Shown here piece by piece: positions 1 through 64,000 of a stretch of 64,000 nucleotides of DNA. Position numbers and translations under genes: made by a program. Under the pieces are notes generated by a model, which saw only the letters and a program-made list of their open reading frames with translations, was not told where the DNA came from and did no database searches. The DNA comes from Nitratidesulfovibrio termitidis HI1 (lineage in GTDB: Bacteria > Desulfobacterota > Desulfovibrionia > Desulfovibrionales > Desulfovibrionaceae): positions 3,350,404-3,414,403 of the forward strand of contig NZ_KI632512.1 of assembly GCF_000504305.1 (NCBI RefSeq), read 5' to 3'. The first letter of the stretch is position 1. Every line of letters starts with the position of its first letter.

Positions 1-986
1 TCTTGCGCGGCCCAAGTGCGGACGGGGTCACCGGGTGGGGTGCATCCGGCGGTTTCTGTCGGCGGCTGTGCGGCGGGCAAGCCCATGCCGCCCCCCATTC
101 CGGCCCGATTCAGCACCACGGCATGAGGCAGGCGCAGGTGGCGCGCAAGGCTTAGGGCCAGGCGCAGGTCGTGCAGGCCGAAGGGGGACGGTTCGGCCAC
201 CAGCAACAGCAGGTCGGCGTCGTGCACGGCGTTGATGGCGGCGCAGGCGACGCCCGGCGGACAATCGCAGATGACGAAGGCGCACGACTCCGGTGCGGGT
301 CCGTCCTTCGGGGCGGTGGCGCACGGCGGGACGGTCGGGAACGGCGCGTCCTTCACCGCCTTGATCAGCGGGGTGGCCATGGCCTCGCCGATGCGCAGCA
401 CCCCGTCACGAAAGCGCAGGGCGGGGGCGGCGTCCGGACGTGCGAGGCCCCTTTCCGCCGTGGCGGCCCTGCCGGTTTGGTCCGCTCGGCCTGTTTGGTC
501 TGCCCGGTCTGCCCGGTCTGTTTGGTCTGCCCGGTCTGGCCTGTTCACCATATTCCCCCTGTCCGCACCGTTGCCCATGGTCGGGCGAATGCGGGCGATG
601 CCGCCGCGCACCTCGCCCACCAGGCGCGTGGCATAGGTCATGGCGCCCGTGGGGCAGACCAGCGCGCACAGGCCGCAGCCGTGGCACAGGTCCGGAAAGT
701 CCAGCACCGTATCACCCATGAACGCCAGCGCCTTGAAACGGCAGGCATCCACGCAGCGGCGGCATGCAGCGCCAAGGCACAGGGTTTCGTTCACCCGGGG
801 TACGGGCAGGGTGCACTGTTCGCGCGTCTTCCATTCCACGGGCAGGAACAGATGCGCGTTGGGTTCCTCCACGTCGCAGTCGGCAAGCGCCACGTGGTGT
901 CCCCGCGCGGCAAGCAGCGCGGCAAGGTTCACGGCCACGGTGGTCTTGCCCGTGCCCCCCTTGCCGCTGGCAATGGCCAGTTTCAT
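1..986 (-). CDS. MinD/ParA-type ATPase with inserted 2[4Fe-4S] ferredoxin domain (partial, C-terminus off window)
   Basis: The reading frame opens at the ATG at 986 (rev. strand) after GGAGG-like purines and runs off the left edge with no stop. A deviant Walker A motif GKGGTGKTT lies at residues 8-16. It is followed by two [4Fe-4S] signatures: a CX4CX2CX3C run near residues 71-84 and CX2CX2CX3C (CHGCGLC..VCP) about 25 residues later. The second ATPase lobe (VICDCPPGVACA) comes after. Between the ferredoxin part and that lobe lies a low-complexity run of Arg-Ala-Asp/Asp-Gln-Thr repeats (about 470-545), unusual in this family. In D. vulgaris Hildenborough two such ATPases (DVU2103/2104) belong to the ORP complex; a second copy probably lies beyond the edge. 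The role is inferred: nucleotide-dependent handling of an Fe-S or Mo-containing cofactor with the neighbouring ORP proteins. Confidence 0.85.
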   Translation of the reverse strand, partial: MKLAIASGKGGTGKTTVAVNLAALLAARGHHVALADCDVEEPNAHLFLPVEWKTREQCTLPVPRVNETLCLGAACRRCVDACRFKALAFMGDTVLDFPDLCHGCGLCALVCPTGAMTYATRLVGEVRGGIARIRPTMGNGADRGNMVNRPDRADQTDRADRADQTGRADQTGRAATAERGLARPDAAPALRFRDGVLRIGEAMATPLIKAVKDAPFPTVPPCATAPKDGPAPESCAFVICDCPPGVACAAINAVHDADLLLLVAEPSPFGLHDLRLALSLARHLRLPHAVVLNRAGMGGGMGLPAAQPPTETAGCTPPGDPVRTWAAQ

Positions 987-1068
987 GCGGCCTCCGTTGC
1001 CGTACCGAATGCATGCAGGCCGCCGGGGACGGCGTTTCCCGGGCGGCCTGTCCGAATTGCGGCGGCTG

Positions 1069-1458
1069 TCATTGGTCGTCGCCGGTGGCAGGCGGCATGG
1101 CCGGGCCGCGTCCGCGCCCGAATCCGGCTCCGCGTCCCCTGCCACGTCCCAGACCGTATCCCTGCCCATATCCCTGTCCAGATCGCTGGCCAGCGCCCCT
1201 GCCGAAGCCCCTGCCGCTCTGCGCGCCATTGCCCGCACCGTTTCCCGGTCGCAGGGCGTCGATGACGTCACGCGCCGTATCCAGCACGTTGCCGAGGTTG
1301 GCGGCCAGTTCATCAAGGGCGGAAGCTTCGGCGTTGGCAGCATCGTCCATGGGCGGACCTGCCTGTCCGCGTCGCGCCCGCGCCGTGCCGCAGCGGCCCA
1401 CGCCGCGCCCGGTGCCGGGGCCGCGTCCCATGGGGCCTGTTCCGTTCATGCCAGGCAT
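1069..1458 (-). CDS. DUF5320 family Gly/Arg-rich protein of the ORP operon
   Basis: A 129-residue protein opening with MPGMNGTGPMGRGPGTGRG, the hallmark of DUF5320 proteins found beside MinD-type ATPases and NifX-like proteins in anaerobes. A well-spaced CCAGGAGG ribosome binding site fixes the start at 1458. The middle (about residues 40-68) is a predicted helix. The C-terminal 60 residues are Gly/Arg/Gln repeats (GQGYGQGYGLGRGRG) and are probably disordered. It is the first gene after the sigma-54 promoter at 1514-1528 and lies 82 nt ahead of the ATPase. It matches DVU2105 of D. vulgaris in position. The biochemical function is unknown. Confidence 0.8.
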   Translation of the reverse strand: MPGMNGTGPMGRGPGTGRGVGRCGTARARRGQAGPPMDDAANAEASALDELAANLGNVLDTARDVIDALRPGNGAGNGAQSGRGFGRGAGQRSGQGYGQGYGLGRGRGRGAGFGRGRGPAMPPATGDDQ

Positions 1459-1513
1459 ATGCGCCTCCTGGTTGCAGGTGAAGCCGTGACCACACGGCCA
1501 CATCCGACAGTGA

Positions 1514-1528
1514 GCATGAACCGTTCCA
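1514..1528 (-). promoter_or_regulatory. sigma-54 (-24/-12) promoter of the DUF5320-ATPase operon
   Basis: The reverse strand reads TGGAACGGTTCATGC, with GG and GC exactly ten bases apart and only three differences from the consensus TGGCACGN4TTGC. Transcription would begin about 44 nt before the DUF5320 start codon. The ORP operons of D. vulgaris are known to be sigma-54 dependent. Confidence 0.8.
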
Positions 1529-1589
1529 GCCTGTTCCCGCCAATGATGCCAGTGGATTAGACGCGCCAGAAACCACGCGGAGAAAAAAC

Positions 1590-1606
1590 GGGCGCAAAAC
1601 GCGCCC
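1590..1606. promoter_or_regulatory. orpR binding site: Palindrome, candidate OrpR activator site
   Basis: GGGCGC-AAAAC-GCGCCC, a perfect 6-bp inverted repeat, lies 62 bp upstream of the -24 element on the reverse strand. The same 17-mer with one changed base recurs at 3251-3267 upstream of the other ORP operon. The position suits a sigma-54 enhancer. The assignment to OrpR is inference. Confidence 0.6.
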
Positions 1607-1693
1607 ATGTGGTAGGTGAGTGCTTGCATACATTGTGAGGCGTTACTTTCCACGTCGTATCCGGATGACACCCGCCGGAACAAGGAGCGGACC

Positions 1694-3136
1694 ATGGCCC
1701 TGCCGCGTGACATATCCTGCGAGACCATCATGGAAAGCGTGGCCGACGGCGTGTTCACCGTGGACCTTGACTGGCGCATCACCTCGTTCAACCGGGCGGC
1801 GGCGGAGATCACCGGGGTGCCCCCGCACGAGGCCCTGGGCAGGCGCTGCCGCGACGTGTTCCATTCCAGCATCTGCGACGGGGCCTGCGTGCTGCGGGCG
1901 TGCATCGAGCAGGACATGCCGCTGGGCAACCGCTCGGTGTTCATCCTGCGCCCGGACGGGCGCAAGGTGCCCGTAAGCATCAGCGGCGCACCCCTGCGCG
2001 ACCGGCGCGGCAGGCTGATGGGCGGGGTGGAGACCTTCCGCGACCTGTCCGCCCTGCACCTGATGCGCAAGCAACTGGACGGCCAGCACACGGTGGAGGA
2101 CATCGTCACCCGCAGCGCGGCCATGATCCGCCTGCTGGGCATCCTGCCCCAGGTGGCGGCCAGCGACGCGCCGGTGCTGGTGCTGGGCGAATCGGGCACC
2201 GGCAAGGAACTGTTCGCGCGCGCCATCCACAACCTCAGCCCCCGGCGGGGCAGGCCCTTCGTGGGGGTGAACTGCGGGGCCCTGCCGGAACACCTGCTGG
2301 AATCGGAACTGTTCGGCTACAAGGCCGGGGCGTTCACCGACGCGCGGCGCGACAAGCCGGGCCGCTTTGCCCTTGCGGACGACGGCACCATCTTTCTGGA
2401 CGAGATTGGCGACATGCCGTTGCCCCTGCAGGTGAAGCTGCTGCGGGTGCTGCAGGAAAAGGTGTACGAGCCGCTGGGCGCGGTGCGCCCCCAGGCCGCG
2501 CCCGCGCGGGTCATCGCCGCCACCAACCGTGACCTGGAACGCCTGGCGGGCGAGGGGGGATTCCGCAGCGACCTGTACTACCGGCTCAACGTGGTCATGC
2601 TGCGCCTGCCCGCCCTGCGTGAACGGCCGGAGGACATCCCCCTGCTGCTCGACCACTTCGTGGCGCAGCGCAACCTGCTGAGCGGCAAGGAGATCGAGGG
2701 CGTGTCAGAGGACGTGCTGCACCTGCTGCTGCGCTATCCCTTCCCCGGCAACGTGCGCGAGATGGAGAACATCGTCGAGTACGCGTTCATCCTGTGCCAG
2801 CGCGGGTTCATTCAGTTGGAACATCTGCCGGAATACCTGCTGGGTGCGCAGAGCACGCCCGTTGGCCAGGCTGCCGGTCCTGCCGGATATGGCGAGGGAC
2901 AGATGACGGCGCATGCTGCGGAGCAAGGACGGATCACGCCCCCCCAGGCCGTGCCTGCCCGACCCACACCCGCCCAGGCCGTGACAAGCAGTCCGCGCAC
3001 CATGGCCACCGCCAAGCTGGACGCCGTGCGCGAGGCGTTGCGGCGGCACGGCGGGCGGGTTATGGCCGCCTGCCGCGAACTGGACATATCCAAGGATACC
3101 CTGCGGCGCATCCTGAAGGGCGGCGGGGCGGATTGA
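1694..3136 (+). CDS. orpR: OrpR-type sigma-54 activator: Cys-rich PAS, AAA+ and Fis-type HTH
   Basis: A 480-residue enhancer-binding protein; AAGGAGCGG just before 1694 sets the start. Residues 10-115 form a PAS domain with Cys52, Cys61, Cys65 and Cys70 (RRC...SSICDGACVLRAC). The AAA+ domain follows with Walker A GESGTGKE near 165-172, and the sigma-54-contact loop reads GAFTDA (about 212-217) instead of GAFTGA. A Fis-type helix-turn-helix (MAACRELDISKDTLRRIL) ends the protein. OrpR of D. vulgaris (DVU2106) is known to use an Fe-S cluster in its PAS domain to sense redox state and to switch on the two ORP operons under anaerobiosis; the four cysteines here fit that. It stands between the two operons it should control. 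Confidence 0.9.
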   Translation: MALPRDISCETIMESVADGVFTVDLDWRITSFNRAAAEITGVPPHEALGRRCRDVFHSSICDGACVLRACIEQDMPLGNRSVFILRPDGRKVPVSISGAPLRDRRGRLMGGVETFRDLSALHLMRKQLDGQHTVEDIVTRSAAMIRLLGILPQVAASDAPVLVLGESGTGKELFARAIHNLSPRRGRPFVGVNCGALPEHLLESELFGYKAGAFTDARRDKPGRFALADDGTIFLDEIGDMPLPLQVKLLRVLQEKVYEPLGAVRPQAAPARVIAATNRDLERLAGEGGFRSDLYYRLNVVMLRLPALRERPEDIPLLLDHFVAQRNLLSGKEIEGVSEDVLHLLLRYPFPGNVREMENIVEYAFILCQRGFIQLEHLPEYLLGAQSTPVGQAAGPAGYGEGQMTAHAAEQGRITPPQAVPARPTPAQAVTSSPRTMATAKLDAVREALRRHGGRVMAACRELDISKDTLRRILKGGGAD

Positions 3137-3144
3137 GGCCGCGG

Positions 3145-3161
3145 CCTGCGCGGGGCGCAGG
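3145..3161 (+). terminator. Hairpin just after orpR, possible terminator
   Basis: CCTGCGC-GGG-GCGCAGG begins 8 nt after the orpR stop. The nearest T run (ATTTTA at 3171) is short and 9 nt away, so termination here is uncertain. Confidence 0.35.
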
Positions 3162-3245
3162 GCCGGGAAGATTTTACCTGTGCTGATGCATGGTTATATG
3201 GCAGTGGCGAGTGAAACGTGGCTGCCGTGCTGTCACTGCAGGATG

Positions 3246-3272
3246 AATACGGGCGCAAAATGCGCCCGTATT
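3246..3272. promoter_or_regulatory. orpR binding site: Extended palindrome, second candidate OrpR site (or orpR terminator)
   Basis: AATACGGGCGC-AAAAT-GCGCCCGTATT has 11-bp perfect arms and contains the same GGGCGCAAAAYGCGCCC core as 1590-1606. It starts about 100 bp upstream of the -24 element at 3372, a usual enhancer distance. A TTTCGTTTG tail means it could also stop orpR transcription. The shared core at both ORP promoters favours a protein-binding role. Confidence 0.6.
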
Positions 3273-3371
3273 TCGTTTGTGGGCGTGTTTTACGCCACCA
3301 TTATGGGGCCTGCATGGTGCTTCGAAGGGCAGAGCGCGCGTAACATGCCGTGATTTAATAATGTTTCAGGA

Positions 3372-3386
3372 TGGCATCCTGCATGC
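3372..3386 (+). promoter_or_regulatory. sigma-54 (-24/-12) promoter of the ORP operon
   Basis: TGGCATCCTGCATGC has GG and GC ten bases apart and a TGGCA/TGC match to the consensus. The expected transcription start is near 3398, about 26 nt before the first start codon of the ORP operon. Confidence 0.8.
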
Positions 3387-3423
3387 TTCAGGGGGGACAC
3401 GGCCGCCGCGCCGTGGGGACACC

Positions 3424-3855
3424 ATGAATGCCCATGTCTGCCTTGCCTGCTTCGAGGACCGCCTTGCCACGCTGCTGGAAACAGCTGCCGAGCTGCGCTG
3501 CGTGCGCATGACCGGCGGCGTTCCGGCGGAACGGACCGTCCTCCCCGTGCCGGATGGCGGCCCCGCGCCGCTCATCGACGTTCTGTCGCGCCATGGGGTT
3601 TCCCTGTTGGTGTGCGGGGGCATTCGCCCCTGCTGGCGGAGCGCCGTGGAGATGGCCGGGATAGCCGTCCTGCCGTGGCTTTCGGGCAGCGAGACCGACG
3701 TGTTGTCCGCCCTTGTCCGGGGCAGGACGGACACACTTGCCATGCCCGGTTGCCGCCCGCTTCCGGGCAGGGGCGGCGGGCCACGGCGCGGCGGCCCATG
3801 CACCACAACAGGCGCGGGCTGCTTTCGGCGGCGGCGTCGCAACGCAGGAGAATGA
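3424..3855 (+). CDS. NifX/dinitrogenase-cofactor-like protein of the ORP operon
   Basis: A 143-residue protein, first gene of the second ORP operon, equivalent in position to DVU2107. The start at 3424 follows GTGGGGA. Residues 45-95 (LSRHGVSLLVCGGIRP then GIAVLPWLSG) follow the pattern of the dinitrogenase iron-molybdenum cofactor (NifX/NifB C-terminal) fold. The N-terminus carries CLAC (residues 6-9). The last 35 residues are Gly/Arg-rich and look disordered. It ends 4 nt before the ORP start, so the two are probably translationally coupled. A role in binding or delivering the Mo-Cu cluster of ORP is inferred. Confidence 0.7.
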   Translation: MNAHVCLACFEDRLATLLETAAELRCVRMTGGVPAERTVLPVPDGGPAPLIDVLSRHGVSLLVCGGIRPCWRSAVEMAGIAVLPWLSGSETDVLSALVRGRTDTLAMPGCRPLPGRGGGPRRGGPCTTTGAGCFRRRRRNAGE

Positions 3856-3859
3856 CAGG

Positions 3860-4258
3860 ATGCAGGTTCTCATCACCGTGCAGGACGCAGCACCGGGCAA
3901 TCCGCCCGGCGTTGCGGGGGCCGACGCCCTTCTTGATGCCCGTCTGGACCCGCGCTTCGGGCGCGCGCAGGGCTATCTGCTGTGCGATACGGCCACGGGG
4001 GCGGTGCGCAGGCTGGATGCGGCCTCCAACATGTCGCTGGCGCAGGGCGCGGGCATTCAGGCCGCGCAAGCCGCCGCCGACGCCGGGGCCGAGGCCGTGA
4101 TTACCGGCCATGTGGGGCCCAAGGCCTTTACCGCGCTGCGCCGGGGCGGCATCGCCATCTATCTTTCAACGCACGCCACCGCGCGTCAGGCCCTGCGGGC
4201 GCTGGCGGACGGCAATCTGGCCCCGGCGGCGGAGCCGGACCGGGAGGGACACTGGTAG
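3860..4258 (+). CDS. orp: ORP, orange protein (NifX-like Mo-Cu cluster protein)
   Basis: A 132-residue protein of the dinitrogenase iron-molybdenum cofactor family: an early LDPRFGRAQGYLL segment, then AGIQAAQAAADAGAEAVITGHVGPKAFTALRRGGI, as in ORP of D. gigas and D. vulgaris (DVU2108). In the family ORP binds a mixed-metal S2MoS2CuS2MoS2 cluster non-covalently; in D. vulgaris it forms a complex with the flanking ATPases and is linked to positioning of the division septum. AGGAG 7 nt upstream sets the start at 3860. The stop lies 2 nt before the next start codon. Confidence 0.88.
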   Translation: MQVLITVQDAAPGNPPGVAGADALLDARLDPRFGRAQGYLLCDTATGAVRRLDAASNMSLAQGAGIQAAQAAADAGAEAVITGHVGPKAFTALRRGGIAIYLSTHATARQALRALADGNLAPAAEPDREGHW

Positions 4259-4260
4259 CC

Positions 4261-5655
4261 ATGGGTACGGACACGCACGAACAGGAGCACCGTTGCGGCT
4301 GTGGCGGGGCCGGTTGCGGCGGCGAACAGCATGTGGAGGCCACCGGGGGCTGCTCCGGATCGGGCTGCGGCGGGCACGGGGATCATGCTGCGCATGACGG
4401 GCATGACGCCAACGGCCCGGCAGACGGCACGGAAACCCCGGTGCGCATGGCCGGGCGGGTGGGCGCCAGGCTGGTGGTGCTGAGCGGCAAGGGCGGCGTG
4501 GGCAAGAGCACCGTGGCCGTGAACCTTGCCGTGGGGCTTGCCCGCACCGGGCGCAAGGTGGGCCTGCTGGACGTGGACGTGCACGGTCCCAGCGTGCCGC
4601 GCATGCTGGGGCTTGGCCGGGCCCGGCCCGTGGCGGGCGATGGCTGGATGGCCCCGGTAAGCGCGGGGCCGAACCTGCGGGTGATGTCGCTGGGGTTCTT
4701 TCTGCCCGACCCGGAAGTGCCGGTGATCTGGCGCGGCCCGGTGAAGATGGGCATGGTGCGCCAGTTTCTGGTGGACGTGCGCTGGGGCGATCTGGACGTG
4801 CTGGTGGTGGACTGCCCCCCCGGCACCGGGGACGAGCCGCTTTCGGTGCTGCAACTGCTGGGTGAGGATGCACACGCGGTCATCGTCACCACGCCGCAGG
4901 GCGTGGCCGTGGACGACGTGCGCCGGTCCGTGGGGTTCTGCCGCCAGCTCGGCAACCCCATCCTGGGCATTGTCGAGAACATGGGCGGCTATGTGTGCCC
5001 CAAATGCGGCGAACTGACCCCGCTGTTTCCCGCCGGGGGCGGCCAGCAGCTGGCCCGTGAGACCGGCGTGCCGTTTCTGGGCAGCATTCCCCTGCACCCC
5101 GATCTGACCAGTGCCGGTGATGCCGGGCACAGTCTGCTGGAGGCGGACCCGTCCGGCGGACAGGAACCGGTGCATCCGGTAATCCGGGCCTTTCAGCCGG
5201 TGGTGGGCGCCGCCGGGGCGGTGTGCCCGGCTGGTGATTCCGGAAAGCCCGGCGATTCCATACCGGGCACCCCGGCCAACAGCAACGGCGGCCCTGCGTC
5301 GCAAGGAGCATCGGACATGAAGATCGCCATACCGCTGGCGGCGGGCAGGCTGTGCCAGCACTTCGGCCATTGCGAGCAGTTTGCCGTGCTGACCGTGGAC
5401 CCGGGCGACGGCACCGTGAAGGGACAGGAACTGCTGACGCCCCCGCCGCACGAGCCGGGCGTGCTGCCCGCGTGGATCGCGGACACGGGAACCCGGCTGG
5501 TCATCGCCGGGGGCATGGGGGCACGGGCCCGCCAGTTGCTGGAAGAGCGGGGCGTACAGGTGCTGGTGGGCGCTTCCGCCGCAGACCCGGCAGATATTGT
5601 GGCCGCGTGGTTCGGCAACCGGCTGGATCTTGGCGCGAACACCTGCGATCATTGA
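4261..5655 (+). CDS. Mrp/NBP35 ATPase fused to a C-terminal NifX-like domain
   Basis: A 464-residue protein, counterpart of DVU2109. Residues 10-45 are a Cys/His/Gly-rich tail (CGCGGAGCGG...CSGSGCGGHGDH). The P-loop ATPase follows (GKGGVGKST near 78-86, VVDCPPGTGD near 180), with the Mrp cluster pair CPKC near residue 247. A linker near 325-350 leads to a separate dinitrogenase-cofactor domain (MKIAIPLAAGRLCQHFGHC) that fills the last 115 residues. Mrp/NBP35 proteins are Fe-S cluster carriers. Having the carrier and an ORP-like acceptor fold in one chain suggests cofactor transfer within the ORP complex (inference). It is the last gene of the operon and is followed by a strong hairpin. Confidence 0.9.
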   Translation: MGTDTHEQEHRCGCGGAGCGGEQHVEATGGCSGSGCGGHGDHAAHDGHDANGPADGTETPVRMAGRVGARLVVLSGKGGVGKSTVAVNLAVGLARTGRKVGLLDVDVHGPSVPRMLGLGRARPVAGDGWMAPVSAGPNLRVMSLGFFLPDPEVPVIWRGPVKMGMVRQFLVDVRWGDLDVLVVDCPPGTGDEPLSVLQLLGEDAHAVIVTTPQGVAVDDVRRSVGFCRQLGNPILGIVENMGGYVCPKCGELTPLFPAGGGQQLARETGVPFLGSIPLHPDLTSAGDAGHSLLEADPSGGQEPVHPVIRAFQPVVGAAGAVCPAGDSGKPGDSIPGTPANSNGGPASQGASDMKIAIPLAAGRLCQHFGHCEQFAVLTVDPGDGTVKGQELLTPPPHEPGVLPAWIADTGTRLVIAGGMGARARQLLEERGVQVLVGASAADPADIVAAWFGNRLDLGANTCDH

Positions 5656-5717
5656 TGCCAAGCCGCTAAGCCGTGCGGGCGTTCCCCCCGCCAGGCCGTG
5701 CGGCGCGGCAATGAAAA

Positions 5718-5747
5718 ACGGGCGCGGGGATATCTCCCCGCGCCCGT
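5718..5747. terminator. Bidirectional terminator hairpin between convergent ORP operon and pnp
   Basis: Thirteen-base perfect arms (ACGGGCGCGGGGA / TCCCCGCGCCCGT) close a TATC loop. An A-rich run lies on the left (AATGAAAAA) and CTGTATT on the right, so it can serve both transcripts. Confidence 0.8.
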
Positions 5748-5778
5748 CTGTATTGCGCTTTGCTGTGATGCGGTGCGC

Positions 5779-8067
5779 CTAGCGGCGGTCGCCGCCACGG
5801 CCACGGTCGCCACCACGGCCACCGCGATCGCCGCCACGGCGGTCGCCGCCCCGGTCACCACGGTCGCCACGGCCACCGCGATCACCACGGTCGCCCCTGT
5901 CCCCACGGTCACGCGGCGGGCCGGAGGGGCGGGCAGTGTCTTCGGGGTTCCATTCGACGCCCTGCTCTTCCAGCAGCACGGCCTTGCGGCTGGCACGGAT
6001 GCGGTCGCCGTTGATCTCGATGACCTTCACGGTCATGTCTTCGCCAAGGCGCGCCACGTCGCCAGCCTGTTCCACGCGGTTGGTGTCCAGCTGCGAGATG
6101 TGCACCAGGGCTTCGAGGTTGGGCAGGATTTCGACGATGGCGCCGATTTCCAGCACCTTGCGCACCTTGCCCACGTAGTTCTTGCCCAGTTCCGCGCGCT
6201 GGTCGTAGTACTGCACCATTTCGCGGGCCATTTCCATGGCTTCGTAAGTGGGGGCGAAGATGGAGACCTTGCCGCTGTCCTCGATGTCGATGGACGCGCC
6301 GGTGGCAGCGGTGATGGCCTTGATGTTCTTGCCGCCGGGGCCGATGATGATGCGGATGACGTCGGGGTTGACGAACACCTCGGCATGCTGCGGCGCGTAC
6401 TTGGACAGCTCGGTGCGCGGGGCTTCCAGCACCTTGGCCATTTCGGCCAGGATGTGCAGGCGCGCCTCGCGGGCCTGGGCCATGGCGCGGGCCATGACGT
6501 CGGTGGGCAGGCCGGTGATCTTGATGTCCATCTGGACGGCGGTGATGCCTTCGGCAGTGCCCGCGATCTTGAAGTCCATGTCGCCGAGGGCGTCTTCATC
6601 GCCAAGGATGTCGGTGAGCACCAGGTACTCGCCCTCTTCCTTGATCAGGCCCATGGCCACGCCAGCTACCGGGGCGGTGACGGGCACGCCCGCGTCCATC
6701 AGCGAAAGGCTGCCGCCGCACACGGCGGCCATGGACGAGGAACCGTTGGATTCCATGGTTTCCGCCACCACGCGCAGGGTGAAGGGGAAGGATTCGTCAA
6801 CGGGCAGCACCGGCTTCAGCGCCTTTTCGGCAAGCGCGCCGTGGCCGATTTCGCGGCGGGACACGCGCGACATCTTCACTTCGCCCACCGAGTAGGGGGG
6901 GAAGTTGTAGTGCAGCATGAACTTCTTGGTCACGTCGCCCACCAGCGAATCCATGCGCTGGCTGTCGGTGGAGCTGCCAAGGGTGGCGACCACCAGCGAC
7001 TTGGTTTCGCCGCGCGAGAACAGGGCGGAACCATGGGCGCGGGGCAGCAGGCCCGCTTCGATCAGGATGGGGCGCACGGTCTTGGTGTCGCGACCGTCGA
7101 TGCGGGTGCCTTCCTTCAGGATGCGGCGGCGCACCAGCACCTTTTCCAGCGCGCCCAGCATGTCGCCCACTTCGCGGCCAAGGTTGGCGTTCTCGGCCAG
7201 GGCCGGGTCGGCCAGCAGGGCTTCAAGCACCTTTTCCTTGACGGCCTTGCGGGCGTCCTTGCGGGCCATCTTTTCGGGGATGCGCAGGGCGACTTCCAGC
7301 TCGGCGGTGGCCAGTTCGGCCACGCGGGCCTTCAGCTCGGCGTTTTCCACCGGCGGGGTCACGGTCATCTTGGCCTTGCCCACCAGTTCCATCAGCTTGA
7401 GCTGGGCGTCGATGAGCGGCTGGATTTCCTTGTGGGCCCATTCCAGCGCGGCCACGATGACGTCTTCGGGCACGAAATGGGCTTCACCTTCCACCATCAC
7501 CACGGAATCGCGCGAGGCGGCGATGACGATGGCCAGATCGCTGGCTTCCATTTCCTTCAGGGTGGGGTTCAGCACGAATTCGCCGTTCACACGGCCGATG
7601 CGCGCGCCCGCCACCGGGCCTTCGAAGGGAATGGGCGAGATGCACAGCGCGGCGGAAGCGCCGGTAAGGGCCAGCACGTCGCTGTCGTTTTCCTGGTCGG
7701 CGGAAATGACGTTGGCGAGAATCTGCACTTCATCGCGGAAGCCCTTGGTGAACAGGGGGCGCACCGGACGGTCGATGAGGCGCGAGACCAGGGTTTCGCG
7801 TTCGCTGGGGCGGCCGATTTCGCGGCGGAAGAAGCTGCCGGGAATGCGGCCAGCGGCGTACATCTTTTCGGAGTAGTCCACGGTCAGCGGGAAAAAGCCC
7901 ATGTCGCGTTCCATGGGCTGGGTGCACGCGGTGACCAGCACCACGGTGCCGCCGCACTGCACCCAGACCGCGCCGTGCGCCTGATTGGCGAGGCGGCCGG
8001 TCTCAAGGATGATTTCTTTTCCGCCGACAACGGCGGAGACGCGGGTAGCGTTGAAAACGCTCTGCAT
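5779..8067 (-). CDS. pnp: Polyribonucleotide nucleotidyltransferase (PNPase)
   Basis: A 762-residue 3'-5' phosphorolytic exoribonuclease and RNA-degradosome enzyme. Start at 8067 (MQSVFNATRV), preceded by GAAGAGG; longer upstream in-frame starts exist but do not match the family. In order: first RNase PH core (ETGRLANQAHGAV...), helical domain, second RNase PH core (RADGRD-like TRIDGRDTKTVRPI, then LFSRGETKSLV), KH domain (IIIGPGGKNIKAI), S1 domain (AIVEILPNLEALVHISQLD). An unusual tail of about 45 residues follows S1, made of Arg-Gly-Asp repeats (DRGDRGDRGG, GGDRGGRGGDRG). It is last in the minus-strand operon after rpsO. Confidence 0.97.
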   Translation of the reverse strand: MQSVFNATRVSAVVGGKEIILETGRLANQAHGAVWVQCGGTVVLVTACTQPMERDMGFFPLTVDYSEKMYAAGRIPGSFFRREIGRPSERETLVSRLIDRPVRPLFTKGFRDEVQILANVISADQENDSDVLALTGASAALCISPIPFEGPVAGARIGRVNGEFVLNPTLKEMEASDLAIVIAASRDSVVMVEGEAHFVPEDVIVAALEWAHKEIQPLIDAQLKLMELVGKAKMTVTPPVENAELKARVAELATAELEVALRIPEKMARKDARKAVKEKVLEALLADPALAENANLGREVGDMLGALEKVLVRRRILKEGTRIDGRDTKTVRPILIEAGLLPRAHGSALFSRGETKSLVVATLGSSTDSQRMDSLVGDVTKKFMLHYNFPPYSVGEVKMSRVSRREIGHGALAEKALKPVLPVDESFPFTLRVVAETMESNGSSSMAAVCGGSLSLMDAGVPVTAPVAGVAMGLIKEEGEYLVLTDILGDEDALGDMDFKIAGTAEGITAVQMDIKITGLPTDVMARAMAQAREARLHILAEMAKVLEAPRTELSKYAPQHAEVFVNPDVIRIIIGPGGKNIKAITAATGASIDIEDSGKVSIFAPTYEAMEMAREMVQYYDQRAELGKNYVGKVRKVLEIGAIVEILPNLEALVHISQLDTNRVEQAGDVARLGEDMTVKVIEINGDRIRASRKAVLLEEQGVEWNPEDTARPSGPPRDRGDRGDRGDRGGRGDRGDRGGDRRGGDRGGRGGDRGRGGDRR

Positions 8068-8255
8068 TGTTGCGTACCTCTTCGGTTCAGCGAAGGGGAT
8101 TCCGGGGAGAAGGCCATGCTGCGACCATGACGTTCCAGTTGGTGTGTCATGGATGTGGCCGGTGCCGACTGTTGCGGCTTCCGGCATGGCACTCTTCCCG
8201 GACCCCCCTTCACACTGCGTGTTGGGGGCGACTCGGCGCCCATGCGCATGGCGCA

Positions 8256-8283
8256 GGGCCCGCCGTCACGCGACGGCGGGCCC
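8256..8283 (-). promoter_or_regulatory. Strong hairpin in the rpsO-pnp spacer (candidate RNA processing site)
   Basis: GGGCCCGCCGTC-ACGC-GACGGCGGGCCC, 12-bp perfect arms, 14 nt after the rpsO stop. No U run follows on the transcribed strand, so it is unlikely to be a simple terminator. In E. coli the same spacer carries an RNase III-cut hairpin used by PNPase for autoregulation; a similar use here is inference. A second short palindrome (CATGCGCATG) lies just downstream, around 8241-8250. Confidence 0.6.
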
Positions 8284-8297
8284 CGGTCCATGGCGGA

Positions 8298-8567
8298 TTA
8301 CTTTCTGAGGCCCAGCTTCTCGATCAGCGCACGGTAGCGCTGAACGTCCTTGGCCTTCAGGTACTTGAGGAGCTTGCGACGCTGACCGACCATCTTCAGC
8401 AGGCCGGTACGCGAATGAAAGTCCTTCTTGTGCGTCTTGAAGTGCCCGGTGAGCTGTTCGATGCGGGCGGTGAGCAGGGCAACCTGCACTTCGGGCGAAC
8501 CGGTGTCGCCTTCATGCTTGGCGTGCACATCAATGATGCTCTTCTTCTGATCGACGTCCATGACCAC
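8298..8567 (-). CDS. rpsO: 30S ribosomal protein S15
   Basis: An 89-residue protein with the full S15 sequence ([43 protein letters not shown]). GGAGG precedes a GTG at 8567, which gives the family's normal length; an ATG two codons later is the alternative. It binds 16S rRNA in the small subunit. It sits between truB and pnp in the conserved order. Confidence 0.96.
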
Positions 8568-8590
8568 AGCTGTATCCTCCAAAGTGGATG

Positions 8591-9517
8591 TTATTGACTC
8601 CACAGTCCCCGAAGCACGGTCCAGACCGGCTGCGCGTTCACGATGCGCGTCTCGGCCAGGGCCACGGGCGTGTCGTCCGGAGCGAGCATGATGGCCTTCA
8701 GGCCTTCGGCGAATGGCAGTTGCGCCATGGCCTCGGGCTCGTAAGGCAGGGCCGTCCCGTTGCGTACCGCCGCCTCCTGCGCCGCGCCTATGCGCAGCTT
8801 GGGCCAGTGGGGCAGGGCTCGCGTGACGGGTATGACCCGCTCCGGCAACCGCTCGGGCTCGGCCAGCACGGCATCAAGCTCGTGCGCCTCGTCAATACCG
8901 AACGGGTGACTGTACTCCCGGGTCAGTTCCGTAAGCATGGCGCCGCACCCTAAACGCATCCCCAAGCTGTGGGCCAGGGACCGTATGTAGGTGCCGGAAC
9001 TGCACGTTACCCGGAAGGTCGCGGACGGCAGGTCGCACGATACGACCTGTGCCCGCGAAATTTCGACGGTCTTCGTCTTTACCGGCGTCTCGCGCCCCGC
9101 ACGGGACAGCTTGTAAAGGGGCTGCCCCTGATGCTTGGCGGCGGAGTAGGGCGGCACTTCCTGTTCGGTGCTGCCCAGCCAGTTTTCCACCTCGCGCCGG
9201 ATGTCGTCCGGGGTCACGTGGTCGTACGGGGCGGTGGCCGTCACGCTGCCTTCCGCGTCCCACGTATCGGTGGTGGTGCCAAGGCGAAGGGTGCCAAGAT
9301 ACACCTTTTCGCCGTCGGCCATCAGGTGGCCGGAAATCTTTGTGGCATGCCCCAACAGCACAAGGAGCACCCCCCTCGCCATGGGGTCGAGGGTGCCCGC
9401 GTGCCCGATCTTTTTCTGGCCAAGCCGTTTCACCCTGGCGATGCACTGTGCCGAGGTGGGCCCCTGGGGCTTGTTCAGCACCAGAAGGCCATGCTGCTGC
9501 GCTGGCAGGACAGCCAT
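8591..9517 (-). CDS. truB: tRNA pseudouridine(55) synthase TruB
   Basis: A 308-residue enzyme forming pseudouridine 55 in the T-loop of tRNAs. Catalytic motif [17 protein letters not shown] with the nucleophilic Asp near residue 44; [20 protein letters not shown] and the [14 protein letters not shown] motif follow. The C-terminal third shows a PUA-like region. It starts 5 nt after the nrnA stop, so the two genes are coupled. Confidence 0.96.
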
Positions 9518-9522
9518 ATACC

Positions 9523-10515
9523 TTATGCCTCTTTGCCGCAGGGCGCAAGCTGGGCGGGAATGGCCGCCAGCACGGCCCGCGCGGCCTCGTGCGGCTGCAT
9601 GTCCAGTTCGGCCCCTGCCGCATTACGGTGCCCGCCGCCGCCAAAGGCCGCCGCAACCACGCGCACGTCATCCGTACCGCTGGAACGCAGGCTGATCTTG
9701 CTGCGGCCAGCGCCGTCACCGCGCACCATCAGCGATACGCGTACCCCGGCAAGGCGGCGCAGCTGAGAGGCGTACCCCTCAAGGTCGTCCTTGTCTGCCC
9801 CGTGCAGCGCGAACATGTCGTCGGTGATCACCGACACCGCCACTGCGCCGCCGCAGTGCAGCTCTATGCCCTGCATCAGCGCGCCCCACAGGCGCATGCG
9901 GCCGATGGACCAGTTGTTTTCCAGCCGGTCGTGGAACAGGCCGGGCTTCAGCCCCAGACGCACGATTTCCGCCGCCAGTTCCAGCAGTTCGCCACTGGTG
10001 CTGCCGTAGCAGAAGTTGCCGGTGTCCGTGCAGATGCCAAGGTACACCGCCTCGCCCAGCGGGCCGGAAAGCGGCACGCCCAGTTCGCGCGCCAGCATGC
10101 CCGCCATCTGGCAGGTGGCCGCAAGGTGCGGTTCCACCCAGTTGCCCACCGTGCCGAACATGGGATTGCCGAGGTGATGGTCGATGTTCACGCTGCGCAG
10201 TTCCGGCAGTCTGGCCTGCAGGTCGCCGCCCACGCGGTGCGCATCGCCGCAATCAAGGATAACCGCCAGGCGCGGGGTAAAACCTTCCAGTTCCGCCCAG
10301 GTGCGGGCCACCGGGCCGCCCATGTCCACCCAGCCGTACTGTTGCGGCACCCCGCTGGTGTTGTACAGCCGGAACCGCTTGCCCAGCGCGCGCAGCACAT
10401 GCGCCATCGCCGCCACCGCCCCGATGGCATCACCGTCCGGGTTGGCGTGGCTGGCCACGAGGATGTCGTCCTCTGCCCTGATGATGGCGGCTATGCTGGC
10501 TGCGGTGTCTGTCAT
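9523..10515 (-). CDS. nrnA: DHH/DHHA1 phosphoesterase, NrnA-type nanoRNase / pAp phosphatase
   Basis: A 330-residue cytoplasmic enzyme. DHH motifs: HANPDGDAIGA (residues 20-30), DCGDAHRVG, NIDHHLGN and CTDTGNFCYGSTSGE. The DHHA1 substrate-binding motif GGGGHRNAAGAEL is near the C-terminus. Members degrade 2-5-nt RNAs and dephosphorylate 3'-phosphoadenosine 5'-phosphate (pAp). It occupies the usual place beside truB. Upstream, a 327-nt spacer carries two structured repeats rather than rbfA. Confidence 0.92.
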   Translation of the reverse strand: MTDTAASIAAIIRAEDDILVASHANPDGDAIGAVAAMAHVLRALGKRFRLYNTSGVPQQYGWVDMGGPVARTWAELEGFTPRLAVILDCGDAHRVGGDLQARLPELRSVNIDHHLGNPMFGTVGNWVEPHLAATCQMAGMLARELGVPLSGPLGEAVYLGICTDTGNFCYGSTSGELLELAAEIVRLGLKPGLFHDRLENNWSIGRMRLWGALMQGIELHCGGAVAVSVITDDMFALHGADKDDLEGYASQLRRLAGVRVSLMVRGDGAGRSKISLRSSGTDDVRVVAAAFGGGGHRNAAGAELDMQPHEAARAVLAAIPAQLAPCGKEA

Positions 10516-10539
10516 GGTGGGGTTCCTGCGGAGCGGGGG

Positions 10540-10672
10540 AGTTTACTATCAGGAGAGGAGCCGGGGAGGGGACCTTTTGCGGCAGCCGTTATGTGAGCGC
10601 TCGCGCGAACATTACGGATGGCGTCCGCAAAGCGTAAAAAGGTCTCCCTCCCTGGACCCCTCCCCTCCAAAC
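10540..10672. repeat. Intergenic palindromic element, left half (imperfect long hairpin)
   Basis: An imperfect inverted repeat: left arm CCGGGGAGGGGACC then TTTTGCGG then CCGTTATGT; right arm ACATTACGG then TCCGCAAA then GGTCTCCCTCCCTGG. The apex is GAGCGCTCGCGCGA. No protein-like reading frame. With the next entry it fills the 327-nt gap between ylxP and nrnA, inside the rimP-pnp operon. Confidence 0.7.
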
Positions 10673-10731
10673 TTTTCAAATGGGGGGCGACGTTGCCCGA
10701 GTAGGGCACCTGGCTTTGCGCGGCGGGATTT

Positions 10732-10815
10732 TCGTTTGCTGGCAAGGAAAACAAGACAGCCGGGAGGGAGCGTACTCTTTGGTACGTGACCGATCCGGGT
10801 GGCGACGTTTGACGC
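10732..10815. repeat. Intergenic structured repeat with shared core (copy R1)
   Basis: Contains GCTGGCAAGGAAAACAAGAC (10738-10757) and the core GGGAGCGTAC-TCTTT-GGTACGTGACC (10766-10791). Both motifs recur in the flgH-flgI element, the core recurs in the flgI-flgJ element, and the first motif in the flgF-flgG element. The CGTAC/GTACG pair can close a small stem. Function unknown. Confidence 0.75.
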
Positions 10816-10842
10816 AGCCAGCAGGCGAAGGGCCCGTCGCGC

Positions 10843-11133
10843 CTATTCGGCGGCGAAAAATTCAACGTCGCTATACGTCATCTCTTCGGGGCACACGGCT
10901 TCCATCATGGCCAGGCACTTGTCGAGGCGGCTTTGCAGGTGCCGCTCGCTGTTGCTTACCGAAACCACGGCCAGCGACAGCCGGGTCAGGGAATCCTGGT
11001 TGCGCACCTCGGCGATGGACACGTTGAAGGTGTTGCGCACCTTCGTCTTCAAACTGTTGGCGATGCGCCGCTTCCCTTTCAGGGAATCGTTGCCGTGCAG
11101 CTCAAATTCCACCGTGAGCACGCCGATGATCAT
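10843..11133 (-). CDS. ylxP: DUF503 family protein YlxP
   Basis: A 96-residue small protein (MIIGVLTVEFELHGNDSLKGKRR..., then NVSIAEV, SVSNSERHLQSRL) typical of DUF503/YlxP, which accompanies infB and rbfA in many bacteria; a role in ribosome assembly or translation is suspected but not settled. It lies 123 nt downstream of infB. The rbfA gene that often comes next is absent here. Confidence 0.9.
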   Translation of the reverse strand: MIIGVLTVEFELHGNDSLKGKRRIANSLKTKVRNTFNVSIAEVRNQDSLTRLSLAVVSVSNSERHLQSRLDKCLAMMEAVCPEEMTYSDVEFFAAE

Positions 11134-11256
11134 GGGGGTGCCGCGCCGCGTGGCGCATCGTTGACGAACCGGCGGGGCAAATCCCGCGCCAGTAAATCGG
11201 CAGGGCAGGAGGCTTGCGCCCCCTGCCCGCCGGAGGCAATCGTTGTCTGTCTATCC

Positions 11257-14200
11257 TTACAGCGTGGCGGCTTCTTCGACCATCTCGAAGGCTTCGATGA
11301 TGTCGCCGATCTTGATGTCGTTGAAGTTTTCAAGGCCAACGCCGCATTCGTAGCCCTTCAGGACTTCCTTCATGTCGTCCTTGAAGCGCTTGAGGGACGT
11401 GATCTTGCCGGTGTAGACCACCACGCCGTCGCGCAGCAGGCGTACCCCTGCGTTGCGGGTGATCTTGCCGTCCGCAACGTGGCAGCCAGCGATGGTGCCC
11501 ACCTTGGGCACACTGAAGGTCTGCCGCACTTCCACCTGACCCAGGTACACTTCGCGCTGCACCGGGGCGAGCATGCCTTCCATGGCGCTCTTCACTTCAT
11601 CCACGAGCTTGTAGATGATGTCGTAGAAGCGGATGTCCACGTTCTCCTGCTCGGCGATGTCCTTGACCTTGGCGGTCGGACGGACGTTGAAGCCGATGAT
11701 GATGGCGTCGGAGGCCGATGCCAGCAGGATGTCGGATTCGGAGATGGCCCCGGCGCCGCCGTGGATGATGTTGATGCGGACCTTCTCGGTGCTGAGCTTG
11801 CGCAGCGCCTCGGAGATGGCTTCCAGCGAGCCCTGCACGTCGGCCTTGACGACAAGGTTGAGCACCAGGGCTTCCTGGTCGTCGGCGCGGCGGGACAGGA
11901 ACGTTTCCAGGGTAACCTTGGATTCGCGGGCCAGTTCCTTTTCGCGCTGCTTCACGGCGCGGGTTTCCGCGATGCGGCGGGCGAGCTTTTCGTCCGTCAC
12001 GCACACGAATTCCTCGCCAGCTTCGGGCACGCCCTCGAAGCCCTGCACTTCCACCGGCATGGCGGGGCCGGCTTCCTTCACCTTCTTGCCCTGGTCGTTG
12101 AACATGGCGCGCACGCGGCCGCTGAACACGCCGCACACGAAGGTGTCGCCCTGGCGCAGGGTGCCTTCCTGGATCAGCACGGTGGCCACGGGGCCACGGC
12201 CCTTGTCCAGCTTGGCTTCCACGATGTGGCCGCGGGCGGGCTTGTCGGGGTTGGCCTTGAGCTCAAGGATTTCGGCTTGCAGGGCCAGCAGTTCCAGCAG
12301 TTCGTCAAGGCCCTGGCGGGTCTTGGCCGACACGTGGCTGAACACGGTATCGCCGCCCCAGGCTTCGGACACCAGGCCCATTTCCGCCAGTTCGCGCTGC
12401 ACGCGTTCCGGGTTGGCGCCTTCCTTGTCCATCTTGTTGACGGCAACCATGATGGGCACGCCAGCGGCCTTGGAGTGGTTCACCGCTTCGCGGGTCTGCT
12501 CCATGACGCCGTCGTCGGCGGCCACCACCAGCACGACGATGTCGGTCACCTGCGCGCCGCGGGCACGCATGGCGGTGAACGCTTCGTGGCCGGGCGTATC
12601 GAGGAACACGATTTCACCCTTCTTGGTGGTCACGTGGTACGCGCCGATGTGCTGGGTGATGCCGCCCGCTTCGCCCATGGTGACGTTGGTCTTGCGGATG
12701 GCGTCGAGCAGCGAGGTCTTGCCGTGGTCGACGTGGCCCATGATGGTGACCACGGGCGGCCGATGCTGCAAGGCTTCGGGTGCGTCCACTTCCTTGGGGA
12801 TCAGGTAGTCGTCTTCCGAGAAGCCCACCTTTTCCACTTCGTAGCCGAATTCAGAGGCCACAAGGGTGGCGGTTTCGATGTCCAGCGACTGGTTGATGGT
12901 CGCCATGACGCCGAGGCCGAACAGCACCTTGATGATTTCGGTGGACTTCAGACCCATCTGGTGGGCCATGTCGGCCACGCGGATGGCTTCCTCGACCTTG
13001 ATCTTGCGCTTGGCGGCCTTCAGCGGCTGGGTGGCGGTGGCGGCCTTCATGTCGCGGCCCTTGCGCCCCTTGCCGCGGCGGGCGCCGCCACGGGGGAAAT
13101 CGTCGTCCTCGCGGCCACGCGCGGCGCGGTCGGCGCCGGGCTGGAAGTCCACCGTGCGGCGGCCCTTCAGGCGCTTCTTCTTGCTCTGGCCTTCGTCGCC
13201 GCCTGCCGGGGGCTGGCCCATGCCGGGACCACCAGGGCCGCCGGGACCACCAGGACGGGGACCGTAGCCGGGGCCGCCGGGGCCACCGGGACGGGGACCA
13301 CCGGGACCGCCGGGACGGTAACCGCCGGGGCGATCACCGCCGGGGCCGCCGGGACCACCAGGACGGGGACCGTAGCCGGGCCGATCGCCACCAGGACCGC
13401 CGGGGCGGGGGGCGTAGCCGGGCCGGTCGCCGCCGGGACCACCAGGACGGGGACCGTAGCCGGGGCGATCACCACCGGGACCACCGGGACGGGGCGCATA
13501 GCCCTGCCGGTCGCCAGCGTAAGCGGGCCGGTCGCCGCCGGGGCCGCCGGAGCGGGGCTGATAGCCCTGCCGGTCGCCATAAGCGGGGCGGTCGTCCCTG
13601 TCAGGGCGGTCGCCTTCGCGCGGGTAGGGGCGCGGAGCCGGAGCGGAAGGATCGGGACGGGAAATGACGCGGACCTGCGGTCCGGGCACGTCGGGCGTGC
13701 GCTTCTTTTTCCTGCGGCGGTTGCCGTCCGCGTCGTCCTCGTCACCGTCCATGCCTTCACCGCGCGGGGCGGCGTCGGCTGCCACGGGGGGCAGGATGGA
13801 CGGCTGGGGAGTGGCGTCGGGCATGGCCGAAGCGTCGGGCCGGGCCGGACGGATGATCCGCGCAGTGGGCGTGGCGGGCTTTTCGGCCTTGGATTCGCCA
13901 GACTTGTCAGCCTCGGCAGACGCAGGAGCCTCGGAGGGTGCGGAAGCAGCCTGTGCGGCTTCTGCCTGCACGGCGGCGGGCTTGTCCGCCCCGACCGGGC
14001 CGGCGGGTGCAGCGGCCACGGGCGCCGCGGGGGCTGCCTCTGCCGGTGCTGCCGTGACGGGCGCGGGCTCGTCGTGGCGACGGATGATGCGCGCGGCGGG
14101 CGTGGCAGCGCGTGCCTCGGGCGCCGCGGGGGCTTCGGCGCGGGCGGCACGGGTGGGCCGTTCGTCAGCTGCGGGCTGCACGGGCGCTTCGGCCTTGGCG

Positions 14201-14529
14201 GCTTCGGTGGCGCCAGCGTCGCCGGCGTCGGCACCGCCAGAGGCGGCTTCGCGCTCTTCGGCACGACGACGCACGGGGGCTTCGCCCTCTTCGCCGTCGC
14301 GGCGGCGGCGGCGCACGATAACGCCGGGCTGCACCACCTTGCGGTCAACGCCCGCTTCGGCGGTCTGGCCCTGATGGCGTTCGCGCACGCGGCTGACCTC
14401 GTCGGCGGTGAGCATGGTCATCACGCTCTTGGCCGGTATGTCGAGATCGCGCAGCGTGTGGAGCAGATCTTTGGTGGACATGCCCAGCTCCGTGGACAGG
14501 TCCTTCACCCTGGTCTTGTCGTCGGTCAT
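11257..14529 (-). CDS. infB: Translation initiation factor IF-2
   Basis: A 1090-residue GTPase that brings initiator tRNA to the 30S subunit. Start at 14529 ([17 protein letters not shown], the IF2 N-terminal domain), overlapping the ylxR stop in ATGA. The N-terminal half holds Ala/Pro/Glu-rich stretches and a run of Gly-Pro-Arg-Pro-Gly-Gly/Asp-Arg-Pro-Gly-Tyr repeats (encoded at about 13200-13600). The G domain follows with [17 protein letters not shown] and NKMDK, then domains II-IV. At 1090 residues it is longer than E. coli IF2 (890); the repeats account for much of the difference. Confidence 0.97.
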
Positions 14530-14777
14530 TCCTGAACCCCCTTGCGCTTCCTTCGCCAGCCGCCGAACTTCCGGAATCGCTCCCGGCATTCGGGGCTTTC
14601 GCATACGTAGAACCCGCGTCCAGGCAGTGTCTGCCTTTCGTCCGGAACGGGGTCGGCCCCCGCCCCGGCGGCGTCCGTCGGGGGGACGTACCGCAGAAGC
14701 TCGCGCTTTGCAAAGCGGCGCCTGCATATGACGCAGGTGCGTAATGGTATGTGCTTCCCGCGGATGGCGTCATCCAT
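14526..14777 (-). CDS. ylxR: YlxR family RNA-binding protein (DUF448)
   Basis: An 83-residue basic protein with [20 protein letters not shown] and the [16 protein letters not shown] motif of YlxR. It lies 7 nt after nusA and shares the ATGA overlap with infB, so all three are translated together. YlxR proteins bind RNA and modulate transcription or RNase P in other bacteria; the role here is inferred. Confidence 0.92.
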
Positions 14778-14784
14778 CCGCGTA

Positions 14785-16140
14785 CTATTCCTTCGCTTCG
14801 GCTTCGGTTCCTTCGCCCTGTTCCTGTGCAGGCGCCTCTACGGCGTCCTGCCCGGACTCCGGAGCGGCTTCCGCATCCGGTTCGGCAGTCGCGTCGGCAT
14901 CTTCCTGCGCCTGGGGCGCAAGGAAGTTGATGGCTGCGCGCAGGTCGGCGATCTTGCCCGGCGCAAGGCCCAGCGCCGAGGCGAGTTCCTCGTCGTCGGC
15001 CTCGCGCAGGCGTTCGATGGACTGGAACCCTGCCGCGATGAACTGTTCGATGGAGATTTCGGCGACGCTGGCGATCTGCTCGAGCCCGCGTCCGATGGCG
15101 TTGGCCTCGTTGTAGCGGGTTTCGGTGTAGATATCTATCTTCCAGCCCAGCAGTTTCGCGGCCAGCTTCACGTTCTGGCCCTTGCGGCCGATGGCGTTGG
15201 TAAGCTGGTCGTCGGGCACGATGACTTCGAGCAGGTTCTCTTCCTCGTCCACCACGATGCGCGAGATCACCGCCGGGGAAAGGGCGTTGCGGGCGTATGT
15301 GGCGATGTCCGGGCTCCAGACCACGATGTCGATGCGCTCGCCGCGCATTTCCTGCACGATGTTCTGGATGCGCGAACCGCGAATGCCCACGCAGGCGCCC
15401 ACCGGATCCACGTCGCGGTCGCGCGACATGACGGCGGCCTTGGCGCGGCTGCCGGGGTCGCGCGAAACGCCCATGATCTGCACGGTGCCGTCGTCCACCT
15501 CGGGCACTTCACGGCGGAACAGGGCCGCCATGTAGTCGCGGTGCGCGCGGGAAACGATGACCTGCGGGCCGCGGCCTTCCTTGCGCACGTCGATGAGGAT
15601 GGCCTGCACCCGGTCGCCGCGCTTGTAATGCTCGCGCGGGATCTGTTCTTCCTTGGGCAGCAGCGCTTCGGTGCGGCCAAGGTTGATGATCCACCCGGCC
15701 TTGTCGCGGCGCTGGATGATGCCGCTGACGATTTCGCCCCGGCGATCCTTGTATTCCTCGTAGATGATCTCCTGCTCCGCGTCGCGCATGCGCTGGATGA
15801 TCACCTGCTTGGCCGACTGGGCGGCGATGCGACCAAGGTCCTCGATCTTCACGCGGAAGCCCATTTCGTCGTCCAGCTGTACGCTGGGATCGTGGGTGCG
15901 CGCGTCCTCGAGCGAAATTTCGCTGTTCGGGTTCTCGACCTCTTTCACGACGATCTTGAACTGATAGACGTCTATCTCGCCGGTCTCGTCATTGTAGCTG
16001 ACTTCGGCGTCCATTTCGTCGCCGAACTTGCGGGCCACGGAGGTGCGGACGGCTTCCTCCAGGGTGTCGATCAGCATGTCGCGGTCAAGGCCCTTGTCCT
16101 TGCTGATCTGGTCGATGGCCTTCTTGAGTTCCAGGCTCAT
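14785..16140 (-). CDS. nusA: Transcription termination/antitermination factor NusA
   Basis: A 451-residue RNA polymerase-binding factor. GGAGGAGT precedes the start at 16140. N-terminal polymerase-binding domain (MSLELKKAIDQISKDKGLDR), S1 domain (GEIVSGIIQRRDKAGWIINLG), KH1 (VGACVGIRGSRIQNIVQEM) and KH2 (LTNAIGRKGQNVKLAAKL), then a short helical repeat (GLAPGKIADLRAAINF) and an acidic Ala/Glu tail. It probably acts on the terminator-like leader hairpin of its own operon. Confidence 0.97.
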   Translation of the reverse strand: MSLELKKAIDQISKDKGLDRDMLIDTLEEAVRTSVARKFGDEMDAEVSYNDETGEIDVYQFKIVVKEVENPNSEISLEDARTHDPSVQLDDEMGFRVKIEDLGRIAAQSAKQVIIQRMRDAEQEIIYEEYKDRRGEIVSGIIQRRDKAGWIINLGRTEALLPKEEQIPREHYKRGDRVQAILIDVRKEGRGPQVIVSRAHRDYMAALFRREVPEVDDGTVQIMGVSRDPGSRAKAAVMSRDRDVDPVGACVGIRGSRIQNIVQEMRGERIDIVVWSPDIATYARNALSPAVISRIVVDEEENLLEVIVPDDQLTNAIGRKGQNVKLAAKLLGWKIDIYTETRYNEANAIGRGLEQIASVAEISIEQFIAAGFQSIERLREADDEELASALGLAPGKIADLRAAINFLAPQAQEDADATAEPDAEAAPESGQDAVEAPAQEQGEGTEAEAKE

Positions 16141-16163
16141 GGGTACTCCTCCGGATCGGTGGC

Positions 16164-16880
16164 CTAGTCCGTGGTGTCGTCGTGCGGCGCGCCGCCGCGT
16201 GCGGGCTTCTTGGGCTGCGCCTTCTTGCGCTGGCCGGTCTTGCCGCCGGGCTGGGGCCGGGTCGTGTCGGGAAAAACGTGGACGAGGTGCGCCTTTTTCA
16301 CGTCGTCCCACGCCACACTGATGGGGGCGGGGTCTTCGTCGGGGCGGGGCGCGGTGTCGGGCAGAAAGGTGAGGGTGTCGCCTTCCACCCGTACGATGTC
16401 AGCCCGGAACTTGCGGCGGCCCGGCCATTCCGGCTGGGGCGCCGCAAGGGTGAGTTCGATGGTGCGGCCAACGTAGGGGACCGTCTGGGATATCTCGAAG
16501 AACGGGCGTTCCAGCCCCGGCGAGGACACTTCGAGCACGTAGGCGTCGCGGATCACGTCTTCCACGTCCAGGGCAAGGCCAAGCTGGCGCGAAAGGCGGG
16601 CGCACTGGTCTATGGTCACGCGTTCGGGGGTGACGCCGTCCGGGGTAACGCCGTCCGGGGTAACGCCTACAGGGGCGACATCATCTTGTGCGGTGTCTTC
16701 CGGCGTGGCGCCTTCGTTCGTGTCGGCGGGGGCGGGCATGCCGGGCCTGGCGTCCACGTACACGCGCAGCACCATGCGCCCCCCGTCAAGAATCTCGATG
16801 CCCCACAGGGCAATGCCCAGGGCGTCGGCCAGGGGCGTGGCAATGGCGGCGACGGCGTCGCGGAGGGGATGCGTGCTCAT
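16164..16880 (-). CDS. rimP: Ribosome maturation factor RimP
   Basis: A 238-residue protein for 30S assembly, first gene of the rimP-pnp operon. RimP signatures: DALGIALWGIEIL, VTIDQCARLSRQLGLALDVED, YVLEVSSPGLERPF. An insertion near residues 50-85 contains repeated GVTPDGVTPDG units (encoded at about 16615-16670 as near-identical 15-base repeats), so it is longer than the usual 150-170 residues. The C-terminus is Lys/Arg-rich. No strong ribosome binding site is visible at 16880. Confidence 0.93.
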   Translation of the reverse strand: MSTHPLRDAVAAIATPLADALGIALWGIEILDGGRMVLRVYVDARPGMPAPADTNEGATPEDTAQDDVAPVGVTPDGVTPDGVTPERVTIDQCARLSRQLGLALDVEDVIRDAYVLEVSSPGLERPFFEISQTVPYVGRTIELTLAAPQPEWPGRRKFRADIVRVEGDTLTFLPDTAPRPDEDPAPISVAWDDVKKAHLVHVFPDTTRPQPGGKTGQRKKAQPKKPARGGAPHDDTTD

Positions 16881-16923
16881 GATGCGGGGTAACGTCCGTT
16901 GTCGTGGGCGGCGGAGCCGCAGC

Positions 16924-16970
16924 AAAAAAAAAGGGGGCCAAAAGGCCACCCGGAATGGCCGCGTACGGCC
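16924..16970 (-). terminator. Leader attenuator: two hairpins and a U9 tract before rimP-nusA
   Basis: On the reverse strand: hairpin GGCCG-CGTA-CGGCC (16970-16957), then GGGTGGCC-TTTT-GGCCCCC (16951-16933), then nine T (16932-16924), 44 nt before the rimP start. This is a complete intrinsic terminator inside the 5' leader. In Bacillus subtilis a leader terminator before rimP-nusA lets NusA limit its own synthesis; the same logic is inferred here. Confidence 0.75.
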
Positions 16971-17070
16971 CTCAGGATGTCGAAGCGGCGTTGCCGTGGA
17001 GCGGTAAGGCGTGGCGCTCCGTGAAGCGATTCCAGAGGAATATCGGCAGCCGCTTCTGTCAAGACGCGAA

Positions 17071-17099
17071 TATATAGTATGAGACCGGGGGCATGTCAA
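17071..17099 (-). promoter_or_regulatory. sigma-70 promoter of the rimP-nusA-infB operon
   Basis: The reverse strand reads TTGACA (17099-17094), a 17-nt spacer, then TATATA (17076-17071). The expected transcript starts near 17064, leaving a leader of about 184 nt that contains the attenuator. Confidence 0.85.
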
Positions 17100-17265
17100 C
17101 AGGAGATGGCGCGGGGATTGATGCGGACCGCGCGGGGGCTGGCCGCAGGGGGCGTGAACGCGGGGATGAAGACCGTCGTTGTTCCGTCGGTCAGGTCCGC
17201 AAGTCGTGCCTTTCTGTCGGGGTACATGCGTTGCCACGCACCGGAATGATGCAGGTTTCCGGGTG

Positions 17266-17280
17266 TGGCCCACGCCTTGC
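17266..17280 (+). promoter_or_regulatory. sigma-54 promoter of the flgF operon
   Basis: TGGCCCACGCCTTGC: GG-N10-GC with full TTGC(A) at -12. It lies 41 nt upstream of the flgF start codon. Rod and hook genes of this family are commonly sigma-54 dependent. Confidence 0.85.
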
Positions 17281-17321
17281 AAATCCACTGGCGCGGGCAG
17301 CATGCCCGCAAGGAGGCACGC

Positions 17322-18101
17322 ATGCAAGAAGGCATGTTGTCGAGCCTGTTCGGCGCGCTCACCAATGAGCATCGCATGAACAATATCTCGAACAATCTCG
17401 CGAACGTGAATACCACGGGCTACAAGCGCGACGTCATATCCTTCAAGGATACCATGCAACTGTTCGCCCATGACCAGATCATGGAGCCCATTGCAAACGT
17501 GCGCTCGAAAAAGCTCTTTCCGGAGCCCATGCATGTGGCCCGGCCCCGCATAGCCGTGGCCCACACGGACTTCGAGCAGGGCAGCATGCGCTACACCGGC
17601 AACCCGCTGGACGTGGCCATCTCCGGCAACGCCTTTTTCAAGGTGCGTACCCCCGAAGGCGAATTCTACACCCGCAACGGCAACTTCATCCAGACCGCCG
17701 AAGGCCAGTTGGTAACCGCCATGGGCCATGCGGTGCAGGGTGACGGCGGCGACATTGCCCTGCCGCCCGGCGAGCAGGTGCAGATATCCGACGACGGGCA
17801 GATTTTCGCGGGCGGCGCACTTGTGGGCCAGTTGAACATGGTCACCGTCAACGACCTGACCGCCCTGGAAAAGCTGGGCGGCAACATGTACCGGCTGCGG
17901 CCCGGTTCCAACGCGGGCGAGGTGCCCGCCGAAGGCGCCTACGTGGCCCAGGGCTACCTGGAGGCGTCCAACGTCGAGGTGGTCTCTGAAATGGTGAACA
18001 TGATCGAAACCCAGCGGCAGTTCGAAGCGTACCAGAAAGTGATGCAGACCACCGATTCCATAGATCGGGAGGCAACCCAGAAGGTGGGCAAGAAAGTCTA
18101 G
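17322..18101 (+). CDS. flgF: Flagellar basal-body rod protein FlgF
   Basis: A 259-residue rod protein. AAGGAGG precedes the start at 17322. N-terminal rod motif NEHRMNNISNNLANVNTTGYKR (split signature ISNNLANVNTTGYK), internal FlgE/F/G motif NPLDVAISGNAFFKV, and C-terminal ASNVEVVSEMVNMIETQRQFEAYQ. Two FlgF/G-type genes occur in a row; this shorter-spaced first one is FlgF by order. It forms the proximal rod in the periplasm. Its TAG stop codon lies inside the left terminal repeat of the element that follows. Confidence 0.92.
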   Translation: MQEGMLSSLFGALTNEHRMNNISNNLANVNTTGYKRDVISFKDTMQLFAHDQIMEPIANVRSKKLFPEPMHVARPRIAVAHTDFEQGSMRYTGNPLDVAISGNAFFKVRTPEGEFYTRNGNFIQTAEGQLVTAMGHAVQGDGGDIALPPGEQVQISDDGQIFAGGALVGQLNMVTVNDLTALEKLGGNMYRLRPGSNAGEVPAEGAYVAQGYLEASNVEVVSEMVNMIETQRQFEAYQKVMQTTDSIDREATQKVGKKV

Positions 18102-18366
18102 GGAGTGTGTGCAAACGGTCCTTTTGCCCGCTGGCTTCCGACCCGAAGGGCGCGAAGCGTGGCCGTTGGGCGAGTCTGCGAGCCCTACGGACATCGTGCG
18201 CAACGCGGTCAAACTTCGCCTGCCATTTCAGTCAAATACCGAAGAGCGCGTTGCGGTCCTCATCCGTAAGGCTCGCAAACTCGCCCGACGGCTGAGGCAT
18301 ATTCCTTCATGGCAGTCTTGTTTTCCTCGCCAGCGAACAAAAAACCTGTTTGCAAACACTCCCTAG
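18098..18366. repeat. 269-nt palindromic element between flgF and flgG (copy R5)
   Basis: Termini are CTAGGGAGTGT...TGCAAAC and its inverse GTTTGCAAACACTCCCTAG, with outer arms of about 38 nt (18098-18135 / 18329-18366, about 31 matches). A second pair of arms of about 30 nt (18163-18192 / 18262-18291) shares GGGCGAGT-TGCGAGCC-TACGGA. The reverse strand carries GCTGGCGAGGAAAACAAGAC, 18 of 20 identical to the motif at 10738. No coding capacity is seen. The element looks like a non-autonomous mobile element or a structured RNA. Confidence 0.75.
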
Positions 18367-18429
18367 CGCTCCAGCCGCCCCAAAGCTTCTGACAACCGCC
18401 TCCGCGTGGGCATGCGTGACCTGCGCATC

Positions 18430-18444
18430 CGGCATTCGGTTTGC
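18430..18444 (+). promoter_or_regulatory. Candidate sigma-54 promoter of flgG
   Basis: CGGCATTCGGTTTGC, followed by A: GG-N10-GC with the GGCA and TTTGCA blocks intact. It lies 73 nt upstream of flgG and just downstream of the palindromic element, so flgG onwards could be transcribed independently of flgF. Confidence 0.65.
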
Positions 18445-18516
18445 AAACACCAGGCTGGCGGGCAACTACCGCCGGACAACTGACGGAACCAACCTCCTTG
18501 CAAGGAGACAACGACC

Positions 18517-19299
18517 ATGATGCGTTCACTCTGGACGGCCGCCACCGGCATGGTGGCCCAGCAGCTCAACATCGACGTGATCTCCAACAACCTCGCGAAC
18601 GTGAATACCACGAGCTTCAAGAAGAGCCGCGCGGAGTTCGAGGACCTCATGTACCAGAACATGCGCATCGCCGGTGCCGCCACCGAGGGGGATAACCGTA
18701 TTCCCACCGGTATCCAGGTGGGCATGGGTGTGCGCCCCACCACGGTGCACAAGTTCTTCACCCAGGGCGACTACTCCAACACCGGCAACTCGCTGGACCT
18801 CGCCATCGAAGGCGACGGCTTCTTTCTGGTGCAGGTGAACGGCGAAGACGCCTACACCCGTGCGGGCGCGTTCAAGCTGAACCAGGACGGGGTGGTGGTG
18901 ACCGCCAATGGCTACACCCTGCAGCCGGAATTCACCGTGCCCGCCGAAACCAAGAACATCACGGTGACGGAAAACGGGCACATTTCCGCCCTGGACACCA
19001 ATGGTGACGCCCTGGCCGAGGCCGACATCCCCCTCTACACCTTCATCAACCCGGCGGGCCTCGAAGCGCGTGGTCGCAACCTGTACGTTCCGTCCGAGGC
19101 ATCGGGCGAGGCGGTGGAAGGCGTGCCCGGCGAAGACAACGTGGGCACCATTGCCCAGGGCTTTCTGGAAATGTCCAACGTCGAGGTGGTGGACGAAATG
19201 GTGAACATGATCGTGGGCCAGCGCGCCTACGAAATGAACTCCAAGGCCATCCAGACGTCGGACACCATGTTGCAGACCGCCGTGCAGCTCAAGCGCTAG
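18517..19299 (+). CDS. flgG: Flagellar distal rod protein FlgG
   Basis: A 260-residue rod protein, exactly the usual FlgG length. AAGGAG at -11 supports the start (MMRSLWTAATGMVAQQLNIDV). ISNNLANVNTTSFKKSRAEFEDLMYQ is the FlgG N-terminal signature; NSLDLAIEGDGFFLV and MSNVEVVDEMVNMIVGQRAYEMNSK follow. It forms the distal rod that crosses the P and L rings. Confidence 0.96.
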   Translation: MMRSLWTAATGMVAQQLNIDVISNNLANVNTTSFKKSRAEFEDLMYQNMRIAGAATEGDNRIPTGIQVGMGVRPTTVHKFFTQGDYSNTGNSLDLAIEGDGFFLVQVNGEDAYTRAGAFKLNQDGVVVTANGYTLQPEFTVPAETKNITVTENGHISALDTNGDALAEADIPLYTFINPAGLEARGRNLYVPSEASGEAVEGVPGEDNVGTIAQGFLEMSNVEVVDEMVNMIVGQRAYEMNSKAIQTSDTMLQTAVQLKR

Positions 19300-19315
19300 A
19301 CCGGGGAGACACCGC

Positions 19316-20356
19316 ATGATCCGCCACCGCCGTTCCGCACCCACCCGCCATTCCGCCGTCATGGTATCCGCGTTCGCCGGTCCCATGGCCTGGCTGGCCG
19401 CACTGGCCCTTGCCGTCGGGCTGCTGGCCTTCGGCCTTGCCCCGGCCCGGGCTGGCACCGCCGACGCGGGCTGGCGCATCCGGCTGCTGGACGCCGCCGT
19501 GGTGTCCGGCGCAACGGTGACCCTGGGCGAGATCGCGGAGCCGGTGGGCCCCATTTCTCCGCAGGCCTGGCGCGAACTGGCCGCCACCCCGTTGTGGCCG
19601 TCGCCCACCGAGCCGGGCCGCCCCATGAGCGTCAACCGCCCGCGCCTGCAACAGGCCCTGCGCGAGGCCCTGCGCGATACCGAGTCGCTGTGTCTGTACC
19701 CCGGCACGCTGGTGCTCCAGCGCGGTGGCGCGGTGCTGCGCGAAGGCGACCTGCGCGCCCTTGCCGTCAGGACTCTGACACCCGCCCTGGCCGCCATGCC
19801 CGGCGAGGCGTCCATGCAGGACTATCGCCTCCCTCCCTACGTCTTTCTGGCACACCCGCAGCAGCAGGTGGTGATGGAAAACACTTTGGCCGCCCCCGGT
19901 CGCAACACCCTGCGTTTTTCCGTGCGTGAGGTGGACGGCAGCACCGTGCGCAAGTTTACCGGTTCCGCCTTCGTGGACGTGTGGGCCGACGTGCCCTGCG
20001 CCGCCCAGCCCGTGAACAGGGACGACGTGCTGACCCCGGACAAGATCACCCGCGTGCGCAAGAATCTGGCCTACCTGCGCGAACCCGCCTGGGACGGCCT
20101 GGGCGGCCCGTGGCGCCTGACCCGCCCTGTGGGCGCCGACCAGGTGATCTACCAGAGCGATCTTTCCGGCGTGCCCACCGTGCGGCGCGGCAGCGTGGTG
20201 ACCGTGCTGTACGATTCCGGCTCTGTGCGCCTGCAGGTGCAGGGCGAGGCCATGGCCGACGGCGGCCTTGGCGAGACCATTCCCGTGCGCAACATGCAAA
20301 GCAAGCGGCAGATATATGCCGCGGTGAAGGATGGGGGGACGGTGGTCGTCCGGTAA
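19316..20356 (+). CDS. flgA: Flagellar P-ring assembly chaperone FlgA
   Basis: A 346-residue periplasmic protein. A long signal peptide (basic start, hydrophobic MAWLAALALAVGLLAFGL, cleavage near APARAG at about residue 46). The C-terminal SAF domain holds VNRDDVLTPDKITRVRKNL, RLTRPVGADQVIYQSDL and VRRGSVVTVLYDSGSVRLQVQGEA. It helps FlgI assemble into the P ring. It lies 16 nt after flgG and is longer than E. coli FlgA (219) because of an extended N-terminal region. Confidence 0.92.
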   Translation: MIRHRRSAPTRHSAVMVSAFAGPMAWLAALALAVGLLAFGLAPARAGTADAGWRIRLLDAAVVSGATVTLGEIAEPVGPISPQAWRELAATPLWPSPTEPGRPMSVNRPRLQQALREALRDTESLCLYPGTLVLQRGGAVLREGDLRALAVRTLTPALAAMPGEASMQDYRLPPYVFLAHPQQQVVMENTLAAPGRNTLRFSVREVDGSTVRKFTGSAFVDVWADVPCAAQPVNRDDVLTPDKITRVRKNLAYLREPAWDGLGGPWRLTRPVGADQVIYQSDLSGVPTVRRGSVVTVLYDSGSVRLQVQGEAMADGGLGETIPVRNMQSKRQIYAAVKDGGTVVVR

Positions 20357-20410
20357 GGGGTCCCCTTACGGGCAGAATTCGCCTCATCCGCAATTTCAAG
20401 GAGAACCGTC

Positions 20411-21127
20411 ATGAAACGCAGACTGCTCGCCGCCGGGTGCGCCATGCTGTTGCTTTCCGGGTGCAATGCCGCCCGCCAGCAGCCTTCGCCGGTGCCGCCG
20501 GTCACGCAGCCGCAGGCCTATACCGAACCCGAGGACGCCGCCGCCAACCCCGGATCGCTGTACAGCGAATCGGACTCGGAGTTCCTGTTCTCCGACAACC
20601 GCGCCCGCCGGGTAGGCGACATCGTGCTGGTCAAGGTGGTGGAAACCGACAAGGCCAAGAACAAGGCAGATACCACCGCCGACAAGACCAGTACCAACGA
20701 ACTGGGCGTCAGCGCCTTCTTCGGGCAGTCCAGCGCGTCCATCAACCCCCTGAACCCCACGGGGCCATTCAGCGGGGCCGTGGGAGCCAACCCCGTCCTG
20801 GGCACCAGCTCCACTTCCAAGCATTCCGCCACCGGCGAAACCAAGCGTGAAAGCACCGTTACCACCACCATCGCCGCCCGCGTGCTGCGCGTGCTGCCCG
20901 GCGGTCTGATGGAAGTGGAAGGCGCCCGCGAAACCCGCGTCAACGACGAGACGCAGTACATCGTGGTCAGCGGTCTGGTGCGCGCCCGCGACGTGGCCTC
21001 TGACAACTCCGTGACCTCGTCGCAGATGGCCAACGCCCGCATCGAGTACTACGGAAAGGGCACGCTGGCGGACAAGCAGAAGCCGGGGTGGTTTACCCGT
21101 CTGATGGACAACGTCTGGCCTTTCTAG
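20411..21127 (+). CDS. flgH: Flagellar L-ring lipoprotein FlgH
   Basis: A 238-residue outer-membrane lipoprotein. Lipobox LLLSGC gives Cys at residue 18. FlgH motifs: SLYSESDSEFLFSDNRARRVGDIVLVKVVE, TTTIAARVLRVLPGGLMEVEGARE and YIVVSGLVRARDV. It forms the L ring around the rod. AAGGAG 8 nt before 20411 fixes the start. Confidence 0.96.
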   Translation: MKRRLLAAGCAMLLLSGCNAARQQPSPVPPVTQPQAYTEPEDAAANPGSLYSESDSEFLFSDNRARRVGDIVLVKVVETDKAKNKADTTADKTSTNELGVSAFFGQSSASINPLNPTGPFSGAVGANPVLGTSSTSKHSATGETKRESTVTTTIAARVLRVLPGGLMEVEGARETRVNDETQYIVVSGLVRARDVASDNSVTSSQMANARIEYYGKGTLADKQKPGWFTRLMDNVWPF

Positions 21128-21128
21128 T

Positions 21129-21536
21129 GCGAACGCGGCGATTCCGCCCGCATGCATCGTCAAACATTGCCGCCGCCGGGGTCGAGTACCAAAGAGTACA
21201 CTCCCCCGGCGGCGACTTCGTTTTCCTCGCCTGCGAACGGACTTGCCGCGTTCGCGCTACGCGACGCGTGTAAGGAGTGAAGAAGCAACACGCCCTCGTC
21301 GTCGGCCCCGCTTTCCTTGCCTGCGGGCAAGCCGGGCGCATTTCCTGTGCGTTGCCAGGCACGGGGGAAGAGGAAAAAACGTTTTTCCCCTCTACCGATA
21401 GGGTGTGGTGCGAAGGCGGCGAGTCCGTTCGCAGGCAAGGAAAACGGGATGTTCGCGACGGGAGTGTACGGGTTGGTACATGACCGGAGCGAACATCCCG
21501 TTTGACGATGTATGCGGGCGGAATCGCCGCCTTCGC
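21129..21536. repeat. 408-nt nested palindrome between flgH and flgI (copies R3 and R2 inverted)
   Basis: Outer arms 21129-21165 and 21500-21536 are inverse with 35 of 37 matches; inner arms 21220-21255 and 21410-21445 with 33 of 36. Between outer and inner arm on each side is a separate 54-nt hairpin. On the left its stem is CGCCGCCGGGG/CCCCGGCGGCG; on the right GGGATGTTCGC/GCGAACATCCC. The stems differ in sequence but both pair perfectly, and each carries the GGGAGYGTAC...GGTAC core (21180-21205 reverse, 21460-21485 forward). The centre holds AGAGGAAAAA-ACG-TTTTTCCCCTC. The following 21537-21744 shows no gene or clear motif. Confidence 0.8.
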
Positions 21537-21744
21537 GCTGGCACGGTGTTGGCAATAGCCGTAGGCAGCGCCGGAATACCGTCGGATACCCGTCGGTGCC
21601 GCGCCCTGCGGAATGCTTATTTCCTGACCGTCAGCAATCCGCGCGCCCCATCCCTTCGCGCACGTCCGGCCAATATCCGGCGCACATTCGGGGGGGGCGC
21701 CGCGTAACGGGCTGCCCGCGCAGCCGGATTTTCGGAGAAACGCC

Positions 21745-22869
21745 ATGTCGCCCAGCCTTCGTTCCCTCACCGCCCGCCTTCTCGTCGTCCCGCTGCTTGT
21801 GGCCCTGTGGCTGCTGGCCTTGCCGGGCGGCGCGGGGGCCGTGCGCATCAAGGACATCGCCAGTTTCGGCGGCGTGCGCGACAACCAGCTCGTGGGCTAC
21901 GGCCTGGTAGTGGGCCTGGGCGGCACGGGCGACAAGAAGGATTCCACCTTCACCATGAGTTCCATGGTCAACATGCTGGAACGCATGGGCGTGGCCGTGG
22001 ACCAGACCAAGATGAAGCCCAAGAACGTGGCCGCCGTCATGGTCACCACCCGCATGCCCGTTTCCGCCAAGCCGGGCACCCGCCTGGACGTCACCGTGTC
22101 GTCCATGGGCGACGCCACCAGCCTTCAGGGCGGGGTGCTGCTGCTCACGCCGCTGAAGGGCGTGGACGGCAAGGTGTACAGCCTGGCGCAGGGACCGCTG
22201 GCCCTGGGCGGCTTTTCCGTGGAAGGGCAGGCCGCCCGCGCCCAGAAGAACGTGACCACCGTGGGCACCATCCCCGGCGGGGCCATCGTGGAGCGGGGCA
22301 TTCCCTTCCAGTTCAACAGCCAGGATACGCTGACCCTGCACATGTCCAGCGCCGACTTTTCCACCACCATGCAGGTGGTGGAGCGGCTGAACCGGGTCAT
22401 GGGCGGCAGCTACGCCAAGGCCCAGGACGCCACCACCGTGGCCCTGGACGTGCCGCCCGCCTACCGGGGCAACCTGGTGCCGCTGATGGCCTCCATCGAA
22501 AACATCGAAGTAACCCCCGATGCCCCGGCCAAGGTGGTGGTGGACGAAAAGACCGGCACCGTGGTGCTGGGGCGCGACGTGCGCATCTCTCGCGTGGCCG
22601 TGGCCCACGGCAGTCTGCAGGTCACCGTGCAGGAAGGCATGGACGTTTCGCAGCCCGGCCCGTTCAGCCAGGGGCAGACCGTGGCCACCCCACGTACCGA
22701 CATCAACGTGCGTGAAGAAAACCGCCGTCTGATGCTCATGGAAGGGGCCACGTTGCAGGAACTGGTGGATGGCCTGAACGCCATCGGCGCCACCCCGCGC
22801 GATCTGGTCTCGATCCTTCGGGCCATGAAGACGGCGGGGGCGTTGCATGCCGATCTCGAAGTCATCTAG
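21745..22869 (+). CDS. flgI: Flagellar P-ring protein FlgI
   Basis: A 374-residue periplasmic protein with a cleavable signal ([21 protein letters not shown]). FlgI motifs: [47 protein letters not shown], and the C-terminal [50 protein letters not shown] before 21745 acts as the ribosome site. It forms the P ring in the peptidoglycan layer, assembled with FlgA. Confidence 0.97.
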
Positions 22870-22872
22870 CTG

Positions 22873-23002
22873 CGGCACAAGGGCCTTTTTGCCTCTGCCG
22901 TCGTCAGAACGCTTTTTTGTTCCGGTCGAGTACCACAAAAGTACGCTCCCTCCACAAAAAGAGCGTTCTTCCTCGGCAGAGACAAAAACTCCTCTTGTGC
23001 CG
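22873..23002. repeat. 130-nt palindromic element between flgI and flgJ (copy R4)
   Basis: The whole spacer folds on itself: CGGCACAAG...CTCTGCCG against CGGCAGAG...CTTGTGCCG, then AGAACGCTTTTTTGT against ACAAAAAGAGCGTTCT. The apex on the reverse strand is the shared core GGGAGCGTAC-TTTTGT-GGTACTCGACC (22950-22924). It begins 4 nt after the flgI stop. Confidence 0.8.
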
Positions 23003-23075
23003 GGGCTCGCGCCGCCAACCGGATTACCCGGTTGCAGATGCGCGAGGTTCCAGCCCAGTCGGAAGGACAGTAGCC

Positions 23076-24782
23076 ATGACCGCTCCCGTTGATCCGAAAC
23101 TCGCCACTGCCGCCTCGGCCCAGCACGAGCTTACCCAGCGCAAGCTCGAGATGGATGCCCTGCGCAAGCGCCTGCGCAACGATCCGTCCAAGGAACAGAA
23201 GCTGCGCGAGGCGTGCGAGGGGTTCGAATCCATCTTCGTGCAGAAGATGTGGGAACAGATGCGCGCCACCCTGCCCAAGGAAGGCTACCTGCACAGCAAG
23301 GAGGAGGAATTCTGGCAGTCCATGTTCGATCAGGAGCTTGCCAAAAAGATGACCGCCGCCGGGGGCATCGGGCTGGCGGACATGATCTACGAACAGCTTT
23401 CCACCAAGTTGACCGACGCCAGCCGCACCACTGCGCCCAGTTCCGTGCGCGAACCGGTGCCGGTGAAGCCGGTGTCGCTGGTGCCGCGCATGATCACCCC
23501 CGCGTCCGAGGGCGCGAGCGGGGCCAACGGGATCAACGGGGTCGGCGGGAAGACCGGTGCCGCTTCGTCCATGTACGAGCCCGCCAGTCCGGAAGCGCCC
23601 GTGGCGGGCGACGCCCAGGTTCCGGGCACGGCCGGGACGGACGCGAAGACCGTATCGGCAAATCAGGCTGAACCGGCAAATCAGGCCCCATCGGCAAGTC
23701 AGGCCATCGTCCAGCAGCATCTGGCCGAACTGGAGCGTCAGGTTGCCGCCGCATCCTCGGCTGACGCAGCCAGCCCGGCGGCATCAGGCGTAGCGGCGGC
23801 AGCAGCGGGGATTGCTGTCCCGGGCACCGTTGCCGCCACTGGCGCAGCTGCCATCCAACCCGGCACGGCACCGGCTGCCGCAGCCGAGGCCGGGCAGGCC
23901 GCGGCCGTTACCAGGGCCCAGCGCCGTGCCGCACGGGACAAGGACGGCGCCATGCACGGTCTGCCCTCCGCGTCGGTGGCGGACGGGAATACACGCAAGG
24001 TGCGCAGCCCCATGCGCGACGCCCAGTTGGGCCCGCCCATCGTGCATCGTACCGGGGCCATGAAGCGGGTGTCCTCGCCCTCGGCCACGCGCACGCTTAA
24101 TGTGCCTACGGGCGCGCCATCAGCCGCAGAATTGCAGGCCGCGCAGGCGGCACAGGCCGCCGTATCCGGCGACGGGGCCGTCGGCGCAGCCTCCCCGACA
24201 ACTGGCGCAACGTCCCCGACAACTGGCGCCGCAACTCCGGGCGCCGCATCGTCAGCCCCCACGGCCACCCCGGCCAGCACTGCCACTCCGGTTGCCCCGA
24301 CTTCCAAGGCCTCTCCAACGGGCGGCCCTGCGGTGGCCTCTGGCACTCCGGGTTCCATGACCTGGCCGCATGAGGGGCGCATCGCCTCCGGTTTCGGCTG
24401 GCGCAACGACCCCATCACCGGCGAACGGGCCTGGCATCCGGGCGTGGACATTGCCGTGACCGAGGGCGACCCGGTGCGCGCGGCGTGGGACGGCAAGGTG
24501 GTCTTTGCCGGAGAACGGGCCGACTACGGCAGGCTGGTGGTGCTGGAGCATCCCGGCGGCTGGCGCAGTTTTTACGGCCATAACGGCAGCCTGGACGTGC
24601 ACGAGGGTGACGCTGTCCGCGCGGGCACGGAAATTGCCAAGGCAGGGGAGACGGGCCGCGTTGCCGGGCCGCATCTTCACTTCGAGGTGCGCCAGGGCGA
24701 ACTGGCGGTGAACCCGGAATACGCGGCGCGCAGCCTCGCTTCCGGGGGTGTCGCGGCACAACGGACCCGCACCGGAGGATAA
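23076..24782 (+). CDS. flgJ: FlgJ-type rod-binding protein fused to an M23 (LytM) peptidase
   Basis: A 568-residue protein. Residues 25-115 are the FlgJ rod-binding domain (KLREACEGFESIFVQKMWEQM, SMFDQELAKKMTAAGGIGLADM). A linker of more than 300 residues rich in Ala/Pro/Thr/Gly follows (residues 120-425). The C-terminus is an M23 metallopeptidase with the zinc ligands HPGVDIA (H-x3-D) and HLHFEV, and a GYN-like SFYGHNG region. In E. coli the second domain of FlgJ is a glucosaminidase; here an endopeptidase takes its place. It opens the peptidoglycan for the growing rod. Start at 23076 after GGAAGGA. No signal peptide is visible, as for FlgJ. Confidence 0.9.
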   Translation: MTAPVDPKLATAASAQHELTQRKLEMDALRKRLRNDPSKEQKLREACEGFESIFVQKMWEQMRATLPKEGYLHSKEEEFWQSMFDQELAKKMTAAGGIGLADMIYEQLSTKLTDASRTTAPSSVREPVPVKPVSLVPRMITPASEGASGANGINGVGGKTGAASSMYEPASPEAPVAGDAQVPGTAGTDAKTVSANQAEPANQAPSASQAIVQQHLAELERQVAAASSADAASPAASGVAAAAAGIAVPGTVAATGAAAIQPGTAPAAAAEAGQAAAVTRAQRRAARDKDGAMHGLPSASVADGNTRKVRSPMRDAQLGPPIVHRTGAMKRVSSPSATRTLNVPTGAPSAAELQAAQAAQAAVSGDGAVGAASPTTGATSPTTGAATPGAASSAPTATPASTATPVAPTSKASPTGGPAVASGTPGSMTWPHEGRIASGFGWRNDPITGERAWHPGVDIAVTEGDPVRAAWDGKVVFAGERADYGRLVVLEHPGGWRSFYGHNGSLDVHEGDAVRAGTEIAKAGETGRVAGPHLHFEVRQGELAVNPEYAARSLASGGVAAQRTRTGG

Positions 24783-24786
24783 CCAG

Positions 24787-25251
24787 ATGTACGATCAGAT
24801 ACGCGGCAATCTTGTCCGGCAGACCAAAGGGCTGGAGGTGCTGGCCCTGCTGCTCGAGGAAGAGTTTGCCCACTTGCGCGGGCGCTCCCCCGACGCCGTG
24901 AGTGCCGTGGAATTTTCCATCCACGAACTGATGCGCCAACTGGCCTGCGAACGCGTGGACCTGAAGGCGGTCATGCAGCGCACCCGGCTTTCGGAATACG
25001 CGGACATGCTGCCGGAGGAGCAGGGCGAGGAAGTGCGCGCCCTCATCGCGCGCATCGACGCCCAGGAACAGCACTGCGCCCGGCAGGCCTCGCTGAACGC
25101 GGACCTTGCCCTGGCCCTGCTGGACCAGAGCCAGGAGTTGCTGGACTACCTGCATCGCCGCCTGGTTCCCCCCAAGCAGGAAACCTACGGACGCAAGGGC
25201 GGCATGACCACCACGCGTGCCGAGGCGGCGCTCATCCGCGGGAGGTTGTAA
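24787..25251 (+). CDS. flgN: FlgN-like flagellar export chaperone
   Basis: A 154-residue, almost wholly helical protein in the FlgN position directly before flgK; its stop codon is immediately followed by the flgK start. Leu/Glu/Arg-rich heptads (LTKGLEVLALLLEEEFAHL-like, then LNADLALALLDQSQELLDYLHRRL) match the FlgN pattern. FlgN keeps FlgK and FlgL export-competent in the cytoplasm. The assignment rests on length, helix content and place. The ribosome site CCGGAGGATAACCAG lies before 24787. Confidence 0.8.
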   Translation: MYDQIRGNLVRQTKGLEVLALLLEEEFAHLRGRSPDAVSAVEFSIHELMRQLACERVDLKAVMQRTRLSEYADMLPEEQGEEVRALIARIDAQEQHCARQASLNADLALALLDQSQELLDYLHRRLVPPKQETYGRKGGMTTTRAEAALIRGRL

Positions 25252-27360
25252 ATGGCCGGGGTCACCTCGCTGCTCAACATGGGGCAGCTCTCGCTGCTGG
25301 CGAACCAGACCGCCATCCAGACCACGGGCAACAACATCGCCAACGTGAATACCGTCGGGTATTCGCGCCAGGCGGTGCGCTTCGAGGAGTATCCCGCCCT
25401 CGACGGCTTTCCGGGTCAGATCGGCACTGGTGCGTACGCGGCGGAGGTGTACCGCTATTTCAACGGCTTCGTGGAAAAGTCGTACCTGGACAAGTCCTCG
25501 CAGCAGGCCCGCTGGGATGCGCAGTACGCAATGCTGCAAAGCGTGGAAAGCCTGTTCAATGAATCGACCACCCCCGGCATCAACGCCGCCATGTCGCAGT
25601 TCTTTGCCGACTGGCAGGCCCTTTCGCAACGGCCCGACGACAAGGCCAGCCGCGACGCGCTGCTTTCGCATTCCGACAACCTGGTCAAGCTGCTCCAGAA
25701 TTCCGAGTCCAACCTGCGCGTCATGCAGCAGCAGATGGACCAGTACCTGAAGCAGGAAGTTGACGAGGCCAACAGCCTGATCAAGCAGATTGCGGAACTG
25801 AACCGGCAGATCGAAATGCACGACGAGCCGGGCAAGAACAACGCCAACACCCTCATCGACAACCGCAACCTGCTGGTGCGCGAACTGTCGCAGAAGCTCG
25901 ACGTCGACGTGATCGACAACGGCAGCGGCAAGTTCACGGTGGTCACCAAGGCCGGGCACACCCTGGTGGACGGGGTGAACGCCTTCTCGCTGGACTACCA
26001 GGGGCCGCAGTCGCAGCAGTCGCTGACGCCCGGTTCGAATTTCGACGGCGAGATCCATTTCGACGGTTCGGACGAGTACGAATATACCCTCGACGTGGTG
26101 CAGTCCGGCGCGGTGACCAGCGGCGCGGGCGCGGCCATGTTCCGCGTCTCGCTGGACGGCGGCAAGACCTGGCTGAAGGACGAGAGCGGCAACGACAGAC
26201 TGTTCGCCGCCCGTCCTGAGGACCAGAAGGTCAAGGTGCAGGGGCTGGACATCTATTTCAGCGGGGCCACCCAGGACCTCACGGCGGGCGACCGCTTTAC
26301 CGTCACGCCCAAGAGCGGCGTGTACTGGGTGACGCCCACCACCTCGCCCCTGAACATTTCGCCCCAGACCATGGCCGACGGCACCGACAACCCCCGGCGC
26401 ATCACCGGCGGGACCATCGGCGGGTTCATGATCTTTCGCGATACCCAGGTGGGCCGCTACGTGGACCGCGTGAACGCCCTGTCGGAATCGTTGATCTGGG
26501 AAGTGAACCGCCTGCACAGCCAGGGGGCGGGGCTCGACCACATGTCGGTCATGAGCGGCACCTACGGCGTGTCCGACCCGTCCATCGCCCTGGGGTCCGA
26601 CAGCTCCGGCCTTGCCTGGCTGGACAGGCTGGAGGCGGGCAACTTCAGCATGTACGTGTATGACGCCAACAGCGGCGCGTATCTTTCCAACGCCTCAGGC
26701 CCGCTGGATTTCGACAGTGCCACCCCGGGCATCCAGAACTTCGACCCCAACGTGCATTCACTGAACGACGTGCGTGACGCGCTGAACAACACCTTCGGCA
26801 CCTACGTCACCGCGGACATCGTGGACAACAAGCTCGTCGTGCGCAGCAACGACGGCTACAAGTTCGGCGTGGGGTCCGACTCCGCCGGCCTTTTGGCGGG
26901 CCTTGGACTGAACACCTATTTCCAGGGGTCGGATGCCTCCACCATTGCCGTGCGGCCCGACGTGCGCAGCGACACCAATTTCATCAATGCCGGCAAGGTC
27001 AACGGCGGCAACGAGGCCAACGAGGGCGACAACGACACCGCCACGGCCATCGCCGGGCTGGCCACCAAGGAAGTGACCATCGCCACCACCTTCGAGCGGG
27101 CCAGTTCGCAGACCCTGTCGGAATACTACAGCGCCATCGTGGCCACCGTGGGCGCGGATACCGCCTCCACCAAGTTCAACGCGGCCTACACCGCGACCCT
27201 GGCCAAGGATCTGGACGAACGCCAGAGCGCATCGGCCGGGGTGAACCTGGACGAGGAAATGGCCAGTCTCGTCAAGTTCCAGCACGCCTACAAGGCGGCG
27301 GCCAAGCTGGTGACCACGGCGGACCAGATGATGCAGACGCTGCTGGGCCTCAAGCAGTAG
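25252..27360 (+). CDS. flgK: Hook-associated protein 1, FlgK
   Basis: A 702-residue hook-filament junction protein, longer than E. coli FlgK (547). N-terminus SLLNMGQLSLLANQTAIQTTGNNIANVNTVGYSR and C-terminus SASAGVNLDEEMASLVKFQHAYKAAAKLVTTADQMM are the family signatures. An inserted region near residues 260-400 contains an Asp-box-like SLDGGKTW (residues 300-307). It is secreted through the flagellar export gate with FlgN. Confidence 0.96.
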   Translation: MAGVTSLLNMGQLSLLANQTAIQTTGNNIANVNTVGYSRQAVRFEEYPALDGFPGQIGTGAYAAEVYRYFNGFVEKSYLDKSSQQARWDAQYAMLQSVESLFNESTTPGINAAMSQFFADWQALSQRPDDKASRDALLSHSDNLVKLLQNSESNLRVMQQQMDQYLKQEVDEANSLIKQIAELNRQIEMHDEPGKNNANTLIDNRNLLVRELSQKLDVDVIDNGSGKFTVVTKAGHTLVDGVNAFSLDYQGPQSQQSLTPGSNFDGEIHFDGSDEYEYTLDVVQSGAVTSGAGAAMFRVSLDGGKTWLKDESGNDRLFAARPEDQKVKVQGLDIYFSGATQDLTAGDRFTVTPKSGVYWVTPTTSPLNISPQTMADGTDNPRRITGGTIGGFMIFRDTQVGRYVDRVNALSESLIWEVNRLHSQGAGLDHMSVMSGTYGVSDPSIALGSDSSGLAWLDRLEAGNFSMYVYDANSGAYLSNASGPLDFDSATPGIQNFDPNVHSLNDVRDALNNTFGTYVTADIVDNKLVVRSNDGYKFGVGSDSAGLLAGLGLNTYFQGSDASTIAVRPDVRSDTNFINAGKVNGGNEANEGDNDTATAIAGLATKEVTIATTFERASSQTLSEYYSAIVATVGADTASTKFNAAYTATLAKDLDERQSASAGVNLDEEMASLVKFQHAYKAAAKLVTTADQMMQTLLGLKQ

Positions 27361-27378
27361 CGACGGAAGGAGTCTCCC

Positions 27379-28902
27379 ATGGCAGGACGCGTTTCGCAGC
27401 GGACCATGTTCGACAACTACATCTCGAACATGAACTATGCGCTGTCCAACCTCATGGAATCGAATATGCAGGCGGCCAGCCAGAAGCAGGTCAACCGCCC
27501 GTCGGACGATCCCGTGGGCATGGCCCGCATCCTGAACTACCGTGCCTCGCTGGCCACCAACGAGCAGTACCAGAAGAACGTGGGGCAGGCCGAAAGCTGG
27601 CTGAGCCTTGCGGATACGACGCTGACCCAGGTCAGCACGGTGCTGACCCGCATCAAGGCCCTGGCGGAACAGGCCGCCACCGGCACGGTAAGCCCGGAGA
27701 ACCGCAAGGAAATCAGCTACGAAATGCGAGAGCTGTACGGACAGCTCATCAACCTTGCCAACACCGAGAACGAAGGCCGCCACATTTTCGCGGGGCACAA
27801 GATCGAGGACTCCGCCTACGTGGCCGGGCTGGCCGTCACCGCCAACGACCCGGCACTGTCCAACACCTCGTTCACGGTGGACGGCGGGGCCAGCAACACC
27901 ATCGTGTTCCAGTTTCTGGAAAGCGGCACCATCGGCACCGATGCGCTGGACTACCGCTACTCCGAAGATGGCGGTTCCACCTGGAAGACCGGCACCCTGG
28001 CCTCCAACGCCGCGCCGGTGATGCTGGGCGGCGCACGCCTGACCATGTCGCCCGGGGCCACCGTGACCGCCGTGGATACCGGCAACGAGCACGAGACGGA
28101 CAACGGCACGTGGCTGTACATTCGACCGACAGCCATCTACAAGGGCGACGACATGAACTCTTCCGGCCTCACGGCCGAGAGATACGGCGCCGCCGACATC
28201 GCGGCCACGGCCGATGGTTCGTTCTCGCGCGACGTCATGGTGCGCATCGACCAGTCGGGCACGCTTTCCGGCTCCATCAGCTATTCGTACAGCATGGATG
28301 GCGGCTCGAGTTGGGTGCCCGCCACCGCTTCCGGCACGGGCGGCCCCGTGTCGCTGCTGGTGCCCGGCGGCTTCCTGACGCTGGCCTCCAACGGGGGCAA
28401 CGCGCTGACGGCGGGCGACCAGTTCGTCATCCGGCCGCACCGCGCCTCGCTGGAATACGAAATTTCGCCCGGCGAATACATGTCGGTGAACAACGTGGGC
28501 AAGGACATCTTCGGCGGCCTGTACCAGGCGCCGGGGCAGGCCAGCCCCACGGCGGTGTACGACGGGGACGGGCGCAACATGTTCGAGGTGGTGGGCAGGC
28601 TGATTGCCTTCACCGAAACCAACAGCCAGACCGGCATCCAGCAGGCGCTGGACGAGTTGGGCACAGCCTCCAAGGTCATTCTGACGGCGGCGGCGCGTGT
28701 GGGCGGCAAGGAAAACCGGCTCGACGTGGTGCAGGGCATCCTGGAGTCGCAGGAAGACGACCAGACCATGCGCATGAGCAGCATAGAGGACGTGGACGTG
28801 GCCAAGCTGATGACGCAGCTCGCGCAGCAGCAACTGACCTACAACAGCGTGCTCAAGTCGTCCTCCATGATCATGCAGATGAATCTCACGAACTTCCTGT
28901 AA
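27379..28902 (+). CDS. flgL: Hook-associated protein 3, FlgL, with an enlarged insert
   Basis: A 507-residue flagellin-like junction protein, against about 317 in E. coli. The N-terminal (SQRTMFDNYISNMNYALSNLME, QVNRPSDDPVGMARIL) and C-terminal (SSIEDVDVAKLMTQLAQQQLTYNSVLKSSSMIMQMNLTNFL) helical regions are normal. The middle insert of about 200 residues has two repeats ending in Asp boxes, SEDGGSTW (about 195-202) and SMDGGSSW (about 305-312). GGAAGGAG precedes the start at 27379. Confidence 0.95.
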   Translation: MAGRVSQRTMFDNYISNMNYALSNLMESNMQAASQKQVNRPSDDPVGMARILNYRASLATNEQYQKNVGQAESWLSLADTTLTQVSTVLTRIKALAEQAATGTVSPENRKEISYEMRELYGQLINLANTENEGRHIFAGHKIEDSAYVAGLAVTANDPALSNTSFTVDGGASNTIVFQFLESGTIGTDALDYRYSEDGGSTWKTGTLASNAAPVMLGGARLTMSPGATVTAVDTGNEHETDNGTWLYIRPTAIYKGDDMNSSGLTAERYGAADIAATADGSFSRDVMVRIDQSGTLSGSISYSYSMDGGSSWVPATASGTGGPVSLLVPGGFLTLASNGGNALTAGDQFVIRPHRASLEYEISPGEYMSVNNVGKDIFGGLYQAPGQASPTAVYDGDGRNMFEVVGRLIAFTETNSQTGIQQALDELGTASKVILTAAARVGGKENRLDVVQGILESQEDDQTMRMSSIEDVDVAKLMTQLAQQQLTYNSVLKSSSMIMQMNLTNFL

Positions 28903-28914
28903 GGGCCGGGCCAC

Positions 28915-29154
28915 ATGCTCATACTTACACGCCGGCCGGGCGAAAGCCTGTACCTTGGCGACAACATTCGCATCACCATCCTTGGCATGCAGGGAAAGCA
29001 GGTCAAGATCGGGCTCGACGTACCCGGCGACATGGTCGTGTACCGAGAGGAAGTCTACCGGCGCGTCATGGAGGAAAACCGCATGGCGCTCGAAACCAGC
29101 AACGCTGACCTGCTCGCGGCGACACAGATATGGCACGACAGAACGAAAGAGTGA
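28915..29154 (+). CDS. csrA: Carbon storage regulator CsrA
   Basis: A 79-residue RNA-binding regulator ([48 protein letters not shown]). It binds GGA motifs in mRNA leaders and controls flagellin translation; its activity is checked by FliW. It lies 12 nt after flgL and overlaps fliW by 25 nt. Confidence 0.96.
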
Positions 29155-29684
29155 TCCAGACACGGCTTGGCCGCCAGAGTGTGGCGCTGGACAAGGTGCT
29201 GTATTTCCCCCGGGGCCTCATGGGCTTCGAGGACAAGCACGAGTTCACGCTGCTGCAACTGCGCGAGGGTGCGCCCTTCCTGATCCTGCAGAGCATGGAC
29301 GACCCGCGTCTGGGCCTGCTGGTGGGCGACCCGTACAGCTTCATCGAGGACTACCCCATCCGCATCGGCGATGCGGAGCAGAAGCTCTTGCGGCTGCGCA
29401 CCATTCGGCAGGTGGCCGTGCTGGTTACCGTGTCCATTCCGCCGGGGCGGCCCGAAAAGACGGCGCTGAACCTTACCGGCCCCATCCTGATCAACCACGA
29501 GGCCCGGCTGGGCCTGCAAGTGCCCCAGACCGACGGGCGTTTTCCCTCGCAGTACTACCTGCACGAGCAGGGCAAGGGCCCGGCGGAAAGCGCGCAGGGC
29601 GGGGATGCCGCGGGCGCCGGACCGATGGAAGGCGCGGCGGGAGAGGCTTCGGAACCCGAAGGGGGGCCGGACGGCGTGGCGTAG
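29130..29684 (+). CDS. fliW: Flagellar assembly factor FliW
   Basis: A 184-residue protein that binds CsrA allosterically and is displaced by flagellin, linking filament export to flagellin translation. Core motifs: [36 protein letters not shown], and [19 protein letters not shown]. The last 35 residues (Gly/Ala/Glu-rich) extend beyond the usual length. It begins inside csrA. Confidence 0.94.
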
Positions 29685-29719
29685 GCCCGGTTGCTTCGGA
29701 CAGCCGGACGGAAATCATG

Positions 29720-29763
29720 CATGCGAAAGGGCGGCTCCTGATCAGGGGCCGCCCTTTCGCATG
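29720..29763. terminator. Bidirectional terminator after fliW
   Basis: Sixteen-base perfect arms (CATGCGAAAGGGCGGC / GCCGCCCTTTCGCATG) enclose a second small palindrome CCTGATCAGG. It lies between fliW and the convergent sigma-54 activator gene. Confidence 0.75.
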
Positions 29764-29833
29764 GTGTGAGCAGAACCGGTGGCACGACAGGCTCCCGAAA
29801 TTCCCGCGTGGCCGGTGGAGGATGGCTGGTGCG

Positions 29834-31561
29834 TCAGTCGCCCCGGCGGGCGCGTTCCCCGGCCACCAGGCCGGAAAGTCCCATCTTGCGGATGCGGTAG
29901 CCCATCTGGCGCGGGGTGATGCCCAGCGCGGCGGCGGCGCGGTGCTGTACCCAGCCGTTGCGGCGCAGGGCGGCGATGATCTCGTTGCGTTCGATGTCGC
30001 GCAGGGTGGTGGGGTGGGCATCGCCGAAGATGTCCGGACCGCCGTGGAAGTCCGGACCGCCGTGCCCTGAGTCCGCAGGGCCGTGACCCATGGCGGAATT
30101 GCCCGCCATGTTCCCCGCCATGCCTCCGGAAAGAGGGGCGTGCGGGGCCTGATGTGCCTGATGTGCCTGATGTGTCTGATGCGCCGGGTGCGCGGGGTAG
30201 GGCCAGTCGGGCTGGGCGTTTTCCGTGGCGGAATGCTCCAGCAGCGGCTCCAGAAAATGCCGGTCGATCTGCCCCGATTCGGACAGGATGGCCAGGCGTT
30301 CGATGAGGTTTTCCATCTCGCGCACGTTGCCGGGCCATTCGTGGCGGCGCAGCAGGGCCAGGGCATCCGGGGCCAGGGTGATCACCCGGCGGTAGTCGCG
30401 GGCGGCCTTGGCCAGAAAGTGGTTGAGCAGGCGCTCCACGTCATCGGGCCGTTCGCGCAGGGCGGGTACCCGGATGGGGAACACGCACAGCCGGTAGTAC
30501 AGGTCCTGGCGAAAACGCCCCTGTTCGGAGAGCAGGGCGAGGTCGCGGTTGGTGGCGGCCACGATGCGCACGTCCACGCGGTGGGTCTGGTTGCTGCCCA
30601 GACGCTCGAACTCGCGGTCCTGGATGACCCGCAGCAGCTTGGCCTGGATGCCGGGCGGCAGTTCGCCGATTTCGTCCAGAAAGATGGTGCCCCGGTGGGC
30701 TTCCTCGAAGCGGCCCGCCCGCACGGCGGCGGCGCCGGTGAACGCGCCCTTCTCGTGGCCGAACAGTTCCGCCTCCAGCAGCGTTTCCGGAATGGAGGCA
30801 CAGTTCACCTTCACGAAAGGGTGGACCATGCGGTCGGAAAGATTGTGCAGCAGCCGCGCGATGAGCGTCTTGCCCACGCCGGATTCGCCCAGCAGCAGCA
30901 CCGTGGCCTTGGTGGGGGCCACCCGCTCTATCTGGCGCTGTACGTCCAGCATGGCCGCGCTGCGGCCCACGATGTAGTCGCCCCGTTCGTCCAGCACGCG
31001 GGTGCGCAGCTTGACGTTTTCGCGCCGCAGGGTGTCCACCCGCTCGTTGAGCTGCTCGTTCAGGCTCAGGAACTGGGCCACCAGGGTGGCGACGATGCCC
31101 AGGAATTCCACGTCTTCCGAGGTGGACACGTCGTCGCTGAACAGGCGGTCCACGTTCAGCACGCCAATGGGGGCGCCCTGCTTCAGGATGGGCACGCCAA
31201 GGAAGGATATCTTGCCCTTTTCCACCTTGCGCGCGCCGGTGCGGTCGAGAAACAGGGGGTCGGTGCGCACATCGCGCACGATGTAGGGGCGGGCGGTCTG
31301 GAAGATGGTGCCGGTCACCCCTTCATCCAGCCGGTACACGCCCCGCCCGCGTTCGGCGGGGGTGAGCCCGTGCGAGGCGGCGATGACCAACTGTCCCGTC
31401 TCGCGGTCGGGCAGGGTGATGGTGGCGCGCTTCATGGAAAGGGTTTCCGAAAGCACGCGCAGGACCTCTTCGAGGGCCTGTTCCAGGTCCAGGGCCCGGT
31501 CGAAGACCTGGCTGATGGCGTAGAGGGCCTTGAGTTTCAGGCTTTGCAACGTGCACGGCAT
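29834..31561 (-). CDS. GAF-AAA-Fis sigma-54 activator (NifA-like)
   Basis: A 575-residue enhancer-binding protein. An N-terminal GAF domain (residues 20-165), a short coiled coil ([23 protein letters not shown]), the AAA+ domain with GESGVGKT and an intact GAFTGA loop ([17 protein letters not shown]), then a Pro/His/Gly linker with repeated HQAHQAHQ units, and a Fis-type HTH ([23 protein letters not shown]). The domain order is that of NifA, but no nif genes are in the window, so the target is unknown. The start at 31561 is a best guess: no clear ribosome site, and longer in-frame extension runs into the terminator at 31707. Confidence 0.85.
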
Positions 31562-31706
31562 GCCGGATGCGTTGCAAGGATGGTTCCGCCGTGGCTGGAC
31601 AACCAGGGACGGGAAATCAGAAAGCGATTTCAGATGGTTGTGTGGGCGGATGGCGGAATGCCAAAGACGGGAGCGATGCTTGTTTTGACAATTAACGAAA
31701 AAAACG

Positions 31707-31750
31707 AGCGCAAGAAATGCCATTTTTGAAAAAATGGCATTTCTTGCGCT
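31707..31750 (-). terminator. Intrinsic terminator of the MscS gene
   Basis: Twenty-one-base perfect arms (AGCGCAAGAAATGCCATTTTT and its inverse) separated by two bases. On the reverse strand it is followed by CGTTTTTTTCG, a good U tract. On the forward strand only TTTG follows. Confidence 0.85.
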
Positions 31751-31828
31751 TTGTTACGTCCAGATACGGCGTTGCTGGCCGGTGGCCCAACCGCCGCAGG
31801 CGCGGCATGCGTGCAATCGCCGCAGGCG

Positions 31829-34480
31829 TCAGGCCCCGGAGCGGGAAGCGCCGTCCTCATCATCTGGCGTGACGTTTCCAGCCCTGGCGCGGGGGGCGAC
31901 GGGGTTTTCCGCCGCGCCCGCATCCGCCGGTTGCGCGGGAGCCGAGGGGGCAGCGGATATCGGGGGCACCGCTGGCGCGGGCAGCCCCTCCATGCCGCGC
32001 ACGTGCACGTCCAACTGCGGGAAGGATATCTCGATGGCGTTCTCGCGGAACAGGCGGTCGATGGTCCTGCGCAGGTCGGATGCGGCGGACACGCCGTGGT
32101 TCAGGTCGTCCACCCAAACCCGCAGCACGAAGTCGAGGCTGCTGGGGCCGAAGTCCTGGAACAGCACGTTGGGGGCGGGATCGCGCATCACCCGCGGGTG
32201 TTCGTCCGCCGCCTGCATCAGCAGTTCGGTCACCTTGTCGATGTCCGAGCCGTAGGCCACCCCCACGGCGATGTCGCGGCGCATGCGCATGCTGTTGCGG
32301 GTCCAGTTGGTGAGCCGGTTGGACACGAGCTCCGAGTTGGGCACGAAGATCACGGCGTTGTCGAAGGTTTCGACGGTGGTCGAACGGATGCTGATCTTGC
32401 GCACCGTGCCCCACGTCTCGCCGATCTGGATGATGTCGCCCTCCAGCAGCGAGCGCCCGAAAATGAGGATCAGCCCGCTGAAGAAGTTGTTGAAGATGGT
32501 CTGCAACCCGAAGCCCAGCCCCACGCTGAGGCCACCGGCGATGACCGTGAGGCTGGTCAGGCTGACGCCCAGGGCGTTCAGCACCACCAGGCCGAACAAC
32601 GCCCACAGGGCATAGGTCAGCCCGGTCTGCAACGGAGGGATCACGCCGCGCTCCACGCGGGGCAGGCGCGCGGGCAGGTTGTCGAGGAAGGACGTGCCCA
32701 CGGCGATGGCCGAGCGGGTAAGGTAGAACAGCAGCACCAGGCCCAGCACCCGCAGCGAGTTGAACGACACCGAGCCCACGTTGACGTTCAGTTCCAGCGC
32801 CTGGCGCATCATGTACGGCCCGCCGGGGAAGGCGGACATCCACGGCAGCAGGGTGGCTGCGGCAATCACCCACATGGCGGGTGCGCCAAGGCCCAGCACC
32901 AGGCCGCGCAGCAGGGCGCGCATGCCCTTTTCCGGCAGGCGTTCCGCCAGCAGGGTCACAAGGGCCACCAGCACCGCGCCCAGTTGCAGGGCCACGGCCA
33001 CGGCCAGCGCCACCAGAAAGAACGGGATGGCCAGCCGCGCCCAGCCGAGCACGGCGGCCAGCAGCGAGACAATGCACAGCGCGGGTTCGCAGGCCAGCAG
33101 CACCCGTTCCAGCAGGGGCAGCACGCGGGGCCTGCCGCGCCGTGCGCGCACGGCCAGCACCGCCACCATGCACAGCGCCCATACCGGGGCCAGCAGCACG
33201 GCGGGCGGATTCAGGAACAGCAGCAGCACGCCGATGGCCGCCGGGGCGAACAGCAGCAACAGGGGCGAACGTTGCGGCACACCGGCAAGACCGGAAGAGC
33301 GCAGGCTCCAGACCAGGGTCAGTTCGCCCAGCAGCAACATGAGGTGCGCGGGCACCACCACGGCCCGGTACACCTCGCCGCCGCGCGCCCACGAGGCGAA
33401 GTGCAGGGCGATGCCCACGGCGATCCACGGCCAGCTGCGGGCGGCCACGTTGCGGCAGCTTTCGGCCCAGCCGCCGGGCAACCGGCAGCCACGCCGCAGG
33501 GCCAGCCTGCCCAGCAGGAGCAGGGGCACGACCAGGAAGGCAAAGCGCAGCAGCAGCGCGCCCCAGTCGCGGGGGGTCTGCGGAAATTCCGTGGCCAGGC
33601 GCACCTCGGTCGTGTCCGACCAGGCGGCCAGGTTGCCGGGCAGCGATTGCCACACCGAAAGGTCCATCAGCGAACTGGAGGCCACCAGATAATAGACGCG
33701 CCACAGCGCGGGCAGTTGTGCGTCGATCTGCTCCAGCGCCTGGGTCAGCTTGGCGTCAACAGCGTGGCCGGGGTCCAGGGCGCGGGCCAGGCGGGTGCGC
33801 AGGGTCGTCAGGTTCTTGCGGCCCTCGGTGAGCTTGGCGAGATACGCGGACAGATCCTTGGAAAGTTCGCTGGACCGTTCCGTGGCCAGGTGCTCGGACA
33901 ATTCCTTGTCCAGCGCGTTGAAGTCGTCCAGGCGCTGGCGCACGGCGGCGTCGGTGGTTTCCATGGGGGCCAGCCGGCCTTGCAGGGTGCGCTGCACGCT
34001 TGCCAGTTGCCGACGGATGGCGGCCATTTCGCTGGGGTGGTTGCGGCTCAGCTGGTACAGGGCGAACAGTCGCTGATAGTCACGCTGCACGGCGGACACC
34101 TGGATGTCCAGCGCCCTGGCCATGTCGGGCAGCGCCTTGCGCAGCCGGTCGGTTTCTTCCACCAGGGCGGTCAGTTCCTGCGCGCGCGTCTGCCAGATGA
34201 GGTCCATGGACTGCAAGCCGTCCGGTGCATCCTGCTGCGTGTCGCCCGGCAGGGCGGCGTCGGCGGAGGGGCTCTGCGCGGCCAGTGCGGTGCCTGCGGC
34301 GGTCAGGCCGGGGCCGAGGGGGGCAAGGCCGACCAGCAGGGCCATGACCAGCAGGGCCGTGACCGGCAGGGCGAACAGCAGGACGCGCGGCAGGTGCGGG
34401 CGGCGGTGGCTGGTGAACGCGCGGGATGGCGGGGTGTTGGCCGGGTGATGTAGGGCGACATGAAGCATGGGGGTCTGCAT
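31829..34480 (-). CDS. Large MscS-type mechanosensitive channel
   Basis: About 883 residues from the ATG at 34480 (an upstream ATG at 34555 is possible; neither has a clear ribosome site). Signal or first membrane helix LLFALPVTALLVMALLVGL, then a coiled-coil periplasmic region (residues 60-290), about 10 membrane helices, and the MscS core: pore helix region GGLSVGLGFGLQTIFNNFFSGLILIF, beta domain GDIIQIGETWGTVRKISIRSTTVETFDNAVIFVPNSE and the C-terminal alpha/beta cap. The size and layout resemble the MscK/YbdG-YjeP groups. It releases solutes on osmotic downshock. It stands alone, with its own terminator. Confidence 0.88.
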   Translation of the reverse strand: MQTPMLHVALHHPANTPPSRAFTSHRRPHLPRVLLFALPVTALLVMALLVGLAPLGPGLTAAGTALAAQSPSADAALPGDTQQDAPDGLQSMDLIWQTRAQELTALVEETDRLRKALPDMARALDIQVSAVQRDYQRLFALYQLSRNHPSEMAAIRRQLASVQRTLQGRLAPMETTDAAVRQRLDDFNALDKELSEHLATERSSELSKDLSAYLAKLTEGRKNLTTLRTRLARALDPGHAVDAKLTQALEQIDAQLPALWRVYYLVASSSLMDLSVWQSLPGNLAAWSDTTEVRLATEFPQTPRDWGALLLRFAFLVVPLLLLGRLALRRGCRLPGGWAESCRNVAARSWPWIAVGIALHFASWARGGEVYRAVVVPAHLMLLLGELTLVWSLRSSGLAGVPQRSPLLLLFAPAAIGVLLLFLNPPAVLLAPVWALCMVAVLAVRARRGRPRVLPLLERVLLACEPALCIVSLLAAVLGWARLAIPFFLVALAVAVALQLGAVLVALVTLLAERLPEKGMRALLRGLVLGLGAPAMWVIAAATLLPWMSAFPGGPYMMRQALELNVNVGSVSFNSLRVLGLVLLFYLTRSAIAVGTSFLDNLPARLPRVERGVIPPLQTGLTYALWALFGLVVLNALGVSLTSLTVIAGGLSVGLGFGLQTIFNNFFSGLILIFGRSLLEGDIIQIGETWGTVRKISIRSTTVETFDNAVIFVPNSELVSNRLTNWTRNSMRMRRDIAVGVAYGSDIDKVTELLMQAADEHPRVMRDPAPNVLFQDFGPSSLDFVLRVWVDDLNHGVSAASDLRRTIDRLFRENAIEISFPQLDVHVRGMEGLPAPAVPPISAAPSAPAQPADAGAAENPVAPRARAGNVTPDDEDGASRSGA

Positions 34481-34728
34481 CCTGTGGAGTTGCTGTTCGC
34501 GGTGCCCGGTAAGGGGCCGACGGGTGCCCGGCGGGGCCGGACAGAAACCGTGCATGAGCCGGACGTGAACCGGACTTCACCCTATACGCCGCCCCGGCTT
34601 GTTGTTCAACGTGGCCGGATGCGCTGGCGGCGCTTTCCGCCCGCGGTTCTGATTATTCTACGGAACCACTTGCCCGGTTAGGGAAATTGGGCGAGAATGC
34701 AGGTATTCACGTCAACCATAGCCCCCAT

Positions 34729-34758
34729 CGGGCACGCGTTGCGAGCAATGCGTGCCCG
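34729..34758. promoter_or_regulatory. Palindrome upstream of the CydA-like/cytochrome operon
   Basis: CGGGCACGCGTTG-CGAG-CAATGCGTGCCCG has 13-bp arms with one mismatch, about 93 nt before the first start codon. It could be an operator or a leader hairpin. The rest of the 34481-34850 spacer shows no gene and no convincing promoter. Confidence 0.45.
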
Positions 34759-34850
34759 GCATGAGCGCAAGGACCGTTCCGGCCCCGCTCGCCCGGCACG
34801 ACCGGAAGAACCGCACAAGCCATGGTTGGCGAATCCAGGAGGAAACCGGC

Positions 34851-35996
34851 ATGACCCCGGCTTTGCCGCCCGCCGCGCTGGTGCCCGTGCCCGACCCCAT
34901 ACCGGGGCCGTGGGGATGGTTCCAGGCGCTTCTGCTGCTCACCTTCGTGGTGCACCTGCTGTTCATGAACGTGGTGCTGGGCACGGCGGTGATCACCCTG
35001 TTCCGCTCGCTGCGCACGCCATTTGCCCCCAATGACCAGATCAACGTGGACATCCGCGAAACGGCGGCCTGGGTGCCGCGCGCCATGGCCCTGGCCGTGA
35101 ACTTCGGGGTGCCGCCGCTGCTGTTTCTGCAGGTGCTGTACGGGCAGTTCATCTACCCCAGTTCCATCCTGATGGCCACGTGGTGGCTGGGGATCGTGGG
35201 CTTCGTGATGATGGCCTACTACGGCTTCTACCTGTATGGCCTGGGGCATGCCGTGCTTGGCCCGCGCCGCACCCTGGTGGCGGGCATCAGCGTGGCGCTG
35301 CTGCTGGTCAACGCCTTCGTGCTCACCAACAACGCCACCCTGATGCTGGACCCGGCCCGCTGGACCGGCTACGCCGCCTCGCCGGGCGGCACCCTGCTGA
35401 ACTGGGGCGAACCTTCGCTGGTGCCGCGTTACCTGCACATGGTGGTGGGCGCGGTGGCCGTGGGCGGACTGTTCATTGCCGGGCGCGCGCGACTGCTGCA
35501 AAAGGCGGGCGGTCCCGTGGCATCCGGCCCGCAGGGGCCGCAGGACTGGAACCTGCGCATCACCGAAGGCCTCAAATGGTTCACCCACGCCACCTACGCC
35601 CAGTTCGTGCTGGGCGCGTGGTTTCTGCTCAGCCTGCCCGGCCATCTGACGAAACTTTTCATGGGCGGGCACGGGCTGGCCACCGGCGCCTTCGCGCTGG
35701 GGCTGGCGGGCACCGTGCTGGCCCTGGTCGCCGCCCGGCAACGCCGGGTGTGGCTGGCCGCCGGGGCCACGACGGGCGTCATATTCCTGATGGCGTCCAT
35801 GCGCGCCGTGCTGCGCGACGCCTGGCTGGCCCCGCACCTGAATGCCTCCATGGCCCAGGCGGCGGCCACTCCCGTGCTACCGCCAATGGTCGGACAGGAC
35901 GGCGCGGCGGCGCTGTTCGTGGTGTCGCTGGTGGCCGGCGTCGCCGCCGTGTGGTGGCTGGTGGTCATCGCCCGCCGCAGCGGGAAGGAGGCGTAG
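34851..35996 (+). CDS. Polytopic membrane protein, CydA-like (quinol-module subunit)
   Basis: A 381-residue protein with about 9 hydrophobic helices; CAGGAGGAAACC sets the start at 34851. The first helix carries a conserved-looking His (LLTFVVHLLFMNVVLGTAV). Others have PRYLHMVVGAVAVGGLF and WFTHATYAQFVLGAWFLL. These His-in-helix patterns and the overall layout resemble the subunit I family of cytochrome bd quinol oxidases, and the next gene is a clear relative. It has no CXXCH. It probably forms, with the next two genes, a membrane complex that passes electrons between the quinone pool and periplasmic cytochromes (inference). The next start is 3 nt beyond its stop. Confidence 0.6.
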   Translation: MTPALPPAALVPVPDPIPGPWGWFQALLLLTFVVHLLFMNVVLGTAVITLFRSLRTPFAPNDQINVDIRETAAWVPRAMALAVNFGVPPLLFLQVLYGQFIYPSSILMATWWLGIVGFVMMAYYGFYLYGLGHAVLGPRRTLVAGISVALLLVNAFVLTNNATLMLDPARWTGYAASPGGTLLNWGEPSLVPRYLHMVVGAVAVGGLFIAGRARLLQKAGGPVASGPQGPQDWNLRITEGLKWFTHATYAQFVLGAWFLLSLPGHLTKLFMGGHGLATGAFALGLAGTVLALVAARQRRVWLAAGATTGVIFLMASMRAVLRDAWLAPHLNASMAQAAATPVLPPMVGQDGAAALFVVSLVAGVAAVWWLVVIARRSGKEA

Positions 35997-35999
35997 GCC

Positions 36000-37307
36000 A
36001 TGCAGTACCCGGTCTGGCAACTGCCGGTGAACGGCGGCCTGCTCATCGCGCTTATTTCCGTCATTCATGTATTCGTGGCCCAGTTCGCCGTGGGGGGCGG
36101 ATTCTTTCTGGTCATGGCCGAGCGCAAGGGCCACGCGGAAGGCAGCAACGAGATATTGCAGTGGGTGAAGCGGCACAGCCGGTTCTTCGTGCTGCTGACC
36201 ATGGTTTTCGGCGGCGTGACCGGGGTGGGCATCTGGCTGATCATCTCGCTGGTCAGCCCGGCGGCCACATCACAGCTGGTGCACCTGTTCCTGTACGGCT
36301 GGGCCACGGAGTGGGTGTTCTTTCTGGGCGAGATCATGGCCCTGCTGGTGTACTACTACACCTTCCAGCGTTGCATCTCGGGCCGCATGAGCAAAAAGGA
36401 TCACATGGCGGCGGGCTGGCTGTACGCGCTGTTCGCCTTCCTGTCGCTGTTCATGATCAACGGCATCATCGGGTTCATGCTCACCCCCGGCGAATGGCTG
36501 CGCACCGGCAATTTCTGGGACGGGTTCTTCAACCCCACCTTCTGGCCCGCGCTGGTGTTCCGCTTTGCCCTGTGCCTGCTGCTGGCGGGCCTGTTCGCCA
36601 TGATCACCGCCCTGCGCATACCCGGCCCGGCAACGCGCGAGGCCATGGTGCGCTGGTCGGCCAAATGGGTGTGCCTGCCGTTCATCGGGCTGCTCTTGGG
36701 CGCGGCATGGTATTTCACCGCACTTCCCCCTGACCAGCAGGCCATGATCCTGCGCCGCACCGACGACATCCGGCCCTTCGCCCTGGCCTGGCCAGTGGTC
36801 ACGCCGCTGCTGTTCCTGGGCGGGCTGGCCTTTTTCGTGAAGGCCAGCGGCCAGGCGCGGGCCGTGCTGGCGGGTGTGGTGCTGTTGCTGGGCCTTGCCC
36901 AGGTGGGCACCTTCGAGTGGATGCGCGAGACGGGGCGGCGGCCATGGGTCATCCACGGCTACATGTATTCCAACGGCATCCGCGCGGCGGACGTGGAGCG
37001 CATGCAGCGCGACGGCGCGCTGTCGCTCACCGCCTGGGCGGGCACGCGCCAGGTGACCGACGACAACCGCCTGGACGTGGGGCGGTTCCTGTGGGCGCAG
37101 CAGTGTTCCAGCTGCCACGGCATGGGCAACCCCATGCTGGACATGGCGCCGCGCGCGGCCAAGCGCGGCGTGGCCGGGATGGAGGCGCAACTGGCCGGGC
37201 AGGGCAAGCTGCTGCCCTACATGCCGCCCTTCTGCGGCACCCCGGCGGAGCGCCACGCGCTGGCCGTGTACATCGCCCATGAGGTGGAGCGGCGGACGGG
37301 GCGGTAA
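36000..37307 (+). CDS. CydA-like membrane protein fused to a c-type haem domain
   Basis: A 435-residue protein. The first 320 residues hold about 9 membrane helices with candidate haem-b histidines (SVIHVFVAQFAVGGGFFLV, KRHSRFFVLLTMVFGGVTGVGIW, LVHLFLYGWATEWVFFLGE) in the style of cytochrome bd subunit I. The C-terminal 110 residues form a monohaem cytochrome c domain with CSSCHGMG and a distal PYMPPF motif whose Met may be the sixth ligand. The Q-loop and partner CydB of a true bd oxidase are absent, so oxygen reduction is unlikely; quinol:cytochrome c electron transfer is the more likely role (inference). Confidence 0.7.
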   Translation: MQYPVWQLPVNGGLLIALISVIHVFVAQFAVGGGFFLVMAERKGHAEGSNEILQWVKRHSRFFVLLTMVFGGVTGVGIWLIISLVSPAATSQLVHLFLYGWATEWVFFLGEIMALLVYYYTFQRCISGRMSKKDHMAAGWLYALFAFLSLFMINGIIGFMLTPGEWLRTGNFWDGFFNPTFWPALVFRFALCLLLAGLFAMITALRIPGPATREAMVRWSAKWVCLPFIGLLLGAAWYFTALPPDQQAMILRRTDDIRPFALAWPVVTPLLFLGGLAFFVKASGQARAVLAGVVLLLGLAQVGTFEWMRETGRRPWVIHGYMYSNGIRAADVERMQRDGALSLTAWAGTRQVTDDNRLDVGRFLWAQQCSSCHGMGNPMLDMAPRAAKRGVAGMEAQLAGQGKLLPYMPPFCGTPAERHALAVYIAHEVERRTGR

Positions 37308-37375
37308 CCCCGCCTGACACATCCGACGAACGCCTTTGTGATTTTTCGGCAGCAACGACGCAGGGAGATGCGACG

Positions 37376-39298
37376 ATGAACAAGACCGACACCCGCATGA
37401 CCGAGAACCTGTTCCGCGTGTGGCTGATCGTGGTGGCCGTGTTCGCGGTGGGCTTTCTGGGCGCGCAACTGTTCGCGCCGTCCATGCGGCCCGCCGCCAA
37501 ACCGGCGGTGACGGGCCAGACCGCTTCCGGCCAGACCGCCACGGCTCCTCAGGCAGGGGCTGGGGCAGGGGCTGGCACCGGTTACGGGCAACTGGTTACC
37601 GACGTGCCCCCGTTCGACCCCGGCAAGGACGCGTATGTGCTGGTGGCGTGGAGCAGACAGGGCATGCAGCACGTCACCGACGCGGAGCCCGCGTGGACCC
37701 TGCTGCCTCCCGGATCAACCCTGCGGGCGCAACTGGTGCATCGCGGCCCTGGACCGCAGGCGGTGACCGAGGGCGCGACCCTGACCTGGCGGCTGGACGG
37801 CGAGGCCAAACCTTCGGTCGCGCGGCCCGCCGCCGTGGCCGATTCGTCGCTCACCCCCGCCGGGCAGGCCGCCACCACGCCTGCCGCGAAGCCTGCCGAT
37901 GCCGCCACGCAGGCGAAAATCCCGCAACTTTCCGGTGAATTTAAGCTGGTGGAAGGCACCACCCTGTACGAGGCCACGGGCATTCCCGTGCTGCCGTATA
38001 CTGGTGCCGGTGGAAAGGACGGGTTCAACCCGTACCCCACGGTAACCGTGGAGGCGCGCGACGCCATCGGCGCGTTGCTGGCCGTCACCCGCTGCGTGCT
38101 GCCGGTGTCCACCGAGATGGGCTGCCGCAACTGTCACGGCGGTGAATGGAAGGTGGGCGGCGTGGCGGGCATTTCCCCGGCCACCGCCGCCGACGTGCTG
38201 GAAGTGCACGACCGCATCAACGGCACGGATCTGGCCAGACGGGCCAGGTCCGGCACCACCGTGGTCTGCCGCAGTTGCCATGAACCGCCGGACAAGGCCG
38301 ACGCAGCCAAAGCGGGCGCAACGCCTTCCGGCAAGCCCATGCCCCCTGCCATGTCCGCCGCCATCCACGGCTGGCATGCCGCCTACATGGCCGGGCGCGG
38401 CGCGGATGCCTGCAATTCCTGCCATCCTTCCGCGCCCGACGGGGCCACCCGTTTCTGGCGCGACTACCACGTGACCAAGGGTCTGGACTGCACCCGTTGC
38501 CACGGGGCCATGGAAGACCATGCCCTGTCCCTGCTGCGCAAGGAGCAGGAGGCGGGCAACCCCGCCGCCGAACGGCTGATGGCGGCCATCACCCCCGTGG
38601 CTGTCAAGGACGCGAAAGACATCGCCCCGCGCACCCCGTGGGTGAACCTGCCCGATTGTGCTGGCTGCCACGACTTTGCGGAAAAGCCCAAGTCGGCCAC
38701 CGCCAGCGCCTTCAACAAGTGGACCGCCGACGCCGCCGGGCTGTACGCGGAACGCACCGACGACACCACCATGCTGCGCTGCCCGGCCTGTCACGGCGCG
38801 CCGCACGCGGTGTACCCGGCGCGCAACCCGCTGGGGCGCGACCGCGACAACATCCCCCCCATGCAGTATCAGCAGTATGCCCGCGCCATGGGCGCTTCCG
38901 GCAACTGCTCCGTCTGCCACGGCGAGACGCCGGAATTCTCGGTGCACCACCCGCTGGTGGAGCGCAAGGCGGTCACCGTCACCGTGCCGCAGGGGGCAAA
39001 GCTGGGCAAGCCGCGCGTGCCCTTCCCGCACGAGGCGCATACCCCCACCGTGGATTGCGGGACCTGCCACCACAAGGGCTACGTGGACGGCGGCCCCATG
39101 AAGTGCGCCAGCAAGGACTGCCATGACGTGGTGGTGGACGCCGAAACCGGCACCCCCAAGGACCGGGAGAACCCGCGCTACTTCCGCAACGCCTTCCACG
39201 GCGACGGGCCCAGCTGCAACGCCTGCCACGCCAGGCTGCTGGCGGCGGGCAAGGCGGCGGGGCCGGTGGAGTGCCGGGACTGCCACAAGCTGAAATGA
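37376..39298 (+). CDS. Undecahaem c-type cytochrome with class III-like C-terminal module
   Basis: A 640-residue periplasmic protein held by an uncleaved N-terminal helix (FRVWLIVVAVFAVGFLGAQLF). GGGAG precedes 37376. I count eleven haem motifs: CRNCH, CRSCH, CNSCH, CTRCH, CAGCH, CPACH, CSVCH, CGTCH, CASKDCH (CX4CH), CNACH and CRDCH. The first 220 residues have no haem. The last four motifs, with the PHEAH histidine and the mixed CX2CH/CX4CH spacing, follow the tetrahaem cytochrome c3 pattern of sulfate reducers. It probably takes electrons from, or gives them to, the preceding membrane proteins and soluble cytochrome c3. Confidence 0.85.
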   Translation: MNKTDTRMTENLFRVWLIVVAVFAVGFLGAQLFAPSMRPAAKPAVTGQTASGQTATAPQAGAGAGAGTGYGQLVTDVPPFDPGKDAYVLVAWSRQGMQHVTDAEPAWTLLPPGSTLRAQLVHRGPGPQAVTEGATLTWRLDGEAKPSVARPAAVADSSLTPAGQAATTPAAKPADAATQAKIPQLSGEFKLVEGTTLYEATGIPVLPYTGAGGKDGFNPYPTVTVEARDAIGALLAVTRCVLPVSTEMGCRNCHGGEWKVGGVAGISPATAADVLEVHDRINGTDLARRARSGTTVVCRSCHEPPDKADAAKAGATPSGKPMPPAMSAAIHGWHAAYMAGRGADACNSCHPSAPDGATRFWRDYHVTKGLDCTRCHGAMEDHALSLLRKEQEAGNPAAERLMAAITPVAVKDAKDIAPRTPWVNLPDCAGCHDFAEKPKSATASAFNKWTADAAGLYAERTDDTTMLRCPACHGAPHAVYPARNPLGRDRDNIPPMQYQQYARAMGASGNCSVCHGETPEFSVHHPLVERKAVTVTVPQGAKLGKPRVPFPHEAHTPTVDCGTCHHKGYVDGGPMKCASKDCHDVVVDAETGTPKDRENPRYFRNAFHGDGPSCNACHARLLAAGKAAGPVECRDCHKLK

Positions 39299-39302
39299 TG
39301 CG

Positions 39303-39376
39303 TGCAGGCAGGCCGTAACGGCTTGCCTGCAATTCCATTGATGCCACCGGGGCGCGCGGAACACACCGCGCGCCCC
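39303..39376 (+). terminator. Tandem hairpins after the undecahaem cytochrome gene
   Basis: Hairpin 1: TGCAGGCAGGCCG-TAA-CGGCTTGCCTGCA (39303-39331, one G.U). Hairpin 2: GGGGCGCGCGG...CCGCGCGCCCC (39349-39376), followed by GTCTGTTTC. They separate the cytochrome operon from fdhAB. Confidence 0.7.
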
Positions 39377-39580
39377 GTCTGTTTCCGGGGGCTTGCGTGC
39401 CATTCTGTCAGGATAGACATATATAGCTGATAACGTGAAGAAAAAGGCCTTCCCATATCCTCGCGGTGTGGTATGCAGGAGATGTCGGGCGTCAGCTTTT
39501 GCGAGGCGGCATGCCGTTTCCCGCCTGCGCCCGGCGCGCACCTTTTGCGCGCAACCCGCATCCTTTTCAGGAGGCACGCC

Positions 39581-42500
39581 ATGAAAATGAACCGACGCAG
39601 CTTCATCAAGCTCGCTGCATCGGGCGCCGTGGTCACCGCATTCGGCGGGCTGGGCATCAGTCTTGCCCCGGTTGCGGTACACGCCGAAGGGCTGGCCATC
39701 GACAAGGCCACCCTGACCACTTCCGTCTGCTGCTATTGTGCCGTGGGCTGTGGTCTGCTGGTCTGGACCGACCCCGCCACCGGGCGCACCATCAACATCG
39801 AAGGCAATCCGGACCACCCCACCAACGAAGGCACCCTGTGTCCCAAGGGGTCGTCCATCTGGCAGACCACGGAGCAGAGCCAGCGCATCACCAAGGTGCT
39901 GTACCGCGCCCCCGGCAGCGACAAGTGGGAGGAAAAGTCGTGGGACTGGGCGTTGCCGCGCATCGCCCGCAAGATCAAGGACACCCGCGACGCCTCGTTC
40001 GAGGCCGTCAATGACAAGGGCCAGCCGGTCAACCGCACCCGCGCCATCGCCTCCGTCGGGTCCGCCGCCATCGACAACGAGGAGGGCTGGCTGCTGCAGG
40101 CCATGCACCGCTCCCTCGGCCTGGTGTATCTGGAGAGCCACGCCCGCATCTGACACAGTTCCACTGTGGGGGCTCTGGCAGAGTCCTACGGACGCGGCGC
40201 GATGACGAATCACTGGATCGACCTCAAGAACAGCGACGTGTTGCTGATCATGGGCAGCAACGCGGCGGAAAACCATCCCATCTCGTTCAAGTGGGTAACC
40301 CGCGCCCAGCAGCGCGGGGCAACGCTGATCCACGTGGACCCGCGCTTCACGCGCACCTCGGCCAAGGCAGACCTGTACGCGCCCATCCGTTCGGGCACGG
40401 ACCTGGTGTTCTTTGGCGGGCTGATCAGGCACATTCTCGACAACGAGCTGTATTTCAAGCAGTACGTGGTGGACTACACCAACGCCGCGTACCTTGTGGG
40501 GCCGGACTACGAGTTCAAGGACGGCCTGTTCTCCGGCTTCAACCCGCAGACGGCCAGTTACGACCGCAAGAAGTGGGCCTTCGTCACCGACGACAAGGGC
40601 GTCAGCCTGAAGGATCCCACCCTGAAGGACCCGCGCTGCGTGTTGCAGGTCATGCGTCGTCACTATGCCCGCTACGACCTGAAGACCGTGGTGAACGTCA
40701 CCGGCATGCCGGAAGACAAGGTGCTGGCGGTGTGGAATGCCTTTGCGTCCACCGGCAAGCCCGACAAGGCGGGCACCATCCTGTACGCCATGGGTCAGTG
40801 CCAGCACACCGTGGGCGTGCAGAACATCCGCGCCCTGTCCATGATCCAGATGCTGCTCGGCAACATCGGCATCGCGGGCGGCGGGGTGAATGCGCTGCGC
40901 GGCGAATCCAACGTGCAGGGCACCACCGACATCGCCCTCTTGTGCGACAACCTGCCCGGCTACCTGCCCATTCCCCGCGCCATCTGGGCCGATTACGACG
41001 CCTACGTGAAGGCGGGCACCCCGGTCACGGCCGATCCGCAAAGCGCCAACTGGTGGTCCAACCTGGACAAGTACGCGGCATCCCTGCTGAAGGCCATGTA
41101 CCCCACGGCGGACCACAAGGAAGCGTACACCTGGCTGCCCAAGATCGACGACACCAAGGTGGTGGAATACTCCTGGCTGTCGCTGTTCGAGCGCATGTAC
41201 AACGGCGGCTTCAAGGGCGCGTTCGTGTGGGGGCAAAACCCCTGCGCGGGCGGGGCCAACGCGGGCAAGAACCGCAAGGGTCTGACCAACCTGGACTGGA
41301 TGGTGGTGGTCAACCTGTTCGAGAACGAGACCTCGCTGTTCTGGAAGGGCCCGGGCGTCAACCCCAAGGACGTGAAGACCGAGGTGTTCTTTCTGCCCGC
41401 GTGCATGAGCGTGGAAAAGGACGGCTCCGTGGCCAACTCCGGCCGCTGGCTGCAGTGGCGTGAAAAGAGCGCGAAGTTCATGGGCGATTCCATGAGCGAC
41501 GGCGACATCGTCATCCGGCTGTTCGAGGAAGTGCGCAAGCTGTACAAGGCAGAGGGCGGCAAGCACCCGCAACCCATCCTGAACCTGGATACCGCGTACC
41601 TGAAGGATGGCGTGTACGACGCCAGCGCGCTGGCCAAACGGCTCAACGGCACCTTCATGAAGGACGTGACCGTCGCGGGCAAGGAGTGGAAGGCAGGCCA
41701 ACAGGTGCCCGGCTTTGCCGCGTTGCAGGCCGACGGCTCCACCGCGTGCGGCTGCTGGTTGTTCTCCGGCAGCTACACCGAACAGGGCAACATGATGGCC
41801 CGGCACGACCGCACCCAGACCCCGGAACAGGCGGCCATCGGCCTGTTCCCCAACTGGTCGTATTCCTGGCCCGCCAACCGGCGCATCCTGTACAACCGCG
41901 CCGGGGTGGACCAGACGGGCAAGCCCTTCGACCCCAAGCGCGCGGTCATCGCCTGGACCGGCGAAAAGTGGGTGGGCGACGTGCCCGACGGCGGGTGGAA
42001 ACCCGGCGAGAAGCTGCCGTTCATCATGATCCGCGAAGGGCGCGGCCAACTGTTCGGTCCGGGGCGCGTGGACGGTCCCCTGCCGGAACATTACGAACCC
42101 TTCGAAAGCCCGCTGGCGGGCAACCCCCTGTCGCCGCAACGGGTCAACCCCACGGCCCTGCACTTCGCGCACGAGGAAAAGGCCGTGCGCGACCCGCGCT
42201 TCCCCTATGTGTGCACCACCTATCGGGTGACCGAGCAGTGGCAGTCCGGCACCATGACCCGCAAGACCGCATGGCTGAAGGAAATGCAGCCCGACGGTTT
42301 CTGCGAGATGAGCCGTGAACTGGCGGCAGAACTGGGCGTGAAGAACGGCGAGCAGGTGGTGCTGGAATCGGTGCGCGGCAAGGTGCAGGTGGTGGCCATC
42401 GTCACCCCGCGCCTGAAGCCGTTCACCGTCATGGGCGAAACGGTGCATCAGGTGGGCATTCCCTGGCAGTTCGGCTGGGGCCAGAAGAAGAACGCCACGT

Positions 42501-42613
42501 TCGACTCGGCCAACCTGCTGTCGCCTTCGGTGGGTGATCCCAATACCGGGATACCTGAAACGAAGGTATTCATGGTCAACGTGCGCAAGGCACAGCCCGG
42601 AAAGCAAGGGTAG
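39581..42613 (+). CDS. fdhA: Periplasmic formate dehydrogenase, catalytic subunit (selenoprotein)
   Basis: A 1010-residue Mo/W-bis-PGD enzyme oxidising formate to CO2. CAGGAGG sets the start at 39581. Twin-arginine signal MKMNRRSFIKLAASG; [4Fe-4S] motif SVCCYCAVGCG...CPKGSS; in-frame TGA at 40151-40153 (residue 191) in HARI-U-HSSTVGALAESYGRGAMTNHW, exactly where the family has selenocysteine next to the catalytic His. Translation continues normally to 42613 with molybdopterin-binding motifs (GSNAAENHPISFKW, PWQFGWG). With fdhB it forms a soluble periplasmic dimer whose partner is cytochrome c3; no membrane subunit is encoded nearby. Confidence 0.97.
40151..40186 (+). promoter_or_regulatory. 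UGA selenocysteine codon and SECIS element
   Basis: Sixteen nucleotides after the UGA is a 7-bp stem (GGGCTCT / AGAGTCC, one G.U) with a GGC loop (40170-40186). A preceding CACAGT-TCC-ACTGTG hairpin (40154-40168) could form a competing or lower stem. Position and a G-rich apical loop fit the bacterial SECIS that recruits SelB. Confidence 0.8.
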
Positions 42614-42620
42614 GTGAGTC

Positions 42621-43355
42621 ATGAGCGAGAACAAGGGCAAGACCTTCTTCATCGACCAGACCCGCTGCACCGCTTGCCGTGGCTGTCAGGCCGCGTGCAA
42701 GCAGTGGAAGAAGCTGGCCGCCGACGAAACGGTGAACACCGGCAGCTACCAGAACCCGCCGGACCTCAACGGGCACACCTTCAAGCTGGTGCGCTTCAAC
42801 GAGGTGGAAGTGGACGGAAAGCTGAAGTGGGTGTTCTTTCCCGAACAGTGCCGCCACTGCCTGGAACCCCCGTGCAAGATGATGGCCGATGCCTTCATCC
42901 CCGATGCCATCATCCAGGACGAGGCAACCGGCGCGGTGATCTACACGGAAAAGACGAAGGATCTGGACTACCAGACCATCCGCGAGGCTTGCCCCTACGA
43001 CATCCCCCGCAAGGAGGAGTCCACGGGCCTGCTCACCAAGTGCAACATGTGCATCGACAGGGTGCGCGCGGGCATGCTGCCCGCCTGCGTGAAGACCTGC
43101 CCCACGTTCACCATGCACTTCGGCGACCGCGACGAGATGCTGGCCATTGCCCGCGCGCGGCTGGCCGAGGTGCAGAAGACATCCCCGGCGGCCCTGCTGG
43201 CCGATTCCGACCTGGTCCGGGTGCTGTACCTGTGCGAAGTGCACCCCAGCCACTACCACCATCACATGGTGGCCGACGCGGGGAGCGGACCGGACCGTAT
43301 CGGTCCGTTCAGCCGCCGGACGCTGCTGGCCATGCGGCCCTTGCGCATGGGGTAG
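42621..43355 (+). CDS. fdhB: Formate dehydrogenase, iron-sulfur beta subunit
   Basis: A 244-residue electron-transfer subunit, 8 nt after fdhA. Cysteine groups: CTACRGCQAAC, CRHCLEPPC, EACPYD, KCNMC and CVKTCP, twelve ligands, enough for three [4Fe-4S] clusters as in the D. gigas enzyme. No transmembrane anchor and no signal, consistent with export as a folded pair on the Tat signal of FdhA. A His-rich HPSHYHHH lies near residue 214. Confidence 0.96.
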   Translation: MSENKGKTFFIDQTRCTACRGCQAACKQWKKLAADETVNTGSYQNPPDLNGHTFKLVRFNEVEVDGKLKWVFFPEQCRHCLEPPCKMMADAFIPDAIIQDEATGAVIYTEKTKDLDYQTIREACPYDIPRKEESTGLLTKCNMCIDRVRAGMLPACVKTCPTFTMHFGDRDEMLAIARARLAEVQKTSPAALLADSDLVRVLYLCEVHPSHYHHHMVADAGSGPDRIGPFSRRTLLAMRPLRMG

Positions 43356-43412
43356 GGGCATGGCCTAAACGCGGTGGCTTTCGCTGCTTTCGGCAAATAC
43401 AGGCAAAACATA

Positions 43413-43441
43413 CGGGCCGCCCGCGCGATGCGGGCGGCCCG
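43413..43441. terminator. Terminator between fdhB and the convergent TetR gene
   Basis: Twelve-base perfect arms CGGGCCGCCCGC / GCGGGCGGCCCG with a GCGAT-type loop. An A-rich flank (GCAAAACATA) on the left can serve the reverse transcript. Confidence 0.75.
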
Positions 43442-43499
43442 TTGCATTTCGCCATGCCGGAATGCCGCGCCAGCGGCGTTTGCGCTGTGCGGGCAATCG

Positions 43500-44108
43500 C
43501 TACGCCGCGTAAGCGGCAAGAAAGACGGTGACGGCAGCCTCCACGGCGTTTCGGGCCTCTGCGTCACTCACCTCGGTCTTCACGCAGAGCATCACCGGCA
43601 TCTGCACGGTGGACTGACACAGGGCCAGAAAATGCTCGGCGGCCACCTCGGCATCGGGGATGCGCAGCACGCCCAGCGCGTCCGCGCGGGTGAGGTACGC
43701 CGCCAGCAGTCGCCTGCCGCGCAGAAGGCATGTTTCATAAAAGATGCGTCCGATCTCCGGAAAGCGCGGTGCCTCGTGGTACAGCAGGCGCAACACGGCC
43801 TGCGGCTCCTGGTCGGTGATCAGGTTGATGTACCGTGTGCCCAGCAGGCGCAGCACTTCGCCCAGATCGTCGGCGTGGGGGGGCAGGTCGAACACGGCGG
43901 CGCCGCGCACGCGCACCCGGTCTTCCATGTAGGCTTCGAACAGGGCTTCCTTGCTGCCGAAATAGGCGTACAAGGTGCCCTTTGAGCCGCCAAGGGCACT
44001 TGCAATGCGCGACATGGACGTGCCCTGGTAGCCGTGTTCGAGAAACAGCGGTCCGGCGATTTCGAGAATTTCGGACCTGCGGTCCCGGGGGGGGCGGCCT
44101 AGCGCCAT
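43500..44108 (-). CDS. TetR/AcrR family repressor
   Basis: A 202-residue regulator. TCAGGAGA sets the start at 44108 (MALGRPPRDRRSEILEIAGPLFLEHGYQGTSMSRIASALGGSKGTLYAYFGSKEALFEAYMED is the TetR N-terminal HTH). The C-terminal ligand domain is of the AefR-like type (EVLRLLGTRYINLITDQEPQAVLRLL). The perfect palindrome at 44181-44195, 73 nt from its start, is a candidate own operator. Confidence 0.9.
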   Translation of the reverse strand: MALGRPPRDRRSEILEIAGPLFLEHGYQGTSMSRIASALGGSKGTLYAYFGSKEALFEAYMEDRVRVRGAAVFDLPPHADDLGEVLRLLGTRYINLITDQEPQAVLRLLYHEAPRFPEIGRIFYETCLLRGRRLLAAYLTRADALGVLRIPDAEVAAEHFLALCQSTVQMPVMLCVKTEVSDAEARNAVEAAVTVFLAAYAA

Positions 44109-44161
44109 ATGCGTCTCCTGAGTCGATGAAGTTATCACAACATAACCCGACATGGGGGGAG

Positions 44162-44195
44162 TTGACAGTCACGTTTCCAAACCGTACTGTACGGT
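44162..44195 (+). promoter_or_regulatory. Promoter overlapped by a TetR-type operator palindrome
   Basis: TTGACA (44162-44167), 17-nt spacer, TACTGT (44185-44190). The -10 region lies inside ACCGTAC-T-GTACGGT (44181-44195), a perfect 15-bp palindrome of the size bound by TetR dimers. Which of the two flanking TetR proteins binds it is not known. Confidence 0.6.
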
Positions 44196-44412
44196 CATTA
44201 AAATATAGGGAACGAGGCGAGAAACGCAAGCACGAATCCTTCGCAAGCAGTTTCCGCAAGGCATCACCGCGGAACAAAAGGATTTGGCTTCGGGACATGC
44301 GTGTGTCGCCCGCTCGACGGAATCCATAAAGGCCGCCGGTTGCGGGTGCCCGATTCAGGGCATGCGGGCAACTGGCGGCATGCGGTCCCGGCCCAGACCG
44401 GGGCCGGTTTCG

Positions 44413-44445
44413 ATCACACTCCGAAGCGGGGTGTGATGATTTTTT
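44413..44445 (+). terminator. Intrinsic terminator between the two TetR genes
   Basis: ATCACACTCC-GAAGC-GGGGTGTGAT, 9 of 10 paired, followed two bases later by six T. It would end any transcript started at 44162 after about 250 nt. Otherwise the 44109-44502 spacer contains no gene I can support. Confidence 0.65.
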
Positions 44446-44502
44446 GGATGGATACTCTCGGTACGACAATCCCGCGTGGTAGCCTCGTAAGGTGGTAAAA
44501 GC

Positions 44503-45192
44503 ATGTGCGATGTGCAGGATACCGAAACCCGCACCCGATTGCTGCGCGCGGCCAGGGTGGTCTTTGCGTCCGACGGACTGAAGCGCGCCACCATCCGCAA
44601 GATCAGCACGCTGGCGAGGGCCAACATCGCGGCGGTGAACTACCACTTCGGCAGCAAGGAAAACCTGTACGTGGCCGTGCTGCGGGACCACCTGGAGCAG
44701 AAGCTGCGGCGCAATCCGCGCGATGCGGGCGTGAGCAGCCTCACTTCTCCGCGCGGGCGACTGCGGGCCTATGTGCGCAGCATGCTGGCCCAGTTCGCCA
44801 GCGACGGCGATGCGGTGTCGGTGCGCCTTGGCAAACTGCTGTCGCAGGAATTCGTGCAGTCCTCGTCGCGGTGCCTGCAAACGGTCATTGAAGGCTGCTG
44901 CGGTCCCGCGCACGCCATGTTGCTGGACATCGTACGACAGCTTCTGCCCGGCGGCGACAGGCAGACGGTGTCGCGTTGCGCCGGGAGCATCGTGGGGCAA
45001 TGCGTGCTGCACGCCCACGCCGGAGAAGTCATCCGTCTCATTTCACCCGACATGGTGCTGAAGCCCAGCAACGTCGAAGCCATGGCGGACTTCATCGTCG
45101 AGTTCTCTCTGGGCGGCATGGAACGTCTTGCCCTTGCTCTGCCCGGTCACGCCCCCTCCCCCATGCGGGAGCAACATCCAGAAGTTTCATGA
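44503..45192 (+). CDS. TetR family regulator of the RND efflux operon
   Basis: A 229-residue regulator (RLLRAARVVFASDGLKRATIRKISTLARANIAAVNYHFGSKENLYVAVLRD), of the group with a DUF1956-like C-terminal domain. GTAAGGTGG precedes 44503. It is the first gene of the efflux operon: its TGA overlaps an ATG (ATGA, 45189-45192) of the adaptor reading frame, indicating coupling. Probably a repressor that senses pump substrates. Confidence 0.88.
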   Translation: MCDVQDTETRTRLLRAARVVFASDGLKRATIRKISTLARANIAAVNYHFGSKENLYVAVLRDHLEQKLRRNPRDAGVSSLTSPRGRLRAYVRSMLAQFASDGDAVSVRLGKLLSQEFVQSSSRCLQTVIEGCCGPAHAMLLDIVRQLLPGGDRQTVSRCAGSIVGQCVLHAHAGEVIRLISPDMVLKPSNVEAMADFIVEFSLGGMERLALALPGHAPSPMREQHPEVS

Positions 45193-45209
45193 AAGGTTCA
45201 GGAAAATCC

Positions 45210-46460
45210 ATGCGCAACACAATGAGACACGCACTCGTCGTTCTTTTTGCCGTGCTTGCGGCGGCGCTTGCCGGTTGCGGCCAGGACCGGCCCGCCGCCG
45301 GTCCCGCCCCGGAGCCGGAAGTCACGGTGATCACCGTCACCCCCCGACCGGTGACGCTTTCCACCGTCCTGCCGGGTCGCACTGCGGCCCTGCTGGTTTC
45401 CGAGGTCCGCCCGCAGGTCGGCGGCATCATCCAGAAGCGGCTGTTTCGTGAAGGGGCGGACGTGAAGGAAGGCGAGGTGCTTTACCAGATCGACCCCGCC
45501 ACCTATCAGGCTGCCCACGACAGCGCCAAGGCCGCGCTGGCCAAGGCCGAAGCCGCCGTTGAACCCGCCCGGCTCAAGGCCGAACGGTACGCGGACCTGG
45601 TGCAGACCGACGGCGTGAGCCGTCAGGACAACGACGACGCCCAGGCCGCGTACAAGCAGTACCTGGCCGAAGTGGCGTCGGCCAGGGCCGCGTTGGAAAC
45701 GGCGCGCATCAACCTTGGCTACACCCGGGTTGTCGCGCCCATTTCCGGGCGCATCGGGCGCTCTTCCGTGACTCCCGGTGCGCTGGTCACCGCCAATCAG
45801 GCCGATGCGTTGGCCACGGTGCAGAAGACCGACCCTGTGTACGTGGACGTCACCCAGTCTACCGGCGAGTTGCTGCGTCTGCGCCGCGCCCTTGCCGATG
45901 GGCGGTTGCGCAAGGCCGGGACCGACGGCGCCAGGGTGAAGTTGCTGTTCGAGGACGGCAGCGCCTATCCGCTGGAGGGCGCGTTGCAGTTCTCGGACAT
46001 TACCGTAGACCCGAACACCAGCGTGGTGACCCTGCGCGCCCTGTTCCCCAACCCGAAGCGTGATCTTTTGCCCGGACTGTACGTGCGCGCGGTGCTGGAA
46101 GAAGGCCGTGATGAAAGCGCCATCCTCGTGCCGCAGGCCGCCGTGGCCCGCGATTCCAAGGGCAACCCCATGGTGCTGCTGGTCACCGTCGAAAACATGG
46201 TGGAGCGCCGCGCCATCACCGTGGACCGCGTGGTTGGCAGCGATTGGCTGGTCAGCGGCGGCCTTGCCGCAGGTGACCGGGTGATAGTGGAGGGCCTGCA
46301 AAAGGTGCGGCCCGGCGGCAAGGTGCGGGCCATCGAGTCTGCCGAGTCTGCCGCGTCCGCCACATCTGCCGCGTCCGCCACGTCTGGGCAGACACCCGCG
46401 ACAGGACAGGCCCCCGCCCAGGCCGCAGGTACGGCGGCCACCCCGGCCGCGCGCCAGTAG
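45210..46460 (+). CDS. RND efflux adaptor (membrane fusion lipoprotein, AcrA/MexA family)
   Basis: A 416-residue periplasmic adaptor. Start at 45210, after CAGGA; an in-frame ATG at 45189 overlapping the regulator stop is the alternative. Lipobox LAGC gives Cys near residue 21. VRPQVGGIIQKRLFREGADVKEGEVLYQID (lipoyl half), a coiled-coil hairpin, and TRVVAPISGRIGRSSVTPGALV are the family motifs. The C-terminus has Ser/Ala/Thr nonapeptide-encoding repeats (46332-46390). It joins the pump to the outer-membrane channel. Confidence 0.93.
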   Translation: MRNTMRHALVVLFAVLAAALAGCGQDRPAAGPAPEPEVTVITVTPRPVTLSTVLPGRTAALLVSEVRPQVGGIIQKRLFREGADVKEGEVLYQIDPATYQAAHDSAKAALAKAEAAVEPARLKAERYADLVQTDGVSRQDNDDAQAAYKQYLAEVASARAALETARINLGYTRVVAPISGRIGRSSVTPGALVTANQADALATVQKTDPVYVDVTQSTGELLRLRRALADGRLRKAGTDGARVKLLFEDGSAYPLEGALQFSDITVDPNTSVVTLRALFPNPKRDLLPGLYVRAVLEEGRDESAILVPQAAVARDSKGNPMVLLVTVENMVERRAITVDRVVGSDWLVSGGLAAGDRVIVEGLQKVRPGGKVRAIESAESAASATSAASATSGQTPATGQAPAQAAGTAATPAARQ

Positions 46461-46478
46461 GCGCGGGGAGCGAACACC

Positions 46479-49400
46479 ATGTCCAGATTCTTCATCGACC
46501 GCCCGGTCTTCGCCTGGGTCATCGCCATCATCATCATGCTGGCGGGGGCCTTGTCGATATTGAGCCTGCCCATTTCGCAGTATCCGAAAATCGCCCCCAC
46601 GTCGGTGACCATCAGCGCATCGTATCCCGGCGCTTCCGCCAAGACCATGGAGGACACCGTCACCCAGGTCATCGAGCAGAAGATGAAGGGCATCGACAGC
46701 CTGCGCTACATGGCCTCCACCAGCGACGCCACGGGCCAGACCTCCATCACCCTGACCTTCGATGCGGACACCAACCCCGACATCGCGCAGGTGCAGGTGC
46801 AGAACAAGCTCTCGCTGGCCACGCCCCTGCTGCCGGAAGCCGTGCAGCGCCAGGGCATCACGGTGAACAAGAGCACCTCCAGTTTCCTGATGATCATCGC
46901 GCTGGCCTCGGACGATCCGTCCATGACCGGGCGCGACCTTAGCGACTATGCCGCCACCTACCTGCTGGACCCCATCAGCCGTGTGGACGGCGTGGGCGAA
47001 ACCATGCTGTTCGGCGCCCAGTACGCCATGCGCGTGTGGCTCGACCCACACAAGCTGCTGAACTACAAGATGATCCCGGCGGACGTCAGTTCCGCCATCA
47101 CCGCCCAGAACGCCCAGTTGTCCGTGGGCCAGATCGGCGGCACCCCGGCAGTGCCGGGGCAGGGCATGAGCTTCACCATCCTGTCGCAGTCCCTGCTGCA
47201 AAGCCGCGAGCAGTTCGAGAACATCGTGCTGCGGGTGAACCAGGACGGTTCCACGGTGCGCTTGTCCGACGTGGCGCGCGTGGAACTGGGCAGCGAAAGC
47301 TACGATACCGTCTCGCGCTTCAACGGCAAGCCCTCTACCGGCATCGCCATCAAGCTGGCCACCGGGGCCAACGCCCTGGACACGGTGAAGCGCGTGCGCG
47401 CCACCATGGAGGAACTGTCCAGGAACCTCCCCCAGGGCATCCGCTGCGTGTTCCCGTACGACACCACTCCCTTCGTGCGGGTCAGCATCGAAGAGGTGAT
47501 CAAGACGCTGGCCGAGGCCATCGTGCTGGTGTTTCTGGTCATGTACCTGTTCCTGCAGAACATGCGGGCCACCATCATTCCCACCATCGCCGTGCCCGTG
47601 GTGCTGCTGGGTACCTTCGGTGCGCTGGCGGCCTTCGGGTTTTCCATCAACATGCTGACCATGTTCGGGGTGGTGCTGGCCATCGGCCTTCTGGTGGATG
47701 ATGCCATCGTGGTGGTCGAAAACGTGGAACGCATCATGACCGAGGAGGGCCTGGCGCCCAAGGAGGCCACCCGCAAGTCCATGGGCGAGATCACCGGGGC
47801 GCTGGTAGGCATCGCGCTGGTGCTTTCGGCGGTGTTCATCCCCATGGCCTTCATCAAGGGGTCGTCGGGGGTCATCTACCGCCAGTTCTCGCTCACCATC
47901 GTGTCGGCCATGGCCCTGTCGGTCGTCGTGGCCCTCGTGCTCACCCCGGCCCTGTGCGCCACCTTCCTCAAGCCAATGCACAAGCACGAGCATCAGGCGC
48001 AGCGCGGGTTCTTCGGCTGGTTCAACCGCATGTTCGACCGCACCAGCCGGGGGTACCGCAATCAGGTTTACGGGGTGGCCGGGCGTGTGGGACGGATGAT
48101 GTGCATCTACGTCGTCCTGCTTGCCGGGGTGGGCTTCATGTTCCTGCGCCTGCCCACGTCCTTCCTGCCGGAAGAAGACCAGGGCACCATCTTCAGTCTG
48201 GTGCAGTTGCCCACCGGGGCACCGCAGGAGCGCACCCTTGAGGTGCTGCGCGAGGTGGAACACCACTATCTGGTGGAAGAAAAGGACGCGGTGAATTCGC
48301 TGTTCACCGTAGCGGGCTTCAGCTTTGCCGGGCGCGGTCAGAACGCGGGCCTTGCCTTCGTGCAGCTGAAGCCGTGGGACGAGCGCAAGGGCGCGGGCAT
48401 GAGCGCCGCCGCGGTGGCCGGTCGTGCCATGGGTGCCTTCTCGCGCGTCAAGAACGCCATCATCTACGCCTTCACGCCTCCGGCGGTGACGGAACTGGGC
48501 AATGCCTCCGGCTTCAACCTGTTCCTGCAGGACCGGGCGGGCATCGGCCACGAGGCGCTGATTCAGGCCCGCAACCAGTTGCTGGGCATGGCCGCGCAGA
48601 ACCCGGCCATCGCCGTGCTGCGGCCCAACGGCATGGAAGACACGCCGCAGTTCCAGATAGACATCGACCAGGCCAAGGCGGGCGCGCACGGGCTGACCAT
48701 GGATGTGGTGAACAGCGCGCTGTCCACGGCCCTGGGGGGCACCTACGTCAACGACTTCATCGACCGCGGCCGCGTGAAGAAGGTCTACCTGCAGGGTGAC
48801 GCCCCGTACCGCATGATGCCTGAAGACATCAACGCGTGGCATGTGCGCAATTCCCAGGGCAACATGGTGCCGTTCTCTGCCTTTGCGTCCAGCCGCTGGA
48901 CCTACGGTTCGCCGCGGCTTGAACGCTATAACGGGCTGCCCGCAGTGGAACTGCTGGGTTCCGCCGCTCCGGGCCGCAGCACCGGCGACGCCATGCAGGC
49001 CATCGAGGAAATGGCGTCCAAACTGCCCGCAGGCGTGGGCATAGAGTGGACCGGCCTGTCCTATCAGGAACGCATGAGCGGCTCGCAGGCCCCGGCGCTG
49101 TACGCCATCTCCATCCTGGTGGTGTTTTTGTGCCTGGCCGCGCTGTACGAGTCGTGGTCCGTGCCCACGGCGGTGATCCTGGTGGTGCCGCTGGGCATTA
49201 TCGGGGCGCTGGTCGCCACCCTTGGCCGGGGCATGAACAACGACGTGTTCTTTCAGGTGGGCCTGTTGACCACCATCGGCCTTGCGGCCAAGAACGCCAT
49301 CCTCATCGTGGAATTCGCCATGCACCTGGTGAAGGAGGGCAAGCCCCTGCTGGAGGCCACGGTGGAAGCCGCGCGTCTGCGGCTGCGGCCCATCCTGATG

Positions 49401-49673
49401 ACCTCGCTGGCCTTCGTGCTGGGGGTGCTGCCCATGGCCATCAGCACGGGCGCGGGGTCCGGCAGCCAGCGGGCCATCGGCACCGGGGTCATCGGGGGCA
49501 TGCTTTCGGGCACGGTGCTGGCGGTGTACTTCGTGCCGGTGTTCTTCGTGATGGTCTACAAACTCGCCACACGCGGGCGAAAGGCCGCCGGGCCGGGCAA
49601 CCCGGATTCCGGAACCGCCGCCCTGCCTTCCAACGACAAACCTGCCGGAACCCCCGGTGAGGTGACGCGATGA
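46479..49673 (+). CDS. RND multidrug efflux pump (AcrB/HAE1 family)
   Basis: A 1064-residue inner-membrane proton/drug antiporter. [23 protein letters not shown] is the HAE1 start. The proton-relay helix [23 protein letters not shown] carries the paired Asp residues, and [13 protein letters not shown] holds the conserved Lys. Twelve membrane helices and two large periplasmic loops are visible, with the full family length. It lies 18 nt after the adaptor gene. Confidence 0.96.
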
Positions 49674-51190
49674 TCCGCACCACATGCATGCTCAAGGCCG
49701 CACGGCTGGCGGCAGCGGCGACGCTGGTCGCCCTGACCGTCATGCCGCTGGTCGGCTGCTCGCTGATACCCGAATACCACCGGCCCGCGCCGGACCTGCC
49801 CGCCGCCTGGAACGCGGGCGGCGCGGCGGGGCAAACCGCTGCCGCAGCCGCCATTCCCCAAACCATTCCTCAGGACTGGCGGCAGGTGGTGGCGGACCCC
49901 CCCATGGCCGGGCTGATCGAGCTGGCCCTTGCCAACAACCGCGACCTGCGCGTGGCCGTGCTGCAAATAGAGAAGGCGCGTGCCCAGCACGCCATCGCCC
50001 GGGCCGACCTGTTTCCGCACATCGACGCCAGCGGCGGGGCGGACATGGGCCGCACTTCGGCCCCGCTGTCCAGCACAGGCGATGCGTATACCTCGCACAC
50101 GTACAGCGTAGGCGTGGGCTTCAGTTCGTTCGAACTGGACCTGTTCGGGCGCGTGCGCAGCCTGAAGGAACAGGCCCTGGAGCAGTACCTGTCCACCGAT
50201 GCCGCCGCCCGCAGCGTGCAGCTGACCCTGGTGGCCGAGGTGGGGCAGGCTTACCTGACCCTGGCCGCCGACCGCGAAAAGCTGGATCTTGCCCGCGAGA
50301 TACTGGAGACGGAACGCGCCTCGTTCGCGGTGGTGAAGAACCGGTACGACAAGGGCATCGCCGGGGAACTGGACGTGGCCCAGGCGCAGACCACGGTGGA
50401 TACCGCCCGCGTGAACGTGGCCGCCGCCGAAGCCACGGTGACGGCGGACGAGAACACCCTGGCCCTGCTGGTGGGCGGGCCCCTGACGCCGGACATGACC
50501 CCGGCCCGCACACTGGCCGACGTGGCCCCGCTGGCCGAGGTGCCCGCCGGGTTGCCGTCGGAGGTGCTGACCCGCAGGCCCGACGTGGTGGCGGCGGAGC
50601 ATACCCTGAAGGCGGCCAACGCCAACATCGGCGCGGCGCGGGCGGAATACTTCCCGCGCATCGGGCTGACCGCCAGCTACGGCAACGCCAGCACCGAGAT
50701 GAACGACCTGTTCCGCGCGGGCTCCCGCACCTGGAGCTTCGTGCCGCAGGCCACCCTGCCCATTTTCCATGCCGGGGCCATTCGCGCCGGGGTGGAATCT
50801 GCCGAGGCGGAACGGGACATCCAGGTGGCGCAGTACGAAAAGACCGTGCAGACGGCCTTCAAGGAAGTGTCCGACGCGCTGGCGCAGGGCACGTCGCTGA
50901 CAACCCAGGCCGAGGCCCAGGCATCGCTGGTGCGGGCCACAGGCACGGCCTACGAACTGTCCACCCGGCGGTATGAGCGCGGCGTGGACGGCTACCTCGC
51001 CAAGCTCGACGCGCAGCGCTCCCACGCCGCTGCCCGACAGAATCTGGTGTCCGTCCTGCTTTCGCGGCAGGCCAACCGCCTGACCCTGTTCAAGGCGCTG
51101 GGAGGCGGCTGGAACGGCCAGCCCATGCCCGGCACCGGTCATGCGCAGGCGAAGGACACCGCGGCACCCGCATCCGCCGGGGCCAACTGA
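49670..51190 (+). CDS. Outer-membrane efflux lipoprotein (OprM/NodT family)
   Basis: A 506-residue TolC-type channel. Signal with lipobox LVGC (Cys near residue 26: [16 protein letters not shown]). Two repeats of outer-membrane efflux helices, e.g. [35 protein letters not shown] and [36 protein letters not shown], the OprM signature. ATGA overlap with the pump gene. It closes the operon. Confidence 0.95.
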
Positions 51191-51225
51191 GGGTGACCAG
51201 CCCCCCCCCCTAAACCTGGTCACCC
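51191..51225. repeat. C10 homopolymer held in a hairpin after the efflux operon
   Basis: GGGTGACCAG, ten C, TAAAC, then CTGGTCACCC: 10-bp perfect arms around an uninterrupted C tract (51201-51210). It directly follows the outer-membrane channel stop codon. The tract could vary in length by slippage but lies outside coding sequence. Confidence 0.7.
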
Positions 51226-51269
51226 CAGTCCGTTCCCTCCTCCGGATGGCGCCCGGCGGTGCGTCACAC

Positions 51270-51299
51270 GAAAGCCCCCGCGAATTCGCGGGGGCTTTC
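51270..51299. terminator. Perfect 30-bp palindrome, bidirectional terminator
   Basis: GAAAGCCCCCGCGAA and its exact inverse, centred on GAATTC. It lies between the efflux operon and the convergent response-regulator gene and reads AAAG/CTTT at the stem bases. Confidence 0.75.
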
Positions 51300-51344
51300 A
51301 CGTTTCCGGAGTGATTCCGTGCGGATGACCTGGCGAAACAGCAC

Positions 51345-52751
<1,407 letters not shown>

Positions 52752-52761
52752 CCCTGAAGCT

Positions 52762-55700
52762 TTACGCCTTTTTCAACGAAATATGCAAGTGTTTCGATAA
52801 TTCTTCGCCCGTGAACGGCTTGCCGATCAGGGTCAACCCCGTATCGGCCAGTTCTTCCGGTGTGATGTCGCATTCGTTGCCGGTGCACAACACCAGCGGC
52901 AGCACATACCCCTGCCTGCGGATGGTGCGCGCCAGTTCCGGGCCGGACCGGCCAGGCATGCGCAGGTCCAGCAGGGCCACGTCGTAGCGGCCCGCCGCCA
53001 ACAGGCGCAAGGCGTCATCGGCGCTGTCGGTGCCGGTGGACCGGTGACCGAGGGCATGCAGCATTTCCGATACGGACTGACGGAAGTCGTGCTCGTCGTC
53101 CACCACCAGCACGTGCAGCGACGTCCCCTCCGGCATGTCCGGCGCCTGCGCCTGGGCGGCGGCAACGGGGGCGGCCACGGTATCCGGCATGTCGGCAAGG
53201 GGCAGCAGCACGTCGAAGCGCGCCCCCTGCCCCGGCTGGGAATGGGCGCGCACCGTGCCGCCGTGCTTGCGGATGATGCCGTGCACCATGCTGAGCCCAA
53301 GGCCCGATCCCGTCCCCTGCGGCTTGGTGGTGAAGAACGGCTCGAACACCCGTTCCAGTTGGGGGGCGGTCATGCCCAGCCCGGAATCGGCCACCGAAAG
53401 GCACACGTACCGTCCGGGCGACAGCTCCGGGTAGCCGCGCAGCACCTCGTCGCCGCCAAGATCCAGCGTTTCCAGCGAGACGTCCAACAGGCCCCCGTCG
53501 GGCATGGCATGCACGGCATTGGTGCACAGGTTCAGCAACACCTGGTGGATCTGGGTGACATCGCCGTGCACCGGCAACGGGGCGGCAGGCAGCAGGGTGC
53601 GCAGGGTGACGCTGGCCGGGATGGACGGTTTGACCAGGTGCAGGGCGTCCGCCACGGTGCGGCACAGGTCCAGGGTGACGTAGGGTTCGTCCGTCGGGCG
53701 GCCAAAGGCCAGCAACTGGCGCACCACGTCGCGCGCCCGCAACGCGGCGCGCAAGATGCGGTCGGACCGCGCGGCGGCCCTGCCGGTCAGGCCCGTGTCA
53801 CGCAGCATCTCGATGTTGCTCATGATCACGCCGAGGATGTTGTTGAAGTCGTGGGCGATGCCCCCGGCCAGGGTGCCCACGGCTTCCATTTTCTGGGCCT
53901 GGCGCAGTTGCCGTTCCAGGGCCACCTCGTGGGCCACGTCCTCGGCCAGCCAGGCCACCCGGTGCACCCGGCCCGCCTCGTCGGTGACCGGGTACAGGGA
54001 ATGGTCGAAGATGTAGATGCCCCGCGCATCCCGGAAGGTGGCCGGGGTTGCCGTGGCCACCACGCTGGCCAGTACGTTGTGCCGCCTGCTGCGCAGGTCT
54101 TCGGGGACGTAGCTCCCCAGCCTGTGCCCCTGCATGGCATCGGGGGTGGTGCCCAGGCGCCCGGCGCCGGTGGCGTTGCAGGCCAGCACCCGGCCCGAAG
54201 GATCGAGCAGAAAGGCGCTGAGGCGCGGCGCGTTGAGCAGGGCACGCAGGTTTGCCTCGCTCTCGCGCAGCGACTGTTGCTGCATGATTCGGGCAAAGGC
54301 GCTGCCGCCCTGGGCGGCCACGGCCTCCACGTGGTGCCGGGCCGCCTTGTGCATGGCGCCGGGGCCGCGCGTGCCCGTCAGCAGGCAGGCCACGGCCCGG
54401 CCCTCATGCAGTACGGGCAGGAGGTGGGCGCAGCAGATGGACGACGCGGCGGCCAATGCGTCCAGTTCCACGTCGCCGGTAAGCATGCAGCACAATTCCT
54501 GTTCCGGCGAAGTTTCGGGCACGGGGCGGCCTGCCTCCATCAGGCGCGAGGCAGGCGTGCCCGACGGCAGGCAGCGTACCCTGTCCAGCAACACCGGGTC
54601 GAACCCCTGCGCCGCGACCAGCCGCCATTCGTGCCGCGTTTCGCCGTCCGGAACGTCCGGCGAGGTCGGCGCATCCGATGCAGGGGACACATCGGGCAAC
54701 TCCACGCGCAGCCATGCCGCACCCGCGTCCACGCTTTCGGCGTGCAGGGCCGTGCGCAGGCACAGCCCCAGGCAGTCCTCCACCGTGGTGGTGATGCCGA
54801 GCGCCAGCAGCAGGTCGCGTTGCAGGCGCAGCAGTTCGTCGCGCTGGCGCTGGTCGGTGATGTCCTGGACCATGCCGTGCACCACCACCGATCCCTTGTG
54901 CCCCGTGCGGGCCGGAGTGTCGAGGGTCACCTGCTGGCGGGCGTGGCGATATTGCCCCGAGGGGCCCAGGTAGCGGTATTCAATGAGAGTGTCCTTGCAG
55001 TGGGCCATGGCGTGGTGCAACTCTTCGGCCATCCGCACCCTGTCGTCCGGGTGGACGCGCTCGAATACCCGCGCGAACGAAGGCGCTTCTGCCGCCACGG
55101 GAAAGCCGAACATGCGGAACAGGTTGTCCGACCACTGTCCCCGGCCGGTTTCCAGGTCGCGCCAGTAGCTGCCCAACTGCCCGGTGCGTTCGCCGTGTTC
55201 CAGCAGGTCGCGGCTGCGGCGCAGGGCCAGTTCGGCCCGGCGGCGCTCGGCCACCTCGTGCCGCAGCAATTGGTTGGCGCGGCGCAACTGGGCGGTGCGC
55301 TTGCGGATGCGGTTGTCCAGGCCGCGCAGGGCCCGCCGCGTTGCTTCGGCGGTGCGGGCCGCCTGCAACAGATGCGCGGTGGTGTGGGCAAGCCCTTCAA
55401 GTTGCATGTCGGTAATGGGATCCAGGGCAGGCAGGTGCACTCCCAGCACCCCGCCGGAAATACCCTGGCCGACGCGGATGGCGTAGGCGGTGAACATGCC
55501 GCAGTCGCAGGACAGGGGCGCATCGGCTTCGGGGGTGGCGTGCAACACCGGGCGACGGGTGCTGGCCGAGGCGGCGCGGCCCACCGGGCCATGCCGGAAG
55601 GGAATACGGAAGATGCGCGGGTCGGGCTGGACCTGTCCCGCCGGGTTTGGCTGGCAACAGGGCGAGGGCGGTTCTTCCACCACCAGGTGCAGGCAGACCG

Positions 55701-56472
55701 GGGGATTGCGCGGGGTGGCGGGGCATGAGGCCGCGGCGTGCGGGCACTGGCCGCAACGGTCGCCCTGCCGGGCCAGCCAGATGCGGCAGGATCCGGCGCC
55801 GAAGATGGACAGGATCTCCCGTGCCAGCAGACGCAGCTTTTCCTCCGGCGCTCCGCTGTGGATGAGCGCGGCACGCAGGTCGTTGAGCCGCTGCACCCGT
55901 TCCACGCGCTGCATGGACTCGTGCAGGGACGACACGTCGTGCACCACCGAATGCAGCAGGGCCCGGCCATTCAGCCACACCGGCCCGCTGTGCACTTCCA
56001 CGTCACGCTCCAGGCCTGACGCGACACGATGGCGGAACCGGAAGGCGGTGCGTTCCCGGTGGAAGGCCTCGGCCATGCGCGCGGCCAGTTCGTGCTCGTC
56101 CAGGGTGTTGATGGCGGCTATGGGCATGCCCGCCATGCGTTCTCGCGGGTGCCCGTAGAAGCGGCAGGCGGCGGGGTTGGCGTCCACTATGCTGCCGTTT
56201 TCCGGATCCACCAGCAACATGGGGGCCACGCTGTGCTCGAAGAGCGGAATGGGGTCGCCCTGCGGTTCGGTGGGCGGGCTTTCAGGACGGGCGGGACTGG
56301 CGGAACTGGCGGAACTGGCGGAACTGGCGGAACGGGCGGGACTGGTGGAACTGGCAGGGCTGGGCTGACTGCCCTGCCCATCCGGGTGACCCTCCGGGTG
56401 ATCATCGGGGGCCACGGCAAATGCCGCGACGGGGGGGCGAGACTGGCGAGATTGGCGAGATTGGCGAGACAT
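52762..56472 (-). CDS. Large soluble hybrid histidine kinase (PAS-GAF-PAS-GAF-PAS-HisKA-HATPase-REC)
   Basis: About 1236 residues. The start at 56472 is uncertain because the first 70 residues are Ser/Arg/Gln and Ser/Ala repeats encoded by 9-base units. From residue 75: PAS (FEHSVAPMLLVDPENGSIVDANPAACRFYG), a Cys-rich GAF-like region (CGQCPHAAASC, PPVCLHL, PCCQPNP, LSCDCGMF), a coiled coil, PAS with PAC, a second GAF-like region (LCCMLTGDVELDALAAASSICC), PAS, then HisKA (LAGGIAHDFNNILGV), HATPase (VADSGLGMTAPQLERVFEPFFTTK, GSGLGLSMVHGI) and a receiver domain (VALLDLRMPGRSG). No membrane helix is visible, so it senses an internal signal. Confidence 0.9.
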   Translation of the reverse strand: MSRQSRQSRQSRPPVAAFAVAPDDHPEGHPDGQGSQPSPASSTSPARSASSASSASSASPARPESPPTEPQGDPIPLFEHSVAPMLLVDPENGSIVDANPAACRFYGHPRERMAGMPIAAINTLDEHELAARMAEAFHRERTAFRFRHRVASGLERDVEVHSGPVWLNGRALLHSVVHDVSSLHESMQRVERVQRLNDLRAALIHSGAPEEKLRLLAREILSIFGAGSCRIWLARQGDRCGQCPHAAASCPATPRNPPVCLHLVVEEPPSPCCQPNPAGQVQPDPRIFRIPFRHGPVGRAASASTRRPVLHATPEADAPLSCDCGMFTAYAIRVGQGISGGVLGVHLPALDPITDMQLEGLAHTTAHLLQAARTAEATRRALRGLDNRIRKRTAQLRRANQLLRHEVAERRRAELALRRSRDLLEHGERTGQLGSYWRDLETGRGQWSDNLFRMFGFPVAAEAPSFARVFERVHPDDRVRMAEELHHAMAHCKDTLIEYRYLGPSGQYRHARQQVTLDTPARTGHKGSVVVHGMVQDITDQRQRDELLRLQRDLLLALGITTTVEDCLGLCLRTALHAESVDAGAAWLRVELPDVSPASDAPTSPDVPDGETRHEWRLVAAQGFDPVLLDRVRCLPSGTPASRLMEAGRPVPETSPEQELCCMLTGDVELDALAAASSICCAHLLPVLHEGRAVACLLTGTRGPGAMHKAARHHVEAVAAQGGSAFARIMQQQSLRESEANLRALLNAPRLSAFLLDPSGRVLACNATGAGRLGTTPDAMQGHRLGSYVPEDLRSRRHNVLASVVATATPATFRDARGIYIFDHSLYPVTDEAGRVHRVAWLAEDVAHEVALERQLRQAQKMEAVGTLAGGIAHDFNNILGVIMSNIEMLRDTGLTGRAAARSDRILRAALRARDVVRQLLAFGRPTDEPYVTLDLCRTVADALHLVKPSIPASVTLRTLLPAAPLPVHGDVTQIHQVLLNLCTNAVHAMPDGGLLDVSLETLDLGGDEVLRGYPELSPGRYVCLSVADSGLGMTAPQLERVFEPFFTTKPQGTGSGLGLSMVHGIIRKHGGTVRAHSQPGQGARFDVLLPLADMPDTVAAPVAAAQAQAPDMPEGTSLHVLVVDDEHDFRQSVSEMLHALGHRSTGTDSADDALRLLAAGRYDVALLDLRMPGRSGPELARTIRRQGYVLPLVLCTGNECDITPEELADTGLTLIGKPFTGEELSKHLHISLKKA
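56289..56359 (-). repeat. 9-bp tandem repeat inside the hybrid kinase N-terminus
   Basis: GGAACTGGC units repeated about seven times with few changes, in frame; they encode Ser-Ala-Ser-type tripeptide repeats. A related unit GGCGAGATT occurs at 56445-56470 (Arg-Gln-Ser repeats). Copy number may vary between strains. Confidence 0.8.
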
Positions 56473-56600
56473 GGGGTGGAGAAACCTCGCGGATGGCCGG
56501 GGTGTCTGCCCGGCGCCCTTTTTCCGTGTCCGCCCTGCGTCGGCTGCCGTGGGACACGGCTGGCATGTCTGGGGCTGGCGGCGCGGCGGGGAATAGGGGT

Positions 56601-56660
56601 TGTCTCACATAATGATATGCCGTCTCATTTTACGAGACATGAATCTCACTTCCGGATACA
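56601..56660. promoter_or_regulatory. Regulatory region with repeated TCTCA boxes between divergent genes
   Basis: TCTCA boxes occur at 56602, 56624 and 56643, with the inverted pair GTCTC-ATTTTAC-GAGAC at 56623-56639. The region is A/T-rich compared with its surroundings. It lies between the hybrid kinase (reverse) and the CII-like gene (forward), and is a candidate operator for the latter. The remaining spacer (56661-56822) shows nothing else I can name. Confidence 0.45.
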
Positions 56661-56822
56661 GGGTTAGAGATAGCGTTCCCCGTAAAAAAGAGCAACCCTA
56701 ATGGAAACAATGTGTTGTGGAATCCGGGTGAGGACGGAGTGTCCGCTTGCTCCGGTCCGTGCCCCGGCATGGTTCTTGATATTCTCCTGGCATGTTGGCC
56801 ACCAATGGCCGGAGGAGGGAAC

Positions 56823-57110
56823 ATGTCCGAGAAGTGGATCACCCGAATGGTGCAGGGGGCGGTGCTCAGCAGCAGGAGCCAGGCGCGCGAAGTGGCGCGC
56901 ACCATCGGCAAGCCCTATCCCACCCTGATGCGCGAACTGAACCCGTTCGACCTTGGGGCAAAGCTGGGCGTGGAAACGTTTTTCCAGATACTGCGCACCA
57001 CCCGCGACGTCACGCCGCTGGAGCAGATCGCGCAGGAACTGGGCTACAGGCTGGCTCCGGTGGATGGCGGCGAGGAGGACCCCGGTCACGGGGCGCACCC
57101 CGGACGGTAG
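56823..57110 (+). CDS. Small phage CII-like DNA-binding protein
   Basis: A 95-residue protein; GGAGGAGGGAAC sets the start at 56823. SSRSQAREVARTIGKPYPTLMRELNPFDLGAKLGVETFFQILRTT reads as a helix-turn-helix with the lay-out of the phage regulatory CII (CP76/YmfL) family, common as single chromosomal genes in Desulfovibrio. No other phage gene is nearby. It is 2 nt before the sensor kinase gene and presumably co-transcribed with it. Family assignment is from pattern only. Confidence 0.6.
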   Translation: MSEKWITRMVQGAVLSSRSQAREVARTIGKPYPTLMRELNPFDLGAKLGVETFFQILRTTRDVTPLEQIAQELGYRLAPVDGGEEDPGHGAHPGR

Positions 57111-57112
57111 TC

Positions 57113-59503
<2,391 letters not shown>

Positions 59504-59560
59504 GGGGCGTCCATCGTTCACGGCATCCGCCAATCGAACAAGACTGCACGGGAGAAAGAC

Positions 59561-60013
59561 ATGAGCGGCATGCATCAGGCAAGACTCATCGACATCCTGC
59601 TGGTGGAGGACGATCCCGGCGACGTGCGCCTGACGCGCGAGGCACTGAAAGGCAACCGCGTGTCCAACCGGCTGTTCGTGGTGGAGGACGGCGAGGAGGC
59701 CATGGCCTTCTTGCGGCGCGAAGGCCAGTACGCCGATGCGCCCCGCCCCGACCTCGTGCTGCTGGACCTGAACCTGCCGCGCAAGAACGGGCGCGAGGTG
59801 CTGGAAGAGATCAAGAGGGCGCCGGAACTGCGTACCATCCCCGTGGTGGTGCTGACCACCTCGCGGCAGGAACGAGACATTCTTCATGCCTACGACCTCA
59901 ACGCCAACTGCTACATCACCAAGCCCGTGGGCTGGGAGCAGTTTCTGGAGGTGGTGGGGCAGATCGAGCATTTCTGGATGGGCATCGTGACGTTGCCGGT
60001 GAAGGGAGACTGA
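59561..60013 (+). CDS. Rcp1-type single-domain response regulator
   Basis: A 150-residue CheY-like protein ([21 protein letters not shown], phosphoacceptor Asp in [21 protein letters not shown], Thr/Ser in [12 protein letters not shown], Lys in CYITKPV). The layout is that of Rcp1 regulators that partner phytochrome-like kinases. ACGGGAGAAAG precedes 59561. No output domain: it acts by protein contact, probably relaying from the upstream kinase. Confidence 0.92.
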
Positions 60014-60169
60014 CGGAGGTCTGCAACAAGGGGCGGCATGACGGAGCGGGCGGCGGGGCCAGGAGCACCGGCCATGGCCGCATGAATGAAAGACGCTGTG
60101 TCAGGCCTTCTGCGTGCGCGTCTGGCACGCAGGGCCAACCCCGGCGAACACCGGACCATACCGGAGCAG

Positions 60170-60250
60170 ACCGGAGCAGACCGGAGGCATGATGGACCAC
60201 GCCGGACCACGCCAGACCACACCGGAGCAGACCGGAGGCATGATGGACCA
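60170..60250 (+). repeat. Duplicated ribosome site and start codons of the downstream kinase
   Basis: A 30-nt block (ACCGGAGCAGACCGGAGGCA then TGATGGACCA) occurs at 60170-60199 and, identically, at 60221-60250. The offset is 51 nt, exactly 17 codons, so both copies offer a GGAGG and an ATGATG in the same frame. Confidence 0.85.
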
Positions 60251-62891
60251 GGGGCAGGTACGCATACTGCTGTTCGAGGACGACCCCGGCGACGCCAGGC
60301 TGCTCAGCCTGCTGCTTGCCGGGTCGGGCTTGCGGCATGCCATCGAGCGGGCGGAAACGCTGGCCGAGGGCCTTGCCCTGCTGGACGGCGGCGCATTCGA
60401 CGTGGCCCTGCTGGACCTCAGCCTGCCCGACAGCCAGGGTTGGGATACCCTTGGCTCACTGGTCTCGCATGCGCCGGAACTGCCGGTGATCGTGCTGACC
60501 GGGCTCTCCAGCCCCAGCTTCGCCGAAGAGGCCGTGGCGCGCGGCGCGCAGGACTACCTGCGCAAGGGCGAGGTGGCCGAAGGGCTCATCGTCCGCACCA
60601 TCCGCTACGCCATCGATCGCAAACGGGCGGAGGGCGCGCTGCGCCAGCACCGCCAGCGGCTGGAAACCATCATCAGCGCCAACCCGGACGGCATGCTGGT
60701 GGTGGACGCCGATGCCCTGGTGCGCTTCGCCAACCCGGCGGCGCTGACCATGCTGGGGCGCGAACTGCCAGAGTTGCCCGACCTGCCCGACCTGCTGGGG
60801 CAGCCTTCGCCCGTGCCGGTGCGCGACGACGAACTGGACCTGTGCGGCGACGGGGACAACCCGTGCCTGGTTGAGGTGCGCACCGCTCCGGTAACCTGGG
60901 ACGACGGCCCGGCCACCCTGGTGGCCCTGCGCGACATCACGGCCCAGCGCCAGGCGGAACGCGCCCTGCGCGAGGCGGAACTGCGCTACCGCACCATCTT
61001 CGAGCATTCACTGGACGGAATTTCCGTCTACGAACACCGCGACGACGGCAGCGCCCCCCGGCTGGTGGACTGCAACCGGGGCTACGAGCGCATGGCCGGG
61101 CGCACCCGCGACGATCTGCGCGAGATGGACGACGTGCGTTCGTTGCAGGTGTTTCTGGGTGGGCGCAAGGCCCCCGATCCCTTCCGCGACGACGGCGGAC
61201 TGCGCGGTCCGCAGAGCGCCGTGTATTCGTGGCTGCGGCCCGACGGGCGCGAGAACTGGATAGAATCGGTTTCCGTGCCCGTGCGCTACGGCGACAAGGT
61301 GCTGGTCTTCGGCATCGGGCGCGACGTCAGCCGTCGCCGCAAGCAGGAAGAGGCGTTGCAGCAGAGCGAGGCGCGCTTTCGCGCCGTGTTCGAGCATGCC
61401 CCCCTGGGGGTGTTCATCTCGGACCAGGACGGCAGCCTGGTCAAGACCAACCGGCTGTTCAACGTGCTGCACGGCTTTGCCGCGGCGGAACTGCCCCTGG
61501 GGCACTTTTCGGAGCTGGTGCACGGGCACGAGGCGGGCGACGTGCGCGCCCTGTTCGCGGAACTGCACCGGGGCGAGCGCAACGGCTTCTTTCTGGAAAC
61601 GCAGCACCTGCGGCGCGACGGCACGGTCTTTCCCGTGCGGCTGGCCGTGGCGGCCATCCGGGGGCGCAAGGGCGACCTGCAATACGCAGTGGGCATGCTG
61701 GAGGACATCAGCGAGCGCCGTGCCGCCGAGGCGGAGTTGCAGGGGTATCGCGCCCGGCTCGAGAACATGGTGCTGGAACGCACCCGTGACCTGGAGCAGG
61801 CGTTGCGCACTGCGGAATCCCATCGGGAGAAGATCGACCTCATCCTGCGCTCCGTGTCCGAAGGCCTGCTGGTCACCGATCCGGGCCACCGGGTGGTGCT
61901 GACCAACCCGGCGGCGGAGGACATCCTGGGCCTTGCCGCGCCCGGAGACGTGGAGGGCGAGGCGGTGGTCGACCTCATCGAGGACGATCCCCTGCGCAAA
62001 CGGCTGGTGCACTGTCTGGACGACACCATGGGCGGCGCGCCCTGCCAGTTCGGCTTTTCGCGCCCCACGGAAACGGGCGGCGTGCATCACTACACGGCCA
62101 GCACCTCGGAGGTGCGCGACGCGGGTGGCGGGCGGACCGGCGTGGTCACCGTGCTGCACGACGTGACCAGCGAACGCGAACTGGACCGCATGAAAAACGA
62201 GTTCCTGACCACCGCCGCGCATGAGTTGCGCACCCCGCTCACCACCATCCTGGGGTTTTCGGAACTGCTGGTCACCGGCGACGACATACCCCCCGTGGAG
62301 CAGCGCCAGTACCTTGGCTACATCAACGAGCAGGCCACGCTGGTTACCGGCATCGTGGCGGACCTGCTGGACATTTCACGCATCGAGATGGGCCAGGGCT
62401 TCAGCCTCAAGCGCAGGCCCTGCGACCTGGTGGCCCTGATCCGCCGCAAGGTGGCCGCGCACATCGTGGGCACGCGCCGCCATTCGTTCCGGCTGCTGCT
62501 GCCCGAAACCCCGGTCCCCGCCGTGGTGGATGCGGACAAGGTGGCCCAGGTGCTCGACAACGTGCTGAGCAACGCCGTCAAGTATTCCCCCGGCGGCGGC
62601 GTGGTGGAGGTGCGGCTGCGCCCCGGCCAGGGCGCGCACGAGGTCAGCGTGCGCGACAACGGCATGGGCATGAGCCCGGAACAGCTTTCACGGGTGTTCG
62701 AGAAGTTCTATCGGGGAGATGCCTCGAATACCGGCATACCCGGCACGGGCCTGGGCATGAGCATCGTGAAGTATCTCATAGAGGCGCATGGCGGCGAGGT
62801 GGCGGTGGAAAGCGCCAAGGACGTGGGCACCACCGTGCGCTTTACCTTGCCGACCGGGGGTAACGGGGCGAACGGGTCGAACGGAATATGA
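60240..62891 (+). CDS. REC-multi-PAS hybrid histidine kinase
   Basis: A 883-residue protein from the ATG at 60240 (an in-frame copy of the start lies 51 nt upstream). N-terminal receiver (VRILLFEDDPGDARLL, Asp in VALLDLSLPDSQG, Lys in DYLRKGEV). Then four PAS segments, roughly 140-240, 245-365, 375-500 and 525-640, the third with a PAC ending in GMLEDISERRAAEAEL. A coiled coil precedes HisKA (FLTTAAHELRTPLTTILGFSELL) and HATPase (VRDNGMGMSPEQLSRVFEKFYRG, GTGLGMSIVKYLIEAHGG). No membrane helix. The N-terminal receiver suggests control by another kinase, perhaps the one at 57113. Confidence 0.9.
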   Translation: MMDQGQVRILLFEDDPGDARLLSLLLAGSGLRHAIERAETLAEGLALLDGGAFDVALLDLSLPDSQGWDTLGSLVSHAPELPVIVLTGLSSPSFAEEAVARGAQDYLRKGEVAEGLIVRTIRYAIDRKRAEGALRQHRQRLETIISANPDGMLVVDADALVRFANPAALTMLGRELPELPDLPDLLGQPSPVPVRDDELDLCGDGDNPCLVEVRTAPVTWDDGPATLVALRDITAQRQAERALREAELRYRTIFEHSLDGISVYEHRDDGSAPRLVDCNRGYERMAGRTRDDLREMDDVRSLQVFLGGRKAPDPFRDDGGLRGPQSAVYSWLRPDGRENWIESVSVPVRYGDKVLVFGIGRDVSRRRKQEEALQQSEARFRAVFEHAPLGVFISDQDGSLVKTNRLFNVLHGFAAAELPLGHFSELVHGHEAGDVRALFAELHRGERNGFFLETQHLRRDGTVFPVRLAVAAIRGRKGDLQYAVGMLEDISERRAAEAELQGYRARLENMVLERTRDLEQALRTAESHREKIDLILRSVSEGLLVTDPGHRVVLTNPAAEDILGLAAPGDVEGEAVVDLIEDDPLRKRLVHCLDDTMGGAPCQFGFSRPTETGGVHHYTASTSEVRDAGGGRTGVVTVLHDVTSERELDRMKNEFLTTAAHELRTPLTTILGFSELLVTGDDIPPVEQRQYLGYINEQATLVTGIVADLLDISRIEMGQGFSLKRRPCDLVALIRRKVAAHIVGTRRHSFRLLLPETPVPAVVDADKVAQVLDNVLSNAVKYSPGGGVVEVRLRPGQGAHEVSVRDNGMGMSPEQLSRVFEKFYRGDASNTGIPGTGLGMSIVKYLIEAHGGEVAVESAKDVGTTVRFTLPTGGNGANGSNGI

Positions 62892-62957
62892 GCGGGCATG
62901 AGCCACGGGAGTCCAGGATACTTGGGGACTGGGGCCGCATGCCCCGAAGGAGACGCC

Positions 62958-64000
62958 ATGACCGGCGAACGTGAGCGGCGTGGAGCATTCGGCATCAAGG
63001 CCAAGATCATGGCCATCGCCATCCTGGGGCCCGTGTGCATCGCGGGCGTCATGGCCGTGCAGCGCATCGGCGACATTCGCGAGGGCGCGCACGAGGCCAT
63101 CCTGCAACAGAGCCGGGCCGTGGTGCTGATGGCCGAGGCCGCGCGCGACGAGATGTCGCGCAAGCTGGAGAGCGGACTGATACGCCCGTTCGCGGAACTG
63201 CCGCCCGACAAGGTGGTGGGTGCGGTGCCGGTGATCACCGCCATCAAGATGGCCAGGGTCAACGCCGAAAAGCTGGGCTACGAATTCCGCGTGCCCAAGA
63301 TGCACCCCCGCAATCAGGCCAACGAACCCACGGACGTGGAGCGGAAGGTGCTGGACCAGCTTGCGTCCTCCGGCCAGCAGGAACTGGTCCTGCGCGAGCC
63401 GGACCACATCCGGTATTTCCGGGCCATCAAGCTGACGCGCGAATGCCTGTTCTGCCACGGAGACCCCAAGGGCGAGCGCGACGTGGTGGGCGGCATCAAG
63501 GAAGGCTGGCGCGAGGGCGAGGTGCACGGCGCGTTCGAGATCATTTCGTCGCTGGACGCGGTGAACGCCCAGGTGCGCCTGGCCGCCCTGACCGTGGCGG
63601 GCTGGGCGCTGGGCATCGTGATGGTGGTGGTGGCCTGCGCCTGGCTGCTGGCCAGCCGGTCCATCGCACGACCGTTGCAGCGCATCCGCGACGTGGCCGG
63701 GCAGGTGGCCTCCGGCGACCTGACGGCGGATGTCGAGATAGCCAGCCGGGACGAGGTGGGCAGCGTGGCCGAGGCCATTCGCACCATGACCGGCAACCTG
63801 CGCCGGGTCATCGGCGAGGTGATGGAAACCACCCACGGCGTCACGGCGGGCAGCCGTGAACTGTCCGAGACGGCGGTGAACATGGCCCAGGGCGCCACGG
63901 AGCAGGCCAGCGCGGTGGAAGAGGTGTCCGCCTCGGTGGAACAGATGACTTCGAACATCCAGCAGAATGCCGAGAACGCGGCCGAGACCGACCGCATCGC
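62958..64000 (+). CDS. Methyl-accepting chemoreceptor with c-type haem sensor domain (partial)
   Basis: AAGGAG precedes 62958; the frame runs off the right edge at residue 347. First membrane helix IKAKIMAIAILGPVCIAGVMAV, periplasmic domain with one haem-c motif CLFCH in RYFRAIKLTRECLFCHGDPKGERD (near residue 160), the pattern of the DUF3365/Tll0287-like domain, second helix VAGWALGIVMVVVACAWLLA, HAMP (RPLQRIRDVAGQVASGDL) and the beginning of the signalling domain (EQASAVEEVSASVEQMTSNIQQNAENA). D. vulgaris DcrA is a known haem-containing chemoreceptor for oxygen/redox; this one should act similarly (inference). Confidence 0.92.
   Translation, partial: MTGERERRGAFGIKAKIMAIAILGPVCIAGVMAVQRIGDIREGAHEAILQQSRAVVLMAEAARDEMSRKLESGLIRPFAELPPDKVVGAVPVITAIKMARVNAEKLGYEFRVPKMHPRNQANEPTDVERKVLDQLASSGQQELVLREPDHIRYFRAIKLTRECLFCHGDPKGERDVVGGIKEGWREGEVHGAFEIISSLDAVNAQVRLAALTVAGWALGIVMVVVACAWLLASRSIARPLQRIRDVAGQVASGDLTADVEIASRDEVGSVAEAIRTMTGNLRRVIGEVMETTHGVTAGSRELSETAVNMAQGATEQASAVEEVSASVEQMTSNIQQNAENAAETDRI

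Follow-up and report, generated by a model that had tools for sequence, protein, structure and literature searches.

Nitratidesulfovibrio termitidis HI1 (G000 below) and its relatives probably harbor a family of non-autonomous mobile hairpins of the REP/ERIC kind, distinguished by an unusual one-way targeting of stop codons. The elements are spread through sulfate-reducing bacteria, where they lie mostly at stop codons and in one orientation. A covariance model finds 102 copies in the N. termitidis genome (E<1e-3; 150 of 1980 candidates scored), and has matches in 74 of 247 genomes of Desulfovibrionaceae and in 48 of 297 genomes sampled phylum-wide, of which 40 lie outside the family. Members that lie in the window, by which we mean the whole 64,000-nucleotide stretch of the genome that was analysed, are given in Table 1.

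A sequence-only reading of the window had described four copies of a conserved core, each at the tip of a hairpin and between genes, and a second motif that accompanies most of them. All four cores are exact in position and strand (Table 1), and 100 dinucleotide-preserving shuffles gave no core match. The second motif, GCNGGCRAGGAAAAC, also lies exactly where it had been placed, at 10738 (+), 21220 (-), 21431 (+) and, in the flgF-flgG element, 18320 (-). With up to two mismatches it has 13 matches against 1.4 expected, and the core at 22924-22950 is accompanied by a variant of it, GCCGAGGAAGAAC. The gene names flgF, flgG, flgA, flgH and flgI are confirmed by scores above NCBIfam cut-offs. Widened to GGGAGYGTACN{3,9}GTACNYGACC, the core has 23 matches in the genome (9 on the + and 14 on the - strand), and the reversed control pattern has none. 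In predicted folds all 23 lie at the tip of a long hairpin, with the outer arm pairing lost in two (L003 and L021). That reading had expected the core to keep out of genes, to have complementary flanks and to belong to no known Rfam family, and these expectations held: one of 83 copies is inside a called gene, the flanking complementarity is present, and in a search of the window, five loci of G000 and 12 out-of-family loci no copy reaches an Rfam gathering threshold. The sole Rfam overlap with a copy, MIR2670, is far below threshold (E 0.36; 23.5 bits where 117 are required). What that reading lacked was the repeat's mobility, its copy number of about 100 and its tie to stop codons.

Table 1. 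Copies of the element and related sites in the window
Feature	Position	Strand	Remarks
Copy 1 (core 10766-10791)	10718..10842	+	3' foot abuts TAG 10843-10845 of reverse-strand gene 10843-11133(-)
flgF-flgG element	18102..18363	-	directly after flgF TAG (18099-18101)
Copy 2 (core 21180-21205)	21128..21257	-	directly after flgH TAG (21125-21127)
Copy 3 (core 21460-21485)	21410..21538	+	no adjoining stop codon (an exception)
Copy 4 (core 22924-22950)	22874..23001	-	4 bases after flgI TAG (22867-22869)
Free copy of second hairpin (CCGTTATG..CATTACGG)	10577..10636	+	at tip of another small palindrome
flgG stop codon, empty target site	19297..19299	+	comparison of sister species

The element is a single long imperfect hairpin of about 118-150 bp, or about 125-150 bp when the outer stem is counted, and the core is its tip. 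The signature shared by its members is an internal lower loop in which C(A/G)AGGAA faces YTGACG, a combination able to form tandem G.A pairs; this loop is the second motif of the earlier reading and is the most widely kept part. A tip of the form GGGAGYRYAC-loop-GTRYNYGACC is also common in Desulfovibrionaceae. By text search within each sequence, the lower-loop word CRAGG is present in 21/21 distinct out-of-family relatives, and the tip words GGGAG and YGACC in 2/21 each. The stems covary strongly (0.544 versus 0.210 when shuffled; 0/500 shuffles), and changes are seen on both sides in 32 of 35 stem pairs. The earlier suggestion of a recognition element presented on a stem thus gains from covarying stems with fixed loops and tip, but its emphasis on the tip does not stand, the tip not being the widest-kept part. 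Integron attC sites carry RYYYAAC/GTTRRRY at their foot and go with a resident IntI; here the hairpin foot, judged by eye, is G/C-rich and variable. Folds with long flanks overextended the stems and were not used to define the outer foot. Copies of the GTAT type can be read as coding for a short peptide, a reading rejected by inspection, since the frame is interrupted by inserts of 48-52 bases and the stems show covariation. The flgF-flgG element is another member of the family, enlarged by additional hairpins: a second one sits in its tip, and one of its arms has received another insert.

The two strands of the element do not fold equally well. Of 84 copies, 81 fold better as the core strand and 3 as the mRNA-sense strand; the mean folding energy is -96.9 kcal/mol for the core strand and -81.0 kcal/mol for the mRNA-sense strand. 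G.U pairs are in excess on the core strand (494 versus 297), also within the pairs of the covariance model (146 versus 25 cells), and the wobble pairs have their A.C side on the mRNA-sense strand. An RNA-like core strand, with its G.U excess and tandem G.A loops, is what would be expected if the copies were independent small RNAs made from that strand, antisense to the end of the neighboring gene. We hold this to be most improbable, given about 100 variable copies per genome, the filled/empty polymorphism described below and the lack of any sigma-70-like promoter between 10400 and 23300 of the window (0 found, 1.2 expected).

The hairpin foot mostly falls on the YTA(G/A) of a stop codon. Of 83 copies examined, 69 have a foot that adjoins the stop codon of the opposite-strand gene, against 2/83 in a mirrored control. 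The 83 are drawn from the 102 genome copies, after duplicates and one copy near a locus end were dropped from 86 rows. The stop codon at the foot is TAG in 56 of the 69 abutting copies but in 71 of 154 background stops (p=9e-7), the background including a few element-bearing window genes. Copies from the same genus abut a stop codon in 33 of 44 cases, a count without mirrored control; for other genera the figure is 29 of 65 copies at a recognised stop, under half, against 2/65 mirrored. Of 22 out-of-family matches, 7 have TAG at one fixed offset, 15 nt. A lax test for stops within 0-60 nt gave similar results on the two sides (11/22 versus 10/22 mirrored), which differ at the fixed offset only.

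Such placement could also mean that the copies are cis-acting 3' UTR hairpins, kept for transcription end, mRNA 3'-end protection or slowing of the terminating ribosome, with mobility incidental. REPs of E. coli lying no more than 15 nt from a stop codon are reported to stall ribosomes (PMC12306157), and the flgI copy (copy 4) is at the same place in 6/6 species, with 119 of its 128 columns identical in all six species versus 47 of 75 in the noncoding flank. Kept in all six and seemingly constrained, this copy suggests a host function for some members. As a general account the 3' UTR reading is nevertheless unlikely. The strand that would act in mRNA is the poorer folder and bears the A.C side of the wobbles. 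T-run terminators are not in excess between 10400 and 23300 (13 versus 10.9 expected); none of these 13 lies at an element end, and the single one inside a copy sits mid-copy. Moreover, sites are often empty in sister species, and the orientation bias with respect to replication is left unexplained.

That the elements are mobile follows from six sites found filled or empty among sister species. Five of the six are exactly at the stop codon of a called gene, YTAG or YTAA, E4 being the one without a stop codon. The flgG stop codon is an example: it is empty in N. termitidis, G005 and G007, and filled in G001, G004 and G006. The extra DNA behind some insertions was considered as transduced flank, but at the G006 flgG site it resembles, by eye, a remnant of an older copy. 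Copy 1 is present at the orthologous place in 6/6 species, N. termitidis included; the flgF-flgG site is occupied in 6/6, by differing sequence variants whose tip and arm inserts vary; and in the flgH-flgI gap the number of elements differs between species. The free copy of the second hairpin is absent at the same place in G004, where the palindrome alone remains, and in G005, where the intergenic region is shorter.

These junctions bear on whether the copies are MITEs that an ordinary DDE transposase mobilises into palindromic targets, YTAR or TA, a target rule exemplified by IS5-like transposases. The outer ends are inverted, YTAR is found at most junctions, and CTAG or TA is repeated at both ends of one of the six sites, E1. 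However, there is no clear duplication at the remaining sites, so that a constant target duplication is not seen across the six, and a palindromic target predicts both orientations at stops, against the 69 versus 2 of 83 observed. Strong covariation with fixed unpaired loops and a replication-strand bias would also be unexpected, and we regard a DDE origin as very improbable.

Orientation is biased with respect to replication. GC skew over 20 unbiased 10-kb blocks puts the origin near 2.6 Mb, and with this origin 74 of 102 copies have the better-folding core strand directed against the fork (p=6e-6). In G046 orientation follows replication in 19 of 20 loci (among the 40 of 41 matches listed). 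In G239 the bias is weak, 36+/23- versus 20+/31- by halves (p=0.03, among the 110 of 121 matches listed), and, provided that both contigs begin at the origin, opposite in sign to that of G046. Under the classical lagging-strand model the best-folding strand should run with the fork; the core strand does not, and the folded active strand is thus not on the lagging-strand template, as it is in IS200/IS605.

The preferred reading, a mobile hairpin family aimed one way at stop codons, would work as follows. An enzyme would recognise the single strand in its folded form, be it DNA or RNA, by the fixed loops, leaving the stems free to drift as long as pairing is kept, and would join the copy to the gene-sense strand at YTA/G. 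With the joint at this position the element would often supply the last base of the stop codon, and the gene would be spared. The inserted hairpin would then form the immediate 3' UTR of the target gene, and older copies would decay, or newer ones would take their place at that stop codon. The single-strand mechanism of REP/RAYT and IS200/IS605 is the nearest working parallel, but its usual transposase was not found in G000: a Y1/RAYT gene (PF01797) is absent there even at E<=10, with partial matches only in 2 of 8 same-genus genomes. A reverse transcriptase (PF00078) is found in 2 of 8 same-genus genomes, G007 and G000, the latter with a single gene (1.649 Mb, E 1.5e-13), and not in the other six (one of them, G002, 75% complete).

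A bolder version, which we consider quite unlikely, is a distinct class of bacterial mobile element that targets the translation stop signal itself. Its core strand, as RNA or ssDNA, would fold around the loop kept phylum-wide, and an enzyme that is not a resident Y1 transposase would copy it or join it to the gene-sense strand after the second base of a UAG or UAA codon. If insertion were SINE-like and RNA-templated, the antisense orientation of the folded strand relative to the gene would be accounted for, but a reverse transcriptase present in only 2 of 8 genomes of the genus would need to be gained and lost over time or be provided from outside. RelE-type enzymes cut mRNA in terminating ribosomes (PMC5224514); the proposed joint would coincide with their cut position.

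Small palindromic repeats are common. We know of no precedent, however, for one-orientation targeting largely confined to stop codons, combined with a phylum-wide internal loop and no obvious transposase. The combination points to a mobilising activity, and loop and target are sharp enough to search for it. Several sulfate reducers bear long hairpins immediately at stop codons, where they may affect translation termination and the ends of mRNAs. A literature search of titles and abstracts, covering few subscription papers, gave no description of the family in Desulfovibrio.

Among known systems, the non-autonomous derivatives of IS200/IS605 (PATEs) insert in a hairpin-dependent, strand-specific manner 3' of a short target, in connection with replication and with no constant duplication. 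The element may resemble them in hairpin, strand-specific insertion, short target and tie to replication, but their transposase was not found in G000 and its better-folding strand is the opposite one. ERIC copies can carry insertions. ERIC/IRU (127 bp) and YPAL are like the element in length, in being one long imperfect hairpin and in intergenic site; the available part of that account (PMC2267715) mentions neither a foot at a stop codon nor a lower loop shared across a phylum. GTAG REPs and BIMEs, associated with RAYT (TnpA_REP), are intergenic palindromes mostly downstream of genes (PMC3733652), and share with the element this placement, a TAG-type foot and high copy number. They are short palindromes of 20-40 bp with a GTAG foot, often with a Y1 gene, whereas the element, with its hairpin of 118 positions and its outer stem, measures 118-150 bp, contains two fixed internal loops and has no Y1 gene found in G000; its TAG is the gene's own stop codon. 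The word Desulfovibrio is absent from the main text of that paper. The CGTC-tagged REPs it describes (Di Nocera et al., 2013; PMC3733652), with stems of 8-9 bp and loops of 4-5 bases, are like the element palindromic and without a dedicated transposase; in the element, too, CGTC is present, but in the lower loop, on the gene-sense strand and inside a much longer hairpin.

The sequence-only reading had described four copies of the core GGGAGYGTAC..GGTACNYGACC in the window, and all four are where it placed them (see the table), while 100 shuffles yielded none. A slightly wider core pattern has 23 matches in the source genome, a single contig of 4.26 Mb, and its reversed control has none; it is present in 14 of the 99 genomes searched, including the source genome and all seven others of the genus. 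A covariance model of the element, built from 23 copies, gives 102 matches in the source genome at E<1e-3 (150 of 1980 candidates scored). The tip reads GTAT, not GTAC, in many of the copies there, so that the four cores represent one subtype.

In the 23 copies the flanks form one long imperfect hairpin; two of the copies have lost its outer arm. Read from the 5' side, the core strand has a copy-specific outer stem and then a stem of about 12 pairs; past the lower loop come the next stem, of some 15 pairs, and finally the tip, which carries the core. In the lower internal loop C(A/G)AGGAA faces YTGACG, and tandem G.A pairs are possible, by eye, in both loops of the element. Among 84 distinct rows, 93.0% of the cells of the 35 model pairs are paired, versus 74.5% when shuffled, and 32 of the 35 pairs show changes on both sides. 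The covariation score in these rows is 0.544 versus 0.210 shuffled (equalled in 0 of 500 shuffles), in an alignment that leans towards the model because it was fitted to it.

With neighbours taken from our own gene caller, the nearest 3' neighbour is an opposite-strand gene in 78 of the 83 copies tested, and a single copy (L005) is located within a called gene. By a second test, based on ORFs, the element abuts the stop codon of the opposite-strand gene in 69/83 copies (mirrored control, 2/83). The abutted stops are TAG in 56 cases, TAA in 8 and TGA in 5, against 71/29/54 (p=9e-7) in a background of genes drawn from the window and from unbiased blocks. Same-genus copies show abutment in 33/44, counted without a mirrored control; it is weaker in other genera (29/65 versus 2/65 mirrored), for which the gene model fits less well.

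Aligned orthologous intergenic regions of sister species gave six filled/empty sites: E1 to E4, the flgG stop and one more in the E1-E4 region. Five of the six coincide exactly with a called gene's stop codon; the target at E4 is not a stop codon. At flgG the stop reads TAG in the three empty genomes; in the three filled ones it is TAA and GGG comes next, and the joint there therefore lies after the second base of the stop codon. Target duplications are absent or unclear, E1 excepted. Different variants of the element can occupy the same stop in different species (E3, flgG, flgF). The copy after flgI is present at its place in 6/6 species, with 119/128 columns identical versus 47/75 in the flank.

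The tip of the first element can hold a second hairpin of about 50 bases, CCGTTATGCGAG..CGAGCATTACGG, as an insert; a loose text search finds its signature in 17 of 84 copies in the source genome. Another palindrome carries the free copy at 10577 at its tip; in the compared genome G004 this palindrome is empty. The second hairpin may be one that has the tips of hairpins as its target. A relative of the second hairpin, about 70 bases long, is inserted directly past the lower loop's conserved TTTGAC, likewise at an unpaired position. In another genus, diverged copies are spaced 340-420 bp at four loci (L166, at G046:C1:888500-900900, L167, L168 and L171), those of L166 lying within 355-bp tandem repeat units. 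At L062 (G145:C1:14630-15355) the element occurs five times head-to-tail at a spacing of about 152 bp.

Positions in the window, and occurrences elsewhere, of the core and of the inserted hairpins
Feature	Position in the window	Other occurrences
Core	10766-10791 (+); 21180-21205 (-); 21460-21485 (+); 22924-22950 (-)	
Second hairpin	10577-10636; tip of 18187-18353 (-)	L101, L102, L105 and others
~70-base insert	18139-18207 (flgF-flgG)	L118, L123, L021, L003; G005 copy of the element at 10718..10842 (+)

Matches to the element occur in 74/247 genomes and 16/44 genera of the family, source genome included, and phylum-wide, with rough E-values, in 48/297 genomes and 37/199 genera, 40 of the 48 being outside the family. 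Twenty stretches picked from the latter hold 22 matches. One genome among them, G552, has a Desulfovibrio-like tip, and the rest form two further subtypes. One has a TAG stop at its end at a fixed offset of 15 nt (7/22 matches). The second subtype terminates in CAAAGGTCTC-like repeats and lies mostly away from stops. In a lax test allowing 0-60 nt to a stop the two sides are alike (11/22 versus 10/22 mirrored), so that outside the family it is the fixed offset alone that argues for stop targeting. CRAGG is present in 21/21 and YTGAC in 17/21 distinct out-of-family sequences, the original tip in only 2/21. None of the copies examined reached an Rfam threshold; a match to a known Rfam family was one of the outcomes that the sequence-only reading held would count against it.

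In the source genome, orientation follows replication. GC skew (20 blocks) locates its origin at about 2.6 Mb, with the terminus at about 0.6 Mb. With this origin the element's gene-sense strand is co-directional with the fork in 74/102 copies (p=6e-6); with the contig start as origin the split is 70 to 32 with the sign reversed. Over the window, the sampled blocks and two more stretches, about 47% of the called coding length is co-directional with the fork. The contig begins at a dnaA-family gene near 1 kb, whereas the skew origin is near 2.6 Mb; the second of two DnaA-family genes lies at 2.70 Mb. In G046, 19/20 loci match the chromosome halves, and ORF sizes at its start, judged by eye and from sizes alone, are as expected for dnaA-dnaN-gyrB, in which case the sign equals that of the source genome. 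Among the matches listed for G239 the bias is weak (36+/23- versus 20+/31- by halves, p=0.03), with the opposite sign if the contig start is the origin.

Relative to the adjoining gene, the core strand is the antisense one. Its predicted RNA energy is the lower in 81/84 copies (mean -96.9 versus -81.0 for the opposite strand), and its predicted folds hold 494 G.U pairs versus 297. Model pairs on the core strand include 146 G.T versus 25 A.C, or about 62 to 25 once two columns rich in G.T are set aside. Of most interest is the strand conflict: a folded core strand joined via its complement would fit a putative RNA- or template-copied insertion.

Y1_Tnp has no match in the source genome even at E<=10 and partial matches in 2/8 same-genus genomes; RVT_1 is found in 2/8, the source genome and G007. 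Such sparseness indicates that the genus does not regularly carry the usual REP or retroelement helpers; one reverse transcriptase is nevertheless present in the source genome. In its behavior the element most resembles the REP/IS200-IS605 single-strand elements, but it departs from them in two tests of membership, transposase and strand, both of which came out negative. We therefore file it as a kind of mobile hairpin and not as a REP.
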